From a virus: a DNA stretch of 38,955 nt. The position numbers and the translations under genes were made by a program. The stretch is from positions 1 to 38,955 of IMG/VR virus record IMGVR_UViG_3300030419_004104. One strand, given 5' to 3'. The notes beneath the pieces were generated by a model. The model made no database searches and was not told where the DNA came from. It was given only the letters and a program-made list of their open reading frames with translations. Below, in pieces: positions 1 to 38,955 of the stretch (positions are counted from its first letter, which is position 1; each line of letters begins with the position of its first letter).

Positions 1-58
1 TTAAATACAAGGGCTTCCCTACTTTTTTAGGCTAAAACGCTACATATACTGTATATCC
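1..58. repeat. Left copy of 58-bp att direct repeat
   Basis: These 58 bases recur without a mismatch at 37913-37970, after which the two copies diverge. The window begins inside the loop of what is, in the right copy, a terminator hairpin behind a tRNA-Tyr 3' end, so the left edge cuts through a longer repeat that probably continues into tRNA sequence outside the window. The position next to an integrase fits attL, or one allele of attP. Confidence 0.85.
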
Positions 59-147
59 GCAACGTCTGTTGGTCCTACTTGCAGTATTACTCCACTTTGC
101 TTAACATTACTTCAAAATGTGGGATATAACGGGAAATACGAATAAAC

Positions 148-169
148 TATCCCCCCTTTTATCCCCCCC
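148..169 (+). repeat. Possible integrase arm-type sites, TATCCCCCC x2
   Basis: Two copies of TATCCCCCC start 12 bases apart, between the att repeat and the integrase start. Short tandem repeats here are typical of arm-type sites bound by the N-terminal domain of tyrosine integrases. They differ from the TTCTAACCCCGT repeats at the other end. The rest of 59-220 holds no gene I can support. Confidence 0.35.
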
Positions 170-220
170 ACTGCTTTCGTGTCTAAAAGAGCAGACTAAA
201 TACACAGCGGAGCGAGTAAT

Positions 221-1603
221 ATGCCAAGCCTGACATTTGAACAGCCAACAAAAGAAAAGCCAAAAGGACGTTGGGTTTTACAGTATAACATATGGATCTC
301 TGGATTCAGAAAAGATCCACCCCCACGTATTAAAAGAGTAAGTAAATCAGATATCACGAAAGCCCTGCAATTTGCCGTAAATCGAATTGAACAAGCGTCT
401 AAAAGTGGCATTGCTACATCGGAAGAAATAGATATATGGGTAAACGACTATAGAGAGTTTGGACTAACTAAACCTTTAATTAGTCCTGCGGATGCTGCAT
501 TGGTTTGGCCTGGCTACAGAGATCACATTAAAAGAACAAACTCCGTTGCTGCTGTGGAACTTGATATGAATTTAATTGTGGATAAATACCTTGAAAACGC
601 AAAAAATAAAACAAGGAAAGATTGGGGCAAAGAACCTGATTCATTACAAAAAACAAAAAATGAGCTTACAAGAGTTTTATCGGATGTAAGAAAAAAACAT
701 CCTAATCCAGCATCTATGTCTGAGGACGATTACTATGAATGGTGGGATATGCAACGGAATCAACATTCACCAAGCACCACAAACAAAAAAAATTATGCTT
801 TAAAAAACTTTTTTACTGCCTGTATAGATTTGAATTTAATAGACCGTTCCCCATATAATAAAAATCGATGCCCAACCATTAAACAAACAACGACAAAACC
901 ACGTAGAGTTTTAACCGAAGATGAGGCCAAACGAACGATTGAAGTTCTAAGCGCGAAATATGATTACTATACCGATCCCTGTGGACGTAAACATCCAATG
1001 CATGGCTGCATTGTAATCGCCATTTATTTCGGTCTGTATTGTGGGTTGCGAACCAATGAAATGCGATGGCTGGAATGGGACGCATTAGTAATAAATAAAA
1101 ACAAGGCATCATTTTTATATGTGAAAGAATCAACGTGTGCAGCTAACGGTGAAATACATACACCCAAAGATCACGAATTTCGAACGCTTGGTATTAAAGA
1201 TGAGTTAAAAAATATGATTGAGATTGAGAGAAAACGGCAAAATAAGTTAGAGATGTTAGGTCAATATATTATCCCATCAGGACGTTATGTGAAACAAGGC
1301 AGCAAATGGGATAAAGATCCTCGGAGCGTTGGCACAAAAAATGTAGTTATATCGAATAATCAATTTGCTGACAGTATAAAAGAATTTAATCAAAATGAAA
1401 AAGCAATATACGGCAGATCAGGATCAAGTAAGCCCACCTACACAAGCTATAGGCATACCTATGCTACCCAACTGCTCAGAAATGGTGTAGATATCGCAAG
1501 TGTTAAAGATCGAATGGGCCACGAGAAGATAGATACAACCAATAAGTATTTAACGCAAATAAAAGCAGAAGATTCTACTGTAGAAGAAAACTTACCGTAT
1601 TAG
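221..1603 (+). CDS. int: Tyrosine-family site-specific integrase (460 aa)
   Basis: Catalyses recombination between phage attP and the host tRNA-Tyr attB. Catalytic residues visible: Arg277 in CGLRTNEMRW, the box II Arg411 in TSYRHTYAT, a following GHEKID segment, and the nucleophile Tyr443 in NKYLT. The first position of the HxxR box is Thr rather than His, a tolerated variation in this family. Residues 1-90 look like an arm-binding region, and about 100-220 like a SAM-like core-binding domain (TRKDW, STTNKKNYALKNFF). The ATG follows a purine-rich site (GGAGCGAG). It stands alone next to the att repeat. From about residue 100 on it is strongly similar to the partial integrase at 38100, while the N-terminus is much more divergent. 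Confidence 0.95.
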   Translation: MPSLTFEQPTKEKPKGRWVLQYNIWISGFRKDPPPRIKRVSKSDITKALQFAVNRIEQASKSGIATSEEIDIWVNDYREFGLTKPLISPADAALVWPGYRDHIKRTNSVAAVELDMNLIVDKYLENAKNKTRKDWGKEPDSLQKTKNELTRVLSDVRKKHPNPASMSEDDYYEWWDMQRNQHSPSTTNKKNYALKNFFTACIDLNLIDRSPYNKNRCPTIKQTTTKPRRVLTEDEAKRTIEVLSAKYDYYTDPCGRKHPMHGCIVIAIYFGLYCGLRTNEMRWLEWDALVINKNKASFLYVKESTCAANGEIHTPKDHEFRTLGIKDELKNMIEIERKRQNKLEMLGQYIIPSGRYVKQGSKWDKDPRSVGTKNVVISNNQFADSIKEFNQNEKAIYGRSGSSKPTYTSYRHTYATQLLRNGVDIASVKDRMGHEKIDTTNKYLTQIKAEDSTVEENLPY

Positions 1604-1610
1604 TAGAGGA

Positions 1611-1662
1611 TGGGACACGCCTCCTGTCCCACCCCCCTGGTAACATCGACAACCCCCCAGGG
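1611..1662. terminator. Weak hairpins between convergent genes
   Basis: TGGGACA (1611-1617) pairs with TGTCCCA (1625-1631), and CCCTGG (1635-1640) pairs with CCAGGG (1657-1662). They lie between the integrase stop and the last gene of the leftward late region. Neither is followed by a clear T-run on either strand, so termination here is only suggested by position. Confidence 0.3.
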
Positions 1663-1669
1663 ATCGATG

Positions 1670-1843
1670 CTACGCTGTACCGTGTGCGTCTACGTACGCT
1701 TGTCCCAACACATACGCAGCAGCAACGAGTGCGAGTGGCCACGTAATCTCCACGCTACCCGTACCTGCAGCTGCTGCTACCGCTGCAGTGACACCTAATT
1801 TTCTACTTCCTAATTTGTTTTTGAGATCGTCAAGAAATTTCAT
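1670..1843 (-). CDS. Small membrane protein, last gene of the late region (57 aa)
   Basis: The protein has a basic N-terminus (MKFLDDLKNKLGSRKLG) and then an Ala/Val-rich hydrophobic stretch over residues 18-50, long enough for one or two membrane passes. I chose the ATG at 1843 because it is preceded by AGAAGGGG; an ATG at 1876 in the same frame would overlap the upstream gene much more. It overlaps the end of the coiled-coil gene by 14 bases. Its place at the distal end of the late operon, in a run of small membrane or coiled-coil genes, suggests a part in lysis (holin or antiholin-like), but no family is recognised. Confidence 0.65.
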   Translation of the reverse strand: MKFLDDLKNKLGSRKLGVTAAVAAAAGTGSVEITWPLALVAAAYVLGQAYVDAHGTA

Positions 1844-2039
1844 GTGAATCGTCCCCTTCTTCGGTTTGTGGTTCATTTTCTGTTTTTAAATTTTTTAAAA
1901 TCGTGATCGCTCCCTGCTGTCGCTGCAGTAGATTCTGCAGCTCGTTAACCTTATTTTGAGCTGTCTGCAGCTCGGCTATAGCTGTGGCCTGATTTTGCTC
2001 CATGTCAGCTATTTTATCGTCTATATTTTTCGTTTCCAT
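1830..2039 (-). CDS. Small coiled-coil protein (69 aa)
   Basis: Residues 5-50 read as a continuous heptad-type coiled coil rich in Gln, Ala, Leu and Glu; the tail is acidic. There is no signal peptide or membrane segment. It lies 16 bases after the MscS-like gene and overlaps the following small membrane gene, so it is translationally linked within the probable lysis cluster. A soluble partner of a membrane protein, or a spanin-like role, is possible, but the absence of a membrane anchor or lipobox argues against a classical Rz/Rz1 component. Function unknown. Confidence 0.6.
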   Translation of the reverse strand: METKNIDDKIADMEQNQATAIAELQTAQNKVNELQNLLQRQQGAITILKNLKTENEPQTEEGDDSHEIS

Positions 2040-2055
2040 TTGGCCCCTTCTGGTT

Positions 2056-2475
2056 TTAAGTGGGAGGTTTTTGGGGATTTTTGCCGTTTATTTCACCCTC
2101 TTTAAAAAAATCTTTCGCGTCAAGTTTGGGTAGCGGTCGTTCGATCCGCAGACTAGCAAGCTCCGCATTCGGCACTGCCAACTTTGTTCCTCCAGAAATC
2201 GTGCCTTCCCTAAAAGTGTAGAGGTAAAAAACCGTTTTGGTCACGCTGACGCGGACTATGCGACCTGGCCTGTCACCATTTAATATTACGATGTCATCTT
2301 CGTTATACTCGTGGCCAAAAAAAACTTGCACACCTGCGACTGCGTTATCGATAGTAGACTTAAAAAACAACATGGCAAACGCGATGAGTGCTAGCCATGA
2401 CCATTCTGCTATTAAAGTATTCAAACCGGATTGCTGGCCGAATTCATTTAAAGCAGCTACTGCCTCTTGTTCCAT
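2056..2475 (-). CDS. Miniature MscS-like membrane protein (139 aa)
   Basis: One hydrophobic segment at residues 25-50 (ending STIDNAVAGVQVFF) is followed by a segment resembling the MscS beta domain: YNEDDIVILNG, then GRIVRVSVTKT, then the characteristic VPNAEL near residue 101. In bacterial MscS channels the pore helix TM3 leads directly into this domain in the pattern AG, GD/ED, G-V, T, PN. Here TM1, TM2 and the large C-terminal vestibule are missing; the rest is a 25-residue polar tail. It sits in the distal late cluster between a two-helix membrane protein and small coiled-coil and membrane genes, so a role in membrane permeabilisation or osmotic control at lysis is plausible. The MscS resemblance is by eye; the function is inferred. 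Confidence 0.7.
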   Translation of the reverse strand: MEQEAVAALNEFGQQSGLNTLIAEWSWLALIAFAMLFFKSTIDNAVAGVQVFFGHEYNEDDIVILNGDRPGRIVRVSVTKTVFYLYTFREGTISGGTKLAVPNAELASLRIERPLPKLDAKDFFKEGEINGKNPQKPPT

Positions 2476-2582
2476 TCGGCTCGCATCTTTTTAATCTGTT
2501 CTTTTCTTTTTTTTTGCAGTTCGCTTTTTTTTGTTGTATTTGCGCGCAGGATTTTTAGAATTTTGTTTAGTAGTGATTTCAT
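2457..2582 (-). CDS. Very small basic protein (41 aa)
   Basis: Starts at an ATG whose bases overlap the stop of the upstream membrane gene (ATGA) and ends 19 bases inside the MscS-like gene. The product is strongly basic (KKSELQKKRKEQIKKMRAEW) with a short amphipathic N-terminus (MKSLLNKILKIL). A longer reading with a start at 2675 is open but would run through the upstream coding sequence, so the short form is preferred. Function unknown; the charge pattern could suit a membrane-surface helix that modulates the neighbouring lysis proteins. Confidence 0.5.
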   Translation of the reverse strand: MKSLLNKILKILRANTTKKSELQKKRKEQIKKMRAEWNKRQ

Positions 2583-3007
2583 TCTTTTGTCGCCCGATAC
2601 ATAGCTGCGAGAAAAACAGTGACAAGCCAAACCATTGCTCCATACACAGCTTCGTGTTCCCAAAACGCTTGCCACTGCTTATCATTTCCACCTTTGGCAA
2701 ATGGGAACCCTATTGTGTGCCATAATTGGTATAGGATAGTTACGCATATAGCAGCTCCTCCGGACCATGCAGCTGCTTTTTTGCTTTCGTCTGCAGCTTT
2801 TTGCTTCTTTGTCAAAGTGACAACAGTCCGCTTAGTTTTCCCTAGTTCCTGACGAACTTCGTCTCGGTCGTGCCGAAATTGGTTTGCTACTACATTTGCT
2901 TGCTCTCGTTCCGATTTTAATGTTTCTATTTCTTTTACCGCCGCTAGGTAAAGGCGACGCTGTCTTTCCGCGCTTGGAATTTCTTCCGGTGGTGGATATT
3001 TGTTCAT
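2579..3007 (-). CDS. Coiled-coil plus two-helix membrane protein, holin candidate (142 aa)
   Basis: Residues 10-75 form a charged coiled coil (QRRLYLAAVKEIETLKSER and following). There are then two hydrophobic stretches, about 80-103 (AAICVTILYQLWHTIGFPF) and 121-138 (AVYGAMVWLVTVFLAAMY), separated by a short polar loop. Two membrane helices in a small late protein next to other membrane genes are consistent with a holin or holin regulator, but the N-terminal coiled coil is unusual for a plain holin. No conserved family recognised. The ATG at 3007 is 22 bases downstream of the fibre chaperone gene. Confidence 0.65.
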   Translation of the reverse strand: MNKYPPPEEIPSAERQRRLYLAAVKEIETLKSEREQANVVANQFRHDRDEVRQELGKTKRTVVTLTKKQKAADESKKAAAWSGGAAICVTILYQLWHTIGFPFAKGGNDKQWQAFWEHEAVYGAMVWLVTVFLAAMYRATKE

Positions 3008-3029
3008 GCCAAAACTTTCTTTTTATCGC

Positions 3030-3344
3030 TCATAGCGTGGGGCGCGTGTACACCCCATCTGTGCCAAACGCGTCAGTACTTGGCCAATCACGGAGTTCTT
3101 GGCGATATGTCATTATAGCTGAACGCTGAGGATGATCTGTTAATGGCACAATGTAATCGGTCGCTCTTAGTTCTCCGTTACGCCACGCTCGATGAGATTT
3201 AGCAATCTCTCCATCTGTAACAGTGCGCTCTGGGACAAGCTGGTACGATCCACCACCTGCGGTGATTTTTTTTGCAAAATCCTCATCCGCTACTATAGTG
3301 TTCTGTGATCCATCAGCATATGTTATATTGAATTTTGTTGACAT
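3030..3344 (-). CDS. Tail fibre assembly chaperone-like protein (104 aa)
   Basis: The C-terminal half carries the pattern of phage tail-assembly chaperones: a WRNGEL segment, then ATDYIVPLTDHP, then the signature MTYRQELRDWPS. In this family the segment follows an R-x-LL-x-x-TD motif and ends in YRQ-x-LRD. The gene lies directly after the glycine-rich fibre gene (4-base gap), the usual place for a chaperone that helps fold or attach distal tail fibres. The N-terminal 50 residues resemble a small domain with no recognised function. Confidence 0.75.
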   Translation of the reverse strand: MSTKFNITYADGSQNTIVADEDFAKKITAGGGSYQLVPERTVTDGEIAKSHRAWRNGELRATDYIVPLTDHPQRSAIMTYRQELRDWPSTDAFGTDGVYTRPTL

Positions 3345-3348
3345 TTTT

Positions 3349-4359
3349 TTAACCTTGCGTAATTGGAAAAATCATACAGCAGCCTTCGCCACCCTGAGCT
3401 TTAAACGTACTCGCAGATCCGTTATCGTTGAGCGTTGCACCTGACCCACCACCCATTGAGCCACGGCCCCCGTATTGGTAGCCCGAGTAGCTTGTTTGCA
3501 ACGAATTAGATCCGCAGAATGGACCTGCTGGCCCTGAGTAGTGGTCATTACTATCATACTTGCCCCACCATTGACCTACCTGAACTGAAACTGCTGAAGC
3601 AGAATAATCTACGTAACCAGCATGTAGGTATTTGGGATAGGAACCTGTTTCTACAGTCGAATCACCATCGTAAAAACCTGCGTCAAACGGTTGCGTATAC
3701 GTTGAAATATCTACGCCAAACGGTTGCATAATAGCAGGATTATCCTGATCGAAAGAGCGCGGACTAGAGATACCTTCATATCCAGCTACAATTCGATTCA
3801 AGTTTCCACCGCGAGATGGATACGGGTCATCATACCCTGCCTCGCCTGACATACCTGTTGCCCACAGACCTACTGCACCACCACCAGATGCCTGTCTTGT
3901 ACTACTGGTAGACCCCCCTGCTCCACCCGTAAAATTTGCGATGTTACCACCAGAGGCACTACCTCCAGTAGCACCAGAGCCACCAGCACCAGAGTACTTG
4001 ACACCAGCACTCCCACCATTACCTGTCATCGTGCTTATGCCAGATCCCGAAAACGTAGAGTTCCCTCCTGCGCTGCCATCTTGCTCAGATGTGTACGGCC
4101 CACCACCTGCCCCACCAGCACCGCAAGTAAACGTGTACTCTACTCCAGACACTAGCGTAAGTTTAGAAATAGCACATCCACCTGCACCACCACCCGTAAC
4201 GGAATAGTTTACATCGCGTGGCGCGGATGCTCCACTACCCCCAGCTCCGATTACATAGACGTATGCTTCATACGTGGCAGAAGGTGTCCAAGCAAAACTC
4301 GCTAACCACATAATATTCGGCACACCGTGTCCACCACCTCTAGTCCCTAATACAGCCAT
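3349..4359 (-). CDS. Glycine-rich tail fibre or adhesin protein (336 aa)
   Basis: Composition is dominated by Gly, Ser and Ala, with repeated stretches such as VIGAGGSGAS, TGGGAGGCA and GAGGAGGG. Glycine-rich domains of this type form the host-contacting tip of some phage tail fibres. The N-terminal 40 residues (WLASFAWTPSATYEAYVYVIG) probably open a beta-sandwich before the glycine-rich part. It is placed between the long fibre gene and a tail-assembly chaperone, supporting a distal fibre role. Strong SD-like sequence (AAGGAGAT) precedes the ATG. Confidence 0.75.
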   Translation of the reverse strand: MAVLGTRGGGHGVPNIMWLASFAWTPSATYEAYVYVIGAGGSGASAPRDVNYSVTGGGAGGCAISKLTLVSGVEYTFTCGAGGAGGGPYTSEQDGSAGGNSTFSGSGISTMTGNGGSAGVKYSGAGGSGATGGSASGGNIANFTGGAGGSTSSTRQASGGGAVGLWATGMSGEAGYDDPYPSRGGNLNRIVAGYEGISSPRSFDQDNPAIMQPFGVDISTYTQPFDAGFYDGDSTVETGSYPKYLHAGYVDYSASAVSVQVGQWWGKYDSNDHYSGPAGPFCGSNSLQTSYSGYQYGGRGSMGGGSGATLNDNGSASTFKAQGGEGCCMIFPITQG

Positions 4360-4377
4360 TATGCTATCTCCTTAAAA

Positions 4378-7083
4378 TTATAAACTTACCCAACCAAAAC
4401 TTGAGTCAACATAGACGAGTTGAACTGCATTACCTGTCAGTAGGGTTCCATCTGCTGCAACAGAATCAATATCTTCAGAATTGCGCCCCACTGTTACAGT
4501 TGCAGCTCCGATATTCTTTAGCGTTACCGTATTACCTGCGCTTGGCGAGGATGGCAATGTTACTGTGAATGCCGTACTAGCGTGGTTACATATTAACTGG
4601 TCACCGCTACTGGCAGTATAGGTGGTAGTCTTTACCGCCCAATCACTATAAGAGCCTCCACCTCCTGATGCAGCTTCCCAGCCTGGCGTGCTGCCATCTA
4701 GCGTGAGCACATGGTTGTCGCTGCCCACAGCGATACGAGCGAGGTGACCGCTACCATCCCGATAGTACATGTCACCTGTAGCGTCACTGCCCAGATCTAT
4801 ACCACCCGTGAGTGCTATGTCTCCAGGAATCGAAACAGTAGAGGCTGCACCAGCACCTATGGTGACATCCACTTCGCCATCCGTAGTGGATCCGGTGAGA
4901 GCTAAACCTACCGTATTGTTACCATCATTTTCAGCGACGTAAAATTTTAATGCACCACACTCATCACCATTACTTGCATCAGCCACCACCCCTTCAATTT
5001 TTGCAAATCTTATGTTGTCCTGGTTATCATCGTCGCCATAAAATTCAATGGTCCCACACACGTCATTATCTGCACCAGCCGCACCTTTATCGTTGACGAA
5101 ACGCAAAAAAGCACTGGTTGCCCCGTTGTGGGTATTCTTAAGTTCAAGAATAGGCAACTCTGTCGAGTCTGATGTTATTTGAAATATTTCAGAAGTCGCA
5201 TTATACGTGACATCAGCCTCGCTTGTCAGTGCATTTGAACCAGTGACAGTCACTAACGTGTTGTCCGTAGACCCACTCAATGAGGCTCCACCAACCTCAG
5301 TGCCGTTAACGCTAAAAACCTTACTGGACGCAAGGTCTATGCCTCCATCACCAATCGTTGCAATCTTAACTTCGTCGATATAAAATGACACCTTGCCATG
5401 ATCGCCCGTACCACTTGCGGTCTTAGTCGTAAACCTTAATTCCTCTAAGGTTTTATTTGAACCATTTAGGGCTTCAATAAACAGTGCCTCAGTGGCCGAT
5501 GTGCCAATCGCAAGGCTCGTATCCGCATTAGAATTATCATCATATATTGTTACATCACCAGCGGTGACTACGAGTGTAGCCGTGCCAGCCGAGAGCGTAA
5601 GATTATTATTGCCCGATGTATCGATGCTGGTCGCAGCGTCAAAGGATAGGGTTGTTGCATCAGACTCAATGGTACCAGCATCCAGTGACATGGTAGCACT
5701 GCCACTGTCTATCGTTATAGCATTGTTTCCTGATGTATCTATACTAATCGTTGAGTCAAACGAGAGCGTAGTAGCATCAGATTCTATAGTCCCACCATCC
5801 AGCGTCAGCGTGGCAGTACCTGCATCCACTGTTATTGCATTATCTCCCGATGAATCAATACTTACGCTCGAATCGAACGATAACGTAGTAGCATCGGATT
5901 CTATCGTGCCAGCATCCAATGAAAGTGTTGCTGATCCAGAGTCAATCGTAATTGCGTTATTACCGCTTGAGTCGATTGTAGCAGCTGCATCGAACGAAAG
6001 TGTCCCTGCACCTACGCTAAGAGTTTGTCCACTGTCACCGATCTTGTCTGTGTAGACATTTGCCCATCGCACACTACTCGTGCCCAGATCGTCCGTGCTA
6101 TCAGTATCAGAGACTATATTGCCCCCCACAGTAGTTACTCCACCTACGCCCAACGTGCCAATACCACTAACATTATTGCTGTCGTCAATTATAACACCCG
6201 AGTTTTGTGCAGTTTTTCCACCCGTGCCATCAAAGCGCATTGTCGCGTTATCAGTGCTACTCCCTGGTCCCTGCACATCACCAGCATCGATGCTTGTCCC
6301 GTTTATACGGTATGTCATACCCGATTCGATATTTATGCCTGTATCATCTATTGTAGCTACCGCTGCCTCATCGATGTAAAAACTGACTTTACCGTGATTA
6401 GCAGAACCGGACGCAGTTTTGGTCGTTATCCGAAATTCTTCTAAGGTTTTGTCTGAATCTCCATTTAAGGATTCAAAAAAAGCTGCTTCAGTAGCTGACG
6501 TACCCATACTTACGGCTACATCAGCATTATTGGCATCGTGGTATACCGTGACATCAGAGGATTTTACTGTGAGTGCCTGACCCGTATCGCCTATTGCATC
6601 CGTATAGACGTTAGCCCATCTCACGGAGGTAGTGCCAAGATCATCTGTACTGTCTGTGTCTGAGGTTATTACGCCTCCAACCTTCAGACCGGTAGTAGGT
6701 GCAGTGTTGTTGTCTGTCGCTAATCCACCACGTATCCGCACATCGTCCGTGCCATCCTGTATGTCGATAACCGTAGCATCGGTCCCACTGCCATCCGAGT
6801 TCGATGTTGTCAGTTCTAGGGCAGTATTAGAGTTATTATAACGGAGCAGATAATCGGGTGCGGTCCCAAATTTGATGTAGATGTCATCGTTGAAATTCAG
6901 CGATGACGATGTGCTCATGGTGTGCACTCCGGTCCATGTCCATGCAGCACTGGTGCTGATATTATCGCTATTTAAATTTGAAGAATTAGTGTTTGTAATA
7001 ATATTGTTGAACTCATTATTGAGATCGCTGGCCGTTAGCGTCTCATTGGCGACAAATGTTTTTACTCTGGTGTATGTGGACAT
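4378..7083 (-). CDS. Large repetitive tail fibre protein (901 aa)
   Basis: N-terminal segment (TYTRVKTFVANETLTASDLNNEFNN) resembles the virion-attachment start of many podovirus fibres. The middle is made of beta-rich repeats: a unit of about 39 residues with the core TLSFDSSVSIDSSGDNAIT recurs around residues 360-490, and a longer module beginning SDTDSTDDLG and containing FYIDE appears twice. The C-terminus (TVTLPSSPSAGNTVTLKN and after) matches the small end domain often found at the tips of marine phage fibres. It probably forms a trimeric receptor-binding fibre. The internal duplications could let the fibre change length by recombination. Confidence 0.85.
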   Translation of the reverse strand: MSTYTRVKTFVANETLTASDLNNEFNNIITNTNSSNLNSDNISTSAAWTWTGVHTMSTSSSLNFNDDIYIKFGTAPDYLLRYNNSNTALELTTSNSDGSGTDATVIDIQDGTDDVRIRGGLATDNNTAPTTGLKVGGVITSDTDSTDDLGTTSVRWANVYTDAIGDTGQALTVKSSDVTVYHDANNADVAVSMGTSATEAAFFESLNGDSDKTLEEFRITTKTASGSANHGKVSFYIDEAAVATIDDTGINIESGMTYRINGTSIDAGDVQGPGSSTDNATMRFDGTGGKTAQNSGVIIDDSNNVSGIGTLGVGGVTTVGGNIVSDTDSTDDLGTSSVRWANVYTDKIGDSGQTLSVGAGTLSFDAAATIDSSGNNAITIDSGSATLSLDAGTIESDATTLSFDSSVSIDSSGDNAITVDAGTATLTLDGGTIESDATTLSFDSTISIDTSGNNAITIDSGSATMSLDAGTIESDATTLSFDAATSIDTSGNNNLTLSAGTATLVVTAGDVTIYDDNSNADTSLAIGTSATEALFIEALNGSNKTLEELRFTTKTASGTGDHGKVSFYIDEVKIATIGDGGIDLASSKVFSVNGTEVGGASLSGSTDNTLVTVTGSNALTSEADVTYNATSEIFQITSDSTELPILELKNTHNGATSAFLRFVNDKGAAGADNDVCGTIEFYGDDDNQDNIRFAKIEGVVADASNGDECGALKFYVAENDGNNTVGLALTGSTTDGEVDVTIGAGAASTVSIPGDIALTGGIDLGSDATGDMYYRDGSGHLARIAVGSDNHVLTLDGSTPGWEAASGGGGSYSDWAVKTTTYTASSGDQLICNHASTAFTVTLPSSPSAGNTVTLKNIGAATVTVGRNSEDIDSVAADGTLLTGNAVQLVYVDSSFGWVSL

Positions 7084-7085
7084 TT

Positions 7086-9638
7086 TTATCTCACTGGTTG
7101 GGTTTTACCTATTGTCGACAAATTCCTCAACAATTTAGGATCTCTGTTTTCTTCATTTTCTTCACTGGCAAGGATAGACTCTACGTCTATGCCAGCCTCA
7201 TTTTTTAACCGCTCAACAGCCACTGGAAAACTTGGGTTATCTCTCATTATTTTAGCACCAACAGGACTGCTCTTTACACGATCAATTACCTGCTTTGCTT
7301 TTTTTGTAGGTATGTCCAAGCCACCAGCTGTTAGCATCGCCTCTGAAAATAGACGAGGCGAATACAAGATTTGCTGGGCCGAATATGTTGCCAAGCCAGC
7401 TAAACCTGCTGTAAAGGCATCCGCTGTAAGCGCATACGTGCCTCCGGTAATCGCTCCGACCATCGCAGATTGCACTGCACGCTGTGCCAATCCCTTGCTA
7501 ATAAATGGCGTAAATGTTGCACCAACGATAGCAGTGTATAAGTCAGGCTCACCAACCATATTTGTCATTTCAGCTAATTTTTTTAAACGTTCGGGTCGTT
7601 GAGTATGTCTTGGATTGTCAGAGAACGTCAGTGACACTTCACCCGAGATCCTTTCCATATTTTTTTCGTCAAGAACGTTTCCGCGCACACCAAACGAATC
7701 GAATAAATGCTTGCGCAAATCTATGATATTTTTATAGTCTTTCATCGCGTTTATATACGGCTCTTTGTACGTATTTTCTAATGCATTTGAAATAGACGTA
7801 CGGAGATCGGTCAATAATCTATAGGAGCCATTGTACACATCGCCTGGACTACCATCCCCTGGTAAGTTTTCTATAAATTTATCAAGATCCTTCCGCATGT
7901 TATGCAGCTCCATGCCTGTAACTTTTGCAGGATCAAGATTTAAAAAATCTTGGAGTATTTTTGATATTGGACCTTTTAAGTCTGTCGTAGTTGGTATGAT
8001 AGGAGCATTAGCAAAAGACACCTTTATTTTACTGTCAAAAGCATAATCTTCACCAAACCCAAAATCTCCCTCAGCATCAATGCCTCGACTAGCCAGATGT
8101 TCATCATATGCCTTTGCTGCTGTCTGTTCAGCAAGATCCGTTGGGTCAATGGGGCGCAACTCAAAAAAGTCATCCGATGACATCAGCGCATCCATAAGCT
8201 CGTCTGTCGTCTGTATGTTGAATTGCGGATAAAACGCTTTCAACTCATCAACAAGTTGGTCCAAGCCAGGTGTATTTTTATTGTTCTTTTTAGCCTCGTT
8301 CTCCAAACGCACTAGATACTTACGAACTCTACCGCTGTCCGTCTTGAATATCTCCCCAAGTCCCGAATCTGCAGATGATACACTAACCCCACCCAATTCT
8401 TTAATAGCTTGTCCAAGACTCATACTTGGCACTTTTGGAGCACGCCTTTGGATGCCTTTCTTCGAAGCAACTTTCTCTGAGGATACGTACTTGATAGTAC
8501 CCTGTTTATCCTCAACTAAATTAATTATTTCATCCTGCAATGTTCGTACTGAGTTTGGCACTTCAACATCCATTGGCCGAGCCAATACGGGAGCTAATTT
8601 AGTTTCAGCTGCTTTATAGGCAGCCGATCCTTTCTTTCGCAGACTCTTTACTGCACTACTAAACTTATTAACTACCGTATCGTATAACTTCTGTTTGGGC
8701 ATCGTTCGGAATTTTCTTAGATCATCAACTTTATTCGCATCCCCTATAATTTCAGATAACGCATCAATAGCTTCTGGAGACCTAGACGTAGTAAATGCAA
8801 CTATATTAGTTGCGACTTCCTTCAAAAACGACTTATCGTCAGTAGTTGCGCGTTTCGTAAAATCGCGCACTGGCCTTGTAACAGCACCAACCGCTTTCTT
8901 GCCTAGTTCGCCCGACAACTTTGCTGCATCAATTCCGGTCGTTAAAATGTTGTCTGGGTTAAGCGCACCTAATATGCGCGTGCCTTTTGCTACGTGGGGA
9001 GCCGATACCCCTGCTTTTGTAGCTAAAGCTCCAGCAGCTCTGGTAGGGAAAAAGGCCGCTAGATTAGCTAACGCTCTAAACGGTCTTTGTTTTATGCTGT
9101 AAGGCTCTAACGTCTGCTCCTGGAATGTTGAAATTAATTCTTCACCTGCTCTAAATTCAGAAGGTGTAGACGCGTACTTTATTCCTGATATAGTTTCTTC
9201 TGGCAAACCAGCTGCTCTTGCTGCCTCAGTTATACCGGACTCAATGGTTCCCTTTCCAAGACCAACCAAAGAACGCAGAAAAGGAAAAGATGGCTCACGA
9301 TCACCAGCACGCGCCTCACGCGCCATCTCCATTGCTTTATCAATAGGTGGCGTTCCTGCAGCTGCTCCTGTGGCCATTTCAAAAGCGTCCTTGCCAGCTC
9401 CATATACGTCCGATACTACACCGCTGCCAAGTTCATACATCCCTTCAAGAGCTTCACTAGCCGTTTGTAAAAAATCACTTTCAACTTCTACGTCTCCGGT
9501 AACTTCCACTGTCTCTGGATTTCTCTCCGCATACTTTTTACCCAATCGATATGGATTTTGTCCTTCGTATTCGTTCGGGAATTGCCTTAATAAGGCATCG
9601 CCTAATTCACGGTGAGTAGTAAATTGTTGTTTAGCCAT
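7086..9638 (-). CDS. Large virion protein, probable ejection protein (850 aa)
   Basis: Not assigned to a family. Visible: an N-terminal segment with FTTHRELGDALLRQFPNEY, an Ala/Gly-rich helical part near residues 60-240, a charged middle, and hydrophobic stretches near residues 730-780 (VGAITGGTYALTADAF). It overlaps the upstream 553-aa gene by one base and precedes the fibre gene. In P22-like and T7-like phages, large helical proteins in this interval are injected with DNA and form a channel across the envelope, so an internal or ejection role is inferred from size, composition and position. Confidence 0.65.
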   Translation of the reverse strand: MAKQQFTTHRELGDALLRQFPNEYEGQNPYRLGKKYAERNPETVEVTGDVEVESDFLQTASEALEGMYELGSGVVSDVYGAGKDAFEMATGAAAGTPPIDKAMEMAREARAGDREPSFPFLRSLVGLGKGTIESGITEAARAAGLPEETISGIKYASTPSEFRAGEELISTFQEQTLEPYSIKQRPFRALANLAAFFPTRAAGALATKAGVSAPHVAKGTRILGALNPDNILTTGIDAAKLSGELGKKAVGAVTRPVRDFTKRATTDDKSFLKEVATNIVAFTTSRSPEAIDALSEIIGDANKVDDLRKFRTMPKQKLYDTVVNKFSSAVKSLRKKGSAAYKAAETKLAPVLARPMDVEVPNSVRTLQDEIINLVEDKQGTIKYVSSEKVASKKGIQRRAPKVPSMSLGQAIKELGGVSVSSADSGLGEIFKTDSGRVRKYLVRLENEAKKNNKNTPGLDQLVDELKAFYPQFNIQTTDELMDALMSSDDFFELRPIDPTDLAEQTAAKAYDEHLASRGIDAEGDFGFGEDYAFDSKIKVSFANAPIIPTTTDLKGPISKILQDFLNLDPAKVTGMELHNMRKDLDKFIENLPGDGSPGDVYNGSYRLLTDLRTSISNALENTYKEPYINAMKDYKNIIDLRKHLFDSFGVRGNVLDEKNMERISGEVSLTFSDNPRHTQRPERLKKLAEMTNMVGEPDLYTAIVGATFTPFISKGLAQRAVQSAMVGAITGGTYALTADAFTAGLAGLATYSAQQILYSPRLFSEAMLTAGGLDIPTKKAKQVIDRVKSSPVGAKIMRDNPSFPVAVERLKNEAGIDVESILASEENEENRDPKLLRNLSTIGKTQPVR

Positions 9639-11299
9639 TATTCTATTGCCCCTGGATCAAATTTTAATCCAGCATTGTTGTCTTGCGTGGGGTTTTTCTT
9701 TTTTGTTTCATCAATAACAGGTACAGCGTTGAAATATCTTCTGGCAGCGTCAAAATCTATTCTCGGTTTATCGTCATCAACGCCAACAATCACTCCATCA
9801 GACAAAAAGTCCTTCCTATCGTCTTGCCTCCACCCTACGTCTTGTGCCTGTTTTTTTAGCGATAGTAATTGTTTGATTGCTTGCCATTTTGCATCAGCAG
9901 TGTACTTAGTATCATTAAGTTTTGGGAACAATCTCAATGTTATTTCATAGTCTTTGTCTGTTGGTCTACCGCGGTTAAATGCAGATGCTATCGATAGTGC
10001 TAATGCGTTACGAACCGTGGTATAAGTGTATTCTTTCTCAAAAAACGTGCGAGTAAACAGCCCTGGATCTATAGGTTTGCCTTGTGCATCAACGTCCGTA
10101 TTTTCTATTAACAATTTCCCAATTAAACCTGATTTCTCGCCCTCAGTCATTGCATCCCAATTTGCTTTAACTACAGCTACATTATTAACCAATTCACCAT
10201 GATCGGGAGCAGCATCTTCTCCTGCTTTAATTTTTCCATTTTCAAAATTTAGTTTTACTGCTACTTGTTCCACCTCAGACATTTCGTCAAAAATTTTCTT
10301 AAACGATGGTTCGCTGGCTAACAGTTCCTTTAAATTAGCGTAGCCTCCTGACTCACCAGCACTTGATGCTGTATTAAGTAAAGCATCACGAGCTATTTCC
10401 TGTTGTTCTTTAACTCTTTTTGCTTCAGCTGACTCTGCTGTTTTGACACTTGCGTTTAACCCCTTTTGAAACTTACTCATTACAACTGTTTGATTTGCCT
10501 GATCTAAGCTGTCAAACATTTCAGCCAACTTTGGTTCTGCTTGAATTACTTCTTCAAAATTGGCAACATCTCCAGACGCACCTATTTGTTCAAAAAAGTT
10601 AGCCAACGCCTGTCCTTCACCTTCCATGACAGCTGTCTCACGTTCAATGGCTTTTATTTCCTGACCCTTTCTATATCTTTCATCTTCTATTTCATCTCTT
10701 CCTCTGTCATATTTTAGTTCGTTCGCTTTGGCTAAATCTGATAAGATGTCACGACTTCTACTATATTTTTCATCTCTTGCAGCTTTAGCAGCCGATGCTC
10801 TGGACTGTTCTAATCTTTCCCTATTTATATCAATTTGAGATTGTCGCTGCTGCTCTTCTACTGCTTGTTTCCGTAATCTTTCCTGTCCTGTACCCAGATC
10901 AGAAAGCGACTTAAACAAGGCTGTTCCAATTCCCGTTGCAGGTGCTTCTCTAACAACTCCTGCTCTATTCCCCCTGGCCAGTGCGTTAATCAAGTTTGAT
11001 CGTGCCTGATTTTCACGTGTCTTTTCATTTGCCTTTTTAATGGCTTCGTTTTGAAGGTAAGATTGTCCAGCTAATCCTATTGTCTGTAACATTGTTGGCA
11101 GCATTCTTCTATCCATCACTCTATCAGTGCCAGTATTTGGTGACATAGGAATCTGATTTGTCATAGACGATGGTGTGCTAGAAGATGCAAATACGTTTTC
11201 CATTTGCGCTTTATACGACTCTGCAGTTGCAGGATCTCTAGCAAGCAGTTCATTGTATTTCTGAACAAACCAATCAGGATAGTTTGTTTGAGTTGCCAT
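9638..11299 (-). CDS. Helical virion protein, probable ejection protein (553 aa)
   Basis: Predicted to be almost wholly alpha-helical: residues 85-330 are rich in Glu, Lys, Arg, Gln and Ala with long charged stretches (EEQQRQSQIDINRERLEQS). The N-terminus (NYPDWFVQKYNELLARDPAT) is compact and polar. No enzyme motif is seen. It is translationally coupled to the 850-aa gene and follows a 143-aa Gln/Ala-rich protein; such trios of one small and two large helical proteins are typical of podovirus internal proteins. The specific job is unproven. Confidence 0.65.
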   Translation of the reverse strand: MATQTNYPDWFVQKYNELLARDPATAESYKAQMENVFASSSTPSSMTNQIPMSPNTGTDRVMDRRMLPTMLQTIGLAGQSYLQNEAIKKANEKTRENQARSNLINALARGNRAGVVREAPATGIGTALFKSLSDLGTGQERLRKQAVEEQQRQSQIDINRERLEQSRASAAKAARDEKYSRSRDILSDLAKANELKYDRGRDEIEDERYRKGQEIKAIERETAVMEGEGQALANFFEQIGASGDVANFEEVIQAEPKLAEMFDSLDQANQTVVMSKFQKGLNASVKTAESAEAKRVKEQQEIARDALLNTASSAGESGGYANLKELLASEPSFKKIFDEMSEVEQVAVKLNFENGKIKAGEDAAPDHGELVNNVAVVKANWDAMTEGEKSGLIGKLLIENTDVDAQGKPIDPGLFTRTFFEKEYTYTTVRNALALSIASAFNRGRPTDKDYEITLRLFPKLNDTKYTADAKWQAIKQLLSLKKQAQDVGWRQDDRKDFLSDGVIVGVDDDKPRIDFDAARRYFNAVPVIDETKKKNPTQDNNAGLKFDPGAIE

Positions 11300-11302
11300 T
11301 AT

Positions 11303-11734
11303 CTACCTCACTCCACCTAATTGACCCAAAGGCAGCTGTCTACGAGCATGTGCCAGCTCGTATGATTTGCGCATTGCATCTCTCGCAGCATTGTTCGTTC
11401 CTCCACCCATTTGTGGTCCGCTTAAGCGAGACAGCACCTCTTGTGATGGATTAGCTGCTGCACCAGCAGCTCCCGTTAGAAATTCTAGTAAACGGTCCTG
11501 TACCTGCGGACTGTTTAGTACGCCCATTGCAGCTGCGCCCATTGGACCCATGCTGCCCTGCATTTGTTGAGCGGTTGCGCCCCTGTTCCCCAAAGCCTGT
11601 TGTATGTTGGAAAAAGCATCAGCGCGTGCCTGTTGTCGTTGTTGTTTTTTGGCTGCGCGATCACCTAAAAATCCCTGCAACAAGCCCTTGCCTCCCGTAA
11701 GGAGGAGCGATCCTAATAGTGGGTCCATAGCCAT
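11303..11734 (-). CDS. Small Gln/Ala/Gly-rich virion protein (143 aa)
   Basis: Begins with a Leu/Gly-rich hydrophobic helix (DPLLGSLLLTGGKGLLQGFLG) followed by a strongly basic Gln-rich stretch (AAKKQQRQQARADA) and low-complexity Gln/Met/Gly. This layout resembles the small internal proteins of podoviruses (T7 gp14 or P22 gp7 type) that insert in the outer membrane during DNA ejection, but similarity is only in composition and gene order. The ATG at 11734 follows AGGAAATAAAAAA, a leader shared by several genes here. Confidence 0.6.
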   Translation of the reverse strand: MAMDPLLGSLLLTGGKGLLQGFLGDRAAKKQQRQQARADAFSNIQQALGNRGATAQQMQGSMGPMGAAAMGVLNSPQVQDRLLEFLTGAAGAAANPSQEVLSRLSGPQMGGGTNNAARDAMRKSYELAHARRQLPLGQLGGVR

Positions 11735-11753
11735 TTTTTTATTTCCTATTTAT

Positions 11754-14312
11754 TTAAATGTTTAATGCTTCCCGTATTCGTTTAATGAAATCTGATGTTG
11801 TTGCATTTGGATCACGATTGAGCATATCCAATAGAACACTGGCCAGCAGTTGCTGTTCCTCGCTGCTACCCGTTAGATCCAGATTTGGGTCCATCGCAGC
11901 AATGACCGTAGCCAGTATGTCCAGATCGTATTCGCGTCCTGCCAGTGTTTTCTCGCCATCGATCACGCCCAACAGCTCAGCCAAGCCGATTTCGCGTTGT
12001 TGTAACGTCCTACCGAGTTCCAGCGCGTCAGAGTATCTGCCTCTACGCTCTTCCTCGACTCTTGTTGCAGCATCAGACAGCACATCTAGCTCCTCTCTGC
12101 GCTGTGCGCTGGCCAGGTCAAACATCTGCTCACCAGCTTCACCGGACGTGATGATGCCAAACCGCTGTAACTGCTCCAGCATCTCCTGCTCGTCTTGTTC
12201 CTGTTGTTGGCTCAGATCCGCAAGAAATGATTGCGTTATGGGATCTTGAGTCCGCAGGTAATCCGCTGTAATAGGATCTGTATCTAAGGCAGACGTACCG
12301 CTAATAGCATCCTGTAGCTGAGTTAGGTAATCACTCAGACCAGTTGTCCTGACATCAGGTGCTGTCCCTGGTCCTGGTCCTGGTGCTGGTCCAGGTGATG
12401 GTGCTGGCTGCACATCAGGCAGGTCAATAGCATCAGCTATACTTTTTGCATCAGGTATGCGGTTCAAAATATTTTGATATAAGGGACTATCCACTCCCAG
12501 ATATGCCTCTAGTTGTGGCTTTAACAAATCATCCAGGCTTGCGCCAAATGCGCTCTGTGACAACCCTCGAAAGTTGTCTATCAGAGTTGCCAGTTCACCA
12601 GGATCTAACGATGCTATCCCCTGCGGTCCTATTAGGTTTAGTAATAGATCCAGTGCGTTACGTTCATCCTCACCAAACCCACCGAGTGCAGTTTGCAGAT
12701 TAGCTAGCCCAGCTAGCGGTTGCTGCATGTCACCCAGTTGACCTACATCAGATATTAGCGCGTCTAGTCCGGTAGGTGCAGTTAGTTGGCTCAGGTCTAT
12801 ATTAGCCAGCGCATCTTGCAGTGCGGATATTTGCCCACCAAGACCTGTACCACCTGGTCCAAATGTGCCAATAGTATTAGCCAACTGCTCAATCGAAGCT
12901 GGTGCACGGAAACCAGATATACCTGCGGTAGGACCCGTTCCACCTGCAGTGCCGTAGAGCATATCTAGTAGGTTTTGTGCTGCAGCTGTTGGCTGCGTTA
13001 AAAATTGATCTCCTACATCAAATTCTTCAACATCTTCCAAGCGGTTTTCCAAATTACCTAATAGCTGGTTTACCTCAGAAAATCCTCCCCTGCTAAAATC
13101 ATCAGCTATACCGGACATCCGATCGGTTAAAGGGGCAAACAGTGCATCCAAATCTGTCTCACCTATCCCAAGATCGGCACCCGTGATGGGATCGATACCA
13201 CTGACTACATCTTCGCGTATCCCTGCACCGATACCAGGGTCTACACGAATGTCCAGTCCAGTGATAGGATCGATGCCACTGACTACATCTTCGCGTATCC
13301 CTGTGCTAATACCAGGGTCTACGCCAATGTCTGATCCGGTAATGGGAGTTATACCGCTAACGACTTCACTGCGCACAGCGTCTGCAATGCCTGGATCAAT
13401 ATCGATGTCACCTGCGCCAAGCCCCATGCCAGGAAACTGTAAATTAGCATATCCCATTGGAGCATACTGGCCCGTAAAACCTATGTTGGCAAACGGGTTC
13501 CATGTAGTTCCAGCACTAATTTCTACATTCCGGTCTGCGTCCCTCATTCGTTCGTTGTAGACAGGCAAGAATGTATTTTCCCACCAGCTCTGCAAAAAGT
13601 TGGGATTCTGGTTATACAATGCCTGTGCATTGTTGCGTATATAGTCCAGGCCGAGGCCGATACGATCTAAATCCTGCATGACGCTGCTTGGCATCGTGCC
13701 ATACTGCAGCACCGGAAATATGTCATCGTAATCAAGAGTACTTACGGGATACGATTCAGTAACGCCTACGGGCGCATCACCCAATATAACACCGGTGATG
13801 GGATCGATATATTGCCCACCTCTCCCGTAAAAACGATCTTGCTGAAAATCGTAGAACGGTTCAGATGAAGAACCTTTAGTCAACATACCACCAGAAGATT
13901 GAGAAGGTAATTTATATTCTGGATCAGTTTTTTCGACCTCTTGTCCACCTGGTCCTGTAACCACAGGTGGAGGTGGAAGGGGTACAGAACTACCTTGACT
14001 TCCTGTTGGTCCAGTTTCAGTTGTCTCTTTTTGTTCTGGAGTATCATCTTGGTTCATCAAAACTGCCGTTTTGAACCGTGGACCCTGACCACCTGCACCG
14101 TAACCGTAGTCACTCACCTCTCCTGGCAGGGATTGACCTGCTATCAGGATGTCTACCTCTTCGTCTGAAAAATCGTATTCTGGAGGCAGTAGGCCACGCA
14201 TATAGTTACGCGCCTTTGGCTGGTCTATACTTATACCCCCTGGACCTTGTCGAGTAGCACCGGAGCTATATATCCAGTTACCTGGGATGTTAAAACTACC
14301 TGTTCTTACCAT
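11754..14312 (-). CDS. Large repeat-containing virion protein (852 aa)
   Basis: The N-terminus is Gly/Pro-rich; residues about 300-380 contain three successive 26-residue units with the core VVSGIDPITG preceded by DPGI; a Pro/Gly linker (PAPSPGPAPGPGPG) lies near residue 650; and the C-terminal 190 residues are acidic and helical (QQEQDEQEMLEQLQRFG). No enzymatic motif. It sits between the tail adaptor gene and the ejection-type genes, so it is most likely a structural tail or internal protein. The proline linker suggests two separately folded parts. Confidence 0.6.
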   Translation of the reverse strand: MVRTGSFNIPGNWIYSSGATRQGPGGISIDQPKARNYMRGLLPPEYDFSDEEVDILIAGQSLPGEVSDYGYGAGGQGPRFKTAVLMNQDDTPEQKETTETGPTGSQGSSVPLPPPPVVTGPGGQEVEKTDPEYKLPSQSSGGMLTKGSSSEPFYDFQQDRFYGRGGQYIDPITGVILGDAPVGVTESYPVSTLDYDDIFPVLQYGTMPSSVMQDLDRIGLGLDYIRNNAQALYNQNPNFLQSWWENTFLPVYNERMRDADRNVEISAGTTWNPFANIGFTGQYAPMGYANLQFPGMGLGAGDIDIDPGIADAVRSEVVSGITPITGSDIGVDPGISTGIREDVVSGIDPITGLDIRVDPGIGAGIREDVVSGIDPITGADLGIGETDLDALFAPLTDRMSGIADDFSRGGFSEVNQLLGNLENRLEDVEEFDVGDQFLTQPTAAAQNLLDMLYGTAGGTGPTAGISGFRAPASIEQLANTIGTFGPGGTGLGGQISALQDALANIDLSQLTAPTGLDALISDVGQLGDMQQPLAGLANLQTALGGFGEDERNALDLLLNLIGPQGIASLDPGELATLIDNFRGLSQSAFGASLDDLLKPQLEAYLGVDSPLYQNILNRIPDAKSIADAIDLPDVQPAPSPGPAPGPGPGTAPDVRTTGLSDYLTQLQDAISGTSALDTDPITADYLRTQDPITQSFLADLSQQQEQDEQEMLEQLQRFGIITSGEAGEQMFDLASAQRREELDVLSDAATRVEEERRGRYSDALELGRTLQQREIGLAELLGVIDGEKTLAGREYDLDILATVIAAMDPNLDLTGSSEEQQLLASVLLDMLNRDPNATTSDFIKRIREALNI

Positions 14313-14327
14313 GTTTTACTCCGCGTG

Positions 14328-15827
14328 TCATAACTGTGCACTCCTGCGCATCTTGCCTATTGGTTGATAAATCATGTGCGCTCTTCGTATTCGAAAAAAT
14401 TGATTCGAGTTATTGTTTTGATACTGTAAACTGCTTTGCGAATCATAGCCCTGCATGTTTAAGTCACCTGACAGCATTCGCAAACTTCCCATCTTGTCCT
14501 GGTCCAGTTTAGATGTACCCAGCTTGAAAGCCCCCTGGCCCATATTGAGGTTTTCAGACGTGCCAATCAGTCCACCGGACTCCTGCGTCACCAGCACGTT
14601 GTAGTCACCGGAATCGTCAAAAAAAGTGCGTGAATACAGCCAGCGTAAACGAGTTTCGCCTCCCTGCGGAGCTACCGATCCCGTAATAAAATTGGCACTG
14701 ATCGATGTCCCATCATCGTTATCGTTGGAGGATACCATGTCATAGAGCTTGCCATCAAAAGCACCTGCATGTGGCTTGTTGTCCACAATAGCACTGCTGC
14801 CCCGATCGAAGCCACTATACGGTCCATACCACGTATCGAACCGTTCGTTGTAGATAATCACATGGTTCATCTTGGTTGACGTTCCATACGGTACAAAAAA
14901 CCAAACTTCATTTACGGCTGCGTAATACACCGCATGGATATACTCCAGCCGTGCACTGTTCAAGCTGCTCCAGTATCCATCGTCCAGTTGATATGATATT
15001 TTGTTGATCTGGTCTGATCCTGACCACATATAGACCCCATCGGGTCTTATAAAAACCTGGCGTTCATTTGGTAGCGTGAGACAGCCACGCGAGGCAATCG
15101 TTCCAGCCTGAGTAGTCTGCTGCACTTGAAATGGTATGGTTGAGTTTCCTGTAGGCGTAAGGGTGTGTATCCCTCCGCGTGTATGAATCGATAGCGAGTT
15201 CTGCATCGGCACTAACGCAGTGATAGCTTCGCTCATGTTATAGTAATCCGCAGCACCCCATGTTTCGATGTCGAGTATATTCGATCGCCAGATACGGTTA
15301 TCGTGTGCGTTTGTATTCCCCATCCATAAACGGTTGTCCCACCATGCCACTTCAGCAGCGTAGGTAAACCTTGCATCCAGGCCGAGCGCAGCCACGTTAC
15401 CTGACGCATTCCACACGATCGGTGGATTTACTCCATTCACTGCAACCATTCTATTGTTGGTATCCTTTTCACCCGTAGTCACAAACTTAAAGCTATTATC
15501 ATCACCAGGAGTGATCGTCACCGATCCCGTGATAGCACTCCACCCCGAATCATATTTATATATTGCTGCACCTGCAGTGATAACTACTATCGATGCGCTG
15601 CTGGTATAGTCAAACTCATGCACTCCTGTTACTGCAGTACTACCTCCTACTGTGGTTGCACTCTGGTAGTTGGCAAAACCCTTTCGCTTCTCTACAGCAC
15701 CTGCTGGGTTGATGCGACAATTCTCCATCGATGACAATTCCTCTGGACCCACATCTTCAGCAGGGCGATTATATATCACGCCTCCTGTCCACGGGCCAAG
15801 CTGCACCGATCCACCCTGTATTGCCAT
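14328..15827 (-). CDS. P22 gp10-like packaged-DNA stabilisation / tail hub protein (499 aa)
   Basis: Opens with GSVQLGPWTGGVIYNRPAEDVGPEELSSMENCR and continues as many short beta-strand repeats with aromatic and Asp/Asn turns, a beta-propeller-like pattern. Proteins of this kind in P22-like podoviruses close the portal after DNA filling and connect to the tail needle and spikes. It shares one base with the upstream 300-aa adaptor (TAATG), matching the usual gp4-then-gp10 order. Assignment rests on size, order and the recognised N-terminal pattern; not confirmed by search. Confidence 0.65.
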   Translation of the reverse strand: MAIQGGSVQLGPWTGGVIYNRPAEDVGPEELSSMENCRINPAGAVEKRKGFANYQSATTVGGSTAVTGVHEFDYTSSASIVVITAGAAIYKYDSGWSAITGSVTITPGDDNSFKFVTTGEKDTNNRMVAVNGVNPPIVWNASGNVAALGLDARFTYAAEVAWWDNRLWMGNTNAHDNRIWRSNILDIETWGAADYYNMSEAITALVPMQNSLSIHTRGGIHTLTPTGNSTIPFQVQQTTQAGTIASRGCLTLPNERQVFIRPDGVYMWSGSDQINKISYQLDDGYWSSLNSARLEYIHAVYYAAVNEVWFFVPYGTSTKMNHVIIYNERFDTWYGPYSGFDRGSSAIVDNKPHAGAFDGKLYDMVSSNDNDDGTSISANFITGSVAPQGGETRLRWLYSRTFFDDSGDYNVLVTQESGGLIGTSENLNMGQGAFKLGTSKLDQDKMGSLRMLSGDLNMQGYDSQSSLQYQNNNSNQFFRIRRAHMIYQPIGKMRRSAQL

Positions 15828-16729
15828 TAGCTGGTACCTACCGTGCCATCAACGGGCAAAAAACTGAAAGCAGGATAAGCGTCATGCCGTAACATCCGGT
15901 AACGCCTATTGCCATCGCTCTGCTGATTAACTCGTAGGGCGCGATCCACCACGCCACGGTATTCAGCATATTCGATATTAGCACCTTCATAATCGCCTTT
16001 TTCTTGTTTATACAAACGCGACACACCGAAATACAGTGCTGGCTGTATGATATTTGGGAACTTTAGATCCAAGCTGATGTTATCATCATCACTAACGTAG
16101 TCTGCTACATAGGCATAGTATCTGTAATCGATGACCGTGTTCGAATCATCGGGTGCAGGATACAGGTGCACTTGTTGGTTTCCTGACGAATCAAGTCCAA
16201 CCATAATGACGTTGTACGGTTCACCCGTTTGCGACTGATCGGGGTCACGCAGGTCTAAATCTTCATTCGAAACTATCGCCATCGTATAGTCCTGCGTTTG
16301 ATTTCGAAATGATATTACATTACCTACGTCCGATTCTAGTGGATATATCTTTGTTGGAGCCATACTGCTGATGGTGCCGTAATTAGAGCCATCTACCTGC
16401 ACAACTTCACTGGCTGCAAACGTGCCTGATTCAGTCTTAACAGTGAGCACGCCAGTGGATGAGTTCCAATTTGTCACCGTTGCTGTGGCAGCACTCGTTT
16501 GGCCTGTTATTGTATTGGTAGCCGAAAAGGTTCCCGTAACACCTGATAGCGTAAACTCTCGCGTGCATTGTATCGTTGCAGTCTTGTGCAAAAACCACCA
16601 GGTTGCTTCACCTACCAACTGTTGTATTGTAGCATTGAGGTAGGTGCGTGCCTGAGTTTGGAACGCTGCATTCGTATTTGATAACCCAACACGCGACAAC
16701 GCCATTTTTATCGCATCTAAAACTGTCAT
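15827..16729 (-). CDS. P22 gp4-like head-tail adaptor (300 aa)
   Basis: The N-terminal helical part (VLDAIKMALSRVGLS, then ARTYLNATIQQLVGEATWWFLHK) is characteristic of the portal-binding helical fold of P22-type tail accessory factors. A beta-rich insert over residues 50-110 (TITGQTSAATATVTNWNSST) follows, then a C-terminal helical segment (ALYFGVSRLYKQEKGDYEGAN). It probably forms the first ring below the portal. It overlaps its neighbours on both sides by 1-4 bases, indicating coupled translation. Confidence 0.65.
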   Translation of the reverse strand: MTVLDAIKMALSRVGLSNTNAAFQTQARTYLNATIQQLVGEATWWFLHKTATIQCTREFTLSGVTGTFSATNTITGQTSAATATVTNWNSSTGVLTVKTESGTFAASEVVQVDGSNYGTISSMAPTKIYPLESDVGNVISFRNQTQDYTMAIVSNEDLDLRDPDQSQTGEPYNVIMVGLDSSGNQQVHLYPAPDDSNTVIDYRYYAYVADYVSDDDNISLDLKFPNIIQPALYFGVSRLYKQEKGDYEGANIEYAEYRGVVDRALRVNQQSDGNRRYRMLRHDAYPAFSFLPVDGTVGTS

Positions 16730-16965
16730 ATTAGATTAGTCCAACTTCCATTTTCATACCCCTGGAATTTGTTATCAGTGCTGTTGTATATGAGCATTCC
16801 ATTAACAGCGGTTAAGGCATTTCGCTGTGTTGTGGTTAGACGAGGTACAATAAAGCTATCGGATAGCTCTACTGTACCAGCATCAAACGCACCAAAGTTA
16901 CCTGCCTCGCCAAAAAACACGGCAGCGTTAACCGTTCCTGCGGTGAGCGATTCCGAACGATTCAT
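16726..16965 (-). CDS. Short fibre-like structural protein (79 aa)
   Basis: Contains the segment RLTTTQRNALTAVNGMLIYN followed by NKFQGYENGSWTNL, which is common as a module in long phage and bacterial fibre or adhesin proteins. Here it forms nearly the whole protein, joined to the upstream 151-aa gene by an ATGA overlap and to the downstream adaptor by a similar overlap. It could be a minor tail spike or a head fibre. Function inferred from the motif only. Confidence 0.6.
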   Translation of the reverse strand: MNRSESLTAGTVNAAVFFGEAGNFGAFDAGTVELSDSFIVPRLTTTQRNALTAVNGMLIYNSTDNKFQGYENGSWTNLI

Positions 16966-17417
16966 TCAACCGCAGTAGCAGCCAGTGCTTCCGCATCAAC
17001 GCCATCGCCAGCGATCTCAGCATGTCGAGATCCCCATGTCTGACCAGCTTCCCATCGTTCCATCCATCGGGCAACGGCCTCTGGGCCTCTATCGGAAACC
17101 CCCTGGGGAGGTTTGGGCCGAAAGCCAGGAGGATGAAAAGTTCCACCTCCATTAGCAGCGAGCATTTGTTTTGAATCTGCATTCGTTTGTTTAGGTTTGG
17201 CAGGTTTTATAGTTTCTGCTACACCTAACGCCTTACGAATCGCTGCTTTCTGTGAGTCACTGGCTCGTTCAAGCAGATCAACAATACCTGTATGCTGTTG
17301 TTCAGCAGGAGCAGGTGCTGATGCTTCCACTTGAGGTTGAGCAGTGGCCATTTCTACAGCCTTTGCTACGGCTGCATCGGGAGCTGGATTGGGGGATTTT
17401 TTTATAGCTTTTGACAT
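16962..17417 (-). CDS. Low-complexity virion-associated protein (151 aa)
   Basis: The N-terminal half is Ala/Pro/Gln-rich and probably disordered; the middle has a short helix (TGIVDLLERASDSQKAAIRK), and the C-terminus has GPEAVARWMERWEAGQTWGS. No family recognised. It is the first gene after an internal terminator, and overlaps the next gene by 4 bases. Small head-completion or decoration-linked proteins often occupy this interval, but nothing in the sequence proves it. Confidence 0.55.
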   Translation of the reverse strand: MSKAIKKSPNPAPDAAVAKAVEMATAQPQVEASAPAPAEQQHTGIVDLLERASDSQKAAIRKALGVAETIKPAKPKQTNADSKQMLAANGGGTFHPPGFRPKPPQGVSDRGPEAVARWMERWEAGQTWGSRHAEIAGDGVDAEALAATAVE

Positions 17418-17431
17418 AATAACCTCGTAGT

Positions 17432-17464
17432 AAAAACGAGCAGGGGTATTACCCCCTGCTCGTT
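17432..17464 (-). terminator. Internal rho-independent terminator after capsid block
   Basis: On the minus strand a 12-bp stem (AACGAGCAGGGG with CCCCTGCTCGTT, one extra base in the loop) is followed by a T-run interrupted after five bases. It lies between the decoration-like gene and the next structural gene. Partial termination here would make the head genes more abundant than the tail genes, as seen in other phages. Confidence 0.8.
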
Positions 17465-17468
17465 ATGA

Positions 17469-18296
17469 TTAAGCTGGTAAATTGAGATATACTGCTGCCT
17501 GTTGATTGTCAACTACATCACCATAAGCCAATACTCCAACTTGGTATGTTACGTCATCGGCAGTACTTTCAGTTGGAATCTTAGATGGCTGAACTGATCC
17601 AGCGTGATTAACTGAAGGAACAACTGGCCTACCAGCATGAACATCAGTTGCTGTTACACTGTTAGCGTCAAACCTCACGCTTGCTATGCCTGACGTTTGA
17701 ATCCATCCGTAATAACCGGATGTTAATGTACGATGGGATACACCAACTGGCATCGTATCTGAGTTTGCATCAGTAGTGGTAGCACATGGAACTACTGCTC
17801 TAAATGCTGGTGCAATGATCTGCAAATCTGTTTCACCGCTGACAACAGCAGCGTGCAGTGGGTCAAACAATGTAAACTCAACCGCATTGCTGGACTCAAC
17901 TGTATGCGACTTAATCTTGTAGCTATAGTATTCGCCAGTACCGTCTATGGTCATCAGGTAACTACCTGCCAACTCATTTACATCATCTACGCCCGAAAGA
18001 GCAGATGCAGTGATGGTTATTACGGTAGATCCAGCAGCAACAGGACTAATCGTTGCATCGTCAAACTCAGCGATATTTCCAGCACTAAAATCTTGAGCGA
18101 CCAGATGACCAGCCGTTATTGATGCACCAGCTTTGGTGTAGCGAAAAACGCGACCATCAGAAAACTCAAGTTTTTCACCTAAGTCATACTTGGCCGTAGC
18201 CGATTCATCAAATAATCCCTGACCGTGTCTACTACCAACACCTGTTCCACCTACGCGATTGGTAGTGTAATTGTTGTTCTGTGTCGTTTGTGCCAT
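17469..18296 (-). CDS. Capsid-associated (decoration or head fibre) protein (275 aa)
   Basis: Beta-rich with Gly, Thr and Val throughout; N-terminal polar region (TQNNNYTTNRVGGTGVGS) then strand-like segments. It directly follows the major capsid gene and is bracketed by a GC-rich hairpin upstream and a strong terminator downstream, so it is likely made at a high level with the capsid. A small beta-rich protein in that place is usually a decoration or head-stabilising protein. No family confirmed. Confidence 0.6.
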   Translation of the reverse strand: MAQTTQNNNYTTNRVGGTGVGSRHGQGLFDESATAKYDLGEKLEFSDGRVFRYTKAGASITAGHLVAQDFSAGNIAEFDDATISPVAAGSTVITITASALSGVDDVNELAGSYLMTIDGTGEYYSYKIKSHTVESSNAVEFTLFDPLHAAVVSGETDLQIIAPAFRAVVPCATTTDANSDTMPVGVSHRTLTSGYYGWIQTSGIASVRFDANSVTATDVHAGRPVVPSVNHAGSVQPSKIPTESTADDVTYQVGVLAYGDVVDNQQAAVYLNLPA

Positions 18297-18332
18297 TGTA
18301 TTGATTTACCTTTCCCCTATGGGCAGGGTTAA

Positions 18333-18354
18333 GGGGGGCATTGGCTTGCCCCCC
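18333..18354 (-). terminator. GC-rich hairpin after the capsid gene
   Basis: GGGGGGC pairs with GCCCCCC around an 8-base loop in the 65-base gap between capsid and decoration genes. On the minus strand only a mixed TTAACC sequence follows, so it may be an RNA processing or stability element, or a weak terminator, rather than a full stop. Confidence 0.45.
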
Positions 18355-18361
18355 AGGTTAA

Positions 18362-19378
18362 TTAAATGGTTGATGATGTTTGAATGTCGTAGAGTACACC
18401 CTGTCTACGCCTTTGATTTGTCATTAGCTGCAAGCCACTGATGATGTAGGCGATTTTGGCTTGCTGTGATACAGGTTCTTTGAACGGAGTCTTGGCAAAG
18501 TTCAAACCTTCCTGCATCTTCAGCTTGAGGTATTTAGTCTGCAGCATGTAGAGGTTATGATTATCTGCAGTACCTGGGCAATCGCGGTCAACAATCATTT
18601 CAGCACCACGGAATGTGGCGTTGTTTGCACCATCACCCAACGCCTGATTCGTGTTGGAAGAAAAGCGATAATAACCCGTTCCTTCGAATATGGACGAATA
18701 GTCCCCATATACAGAATAGCTGGTCACCAATAAATTTGGTGTATCATTACTTTCACTCACTTTGTTCCAAAGATCGCGCATAGCCAACACACCGTAATAC
18801 AGATCACCTGTCTTGGCATTGAAATTATTAGTGCTTCCAACGTCATCATAATCAACGCGCTTGTTGTCCCACCAGGTATTGGTTCCACTGTTTACTGAGT
18901 GTACCGTTCCACCTGCTGTTTCACTACAGATGTCCTGTAACCCAACAATGCTTTTACCGGATTGAGCACTCAGCAATGCAGCGTTGATCGTAGACATCGA
19001 TCCGGTCATCGCCTGTTCGGTTTTTGCGGTCAATAATTTTACCGCTTTATCTGATGAACGGTTTTCCATTTCCTCTGTCATAGAGATGACAATAGGCGTT
19101 GCGTTGTACCGAAAATACTCAAAGCAAGATGTGATTCCGTCCATTGAATTGCTAGACAGACTATCATACCCATCAAACCATTCAGAATCCGCGAGTTCAT
19201 ACATCAAATCTTCTTGAATCTGCTTCCCACCGGAATAAGTCTCTAAAACTCCTGCTTTTCTAAACGCTGCAATAGTAGGGTAACTATCTGAAATATTGTC
19301 AGTAAGACGTTTCTTTTTGGCCCTTGCTGTTAAGGACCAAAGTGCATCGTACTGTTCACTTGTTGTAATAGCTGGCAC
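18362..19378 (-). CDS. Major capsid protein (338 aa)
   Basis: Size, position after the scaffold and the general pattern (N-terminal helix KKKRLTDNIS, a beta hairpin with GGKQIQEDLMYE, and a long central helix EEMENRSSDKAVKLLTAKTEQA) fit an HK97-fold capsid protein of the type found in many marine podo- and siphoviruses. It starts at GTG at 19378, supported by GGAGAA eight bases upstream. It would form the T=7-type shell with the scaffold encoded just before it. Family call by pattern, not by search. Confidence 0.8.
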   Translation of the reverse strand: MPAITTSEQYDALWSLTARAKKKRLTDNISDSYPTIAAFRKAGVLETYSGGKQIQEDLMYELADSEWFDGYDSLSSNSMDGITSCFEYFRYNATPIVISMTEEMENRSSDKAVKLLTAKTEQAMTGSMSTINAALLSAQSGKSIVGLQDICSETAGGTVHSVNSGTNTWWDNKRVDYDDVGSTNNFNAKTGDLYYGVLAMRDLWNKVSESNDTPNLLVTSYSVYGDYSSIFEGTGYYRFSSNTNQALGDGANNATFRGAEMIVDRDCPGTADNHNLYMLQTKYLKLKMQEGLNFAKTPFKEPVSQQAKIAYIISGLQLMTNQRRRQGVLYDIQTSSTI

Positions 19379-19395
19379 TGTTTAATTCTCCATTG

Positions 19396-20274
19396 TTATT
19401 CAAAACCGAGGTTGCGTGCTTCCGCAATAAGTTCTGCATCTGATATAGCTGCACCTTCACCGCTCACAACGACACTTGATCCGCTACTTGCAGCACGCTT
19501 GGAGGTCTTTCGTGTATTCGAATCGGCTTCACGCAATGCAGCTGCCTGATTAGCTTTTTCGCCTGAGAGCAATTCAAACGCTTCGGTTATGGTGTAATTT
19601 GTATTCGTCTCAGGATTGGTTGAGTTTATCAAACCTTTAATACCGGATGCGTGTGCATCTAATCGATCTCCATATTTCTCACGCGCTTGCGCTAACTGAT
19701 CCGCAGCTTCCCGTACACGGCTCTGGTTTTGTTGGTTTACAAGATTGGTATATCCCTGCTCCAACTGATCCAGTTTAGCTAATCGATCTTCAATGCCCTG
19801 CGACTCCGTTTTAAAGATTTGCCGTACTACATCAATGGCAGCTCCCTCGTCCGGTCCCAGGCGTTGGCGAAGATCCGCATACGGATCGTTCTGCTGTTGA
19901 TTGTTCTGCTGCTGGTTCTGGTTGACTTGCGTTTGCAGATTATTAACCATCTGCTGTTGCTGTTGCATCTGCGTTTCAAACTGCCTACGCTGATCGGCCA
20001 GATCCTGCGTCTTGCGCGTGTAATCTGCTTGCTGACTTTTCGCTGCATCAATCACGCTGTGATACTGTTCGGGTACTGCAGACTTATCCTGCGTAGCCCA
20101 ATTAGTTACACTGCTTGCATCGAACGAATTTGAATTGTCCGAGCTGGTATTCTCAGCACTGCTGCTGGTGTCCTGCGTTAGGTCGCTTCCAAAAGAAACT
20201 GGCTCATCTACAGGGGCAGCTGCAGGGGTCGAATCCTGGGCTACGGTTTCCGCTTGTTCGGTTACTTCAGACAT
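19396..20274 (-). CDS. Capsid scaffold protein (292 aa)
   Basis: Acidic, low-complexity N-terminus rich in Ser, Asp and Thr; a long Gln/Asn-rich coiled coil at residues 80-130 (QRRQFETQMQQQQQMVNN); then a helical C-terminus ending in a small basic region and SDAELIAEARNLGFE. The acidic start, central coiled coil and helical capsid-binding end directly before the capsid gene are typical of phage scaffolds. No protease motif is visible, so removal from the prohead is probably without an own maturation protease. Confidence 0.8.
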   Translation of the reverse strand: MSEVTEQAETVAQDSTPAAAPVDEPVSFGSDLTQDTSSSAENTSSDNSNSFDASSVTNWATQDKSAVPEQYHSVIDAAKSQQADYTRKTQDLADQRRQFETQMQQQQQMVNNLQTQVNQNQQQNNQQQNDPYADLRQRLGPDEGAAIDVVRQIFKTESQGIEDRLAKLDQLEQGYTNLVNQQNQSRVREAADQLAQAREKYGDRLDAHASGIKGLINSTNPETNTNYTITEAFELLSGEKANQAAALREADSNTRKTSKRAASSGSSVVVSGEGAAISDAELIAEARNLGFE

Positions 20275-20284
20275 CTCTTACCTC

Positions 20285-20647
20285 TCATTGTTGTGCGTTG
20301 CTGGGTTCATCGGCCCAGTCGCTTTGTACATTGGGAGTTTTCTTAGGGGGGTCTATACGAAACTCGCGTGATCCTTTAACAGGGTCGTTCGCTTCGGTGA
20401 TATTATATTTTTTCATTATTTCCTGTTTATGAGAATAGCTGTGGATGTATTCACCTACGGCTGGTTCCCATTTGCCGTACAAACTGGAATGGTCCAGGTG
20501 TATCTGGTTGCGTCCTTTTTGTGAAAAGTCCTGCTCCATCTTTCCACCGCATGTACACGCACGGGTCTTAGGCAGCTTGGACGTTTGATAAAACACATCC
20601 TTCTCTTCCCGTTCACACTTTTTACAAAACCAATCGTATATCGGCAT
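20285..20647 (-). CDS. FmdB-type zinc ribbon protein (120 aa)
   Basis: Begins MPIYDWFCKKCEREEKDVF and has a second cysteine pair in ACTCGG at residues 31-36, making a CxxC...CxC treble-clef or zinc ribbon like that of the FmdB family. The remaining 80 residues are polar with no known domain. It lies between the scaffold and a tiny basic gene in the head block. Zinc ribbon genes of this sort recur in phage head operons; the role (regulator or minor structural protein) is not known. Confidence 0.7.
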   Translation of the reverse strand: MPIYDWFCKKCEREEKDVFYQTSKLPKTRACTCGGKMEQDFSQKGRNQIHLDHSSLYGKWEPAVGEYIHSYSHKQEIMKKYNITEANDPVKGSREFRIDPPKKTPNVQSDWADEPSNAQQ

Positions 20648-20655
20648 TTACTTTC

Positions 20656-20835
20656 CTAACACTTATGTGTCTGTCCTTGAATACCTGCGGTCTTACCCAT
20701 CTGTCCTGCGTTGCCGTAGGTATACGATGTCTGCTTGCCCATCTTTACGGGCTTACCTGTTCGCTTAGAGGCTGCTCTAGCTTGAGCCATCCCCTTCTTG
20801 TCGTATCCGTAATGTTTGTTTCCCACGCGAGGCAT
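20656..20835 (-). CDS. Small basic protein between portal and scaffold (59 aa)
   Basis: Start chosen at ATG 20835, one base after the portal stop codon; a longer frame to 20886 would overlap the portal by 50 bases. The product is basic and Gly/Tyr-rich (MPRVGNKHYGYDKKGMAQAR and TSYTYGNAGQMGKTAG). Similar tiny basic proteins are often found beside the portal in marine podoviruses, but no function is established. Confidence 0.6.
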   Translation of the reverse strand: MPRVGNKHYGYDKKGMAQARAASKRTGKPVKMGKQTSYTYGNAGQMGKTAGIQGQTHKC

Positions 20836-20836
20836 A

Positions 20837-22915
20837 TCAGTTTTGCTCCGTGTTAATGTTAGCTGCTTGACCCACGCGCTGGGCATTGGAACGCACTACA
20901 CTCTGTATGGCATTAGCTTGTGCCTGTACGTTACTGGCATCGCGTGCGCTGGGTATGGTTTTTTCTGATTCCTGCGGTTGCGGTGCGCGACCCTGTGCTT
21001 GTCCCTGCAAAAACTGCTGGTGCTGCTGCAGGTGTCGCTGCATCAGCTGCTGAAAGACCTGCACGGCTTGCGGATTCACTTGCATAGCCTGTTGCAGATA
21101 CTGAGTGACTGTTGGATCTTGCTGTGCCTGTTGATGTGTTTGTAGATGTACCTGGTGATCTTGTTCGGGCAGTACGCCTGGATCTTGTTGACGCGCTGCA
21201 ATAAACTGGTTCTCCAGCTGCGCTGCGCGAACAGCTTCCTGATCGGCTGAACCCTTGATAAACTTATCCATGTCAGGCACTCTAAAGGCACGCATGACAA
21301 GTTTAATTACCTCGGTGCGATTCACTTCGGGCATTTGAAATAAGTAGTTGGCCAACGCTAACGTATCTTCGCGTTCAAGCTGTTCAAAGAGCGGACGCAT
21401 TGATTGCGTTTCCACTTCAACCTTAAAGCGCACCTTAAACAGGTCAGAGGTAACAGCTTCATATACCGGATCGTTTTCTCCTTCCGATACGTTGACAATA
21501 AAGTCTGATGGCGTGTAACGCGGATCGGCCATAATCCTAAACGTGTTAGCAACTATCGCCTCATACGCCTTACCTACTTCGGCACTCAACCATTCGCGGT
21601 TCTGTGTTCCAAACGAAGCAATCAACGAGGCTTCCGTTGCCGTTCTTCGCGGTCCTCCTCCCATCGCCATTTGCGATACCTGAAGCACCTGCTCTTCATA
21701 CTGGCGCATATCTGATTCGATGCCCAGCTGATCGGGTGGAGGCGATCCCATCTGCATCTCTCTGAACCCGTTGTTGACATCGTTGCACCAGATAATGGAG
21801 CCATCGCGTGCGCGAGTAATCTGATCGGCAATGTTGGCATTCTCTTCGCGCTCTGAGCGTTGACCTAGTATGATACGCGGATACCGCTTTAACAGATCGA
21901 CCCTTCTCGACACACTTTCTACGATGGCTTTTTGTTCATCCTCTACATAACTCATCATAGGCAGTCCATAGAGGCTTTCTTCAGACAGATCAAACTTCAA
22001 GGCATGATACGGAAACCCGTTTTGCGTAAGGTATGATCCTGTGGGCGTAAACTCACCGGTCATCATCATCTCACCGGTAAACGGATCGGGCTGCATCACA
22101 GGTTCCTGTTCTAAGAACGGATGCGCAATGTCTTCGATGGGCTGCTCTACGCCATCAGCAAAAACGATACGCCTACGGTTCACGCGGTCATGTATTTCAT
22201 ACAGCAGCGCAAACTCGCCCAACTCTTTGGCTTGCGTTGTTGCATTTTCTTCATCGGTATCCGTGTAGTTGGACTCCTGTATCTCATACAGCGTGTCCTG
22301 CTCATCTTCACGGTTGGTAATAGCCTGTATTTGTCTCCTGTTAACAAAGCGTTCTGAGTTACGAGCCAGATCGACAGGCACCAACATTTTTTCAATGATA
22401 TATCGTGCATTGCCCAGGTTATGTGGAGGACAAAGCGGATCGACCATGATGTTGAACGGTGAAACCCTTCTCACTGCAACCATATCGTCCTGCAGTGAGT
22501 TATTAACCACATACGGTGCAACCAGGTCATCGCCTGGCGCATTATAGTCAAACTTCAGCCAGCCCAACGAACAGTAGAGCGCATCAAAGATGGCCTGATG
22601 CATCTCTTCCTTTACATTCATCACATCCAGGGCTGCATTGGCTACGCGCTCTAATATCTCAGCCTGATATTCACGGCTGGGATTATCTACGCGCAAAAAA
22701 ACAGTTGGATAATTAAACGCAATCGACGATATGATCTGTCTGGTTAACGGATAAAAACGGCTGATACGAACCACCTGGTCCTTGTCCAGTCCAGCGACCT
22801 CAAACTCGTTTTTATACATTGCCAGCAGCTTGTGCCATGTCTTGTGCTTTGGACGCATAAAGGTGATGCCGTTATCAATACTCTTACGCCAGTAGCTTAT
22901 CTGTTCCTGTTTCAA
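20837..22915 (-). CDS. Portal protein, P22 type (692 aa)
   Basis: Dodecameric ring through which DNA is packaged. The size (P22 portal is 725 aa), the helical N-terminal region (WRKSIDNGITFMRPKHKTW), the internal MSYVEDEQKAIVESVSRRVDLL helix and the Gln-rich C-terminal barrel or tail (residues 590-660) fit P22-type portals. Starts at TTG 22915, with GGGAGAT upstream and a 4-base TTGA overlap with the TerL stop. The C-terminal Gln-rich part may form an extended barrel contacting packaged DNA. Confidence 0.85.
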   Translation of the reverse strand: MKQEQISYWRKSIDNGITFMRPKHKTWHKLLAMYKNEFEVAGLDKDQVVRISRFYPLTRQIISSIAFNYPTVFLRVDNPSREYQAEILERVANAALDVMNVKEEMHQAIFDALYCSLGWLKFDYNAPGDDLVAPYVVNNSLQDDMVAVRRVSPFNIMVDPLCPPHNLGNARYIIEKMLVPVDLARNSERFVNRRQIQAITNREDEQDTLYEIQESNYTDTDEENATTQAKELGEFALLYEIHDRVNRRRIVFADGVEQPIEDIAHPFLEQEPVMQPDPFTGEMMMTGEFTPTGSYLTQNGFPYHALKFDLSEESLYGLPMMSYVEDEQKAIVESVSRRVDLLKRYPRIILGQRSEREENANIADQITRARDGSIIWCNDVNNGFREMQMGSPPPDQLGIESDMRQYEEQVLQVSQMAMGGGPRRTATEASLIASFGTQNREWLSAEVGKAYEAIVANTFRIMADPRYTPSDFIVNVSEGENDPVYEAVTSDLFKVRFKVEVETQSMRPLFEQLEREDTLALANYLFQMPEVNRTEVIKLVMRAFRVPDMDKFIKGSADQEAVRAAQLENQFIAARQQDPGVLPEQDHQVHLQTHQQAQQDPTVTQYLQQAMQVNPQAVQVFQQLMQRHLQQHQQFLQGQAQGRAPQPQESEKTIPSARDASNVQAQANAIQSVVRSNAQRVGQAANINTEQN

Positions 22916-24351
22916 CTGTATCTCCCATACTCCACTGACTGGTTATCCAGTATAGAGTCGATGACGTTTTGTCCAAGATTCGGATCGCGGTTTACAGGCT
23001 CCGCTAACGGAGCAGGTCGATATTGATGGATCAGTGCGTAGCGTATCATGTCCGCTAAGTGGTCCTCTGCATGTGTATCCAAATCTTCGGGGTTGCGTTT
23101 GCAGCGAGGTAGAGCAGGAACGGTTCGCAGCGTATTGTCGTTCCACTGGTCAAACACGTAAAACTTTTTGTTGGCCAACGCATCGTTTAAGATGCGCCAT
23201 CCGGTGATACGGTCATTATTAGCACGCTGCAGGTATAGGTGATGGTCTTGAAAAACATCTGCTGGACTTGTTTGTATGACTTCAGTCAAACGCCTTTTAG
23301 TAAACATGGAAGGATCGGCATAGATAGCTGTAGGTCTGCGCCCATCAGTAAACGGACAACTTTCGATCATCTGATTGATGTCCTGCGCATAAGTGGAGGC
23401 TGTAGCTCCGCGCCTGTAAAACTCCATGATCTGGTAGATGTTTTTTTCGTGATCCTGCGTAAAGAGGCCAAAAGCAGTATAGCTGGACTCACCATAATCC
23501 AATCCAGCCCATAGCGACCAGTGCGAAGGGATCTTAAACGAAGGAACTACGATCTCATCTTCTTTCCAGCGCGAAAAGTACTGTCCAACAAAGCTGTCCC
23601 AATCACCTTGCAGCCACGCCTTTACCAGCAGGTCGTCACCAACGCCCTTGAGTCGATCAATGTATCCAGGGTCGCGTTTTAACAGAATCTTATTGTCTGT
23701 AACCAGCGATTTTATAAACATACGTGTGGAGTTGTCTTTAGGATCGGTATACACCGTACCTTCGGGGGCATTATCGATGAAATACGCTTTGATTTCCTGA
23801 TGCCCTACTCCACCTGGGTTGCCTGTGCATCGTATCCGCTTGTTTGGCACTTCGGCAGCACCGGATCGCAAGGTCGCTTTCAGCTTATGGTACGCATTTA
23901 AGTTTTCCCACTGCTGTACCTCGTCAAAACCGATCCAGGTATACTGGTGACCCTGATAACTATCAGCGGAGGCTTCATTTTCAAGGTGACGCAACGACAG
24001 TTCGGCACCGTTCGGAAAAAACCACTTACGTTGACCCACCTTGTACTCGCAGCCAGGGAACGCTTTGTAAAAGATGCGCCTGGATTCGTTTAATATCTCG
24101 TCCAGTTCGGGGTAGGTGCGTCTGAAGATGATACCGCGCCAGTTTTTGCCGTGCTCTTTTACTCCTTGAGCAAAGTCCAGCAAAATCCAGAAACTTTTTC
24201 CACCTCCACGCGCTCCACCCCACAGCATTTCATCCACAAACGTAGCGCGCAACGCTTTTTCCTGGGGTCCAGGCTGCGGTTTAGGCAGTTCAGCCTTTTC
24301 GGTTTGAAAGGCGATGTCTGGATCAGCTGCTTGCAGTTCCGTTTTCAACAA
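22912..24351 (-). CDS. terL: Terminase large subunit (479 aa)
   Basis: ATP-driven packaging motor and headful or site-specific nuclease. Walker A is GGARGGGKS at residues 45-53; Walker B is IGFDEV with Asp143 and Glu144; an arginine-rich FRRTYPEL segment lies at 76-83. The RNase H-like nuclease part starts with Asp285 in GLDYGESSY, followed by Asp346 in IYADPS and acidic residues in HAEDHLADM near 430. The start is a TTG at 24351 (or the next codon, TTG 24348, better spaced) behind a strong GGAGG. It overlaps TerS by 29 bases. Confidence 0.93.
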   Translation of the reverse strand: MLKTELQAADPDIAFQTEKAELPKPQPGPQEKALRATFVDEMLWGGARGGGKSFWILLDFAQGVKEHGKNWRGIIFRRTYPELDEILNESRRIFYKAFPGCEYKVGQRKWFFPNGAELSLRHLENEASADSYQGHQYTWIGFDEVQQWENLNAYHKLKATLRSGAAEVPNKRIRCTGNPGGVGHQEIKAYFIDNAPEGTVYTDPKDNSTRMFIKSLVTDNKILLKRDPGYIDRLKGVGDDLLVKAWLQGDWDSFVGQYFSRWKEDEIVVPSFKIPSHWSLWAGLDYGESSYTAFGLFTQDHEKNIYQIMEFYRRGATASTYAQDINQMIESCPFTDGRRPTAIYADPSMFTKRRLTEVIQTSPADVFQDHHLYLQRANNDRITGWRILNDALANKKFYVFDQWNDNTLRTVPALPRCKRNPEDLDTHAEDHLADMIRYALIHQYRPAPLAEPVNRDPNLGQNVIDSILDNQSVEYGRYS

Positions 24352-24847
24352 CGTCCTCCGCAGTAAAGTCCGCTTCTATCGAATTAGCTTCTTGCAACTG
24401 CATCATCTCTTCCATTTGCGTGTTTTGTGCTACCCACTCCTCATACGAAGAGGCTTGCGGAGGTGCGTTAATGCCCTGATCCGCATCAGCCCGTTCCAGC
24501 ATATGTTTATGCACATGCGTTTCCCGTAGATCGCCCATCTCGCGTGCAATCGTTTCCAGCACCTTAATTTTCAACGAAATACGCTGGTCCGGTATCTTAC
24601 CATAGAGTCGCTGCAGTTCTTTTACGCGCTCCTTGCGGTCTGCCAGCTGCACATCATCAAAATTCTTCCGGTAAATATCCAGCTGACGCTTATACTCCTT
24701 ACAGAAATCCTTGTCCGTACGCCATAATGCAACAGTTTGAGGCGCAACGCCTAAATGGTTTGCCACATTATTCGTAGTCTTAGCTGGCACCCACCGGTCC
24801 AGTATCATCAACTGAATAGCCTGTTTATGATTCGTATTCAGCTTCAT
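24323..24847 (-). CDS. terS: Terminase small subunit (174 aa)
   Basis: Residues 1-60 form a helix-turn-helix (QAIQLMILDRWVPAKTTNNV then GVAPQTVALWRTDKDF) as in DNA-recognising small terminases, followed by a helical oligomerisation region (KNFDDVQLADRKERVKELQ) and a polar C-terminal tail. It recognises the packaging site and regulates TerL. The ATG at 24847 shares ATGA with the upstream gene's stop; a longer in-frame start at 24856 has no better support. Directly upstream of TerL, as expected. Confidence 0.85.
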   Translation of the reverse strand: MKLNTNHKQAIQLMILDRWVPAKTTNNVANHLGVAPQTVALWRTDKDFCKEYKRQLDIYRKNFDDVQLADRKERVKELQRLYGKIPDQRISLKIKVLETIAREMGDLRETHVHKHMLERADADQGINAPPQASSYEEWVAQNTQMEEMMQLQEANSIEADFTAEDVVENGTASS

Positions 24848-25686
24848 ACCCCACACATCCCTTCACATTCCTGCTCAAACATATCTATCTGATTTTCATC
24901 GTAATCTTGTAAAACGGCTTGCGCTAATGGTTGAAAATGACGAGATAAATACAGTTTACCTGTAATTCCAGGCATCGATCCCTGACGCAAACGAGTGTCA
25001 AAGTCAACAGCATCTGACCACTGGTCTGGTTTATTCTTTTTCATATCAACCCAAAACTTATTGGAATGATATGGACATCCGATGCAAGCACTTTTTGTTG
25101 TTGATTCAAATCCGTTATCGCGCAAATAACCAACGCAATCGTTTCTGCTTAATCTTCTTTCTACAAGCGGATAATAGTTTTCAATCCATTTATCGCGGCT
25201 ATCTTTCATCCGAGATGCTTCGTCAACAGAAATACCTATCCAGTTTCTTACTGTTTTTTTAACGCGCTGGCGCGGTTTGTAACCCAACAATTCCCGTATT
25301 TTTTTCTTTACTGGCAGTATTTTGTAATTTTGTGTGCACTGTCTCCATATCATCCCACCCTTATCAGGAGCCATTGTTGGTCTTATGTTGTCATCTTTTA
25401 CAAAAAATGGAGGATTTGACACGCTTCGTTTTTTTCCTGCAATTACATCAAGTGTGTCCTGGCGCAAATTTCCATGCGTAACGGTGTAAATAGGTATCTT
25501 ATCCGCGCCAAGCTGTTGCAGTTTTTCTACGTGCTCATAAACTTCCTTTGGTTCCCACTGCGTATCTGCAAAAATTGCTGCGGATGGAGTTGTTTCAAGC
25601 TCGCCGTTTAACGCCATGAGATAAAGCGCAGTGCTTTGTATCCCAGCACCTAAACTCAAAATCTCTAAGTCGTAAAGAGTGCTCAC
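24844..25686 (-). CDS. PP-loop ATPase, PAPS reductase-like (280 aa)
   Basis: The N-terminus has a modified PP-loop, LSLGAGIQSTALYLMAL, then FADTQWEPKEVYEHVEKL, as in the PAPS reductase / adenine nucleotide alpha hydrolase superfamily. A cysteine-rich element with CIGCPYHSNKFW lies near residue 195, with a further Cys in WRQCTQNYK, which could bind metal or a cluster. Members activate substrates by adenylation or reduce sulfate donors; in phages this group is often of unknown substrate, with DNA or tRNA modification as possibilities. Start GTG 25686 overlaps the endolysin stop (GTGA) and has AGGTGG upstream. Confidence 0.75.
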   Translation of the reverse strand: MSTLYDLEILSLGAGIQSTALYLMALNGELETTPSAAIFADTQWEPKEVYEHVEKLQQLGADKIPIYTVTHGNLRQDTLDVIAGKKRSVSNPPFFVKDDNIRPTMAPDKGGMIWRQCTQNYKILPVKKKIRELLGYKPRQRVKKTVRNWIGISVDEASRMKDSRDKWIENYYPLVERRLSRNDCVGYLRDNGFESTTKSACIGCPYHSNKFWVDMKKNKPDQWSDAVDFDTRLRQGSMPGITGKLYLSRHFQPLAQAVLQDYDENQIDMFEQECEGMCGV

Positions 25687-26081
25687 GAAATCCACCTCGC
25701 CTTTTCGCCACGCATATCCAAATGCACAAACCCCTTTTCCGGATACACCCCGATACCGTGAAAATTGAACTGATCCGCTAAGATGGCCAGTTCGTCCACA
25801 CGTTCGGGCGTAGGATCATTAGGCACCACATCAGTAGCCCATACCAGGTGCTGCGAATTAGGCGCACCTCCCACACTCCGGTTATACGCTTCATCACGCC
25901 ACGTTGAAGTAATCCGCAACGGACCATCCCAATGCGTGCGCACTGCTTGCAAATGTTTCATATGAGTCCAGAAACGGTCACTGTGCCGTATACAGCAATG
26001 GACCAAGAGCTTCTCCATATCACAATGATCCGGACAAAGCTCGTCCCACGAAAAATTGGGAATATCTACATGTATGCTCAT
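25683..26081 (-). CDS. Endolysin, M15-family peptidase (132 aa)
   Basis: Zinc peptidase that cuts peptidoglycan stem peptides at lysis. The M15A signature is complete: SQHLVWATD with His78 and Asp84, and the second His in GFVHLDMRGE at His120; ITSTWRDEAYNRSVGG precedes it as usual. No signal peptide or membrane anchor, so it needs a holin for release. Unusually it is the first gene of the late operon, over 20 kb from the membrane-protein cluster at the operon's end. A terminator-like hairpin lies just before its start codon. Confidence 0.88.
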   Translation of the reverse strand: MSIHVDIPNFSWDELCPDHCDMEKLLVHCCIRHSDRFWTHMKHLQAVRTHWDGPLRITSTWRDEAYNRSVGGAPNSQHLVWATDVVPNDPTPERVDELAILADQFNFHGIGVYPEKGFVHLDMRGEKARWIS

Positions 26082-26086
26082 ACCAC

Positions 26087-26121
26087 AAAAAAACCCCTGA
26101 CCGCGTTTAAACGATCAAGGG
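26087..26121 (-). terminator. Terminator-like hairpin in front of the endolysin
   Basis: On the minus strand an imperfect stem (CCCTTGATCG with CGCGGTCAGGGG, bulged) is followed by seven T residues, six bases before the endolysin ATG. The 3' arm includes AGGGG, the only candidate SD for that gene, so the hairpin could both stop transcription and hide the SD. It may therefore act as a control element. Confidence 0.55.
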
Positions 26122-26122
26122 C

Positions 26123-26218
26123 TTATTGAGGGATGTACAGCACTTGGAGGAAATAGAGCACCACAATGACGCTCTTAAAGAGTACAAATGCTAACGCTAC
26201 TATAGCATTGCCAGCCAA
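26123..26218 (-). CDS. Putative tiny membrane peptide upstream of endolysin (31 aa)
   Basis: From a TTG at 26218, a frame of 31 residues is nearly entirely hydrophobic: GNAIVALAFVLFKSVIVV followed by LYFLQVLYIPQ. That is one membrane helix with a single Lys. The same open frame extends upstream for nine more codons, also hydrophobic. No SD is visible, which is the main doubt. Immediately before the endolysin, such a peptide would suit a pinholin-like role. It was found by reading the sequence, as it is too short for routine calling. Confidence 0.35.
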   Translation of the reverse strand: MAGNAIVALAFVLFKSVIVVLYFLQVLYIPQ

Positions 26219-26311
26219 TTTGTAAAGAAAAAATAATACCCATAACTAGGTAGATATAAATACAAGTACAAATAAACTATAAATACACTAGTACTTATAT
26301 ACATTACCTGG

Positions 26312-26349
26312 GTAATAATAATATAATCTCAAAATTATATTATTATTAC
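26312..26349. repeat. Perfect 16-bp inverted repeat, 6-base loop
   Basis: GTAATAATAATATAAT (26312-26327) is followed after CTCAAA by its exact reverse complement (26334-26349). All but the outermost pair are A-T, so it is unlikely to be a terminator; a protein-binding site or DNA-unwinding element is more probable. Confidence 0.8.
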
Positions 26350-26385
26350 TTACTATAATACCTTATATATAACGTATATAGTACC

Positions 26386-26416
26386 TTACTAGTAATAGTA
26401 CTTATATTACTAGTAA
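26386..26416. repeat. Two TTACTAGTAA palindromes spaced 21 bp
   Basis: The 10-bp palindrome TTACTAGTAA occurs at 26386-26395 and 26407-26416, two helical turns apart, with AGTACTTATA following the first and an (AT)n run following the second. Related CTAGTACTTATA occurs at 26288. The spacing suits cooperative binding of a dimeric protein. Confidence 0.65.
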
Positions 26417-26663
26417 TTATATATATATATATATAGTACTATAATGTATATATATACTACCTCTATAATACCACAAAATTATATAGCAGCAATCGTGTGA
26501 AAAATAGTAAATTCGATGGAAAATAGAAAAATATATACGGGATATTATTACGATACTCTGGGGTTGACCCCCCCTTGGTTGGTTCACCTGCTCACCTGTT
26601 CACTATAGAATTGCAAACTATTGTTTTTATACAGTTTATGAAAATTATCTATAAACAGCATAC

Positions 26664-26699
26664 TTATACTATCGTTAATAAACATTATCGATAGTATAA
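26664..26699. repeat. Perfect 11-bp inverted repeat, 14-base loop
   Basis: TTATACTATCG (26664-26674) and CGATAGTATAA (26689-26699) are exact reverse complements. It lies just before the half-conserved TATAAATA at 26754. Candidate operator or origin element. Confidence 0.75.
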
Positions 26700-26996
26700 A
26701 TGGGTAAATCGTGCCTGTAGTGGGTTCAGGATCGTTTTAATGCCGTTTAGGCCTATAAATAGCCGTAAATAGCGATCGGCCCTTATATAGCCCTTATAGA
26801 TCCATATACGTCAAATTACCATATATAATAAACACGCACGAGAAAAACACTATATCATAGATTTGATTGCATTATTTCCAATGTATAAAAGTGCATACTC
26901 CGCTTCCACGCCTGTATATCCCCCTAACCATAACCATACGCACCATCTACTTATTGCACAATCCCCACCCGTAGTATCTCCCTATCCATGCCGAAG

Positions 26997-27070
26997 TCTC
27001 CGGTTCGACTGCGAACAATACTACCCAGAATCTCCGGTAACTCCTGCCAGAATCTCCGGGTACTTCCTGG
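26997..27070. repeat. Repeated TCTCCGG elements with a 22-bp tandem unit
   Basis: TCTCCGG occurs at 26997, 27031 and 27053. The last two lie within a near-exact 22-base tandem unit (CCAGAATCTCCGG then TAACTCCTG or GTACTTCCTG). It sits just downstream of the terminator of the leftward accessory genes, upstream of the late region. Confidence 0.6.
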
Positions 27071-27118
27071 AAAATTTAACCCCTTAAAACGACCGAAGTA
27101 CCCAGGTGTTTTTGACAA

Positions 27119-27152
27119 TAAAAAAAGCACTACGGATAAACCGTAGTGCTTT
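27119..27152 (-). terminator. Rho-independent terminator of the leftward accessory genes
   Basis: On the minus strand AAAGCACTACGG pairs with CCGTAGTGCTTT around a 5-base loop, and the stem runs into a long T-run. It lies about 80 bases after the stop of the 302-aa gene and separates that block from the late region. Confidence 0.85.
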
Positions 27153-27232
27153 CTAACGCTGCTTTATTTGCTATGCTACTTCCAAATTATCCCCGATTCA
27201 TTGGATATCATTTTTAGTCAATTTTACCATGA

Positions 27233-28141
27233 TTACACCTCCGCCTTTTCGGTTATTTTTTCGGCTTGATCCAGCCACGCATCAAAAGCCTTGTCACTGA
27301 CAGAATACTCCCACATCCTTTTGCGCCAATCGGGATAGTATCTAGTGCCTTTAGGCCACAAGCCCCACAGCGGACCCCCGAGAGCATCCTGCCGACTTTC
27401 AAATGCATGACCCCAAAATAAATGATCCGCAACTCCAACCATTTTATCGTTTAAACCTGCGTCTATCCGCTCCCAAAGCAGGTCATAGTCCAAACCGTCA
27501 TAATCCTCCCTATCGTAGATCTCTGATACGCTCGGTAGTACCTTCTCAGGAACCCCCATAGTAAGCGCAATTTTCATTTTTCGTTCGGTGCAATCGTGAC
27601 AATCATCATAATAAGAATAGTGCGGATTATCCACGAAACGGCTTTCGTGTTCGTTTACCCAACATCCGACATATTTATCCATATCATCAAAATCAAATTT
27701 TTCGATATCTTCACCAGCCTTATTAAAGCCTGACGCGTTAATGGACCACATGTAGTCGGATACATAGCATATCTGGCCAATATCCATTCCATACGCACCA
27801 TCGCAATCGACCCACCAACTACCATCAACCAAGTGGTCGCTCCTGAAGAAGTCTATGCCCATTGTGGCCCAATTTTCTACCTGCGCCTTTTCTTCCTTAA
27901 AACGGAATTCTAAATGGTCCTGCATGTCCTTGAGACAATCCAAAATTATTTCTTGGTCGCCTGTATCGCGTAATGACACGTTCGCTGAGGTCGGCAAAAA
28001 TGTGGAGCACTCTATATCAACAAACGCCTCTATAGGTACTTTAATCGGAAAATCGTTTGACCATTCCAATTTGTCGGCCTGTATCTTGCCCTCAATTTTT
28101 TTGTAGCCTCGGGTGTTAAGATAATTTCTAATATTTTGCAT
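27233..28141 (-). CDS. Unrecognised acidic protein (302 aa)
   Basis: Start chosen at 28141 because GCGAGGAA lies six bases upstream; a longer frame to 28228 would overlap the next gene's end. The protein is acidic and rich in Asp, Trp and Tyr, with clusters such as SWWVDCDGAYGMDIG, YSYYDDCHDCTERK and WGLWPKGTRYYPDWRKRMW. The paired cysteines in DDCHDC might bind metal. No family recognised. It is the last gene of a three-gene leftward unit ending in a strong terminator, located between late and regulatory regions, where phages often carry host-takeover or anti-defence genes. Confidence 0.7.
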   Translation of the reverse strand: MQNIRNYLNTRGYKKIEGKIQADKLEWSNDFPIKVPIEAFVDIECSTFLPTSANVSLRDTGDQEIILDCLKDMQDHLEFRFKEEKAQVENWATMGIDFFRSDHLVDGSWWVDCDGAYGMDIGQICYVSDYMWSINASGFNKAGEDIEKFDFDDMDKYVGCWVNEHESRFVDNPHYSYYDDCHDCTERKMKIALTMGVPEKVLPSVSEIYDREDYDGLDYDLLWERIDAGLNDKMVGVADHLFWGHAFESRQDALGGPLWGLWPKGTRYYPDWRKRMWEYSVSDKAFDAWLDQAEKITEKAEV

Positions 28142-28175
28142 TTCTATTCCTCGCTTTTTTCTTTCAAAGGTTTCA

Positions 28176-28598
28176 TTAAACACATTGTTGCAATTCCTCC
28201 GTAACGCGCGATAGCTCATCCTCGACAACGTCTAAGATTGCCTCGCCTAGTAGGTATTCCTCCGAGATTAAATATTCCTCGGCTCCACCACTGCCACTAA
28301 ATACTTCTTTAAATTTGCACAACGTGTGATCGACGTATCCAGTCCACATATGACCAATCAGATGCGCCAATTTTTCGCGTAATTCGTCATAGAGGAAAAC
28401 GTCCATTTGATAGGCTCCGTGCGACATGACATCCACGTATATAGTCCCGATCTCAGTAGAAATTATATATTCATAATGATGGTCGGTTTTAGCCTTATTG
28501 TGGACAATCTCAAATTCCTCAATCGTTAACACGTTAAATGCCCGTCCGCGCTCATGTAACTTGTTAGTGTCAAAATCCGTATAATTAGTTTTGCACAT
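28176..28598 (-). CDS. Unrecognised acidic protein (140 aa)
   Basis: Well supported as a gene by GGAGGAAATAAAAACA before its ATG. The product is acidic, with an N-terminal LHERGRAFNVLTIEEFEIVH and a C-terminal helical, Glu-rich end (YLLGEAILDVVEDELSRVTE). No catalytic motif, membrane segment or known domain is visible. It shares a translation-leader pattern with both neighbours, indicating one operon. Function unknown. Confidence 0.7.
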   Translation of the reverse strand: MCKTNYTDFDTNKLHERGRAFNVLTIEEFEIVHNKAKTDHHYEYIISTEIGTIYVDVMSHGAYQMDVFLYDELREKLAHLIGHMWTGYVDHTLCKFKEVFSGSGGAEEYLISEEYLLGEAILDVVEDELSRVTEELQQCV

Positions 28599-28624
28599 TG
28601 TTTTTATTTCCTCCGTTTAAAGTT

Positions 28625-29149
28625 TTAAAGAGCAGAGTTGTCATAATCGTCTAAAACCCACGGAGTCAGCTTGAGGACGTCATGGTAGGTCAATGATTCT
28701 AATGCCGCATACGTAGCCTCATCTATGCAATGAGTGACGTCTATATCCGCCCCGTTGAAGCGATGGAAATCACAGATCATTATTTGCTTAATTTTGCCAC
28801 CACAATTAATAATACGACACAATATAGGTTGCGTGTCGTAGTCTAAACCCTTAACACTGTTTCTGATTTCATGCGCACGATGCTCCTCAATACACTCGTC
28901 TATAAATATTTTCTCAGAAGAATCATTGTGCGATATTGCATAAATTTTATCAGTCAATTTATTCCACTCGATTTCGAAGGCAATAAACTCAACCCATTCA
29001 AAACAGAACTTGCCCGTATCATCTATATACTCATCCTCGATTTGGCCTTCGAGGTGCCAAAAACCATGCGAATGAGCAACAAACTCAATGTTAGTTCCTT
29101 CTTGTTTTTGGCTAATAAATTTATCGTGTTCGCTTATATTTTTTCTCAT
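28625..29149 (-). CDS. Unrecognised acidic protein (174 aa)
   Basis: First gene of the three-gene unit; the ATG follows GAAGGAAATAAAAAAAA. The product is acidic with alternating strand-like segments (GKFCFEWVEFIAFEIEWNK) and several His and Cys residues (CRIINCGGKIKQIMICDFHRF). The C-terminal half has CIDEATYAALESLTYHDVLK. No family recognised. The region upstream (29150-29239) is T-rich and could hold its promoter, but none is clear. Confidence 0.68.
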   Translation of the reverse strand: MRKNISEHDKFISQKQEGTNIEFVAHSHGFWHLEGQIEDEYIDDTGKFCFEWVEFIAFEIEWNKLTDKIYAISHNDSSEKIFIDECIEEHRAHEIRNSVKGLDYDTQPILCRIINCGGKIKQIMICDFHRFNGADIDVTHCIDEATYAALESLTYHDVLKLTPWVLDDYDNSAL

Positions 29150-29239
29150 TTTTTTTTATTTCCTTCGGTTATTTTTTTTCGATGCAGAATCCATAATATT
29201 ATTAGTACGGCTATTAAATCCACTTGAGCCCCCCAACAG

Positions 29240-29276
29240 AAAAAAGCGGCTACTAGGTCAAACTAGTAGCCGCTTT
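29240..29276 (-). terminator. Rho-independent terminator of the DUF932-like gene
   Basis: On the minus strand AAAGCGGCTACTAG pairs perfectly with CTAGTAGCCGCTTT (14 bp, 6-base loop) and is followed by a run of T. It lies 16 bases after the gene at 29293. It is strong and would isolate that gene from the three-gene unit downstream. Confidence 0.9.
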
Positions 29277-29292
29277 GTGTGTGTGTGATTGA

Positions 29293-30456
29293 CTAGCCGA
29301 CCGCTTGCATTAATTTGGCCGCCGCACGGTCTATGTCCGACCTGTCGGCCATGTAACCCGTTTCTTGGCTTGCCCGAGTGAGACCTTGCACATATCCCCA
29401 GACCGTACCATCGCGTCCGCCATGATCTTGTGGGTTTAGCTCTGCACAAATTTTCCCCTGTCTCACACGTTGAGCAGGTAGGCCCGTTTTTTTGACAACT
29501 TGCTCCTCGGTGATCTCAGTTTCTGCGGCCTCTGCAATCCTGTTTTCCTCCTCGATGGCCCCGACAGATTCAGCCGCCTCTATTGCCGCCGCAAGATAGG
29601 CGCGTCCAGTTATGCGCGTTGAGTTATTTGACCCACGATGAACAACCCGAACGTTAGCTATTGACTGGGCACTCCATAGGATATGATTGCCACAAATTTC
29701 GTTATACAGGATACATTCGACGTTGTAGCTTGCGGCTCCAACTTCAGAATTTTTGACAATCAAGGCCCGATACATAGGACCGCTCGGAGTATTTATTGCC
29801 CTATCCTGATTGACCATCAAGACAAACATATCCTTGTCACTGGCGTATAAACCTGCAGGACCGCAAACGTCCCCAACTTTTACCGCCAAATGATGCGACG
29901 AATTAGGCAAAACATCCGATTCTGTAGCTACCCAAGTATCCGAATCGGGACAATGTGGGTATGGTCGCGCAGGGGGCACGCGCCAACCATCTACCGTAAG
30001 CGCGTCTAGTAAATCCGTGCAGACATCCGCATCCCAGTATCGGCTGTATTGCTCCGAAGTTACAGCCCTGCAAATAGTGCCTTTATCGCTACCCTGAATT
30101 AGCATACTACGTTGTTTGTCAACATTTTTTCTCAGGCCATCCGTGACACATGCCGCGGCCAAATCAACAGGTAAACGCCTGAGATAGTCCGCAGGTGCCT
30201 TGATGCTACTGGCAATCTGGCCAGTGGCATAATGGCTAAGGATTGCCGCATTTAGATCACTGGCGAGCACAAGCTCACCATCTACGGGGATCGCCTCCAT
30301 TTCGGTGATCTCTAACGGGATGGTCTCCGCGCTTGCTTCTTTCCTTGCGCTTAGTGCGACCTGCATTTCTGGGATGCTCCTGTATCGCTCTTCAGCTGGC
30401 CGCGACGACCATTGCGACATTGCAGATACTATGTTTTTGCTTTGTGTAGCTATCAT
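29293..30456 (-). CDS. DUF932-like phage/plasmid protein (387 aa)
   Basis: The segment LSHYATGQIASSIKAPADYLRRLP, followed by TICRAVTSEQYSRYWDADVC, matches the DUF932 pattern seen in phage and plasmid proteins (helix, then LP, then an RA-x-S-x-Y-x-x-x-D motif). The C-terminal 90 residues add a helical Glu-rich region. The biochemical function of the family is not established. It is monocistronic: its own promoter-like sequence upstream and a strong terminator after it. GGAG lies six bases before the ATG. Confidence 0.7.
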   Translation of the reverse strand: MIATQSKNIVSAMSQWSSRPAEERYRSIPEMQVALSARKEASAETIPLEITEMEAIPVDGELVLASDLNAAILSHYATGQIASSIKAPADYLRRLPVDLAAACVTDGLRKNVDKQRSMLIQGSDKGTICRAVTSEQYSRYWDADVCTDLLDALTVDGWRVPPARPYPHCPDSDTWVATESDVLPNSSHHLAVKVGDVCGPAGLYASDKDMFVLMVNQDRAINTPSGPMYRALIVKNSEVGAASYNVECILYNEICGNHILWSAQSIANVRVVHRGSNNSTRITGRAYLAAAIEAAESVGAIEEENRIAEAAETEITEEQVVKKTGLPAQRVRQGKICAELNPQDHGGRDGTVWGYVQGLTRASQETGYMADRSDIDRAAAKLMQAVG

Positions 30457-30501
30457 GTTAACTCCAAGGTTTAGGCAGTCAGAATTGACCCCTTTACCTC
30501 A

Positions 30502-30530
30502 ATAATAAGAATATTTTATACAATATGCAA
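30502..30530 (-). promoter_or_regulatory. Putative promoter of the DUF932-like gene
   Basis: On the minus strand TTGCAT (30530-30525) and TATTAT (30507-30502) are 17 bases apart, and the start codon lies about 46 bases downstream of the -10 box. A good sigma-70-type match, though the region is AT-rich. Confidence 0.5.
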
Positions 30531-30622
30531 ATGGTTTATAATTTAATTTATATCGTATATAGCTAATTTTTTGCTTTAGTACGCTATGCTGTATGTAGGT
30601 GCTCAAATGCACACTATGGTCA

Positions 30623-30650
30623 AAATTTTCGTAAATTTTTGCGAAAATTT
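30623..30650. repeat. 9-bp inverted repeat upstream of the DUF932-like gene
   Basis: AAATTTTCG (30623-30631) and CGAAAATTT (30642-30650) are exact reverse complements separated by 10 bases. It lies next to the 28-bp tandem repeats and may be an operator. Confidence 0.55.
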
Positions 30651-30662
30651 CTTTAGTGTTGA

Positions 30663-30765
30663 GTTGATTGCAATTCGAAATTTAATTTTGGTTGATTAGG
30701 CGCAGAAATTTAAACTGAGTTGATTAGATGCAGAAATTTAAATTGGGATGAGTTGATTGCAATTC
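30663..30765. repeat. Four GTTGATT repeats with about 28-bp period
   Basis: Units begin with GTTGATT at 30663, 30691, 30719 and 30752 (steps 28, 28, 33). Units 2 and 3 share GTTGATTAG and GCAGAAATTTAAA; units 1 and 4 share GTTGATTGCAATTC. The array fills the gap between the XRE gene's terminator and the upstream region of the DUF932-like gene. Possible iterons or regulator sites. Confidence 0.75.
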
Positions 30766-30772
30766 AAAAAAC

Positions 30773-30809
30773 AAAAAGGCTCCTGTCATCCCGAAGGACA
30801 ACAGGAGCC
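30773..30809 (-). terminator. Rho-independent terminator of the small XRE gene
   Basis: On the minus strand GGCTCCTGT and ACAGGAGCC form the base of a stem that continues through GTCC/GGA to a TTCG tetraloop, followed by TTTTTGTTTTTT. It lies 21 bases beyond the stop of the XRE gene. Confidence 0.9.
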
Positions 30810-30830
30810 AACCTAAACCTTGACCTAAGA

Positions 30831-31067
30831 TTAATCACTATTTTTGTTTTCGTCAACCTCGTTAACAAATTCAAGGATTTCATTAAGATCACACTCCAGT
30901 ACAGACAGCAACCGCTCTAGTTGTTTTTTCGTAAAGTTTGATTTGTTGTTCACGAGGTGCGATACATTACTAGGATGGAGGTCCAGGTGTTCAGCCAAAC
31001 CCTTTAACCCAGCAATTTCTCTTTGATCCAAAAGTTCTAAAATTCTGTACTTTCTTAATTTTAACAT
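30831..31067 (-). CDS. Small XRE/Cro-like transcriptional regulator (78 aa)
   Basis: Consists almost wholly of one helix-turn-helix domain: GLKGLAEHLDLHPSNVSHLVNNKSNF at residues 20-45, followed by helices KKQLERLLSVLECDLNEILEFV and a short polar tail. The size fits a Cro-type repressor or small operon regulator. AAGGA precedes the ATG. It is divergent from the larger HTH regulator at 31480, with a good promoter and its own terminator, the usual layout of a phage genetic switch. It probably binds the GTAAAC-type sites in between. Confidence 0.82.
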   Translation of the reverse strand: MLKLRKYRILELLDQREIAGLKGLAEHLDLHPSNVSHLVNNKSNFTKKQLERLLSVLECDLNEILEFVNEVDENKNSD

Positions 31068-31082
31068 TGCCTGTCCTTATTA

Positions 31083-31097
31083 GTAAACAGAGTTTAC
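31083..31097. promoter_or_regulatory. Operator-like palindrome GTAAAC-AGA-GTTTAC
   Basis: A perfect 6-bp inverted repeat with a 3-base centre lies in the leader of the XRE gene. A further GTAAAC half-site at 31150 abuts the -35 box, and GTTTAAAC lies at 31170. These are the best candidates for regulator binding in the switch region. Confidence 0.6.
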
Positions 31098-31133
31098 ATC
31101 ACTCGGAATATTTAAATTCATTACATGTGATAT

Positions 31134-31162
31134 AATATATCTTAGTGGTGTAAACAAGTCAA
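31134..31162 (-). promoter_or_regulatory. Promoter of the small XRE gene
   Basis: On the minus strand TTGACT (31162-31157) and TATATT (31139-31134) are separated by 17 bases. The predicted start is about 60 bases before the ATG, so the leader includes the operator palindrome. The -35 box adjoins a GTAAAC half-site. Confidence 0.7.
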
Positions 31163-31247
31163 TTGTTGCGTTTAAACAAATTGCAATATTTTTTTTATTT
31201 TATTTTTTTTAAATTATGTCTTGTCGCAAGTATCTTCGTTGCGCATT

Positions 31248-31275
31248 TTGACAAAATATAAATATATGATAATAA
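31248..31275 (+). promoter_or_regulatory. Putative upstream promoter in the switch region
   Basis: TTGACA (31248-31253), 16 bases, then TAATAA (31270-31275), in an AT-rich context with TATAAATA between. It would read rightward to the repressor with a long leader. The region 31163-31425 contains T-runs but no gene. Confidence 0.45.
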
Positions 31276-31425
31276 AGGTTTTACAACTACCCTATCAGAT
31301 TTTTAGAAATAAATCGCCCTTATCTTTACATGATTGTAGCTTTTTGGCAACATAAAATAAGCAAATTTTACTAAATTATACAGAAAATACTTGCCAAAAA
31401 CGATATTTTTAGAATATTTTTCGTT

Positions 31426-31455
31426 TTGACATGCGCCAAAAGGCTCTTATTATAG
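31426..31455 (+). promoter_or_regulatory. Promoter of the HTH-NTF2-like repressor gene
   Basis: TTGACA (31426-31431) followed 16 bases later by TATTAT (31448-31453), overlapping ATTATA at spacing 17. The gene's AGGAG and ATG lie 14-27 bases beyond. A close sigma-70 match. Confidence 0.75.
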
Positions 31456-31479
31456 AATCCCAGCTCAGGAGAAAACAAA

Positions 31480-32214
31480 ATGCCAGATAATACTGATATA
31501 GAAATTGGTAAGAATATCGCTGATAAACTGTCTAAACTAAACATGACAGCCTACGAACTATCCAAGTTGTCGAAAATCCAACAGTCTACCCTATCACGTG
31601 CAATGCGCGGTGAGATGAGTTTAAAAATCGAACACATGCAAAAAATATCAGATCACTTGGAATGCACAATATCAGAACTGGCTGACGTCGATCCGGAACG
31701 CAACATACGCGCCTTGACAGGCGTAAAAGCGATCGATGACGCGATCGAACTTTTTTACAAATCGATTTGGAAAGGTAGGCACTCTGCGCAACAAGCAGTG
31801 GGACACATTATAAGTCCTTCGTACCGGTTCCATAACTGCGATTGTCCGCTGGGAAACCGTGAAAAAATGACATTTAAGGCGGAAATGTCTGAAAACTTTA
31901 ACTACTTTAAAAGCCTTAACAAGGATCAGGGCCAAATTGAGACTACGATCCACAGTGCGACAATCGTCAACCATCAGCCCACAATACACCTAACGGTTAT
32001 GCGCCCAATCTCTCCGGAGGACGCGCACGAAGCGACAGCATACAAGAAAAATAACACGATAAAACGCCACGAAACTATTGATACTTGGGTAGTAGACAAG
32101 CCTTGGCGCGACATTGAAAAATCAGGGACGTTCCAGCTCCAAAAGCGATTCATGAAAACGCTGAATGTAAATTACAACCAAACCAAGATGACTATCGTTA
32201 CCCAGCTCAATTAA
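31480..32214 (+). CDS. HTH repressor with NTF2-like C-terminal domain (244 aa)
   Basis: Residues 7-66 are an XRE helix-turn-helix (MTAYELSKLSKIQQSTLSRAMRGEMSLK). From about residue 84 the sequence reads as a SnoaL/NTF2-like fold: helix AIELFYKSIWKGRHSAQQAVG, ISPSYRFHNC, then beta strands IETTIHSATIVNHQPTIHLTV and ETIDTWVVDKPW. NTF2-like folds commonly bind small molecules or dimerise. The usual LexA-type self-cleavage Ser/Lys domain of CI proteins is absent. AGGAG precedes the ATG and the promoter is nearby. It is opposite the small XRE gene and at the head of the early region, so it is the likely lysogeny or early regulator; the NTF2 call is by pattern only. Confidence 0.75.
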   Translation: MPDNTDIEIGKNIADKLSKLNMTAYELSKLSKIQQSTLSRAMRGEMSLKIEHMQKISDHLECTISELADVDPERNIRALTGVKAIDDAIELFYKSIWKGRHSAQQAVGHIISPSYRFHNCDCPLGNREKMTFKAEMSENFNYFKSLNKDQGQIETTIHSATIVNHQPTIHLTVMRPISPEDAHEATAYKKNNTIKRHETIDTWVVDKPWRDIEKSGTFQLQKRFMKTLNVNYNQTKMTIVTQLN

Positions 32215-32216
32215 AC

Positions 32217-32256
32217 AAAAAAAAGAGGTTAATCAGGCTGCAACCTGATTAACCTC
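32217..32256 (-). terminator. Strong hairpin with T-run on the minus strand
   Basis: GAGGTTAATCAGG pairs perfectly with CCTGATTAACCTC (13 bp, 6-base loop). The T-run (8) is on the minus strand; on plus the hairpin is followed by AACTAAAC. It therefore looks like a terminator for leftward antisense transcription, although it lies just after the rightward repressor gene. Confidence 0.6.
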
Positions 32257-32297
32257 AACTAAACAAAAACCCCATCGGTATGAAAGGATAATTGCGT

Positions 32298-32429
32298 ATG
32301 GCCAAAGATAATAGCCCCCCAAAGAACAGGCAAGACAAATACTGGTACATCGCATATGTGTGGCTCGTATTGTGCGCGGTGTATCTATTCGTCAAAACCA
32401 TACCCGTATTAATTTGGGGGCGAAAATAA
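32298..32429 (+). CDS. Tiny single-pass membrane protein (43 aa)
   Basis: Starts at ATG 32298 behind GAAAGGA and ends in TAA sharing its last base with the Rad52-like ATG (TAATG). The product has a polar N-terminus (AKDNSPPKNRQDKYWY), one hydrophobic helix (IAYVWLVLCAVYLFV), and a short basic end (WGRK). The good SD and tight coupling support translation. It is below usual gene-calling lengths. Function unknown; small early membrane proteins of phages can act in superinfection exclusion or host membrane control. Confidence 0.65.
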   Translation: MAKDNSPPKNRQDKYWYIAYVWLVLCAVYLFVKTIPVLIWGRK

Positions 32430-33115
32430 TGGAAAATGTTATACAGGCTCTCAGTAAGCCGTTTCCGTTTGATCGGATACATTGGCGCGTAGGCAGCACT
32501 ACAAAAGATGCAAAACGCGGACTAGCTTTGGCGTACCTGGATGCCAGGGACGTAATGGATCGGATGGACCAAGTATGTGGCAGCAGTTGGTCTGATACAT
32601 ACTTTGAAGTAGCTGGGCGCGTAGTGTGCAGTATCACTATCAATGGAATCACGCGCTCTGATGGTGCTGGTGATACAGTGGTGGAAGCAGAAAAGGGTGG
32701 ACTGTCCGACGCTTACAAACGCTGTGCGGTTAAGTGGGGCGTAGGGCGGTACCTGTACCGCCTGGAATCCGAATGGGTAGCACTGGATGGAAAAAAACGA
32801 ATTATAAAACCGCCCGAAATGCCAGCATGGGCATTACCAGCTGATGATGTAAATAGTCCGGACATCCCGTTCGATCAGGTCGAAAAAGATCACAAAACGA
32901 TCAACGAAAAAGAAATAACCCAAGAACAAGCAGACTTAATAAATGCCATCCTCGACCTAGAATCAATATTGGTCGAAACCGACCGGTTGACAAGCACTGC
33001 ACGCACTGCGGTACGACGCAAACACGCAAAGGTAGTCAAGCTAGAAGCTGCTACCCTAGAAAACCTCAAAACATATTACGCTCAGTTAACCGAATTTCAA
33101 AGGAGTAACCCGTGA
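32429..33115 (+). CDS. Rad52/22-like single-strand annealing protein (228 aa)
   Basis: Matches the Rad52-type phage recombinase pattern: IHWRVGSTTKDAKRGLALAYLDARDVMDRMD, then a beta region (FEVAGRVVCSITING) and the characteristic GGLSDAYKRCAVKWGVGRYLYRLE. Such proteins form rings on single-stranded DNA and anneal complementary strands. The ATG at 32429 is coupled to the small membrane gene and follows a GGGGG site; an in-frame start at 32360 would overlap that gene by 70 bases. It heads a recombination and replication set with SSB, a resolvase and a helicase. Confidence 0.88.
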   Translation: MENVIQALSKPFPFDRIHWRVGSTTKDAKRGLALAYLDARDVMDRMDQVCGSSWSDTYFEVAGRVVCSITINGITRSDGAGDTVVEAEKGGLSDAYKRCAVKWGVGRYLYRLESEWVALDGKKRIIKPPEMPAWALPADDVNSPDIPFDQVEKDHKTINEKEITQEQADLINAILDLESILVETDRLTSTARTAVRRKHAKVVKLEAATLENLKTYYAQLTEFQRSNP

Positions 33116-33330
33116 TGGTAGATAGCGGTACTTGGACAGATAGCATACCAGCCGAAATTGACAATTTGTTGCGTGACGATCAGCATGGATGGGACTGGCA
33201 GATACGCGACATAGAAGGACAGTCTTGGTTTGTAGCTCGTGTGGGCAACAAAGTGATAGCAGGTAAAATTGCGACAGAAACAGAAGCTCCTACGCTGGTA
33301 AAGGTGGTACGGGGAGGCCAACATGATTGA
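33115..33330 (+). CDS. Small protein between Rad52-like and SSB genes (71 aa)
   Basis: The ATG at 33115 shares its A with the preceding stop codon (TGATG), and AGGAG lies nine bases upstream; a GTG one codon earlier is an alternative. The product is acidic N-terminally (PAEIDNLLRDDQHGWDWQIRD) and beta-like later (SWFVARVGNKVIAGKIAT). No family recognised. The tight overlaps on both sides place it in the recombination operon, so an accessory part in replication is possible. Confidence 0.65.
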   Translation: MVDSGTWTDSIPAEIDNLLRDDQHGWDWQIRDIEGQSWFVARVGNKVIAGKIATETEAPTLVKVVRGGQHD

Positions 33331-33571
33331 CACAACAATTTTTAATCAAGAAAAAGAATGTGCTTTGGCAGACTCTACAGGATTTTTGGATTCTTCCGAT
33401 TCGTATTTGCTGCTTACAAAAAACGGTGAACAGATACGTGTATCAGGATATAGTAGCGCAGAGGACCAGCTGCAAATGCTCATGAATTATTTAGCGTCAA
33501 ACAAAAAAATAGGAAAAGTTATCGAAACTTACTTTAAGACCAACGAGGAGAATGCACTATGGCAAGCGTAA
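33323..33571 (+). CDS. Small hypothetical protein upstream of SSB (82 aa)
   Basis: GGGGAGG precedes the ATG at a good distance, and the frame overlaps both neighbours by 8-13 bases. The product starts MIDTTIFNQEKECALADSTG and ends in a helical part (EDQLQMLMNYLASNKKIGKV). No domain recognised. Probable member of the early replication operon. Confidence 0.65.
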   Translation: MIDTTIFNQEKECALADSTGFLDSSDSYLLLTKNGEQIRVSGYSSAEDQLQMLMNYLASNKKIGKVIETYFKTNEENALWQA

Positions 33572-33891
33572 ACAGTGTCACCCTGCTGGGTACAGTAGCT
33601 AGTGAGGTGCGACACACACAAACCGACAAGAGCCAGGTTAGTAATTTTTCACTGAAAACCGATGCACTTAGCATTAACGGTAAGGCATACAGCTCATGGC
33701 ACAACATTGTCGTGTGGGGCCGTGGCGCAGAGATGGTCAAAGACCTTTCCGAAGGAGACATGCTAACAGTCTTTGGAGAGTTAGGTACCGAAACTTGGGA
33801 GAGCGATGGCGAAAAAAAATACAAAAGCGTAGTGAAGGCGCATCGCGTACAGCTGGCATCTGAGGAAGGTCAAGCCAATGCCCCGTTCTAA
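33559..33891 (+). CDS. ssb: Single-stranded DNA-binding protein (110 aa)
   Basis: OB-fold SSB: starts ASVNSVTLLGTVASEVRHTQT, continues with VSNFSLKTD, then HNIVVWGRGAEMVKDLSEGDMLTVFGELGTETWE, as in bacterial and phage SSB. The conserved aromatic and basic strand positions are present. It is shorter than Escherichia coli SSB and lacks the acidic DDIPF-like tail; it ends in EEGQANAPF, so it may not bind host SSB partners in the usual way. It overlaps the next gene by 14 bases and protects single strands during phage replication and Rad52-type annealing. Confidence 0.9.
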   Translation: MASVNSVTLLGTVASEVRHTQTDKSQVSNFSLKTDALSINGKAYSSWHNIVVWGRGAEMVKDLSEGDMLTVFGELGTETWESDGEKKYKSVVKAHRVQLASEEGQANAPF

Positions 33892-34210
33892 AAATCTTTC
33901 AGCAAAAGGCAGACGAAACAAAGGTTCACGTGTCGAACGTGAAATAGTCGCAATGCACCAAGCTATTGGAGTGGATGCCGAACGCGTACCACTAAGTGGT
34001 GGCGCAGGTGGCAGCTACACAGGTGACGTAATAGTTGATAAAAAATACAGAGCTGAAGTAAAGGCGCGGAAAGAAGGTGTCGGGTTTGTCTTGCTTAATA
34101 AATGGCTTAAAGACAATGATATGTTAATACTCAAACAAGACAGGACTCAACCGTTGGTGGTTTTGCCGTGGACAACGTATTCGGAGCTTATGGAAAAAAT
34201 TGATCGCTGA
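33878..34210 (+). CDS. Hjc-like PD-(D/E)XK Holliday junction resolvase (110 aa)
   Basis: Shows the nuclease signature in order: an early Glu in KGSRVEREIVAMH, Asp in YTGDVIVD near residue 50, and AEVKARKEG, giving E-x(n)-D-x(n)-ExK. The basic start (KNLSAKGRRNKGSR) fits DNA-junction contact. The archaeal-type Hjc enzymes and their phage relatives have this layout. It resolves branched DNA made by the Rad52-like annealing protein. The ATG at 33878 overlaps the SSB end. Confidence 0.82.
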   Translation: MPRSKNLSAKGRRNKGSRVEREIVAMHQAIGVDAERVPLSGGAGGSYTGDVIVDKKYRAEVKARKEGVGFVLLNKWLKDNDMLILKQDRTQPLVVLPWTTYSELMEKIDR

Positions 34211-35474
34211 CGCTGAAATAGAACTATGCGTACTGTCCGCAATGATGCAACGCACCAATACTATCGCTGAGCTGACCGACATGGGTGTATCAGGTGCTAC
34301 CTTTTCCACCGAGCGTAACGAGAGGCTGTACGCCGCAATAGTCGAGCTGAACACTAAACAAAACGTAGATGTAGTAGATCCGCTGATGCTCCACCGGTCT
34401 GTACAGCTATCCATGCCAGAGATGTCGCTAACGGACATAACGAAATTATTTGGATATACTGCTAGCTCCTACAACATCCAACACCATGCTCAGACACTAC
34501 TAGACCTTCAAACCCGACGCAAACTAGAACTACTTGGCCAACAGTTAACAAAACAAGCTGCTGACTTAGCAGTGGACGCCCAAAATGCTATCAGCCAAAT
34601 AGAGCAGCAACTTCTGTCTGACTCAGCAGATAGCGGCTTAATATCTATGGAGGCCGCAGTAGGCCAAACCCACGCCTGGGCCAAAAAAAATCACGGAGCC
34701 GAAATAATAGGACTGTCATCCGGTTACCGAAAACTGGATGAGCTGACGTATGGACTGCAGCCAGGGCAACTGATAATACTCGCAGCCAGACCGAGCAAAG
34801 GCAAAAGCGCACTTGCCTGGCAGATAGCATACCACGTAGGCCTCGACCATCCCGTCGCGTACTTTAGTTTGGAAATGGATGCCAGGTCTCTAGTGTTGCG
34901 CTCACTAGCACAAAACACCGGATTAACTATTAACGACCTGCAGCGTCATCGAATACCCCAACAAGCTGCCGATACCTACGCCTACGCATTGCGCGAACTC
35001 CGTACACGCCAGATACATGTAGATCAGCGTGGCACTATTACTGTGGCTACCCTACGCAGTAGAGCGAAACAAATGGCTAGACTGCATGGACTCAGTTTGG
35101 TGGTCGTGGATTATTTACAGCTAATGTCTGGACACGGGACCAATCGTGAGCAGGAGGTGTCACATATCAGTCGAGGCCTCAAAGCATTGGCTATGGACCT
35201 ACAGGTACCAGTGCTGGCGTGCGCACAATTAAACAGAACAATAGAAGGGCGTGCTGGTGAGATGTCTAGACCTACACTATCAGATTTGCGCGACTCTGGC
35301 CAAATCGAACAGGACGCGGATGTGGTGGGTATGTTGTGGTGGGGATTCGAACATCTACCGGACTTTAATCATGGCGAAGTTGAACTTTTAATCCGTAAAA
35401 ATAGGCAAGGTGCCTTAGGTACGGTCCCGTTAAAATGGCAACCAGATTGGGTAAAATTTGATGAAAGAATATGA
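34200..35474 (+). CDS. dnaB: Replicative DNA helicase, DnaB family (424 aa)
   Basis: The N-terminal domain starts IADAEIELCVLSAMMQ and contains ATFSTERNERLYAAIVEL as in DnaB. Walker A is ARPSKGKS at residues 196-203; Walker B is VVVDYLQLM with Asp304; AYFSLEMDARSL and RDSGQIEQDADVV are the usual helicase motifs. The start is a TTG at 34200 with GGA five bases upstream; the next ATG would remove part of the N-terminal fold. No primase is fused, and none is seen in the window, so host primase is probably used. Confidence 0.93.
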   Translation: MIADAEIELCVLSAMMQRTNTIAELTDMGVSGATFSTERNERLYAAIVELNTKQNVDVVDPLMLHRSVQLSMPEMSLTDITKLFGYTASSYNIQHHAQTLLDLQTRRKLELLGQQLTKQAADLAVDAQNAISQIEQQLLSDSADSGLISMEAAVGQTHAWAKKNHGAEIIGLSSGYRKLDELTYGLQPGQLIILAARPSKGKSALAWQIAYHVGLDHPVAYFSLEMDARSLVLRSLAQNTGLTINDLQRHRIPQQAADTYAYALRELRTRQIHVDQRGTITVATLRSRAKQMARLHGLSLVVVDYLQLMSGHGTNREQEVSHISRGLKALAMDLQVPVLACAQLNRTIEGRAGEMSRPTLSDLRDSGQIEQDADVVGMLWWGFEHLPDFNHGEVELLIRKNRQGALGTVPLKWQPDWVKFDERI

Positions 35475-36183
35475 TAAAATTGCTACCGATCCACTGCGCC
35501 CAGAAGAACAAAGACTGTGCGTCCAGCTTTGGCAAAATAATAAAGACTACAATGCGCGAGACCGACTAGTGCGATCGATGACGCGTTTAATCATAAAATT
35601 TGTCAATGGTTTTGCAAACATTCCAACGGATGATGCGATACAAAACTGTCTTATCCGCGTCACAGAATCGGTCGACAAATTTGACACAGATTCGGACTAC
35701 GCTTTTGGCACGTATGCACGCCACTGGATCATACGCGCCATACACGAGACGTACGTAGAATCGCACCGAGGTAACGCACGTGCAGCCCAAATTAACGCGA
35801 ACAATAAACGCAAAAGAAGAGAAAATGAACTATATGCTAGTGGCCATACGGCTGTCCGCGCAGCCCAAATAGCATACTCCGAACAGCCCGAAGGGCAGCG
35901 TATTGGCGCGGAACATCCGGTCGCGCTGGATAAGGTTTCTTTGGCTGTCCCAGAACACGAATACAATGGCAGCGATATGCTGCTACATCATGTACAGCGT
36001 TTCAACGATAGGAGGATCATACAGTTTAACCTCGGACTCATTGGCCAAATAAGATGGACCTTCGAATCTCTTGGCCGCGTGATGAAAAAATCACGCCAAG
36101 CAGTAAACATGGACTACCTACGTGGCATCAGAAACTTACGCGGTGCAGCGTGTCGCGGTCTAATCGAACGGGGAGTCGAGTAA
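35461..36183 (+). CDS. Phage sigma-70-family transcription factor (240 aa)
   Basis: Region 2 is clear at residues 31-97: ARDRLVRSMTRLIIKFVNGF, DAIQNCLIRVTESVDKFD, then FGTYARHWIIRAIHET, matching the core-binding and -10 recognition part (compare FxTYAxWWIRQAI). Region 4 lies near residues 200-230, with TFESLGRVMKKSRQAVNMDY then LRGIRNLR. A basic linker joins them (NNKRKRRENE). It would direct host RNA polymerase to phage, probably late, promoters. The ATG at 35461 overlaps the helicase end; an in-frame TTG precedes it. A sigma factor on a temperate short-tailed phage is uncommon. Confidence 0.88.
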   Translation: MKEYDKIATDPLRPEEQRLCVQLWQNNKDYNARDRLVRSMTRLIIKFVNGFANIPTDDAIQNCLIRVTESVDKFDTDSDYAFGTYARHWIIRAIHETYVESHRGNARAAQINANNKRKRRENELYASGHTAVRAAQIAYSEQPEGQRIGAEHPVALDKVSLAVPEHEYNGSDMLLHHVQRFNDRRIIQFNLGLIGQIRWTFESLGRVMKKSRQAVNMDYLRGIRNLRGAACRGLIERGVE

Positions 36184-36200
36184 GACCATACGCCACCGTG

Positions 36201-36233
36201 GAGGTAGCCACGCCTGGGGAGTGTGGCTACCTC
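36201..36233. terminator. 11-bp hairpin between sigma and nuclease genes
   Basis: GAGGTAGCCAC (36201-36211) pairs exactly with GTGGCTACCTC (36223-36233), with an 11-base loop. On the plus strand it is followed by TCAATTAAAAAAAA, not a T-run, so it is not a standard terminator for the rightward operon. RNA processing or a protein site is possible. Confidence 0.55.
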
Positions 36234-36249
36234 TCAATTAAAAAAAAAT

Positions 36250-36819
36250 ATGATAACCGTAAACCTAACAACATCAGAGATGACAACAGCTATAACTCAC
36301 GCTCTTGATAACGTAGATCGCGGCATCGGGAAATACAAAAGTGCTTTCCGTTCAGACGCGGACAGAAAAAAACACTTAGTGATGGACCAGGCAGTAGGAC
36401 AGGTCACCACTGCAGCAGCGTGCAAATATCTATACGGTGATATACAGCACTATGTTACCACGCGGTTCTACCGCAACCAAACCCCCGATGACCACGACCA
36501 CGGATACGACCTCGGAGCACTTAATGTAGATGTCAAGGGTTCTTATATGCGTGGATCAGATGATCCAATGAAATACAGTTTGTACGTGAGTAAAAAAACG
36601 AAAGAATGGATCTACATACTTGTGCTCATCAAAGGCGTAGATGATCCAATGAAGTGGAGCTATAAACGGCCAACTATATATGTGCCTGGATACGCACTAA
36701 CCAATGACTTTCCTGACAAAATATTAAACGGTAAATGGCGCGGTCGCTATCTACTCCCAGCCACGTCCTTACGTAAACTCCCCCCTTTCAATTATCACTA
36801 CCATGCGCACAAAAGTTAA
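36250..36819 (+). CDS. PD-(D/E)XK-like nuclease candidate (189 aa)
   Basis: The segment HDHGYDLGALNVDVKGSYMRG gives a D-x(n)-DVKG core typical of restriction-type nuclease folds, followed by the strand EWIYILVLIKGV. The upstream helix is DQAVGQVTTAAACKYL; the usual catalytic Glu in that helix is not obvious. The ATG at 36250 is preferred; a GTG at 36223 lies inside a hairpin arm and has no spaced SD. No clear SD precedes 36250 either. It might degrade host DNA or act in recombination. Confidence 0.6.
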   Translation: MITVNLTTSEMTTAITHALDNVDRGIGKYKSAFRSDADRKKHLVMDQAVGQVTTAAACKYLYGDIQHYVTTRFYRNQTPDDHDHGYDLGALNVDVKGSYMRGSDDPMKYSLYVSKKTKEWIYILVLIKGVDDPMKWSYKRPTIYVPGYALTNDFPDKILNGKWRGRYLLPATSLRKLPPFNYHYHAHKS

Positions 36820-37066
36820 AAGCACCAAGAGCCATGAACGGAACGTAATATTTTTTGAACCAAGTGAGCTGGACGATGCACTGATAGGCATTGCAGTATT
36901 TGATAATCTCAGCGTGACCGCGTATGACTACGATACGATAGTAGCCATCCACAAGTCTATGGGTATGTCAAACAAACAAGCAGAGGAATGGATTGAAAAA
37001 AGAACCGCTGGCGAATCAACTGGAGACGGTACGCCCGTAATCATATGGAGGCCATCACGGAACTGA
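36803..37066 (+). CDS. Small duplicated early protein, copy 1 (87 aa)
   Basis: Shares with its neighbour the pattern EPxELDDALIGIA, AYDY, IH, GM, AEEW and GDGTPVI-x-W. The N-terminus is a short basic lead (MRTKVKSTKSHERN). The core pattern is typical of small proteins seen in phages of many hosts; I know no assigned function. It overlaps the nuclease gene end by 17 bases and the second copy follows after three bases. Confidence 0.75.
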   Translation: MRTKVKSTKSHERNVIFFEPSELDDALIGIAVFDNLSVTAYDYDTIVAIHKSMGMSNKQAEEWIEKRTAGESTGDGTPVIIWRPSRN

Positions 37067-37069
37067 CGA

Positions 37070-37333
37070 ATGCGCGATACCATAGAAAAGTATGCAGAAG
37101 AATGGGGCGAAACAATAATACTATTCGAACCTCGTGAACTAGACGATGCGTTGATAGGCATTGCAGCGCGAATTGGACTGCGCGTAGCAGCGTATGACTA
37201 CGCCAAACTAGTCGAGATACATCACAAAAAACTAGGAATGAATTTAGAAGAAGCGGAGGAATGGGTGCAAATAAATGCGATGGGGTCATATATGGGTGAT
37301 GGCACACCAGTGATCGTATGGATACCTCAGTAG
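37070..37333 (+). CDS. Small duplicated early protein, copy 2 (87 aa)
   Basis: Paralogue of the preceding gene: EPRELDDALIGIA, VAAYDYAKLVEIHH, GMNLEEAEEW and GDGTPVIVW are shared. The acidic start (RDTIEKYAEEWGET) differs from copy 1. Together they look like a tandem duplication that has diverged. Its end overlaps the SWIM gene by 16 bases. Function unknown. Confidence 0.75.
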   Translation: MRDTIEKYAEEWGETIILFEPRELDDALIGIAARIGLRVAAYDYAKLVEIHHKKLGMNLEEAEEWVQINAMGSYMGDGTPVIVWIPQ

Positions 37334-37530
37334 TACCTGATCTAAATGTGCGCCAACACTGGATTCGTATAGGAACGCATGGCGATATGTATAAAATAGT
37401 ACGCGACCCAAAAATCACCCAACGATGGAGCTGCACATGTAAGGGCTGGTTATTTAGACATCGCAAGAATGCAAATTTTGAATGCAAACACATCAGAGAA
37501 ATTAAAACGAAACTGGTTGACACTGTATAG
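37318..37530 (+). CDS. SWIM-type zinc finger protein (70 aa)
   Basis: WSCTCKGWLFRHRKNANFECKHI shows the CxC...CxH arrangement of SWIM zinc-binding domains, which take part in DNA or protein contacts in bacterial, archaeal and eukaryotic proteins. The remainder is short (residues 1-33 basic, 60-70 end). It overlaps the previous gene and precedes the excisionase-like gene. The role in the phage is unknown; DNA-binding during replication or regulation is possible. Confidence 0.75.
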   Translation: MDTSVVPDLNVRQHWIRIGTHGDMYKIVRDPKITQRWSCTCKGWLFRHRKNANFECKHIREIKTKLVDTV

Positions 37531-37540
37531 GAGAATCCCC

Positions 37541-37768
37541 ATGATAGAGCACTTACCAGACGATAGAATAGTGCCGTTCGAAACAGCTTTAGAGTATCTA
37601 CAAATACCAAAGAGAATGCTTGTAGAATTAGCTGCTGACAGACATCCATCTGGACGTAAAATTAACGCTATACGAGTGAGTAATAAGATAGTAAATTTTT
37701 ACGTAAAAGATTTAAAACAATTTGCAAAAAGCATGTATACAGGGCCATCGAATACAACAGTAAAATAA
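37541..37768 (+). CDS. Excisionase-like small DNA-binding protein (75 aa)
   Basis: Start ATG 37541 is preceded by AGGAGA. The sequence VPFETALEYLQIPKRMLVELAADR followed by INAIRVSNKIVNFYVKDLKQF resembles the small winged-helix excisionase domain (helix-turn-helix then wing with a conserved aromatic before D-L). It is the last gene before the tRNA att region, the other end from the integrase; in the circular form it is next to attP, the expected place for a recombination directionality factor. Confidence 0.6.
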   Translation: MIEHLPDDRIVPFETALEYLQIPKRMLVELAADRHPSGRKINAIRVSNKIVNFYVKDLKQFAKSMYTGPSNTTVK

Positions 37769-37782
37769 AAAAACAGGTATTA

Positions 37783-37806
37783 TTCTAACCCCGTTTCTAA
37801 CCCCGT
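37783..37806 (+). repeat. Arm-type repeats, TTCTAACCCCGT x2, P side
   Basis: Two exact tandem copies of TTCTAACCCCGT (37783-37794, 37795-37806) lie about 110 bases before the att core. Two identical copies and one partial lie on the other side at 38048-38083. This symmetrical placement is typical of integrase arm sites. Confidence 0.65.
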
Positions 37807-37842
37807 TGCCCGTAAGTGGTTGTTTTTTAATATGTCTTAGGA

Positions 37843-37897
37843 GACTGTAAATCTGTTGTCTTAGACTTCGTAGGTTCGAATCCTGCTCCCCCCACCA
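37843..37897 (+). pseudogene. tRNA-Tyr (GTA) 3' fragment, att core
   Basis: From the anticodon loop (CTGTAAA, anticodon GTA at 37847-37849) through an extra arm, a good T-arm (GTAGG TTCGAAT CCTGC) and TCCCCCCA-CCA at 37888-37897, this is the 3' half of a class II tRNA-Tyr. The upstream part lacks the needed GGGGGGA acceptor strand and the anticodon stem has a mismatch, so the gene is not whole here. It restores the host tRNA upon integration. Confidence 0.85.
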
Positions 37898-37901
37898 TCT
37901 T

Positions 37902-37941
37902 TAGGGAAGTCCTTAAATACAAGGGCTTCCCTACTTTTTTA
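37902..37941 (+). terminator. tRNA-Tyr terminator carried in the att region
   Basis: TAGGGAAG and CTTCCCTA (with CC/GG inside) form a hairpin followed by CTTTTTTAGG. The second arm and T-run are repeated at the window start (about 11-29), showing that the left edge cuts this element in its loop. Confidence 0.8.
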
Positions 37942-37970
37942 GGCTAAAACGCTACATATACTGTATATCC
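37913..37970. repeat. Right copy of 58-bp att direct repeat
   Basis: Exact copy of bases 1-58. It begins in the loop of the tRNA terminator and ends at CTGTATATCC; beyond it the two sides diverge completely. It either marks attR of the element or the att core of the circular form. Confidence 0.88.
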
Positions 37971-38047
37971 CTCTTCAGATTATCTCTTCTTGTGTTTTTG
38001 TAGGTTTACACATATTTTACCCTTCATAAACCATGTTTTCACCTAAA

Positions 38048-38083
38048 TTCTAACCCCGTTTCTAACCCCGTAATTAACCCCGA
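38048..38083 (+). repeat. Arm-type repeats, TTCTAACCCCGT x2 plus partial, P' side
   Basis: Copies at 38048-38059 and 38060-38071, then a partial (TTAACCCCG) ending near 38082, 17 bases before the second integrase start. Same motif as at 37783-37806. The rest of 37971-38047 shows no gene. Confidence 0.65.
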
Positions 38084-38099
38084 TAAAAAAGAGGTTGAT

Positions 38100-38955
38100 A
38101 TGAGCAGTTTCTTTAAAGAGCCAAAATCAAAAACACACCCGAATGGTCGTTGGGTTTTAGAATGGAATATCTACATAAACGGCATACCAAAAAAACCAAT
38201 ATCGCGTTTGAAACGGGTTAAAAAATTAGATATACCTAAAATGGTTAGAATAGCTGTTGAAGAGGTAGAGCAAGCTACACAATCAGGAGTAGCTAGCACT
38301 GACCAAATAGATCGATGGATTGCTGGCTATCCAGAGCTTGGAATAAACAAACCACTTATATCTGCTGCAGATGCCAAACGAGTTTGGCCTGGCTATCGGG
38401 ACCATGTTAAACGAACAGGCATAGCAGTTGATACAGATATGACCAAAATAATTGATAAATACATTGAGAACGCCAAGAATAAAACACGCAAAGATTGGTC
38501 TTTGGAACCGGACTCATTGGCAAAAACAAAAAAAGAGCTTGTAAGAGTTTTAAATGATGTTTGTGTAAAGCATCCAAATCCAGCTTTAATGACCGAAAAC
38601 GACTATTATGAATGGTGGAATAATCAACGTGATATGCATTCACCAAGCACCACAAATAAAAAAAATTATGCGTTGAAGAATTTTTTTTCTGCTTGTGTTG
38701 ACTTAAACCTAATTGAACGTTCCCCCTACAATAAAGATCGATGCCCAACCATCAAACAGGCAACGACAAAACCACGTAGAGTCTTAACCGAAGATGAGGC
38801 AAAACAGACCATTGAAATTCTCAATCAGAAATATGATTACTATACCGATCCGAGTGGACGCAAACATCCTATGCATGGCTGTATAGTGATCGCCATTTAT
38901 TTCGGTCTGTATTGTGGGTTGCGAACCAATGAAATGCGATGGCTGGAATGGGACG
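38100..38955 (+). CDS. int: Second tyrosine integrase, N-terminal part (285 aa, cut by window end)
   Basis: Starts at ATG 38100 behind GAGG and remains open to the window end, stopping shortly after the first catalytic Arg (GLRTNEMRWLEWD). The first 90 residues are clearly different from the integrase at 221; later parts are nearly the same (STTNKKNYALKNFF, TKPRRVLTEDEAK), and the last 67 bases are identical. It has its own arm-type repeats upstream. Either a second, related element integrated in tandem, or an alternative allele of the same gene joined to the contig end. Confidence 0.88.
   Translation, partial: MSSFFKEPKSKTHPNGRWVLEWNIYINGIPKKPISRLKRVKKLDIPKMVRIAVEEVEQATQSGVASTDQIDRWIAGYPELGINKPLISAADAKRVWPGYRDHVKRTGIAVDTDMTKIIDKYIENAKNKTRKDWSLEPDSLAKTKKELVRVLNDVCVKHPNPALMTENDYYEWWNNQRDMHSPSTTNKKNYALKNFFSACVDLNLIERSPYNKDRCPTIKQATTKPRRVLTEDEAKQTIEILNQKYDYYTDPSGRKHPMHGCIVIAIYFGLYCGLRTNEMRWLEWD

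Follow-up and report, generated by a model that had tools for sequence, protein, structure and literature searches.

Miniature members of the MscS channel family are known from eukaryotes. TcMscS of Trypanosoma cruzi, a protein of 165 aa that consists of an N helix, TM2, TM3 and the beta domain and has no vestibule, is a tension-gated heptamer with a conductance of 478 pS (PMC12334622). The microsporidian MscS2, made up of TM3 and the beta domain, is a heptamer by cryo-EM for which no channel activity is recorded (PMC11262690); according to the account that the same article gives of work it cites, E. coli MscS deprived of its entire vestibule fails to reach the membrane. Among viral proteins, gp51 of the Paraglaciecola phage PANV1 has been mentioned in passing by its authors as an HHpred match to MscS (6RLD; PMC9239159), the one remark of this kind on a phage protein that our searches rendered. 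Giant viruses (Sylvanvirus, Aureococcus anophagefferens virus) also encode proteins with an MscS fold, but these are of 261-651 aa, belong to eukaryotic viruses and match less well than do the small viral proteins mentioned below. Our literature searches found no published study of the phage family reported here and agree with the first-pass annotation, whose author knew of no tested phage protein of this build; miniature MscS proteins that have been tested are, however, known from eukaryotes (PMC12334622, PMC11262690). By analogy, these two proteins indicate that an MscS core of the kind discussed below can assemble.

The gene that we call mini-MscS is located on the minus strand at positions 2056..2475 of the window, that is, the whole stretch of 38,955 bases of viral DNA that was analysed. 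It starts with ATG and encodes 139 aa, the interval and the length being exactly those annotated and the strand having been left unstated, and a search of its own 38,955-base virus record rendered a single match to the ORF. The protein of the window carries one hydrophobic segment, at about residues 25-38, after which come a TM3b-like helix and a beta domain of the MscS type. An AlphaFold model of the monomer, built on an alignment of 26 rows and of moderate confidence (pLDDT 74, pTM 0.52), has helices at residues 2-15, 17-37 and 39-55 and strands at residues 62-65, 69-76, 80-89 and 92-102. The first helix (2431..2472, minus strand, as are all the following segments) is acidic and lies outside the membrane segment; the second (2365..2427) is the single membrane helix and includes the conserved W27; the third (2311..2361), also supported by the alignment, is TM3b-like and includes G48, F52 and G54. 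The beta domain covers residues 60-112 (2140..2298), as indicated by Pfam, AlphaFold, Foldseek and hhalign, and contains the invariant N103.

The relationship to MscS was detected by profile and by fold. The window protein alone matches PF00924 over residues 41-109 with E 0.027 and 15 bits, which falls below the curated cut-off of 20.2 bits, and its use as a query against PHROGs and PDB sequences rendered nothing useful, so that a single sequence would make a weak case. The same Pfam family is matched independently by 21 of 26 mini-MscS members (best E 2.9e-6), and a scan of 46 contigs rendered 34 matches at E <=0.1, four of which exceed the curated cut-off. In hhalign, the family matched E. 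coli MscS alone with E 0.007 and a profile of nine MscS sequences with E 7.5e-5 and a score of 36.6; 30 column-shuffled controls scored at most 19.8, with E 0.034 at best, and the neighbouring protein c2, included as a negative control, did not match MscS. The first-pass annotation had proposed a Foldseek search with a heptamer model as a check; the best 46 PDB matches of such a search with the AlphaFold monomer are all MscS-family channels (probability 0.99-1.00), the top one being open MscS, 2vv5 (E 5.7e-4, probability 1.00), with TM-scores of about 0.4 that reflect an alignment over a portion of the chain. The lack of a structural match to the MscS beta domain, named in that annotation as a refutation, was thus not observed. 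Among predicted viral structures there is a close match of 138 aa (40% identity, E 2.5e-11), together with two other small matches. These results indicate that the ORF is a real gene encoding a stripped-down MscS relative, and that by its domain mini-MscS belongs to the MscS superfamily; it lacks the three features of canonical MscS channels that were tested, and is therefore not a channel of that class.

With E. coli MscS and PF00924 the protein has in common the TM3b-like helix, the beta domain and the invariant Asn of the VPN loop; it is devoid of the TM1/TM2 paddle, the alpha/beta vestibule and the C-terminal barrel. There are a median of 50 residues before F52, including one hydrophobic segment, and 0-51 residues (median 24.5) after N103, so that neither the sensor paddle nor the vestibule and barrel have room. 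The first-pass description of one membrane helix running into an MscS-type beta domain, with sensor helices and C-terminal vestibule missing, thus holds. TM3b of MscS (L115-N117...G121) corresponds in the alignment to residues 42-48. The kink between TM3a and TM3b (G113) maps near residue 40, next to the break at residue 38 between the predicted helices, which suggests that the single membrane helix occupies the place of the pore-lining TM3a. The Ala/Gly face of TM3a has been lost, however: Gly or Ala is consistent at position 32 alone, and the other positions are mostly bulky and hydrophobic. The GG[TS]K motif lies inside the beta hairpin that precedes VxN, a hairpin longer than its MscS counterpart. 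The VPN motif noted in the first pass is present in the window copy, but its Pro occurs in only 18 of 70 unique relatives, and the feature of the family is the Asn (70/70). The topology is probably N-out/C-in, as for TM3 of MscS; the charge pattern fits, since 26 members have between them 89 D/E and 14 K/R ahead of residue 25, and position 39, just past the membrane helix, is occupied by K, R, Q or N. TcMscS resembles mini-MscS in its short N-helix, membrane helices, beta domain and absence of a vestibule, but it retains TM2 and is a proven channel, whereas the phage protein, with its single membrane helix, is known here from its sequence and a model. MscS2, to which mini-MscS is likened by description, is a eukaryotic protein of bacterial origin with no phage context.

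Single-sequence searches rendered no relatives of mini-MscS among PDB sequences, viral contigs, phages or plasmids, and the family was recruited through the major capsid protein of the window, which led to 31 related contigs. One of them, G002 (37,416 bases), bears mini-MscS at 67% identity to the window copy within the same gene order (tail fibre assembly, c2, mini-MscS, c6, c7 and a convergent integrase). A two-sequence alignment used as query then rendered 31 mini-MscS loci, and a 26-sequence alignment at least 178 loci in viral contigs, 80 of which were kept. Relatives of the tail-fibre-assembly gene were tried as another route to the family and rejected, since that gene alone was in common and no mini-MscS was present downstream. 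The 110 loci collected for a size survey, in which a few contigs entered twice with different flanks, showed one mini-MscS match each, of 95-160 aa (median 127.5), so the miniature form is the family's own and does not reflect a truncated gene. With the searches used, no member was detected in 50,697 phage records. Neither was any host or prophage found with two alignments as queries in 84,980 prokaryote genomes, a null result that is weak evidence of absence because the scan requires an exact short peptide pattern. Given its abundance in uncultured viruses and its absence from the isolate collection searched, mini-MscS is a good candidate for the annotation of a common phage gene.

In 70 unique sequences, F52, G54, R72, F83 and N103 are invariant, W27 (64/70), G48 (65/70), Y57 (68/70) and G96 (69/70) are nearly so, and F38 and I42 in the helical part are likewise conserved. 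Values of dN/dS were 0.07, 0.11 and 0.18 for three unsaturated pairs of relatives, the synonymous sites of other pairs being saturated. The gene is under purifying selection, and these values together with the strong conservation indicate a selected function. A midpoint-rooted FastTree phylogeny of the same 70 sequences separated all 29 members of the short-tailed type from the large-phage groups at its root, so that mini-MscS is probably old in phages and not a recent acquisition. Minimal MscS-like proteins encoded by viruses thus make up a conserved family, whose members occur in many uncultured phages belonging to at least two distant lineages.

In the window, the late operon is on the minus strand and runs from an endolysin candidate through a phosphoadenosine phosphosulfate (PAPS) reductase-like gene to the terminase, capsid and tail genes. 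Its end comprises, in order, a tail fibre assembly chaperone (3030..3344), which is the last clear virion-assembly gene; c2 (2579..3007), a candidate partner of 142 aa with a long coiled coil and a hairpin of two hydrophobic helices, modelled as one long helix plus hairpin with pTM 0.36; a very basic ORF of 41 aa (2457..2582); mini-MscS; c6 (1830..2039), a coiled-coil protein of 69 aa with a sub-threshold match to XhlA; and c7 (1670..1843), a small membrane protein of 57 aa, all of them on the minus strand. A tyrosine integrase on the plus strand (221..1603) is convergent with the operon. The 41-aa ORF overlaps both neighbours, c2 at its end (ATGA) and mini-MscS at its start, and these overlapping start and stop codons suggest that the three genes may be translationally coupled. 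The c7 family has a weak match to the PHROG holin family phrog_9987 that recurs in 5 of 6 members (best E 0.0083), which makes a cassette of small membrane proteins plausible at this end of the operon. Elsewhere, c2 immediately adjoins mini-MscS in 21 of 70 unique loci, 10 of them with c2 upstream and 11 with it downstream, and the two genes often overlap by 1-4 bases; the persistence of the pair through swaps of its order suggests that both proteins constitute a working unit in this lineage.

We propose, with a probability of about one half, that mini-MscS is a small oligomeric pore of the inner membrane. Its short acidic N-terminal helix would stay outside, one helix would span the membrane where MscS has its pore helix TM3a, the amphipathic TM3b-like helix would come next, and the cytoplasmic beta domain would form a ring holding the subunits together, the oligomer being probably a heptamer by analogy with the two eukaryotic miniature proteins. 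At least in the short-tailed lineage to which the window belongs, its production would fall late in infection. Ions and small solutes would pass through it in response to membrane tension or in concert with c2 and the holin-like c7, so that turgor or membrane energization might be adjusted before lysis. In favour of a pore are the MscS beta domain and TM3b, the position of the predicted helix break, the charge pattern, the assembly of the eukaryotic miniature proteins, the selection on the gene, its place at the end of the late operon near small membrane genes, and its linkage to c2. Several observations count against a pore: the loss of the Ala/Gly pattern of TM3a and the charged or polar residues after the membrane helix; the missing Pro of the beta domain in most members; the failure of vestibule-less E. 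coli MscS to reach the membrane, as related in the article cited above, and the lack of recorded activity of MscS2; the moderate confidence of the monomer model; and the non-lysis neighbours found in large phages.

Three alternatives have to be considered at some length, the first two of which are partly special cases of a pore, so that our confidences in them and in the pore overlap. Mini-MscS could be a holin-like lysis protein that accumulates and at a set time opens the membrane or collapses its potential, with c2, c6 and c7, which we regard as rather unlikely. The lysis cluster suggested in the first-pass annotation stands inasmuch as mini-MscS closes the late operon between c2 and the holin-like c7, near the coiled-coil c6 with its sub-threshold XhlA match. 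It does not stand as regards the endolysin: the only candidate found in the window, a Peptidase_M15_3 gene at the head of the operon (25683..26081, minus strand), is 23 kb away from mini-MscS, and on the contigs of relatives where an M15 endolysin was found the distance ranges from 1.9 to >11 kb. As to other phages, which the same annotation had proposed to inspect for lysis genes next to this one, a small membrane gene occurs no more than two genes away from mini-MscS in 29 of 55 usable loci (53%), as compared to 33% of background positions, which is suggestive, the loci being non-independent. In contigs of large phages, of up to 168 kb, the gene is found in non-lysis contexts, however: opposite baseplate genes with a small membrane protein of 73 aa next to it, beside endonuclease and Dam-type methyltransferase genes, next to ribonucleotide reductase, or following terminase and portal genes, apart from lysis genes. 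Moreover, c7 is already a better holin candidate, mini-MscS matches no holin family in PHROGs or Pfam, and holins rarely have a cytoplasmic domain this large that is both folded and conserved. A lysis role is therefore partly supported by context.

It could also be the case that mini-MscS works as an osmotic safety valve, a tension-gated leak by which the infected cell would be spared early bursting or would survive osmotic change during virion maturation. The MscS ancestry and fold speak in favour of such a valve, as does the origin of many loci from IMG samples that we assume to be marine; bacterial hosts generally possess MscS and MscL of their own, which speaks against it. TcMscS, nearly as small, is tension-gated (PMC12334622), but mini-MscS lacks even the TM2 that TcMscS retains, and the pore face of TM3a is not conserved, so that we hold a valve to be improbable. 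Similarly doubtful is a non-conducting scaffold or decoy, which might block the entry of superinfecting DNA, poison heptamers of the host MscS by joining them as a subunit, or anchor c2. The much higher conservation of the beta domain, with R72 and N103 invariant, than of the membrane helix, the linkage to the coiled-coil c2 and the loss of the small-residue face of TM3a would agree with it, but the conservation of W27, F38, I42 and G48 in the helical part is that expected of a packed membrane oligomer. Finally, a virion component, such as a minor membrane-active protein entering with the genome, could be imagined from the position of the gene, which in the short-tailed group follows immediately on those for the tail fibre and its assembly and in L098-L101 comes after those for terminase and portal, but is very unlikely, since mini-MscS is on the opposite strand to the baseplate genes, including gp25 (PF04965), in one large-phage lineage and matches no structural family in PHROGs.

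Were the oligomeric pore correct, mini-MscS might be the smallest MscS-type pore known in prokaryotes or their viruses, acting with the coiled-coil and hairpin partner c2 as a switch responsive to tension or potential that sets turgor and the time of membrane failure, a proposal that we consider quite speculative. If true, such a permeability switch would join holins and pinholins as a third class of proteins that permeabilise the membrane to bring about or control lysis. If mini-MscS conducts, it would represent the minimal MscS pore in a form both simple and testable, and phages would be seen to control the turgor of their hosts through a pressure valve that they have borrowed. The family also probes how little of MscS suffices, since TcMscS keeps TM2 and the N helix and the phage proteins dispense with TM2.

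Some further observations concern the neighbourhood of the family and the collections searched. In a T4-like lineage, 16 loci (L157:5544-5762, L156:5441-5662 and 14 more) show beside mini-MscS a small membrane protein of 73 aa, highly conserved and with several hydrophobic stretches, for which neither an informative PHROG match nor a relative in phage records was found. Two further families, c36 and c47, comprise single-TM proteins of 46-84 aa near mini-MscS in the short-tailed lineage (L083, L084, L085, L088, L125, L128 and L143), and L110-L112 and L145 have a different Lys-rich ORF of 50-75 aa (cluster c78) where the window has the 41-aa ORF. When E. coli MscS was searched against the phage collection, the matches corresponded to full-length or partial mscS of the host type; they were rejected as members of the family and used solely as MscS homologues for the profile. 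At least some of these matches lie on bacterial, not phage, contigs, namely Salmonella genome contigs and 'Acinetobacter phage MD-2021a', where rsmE is beside mscS; phage-labelled records such as CAKLQH020000013.1, with ordinary bacterial mscS and housekeeping genes (rsmE) aboard, appear therefore to be mislabelled or contaminated host contigs. In the window, the Peptidase_M15_3 candidate at the head of the operon and the small membrane-protein genes at its end constitute a split lysis arrangement. The PAPS reductase-like gene (24844-25695, minus strand; phrog_424, E 1.8e-40), located between the endolysin candidate and the terminase genes, is possibly an auxiliary metabolic or DNA-modification gene.
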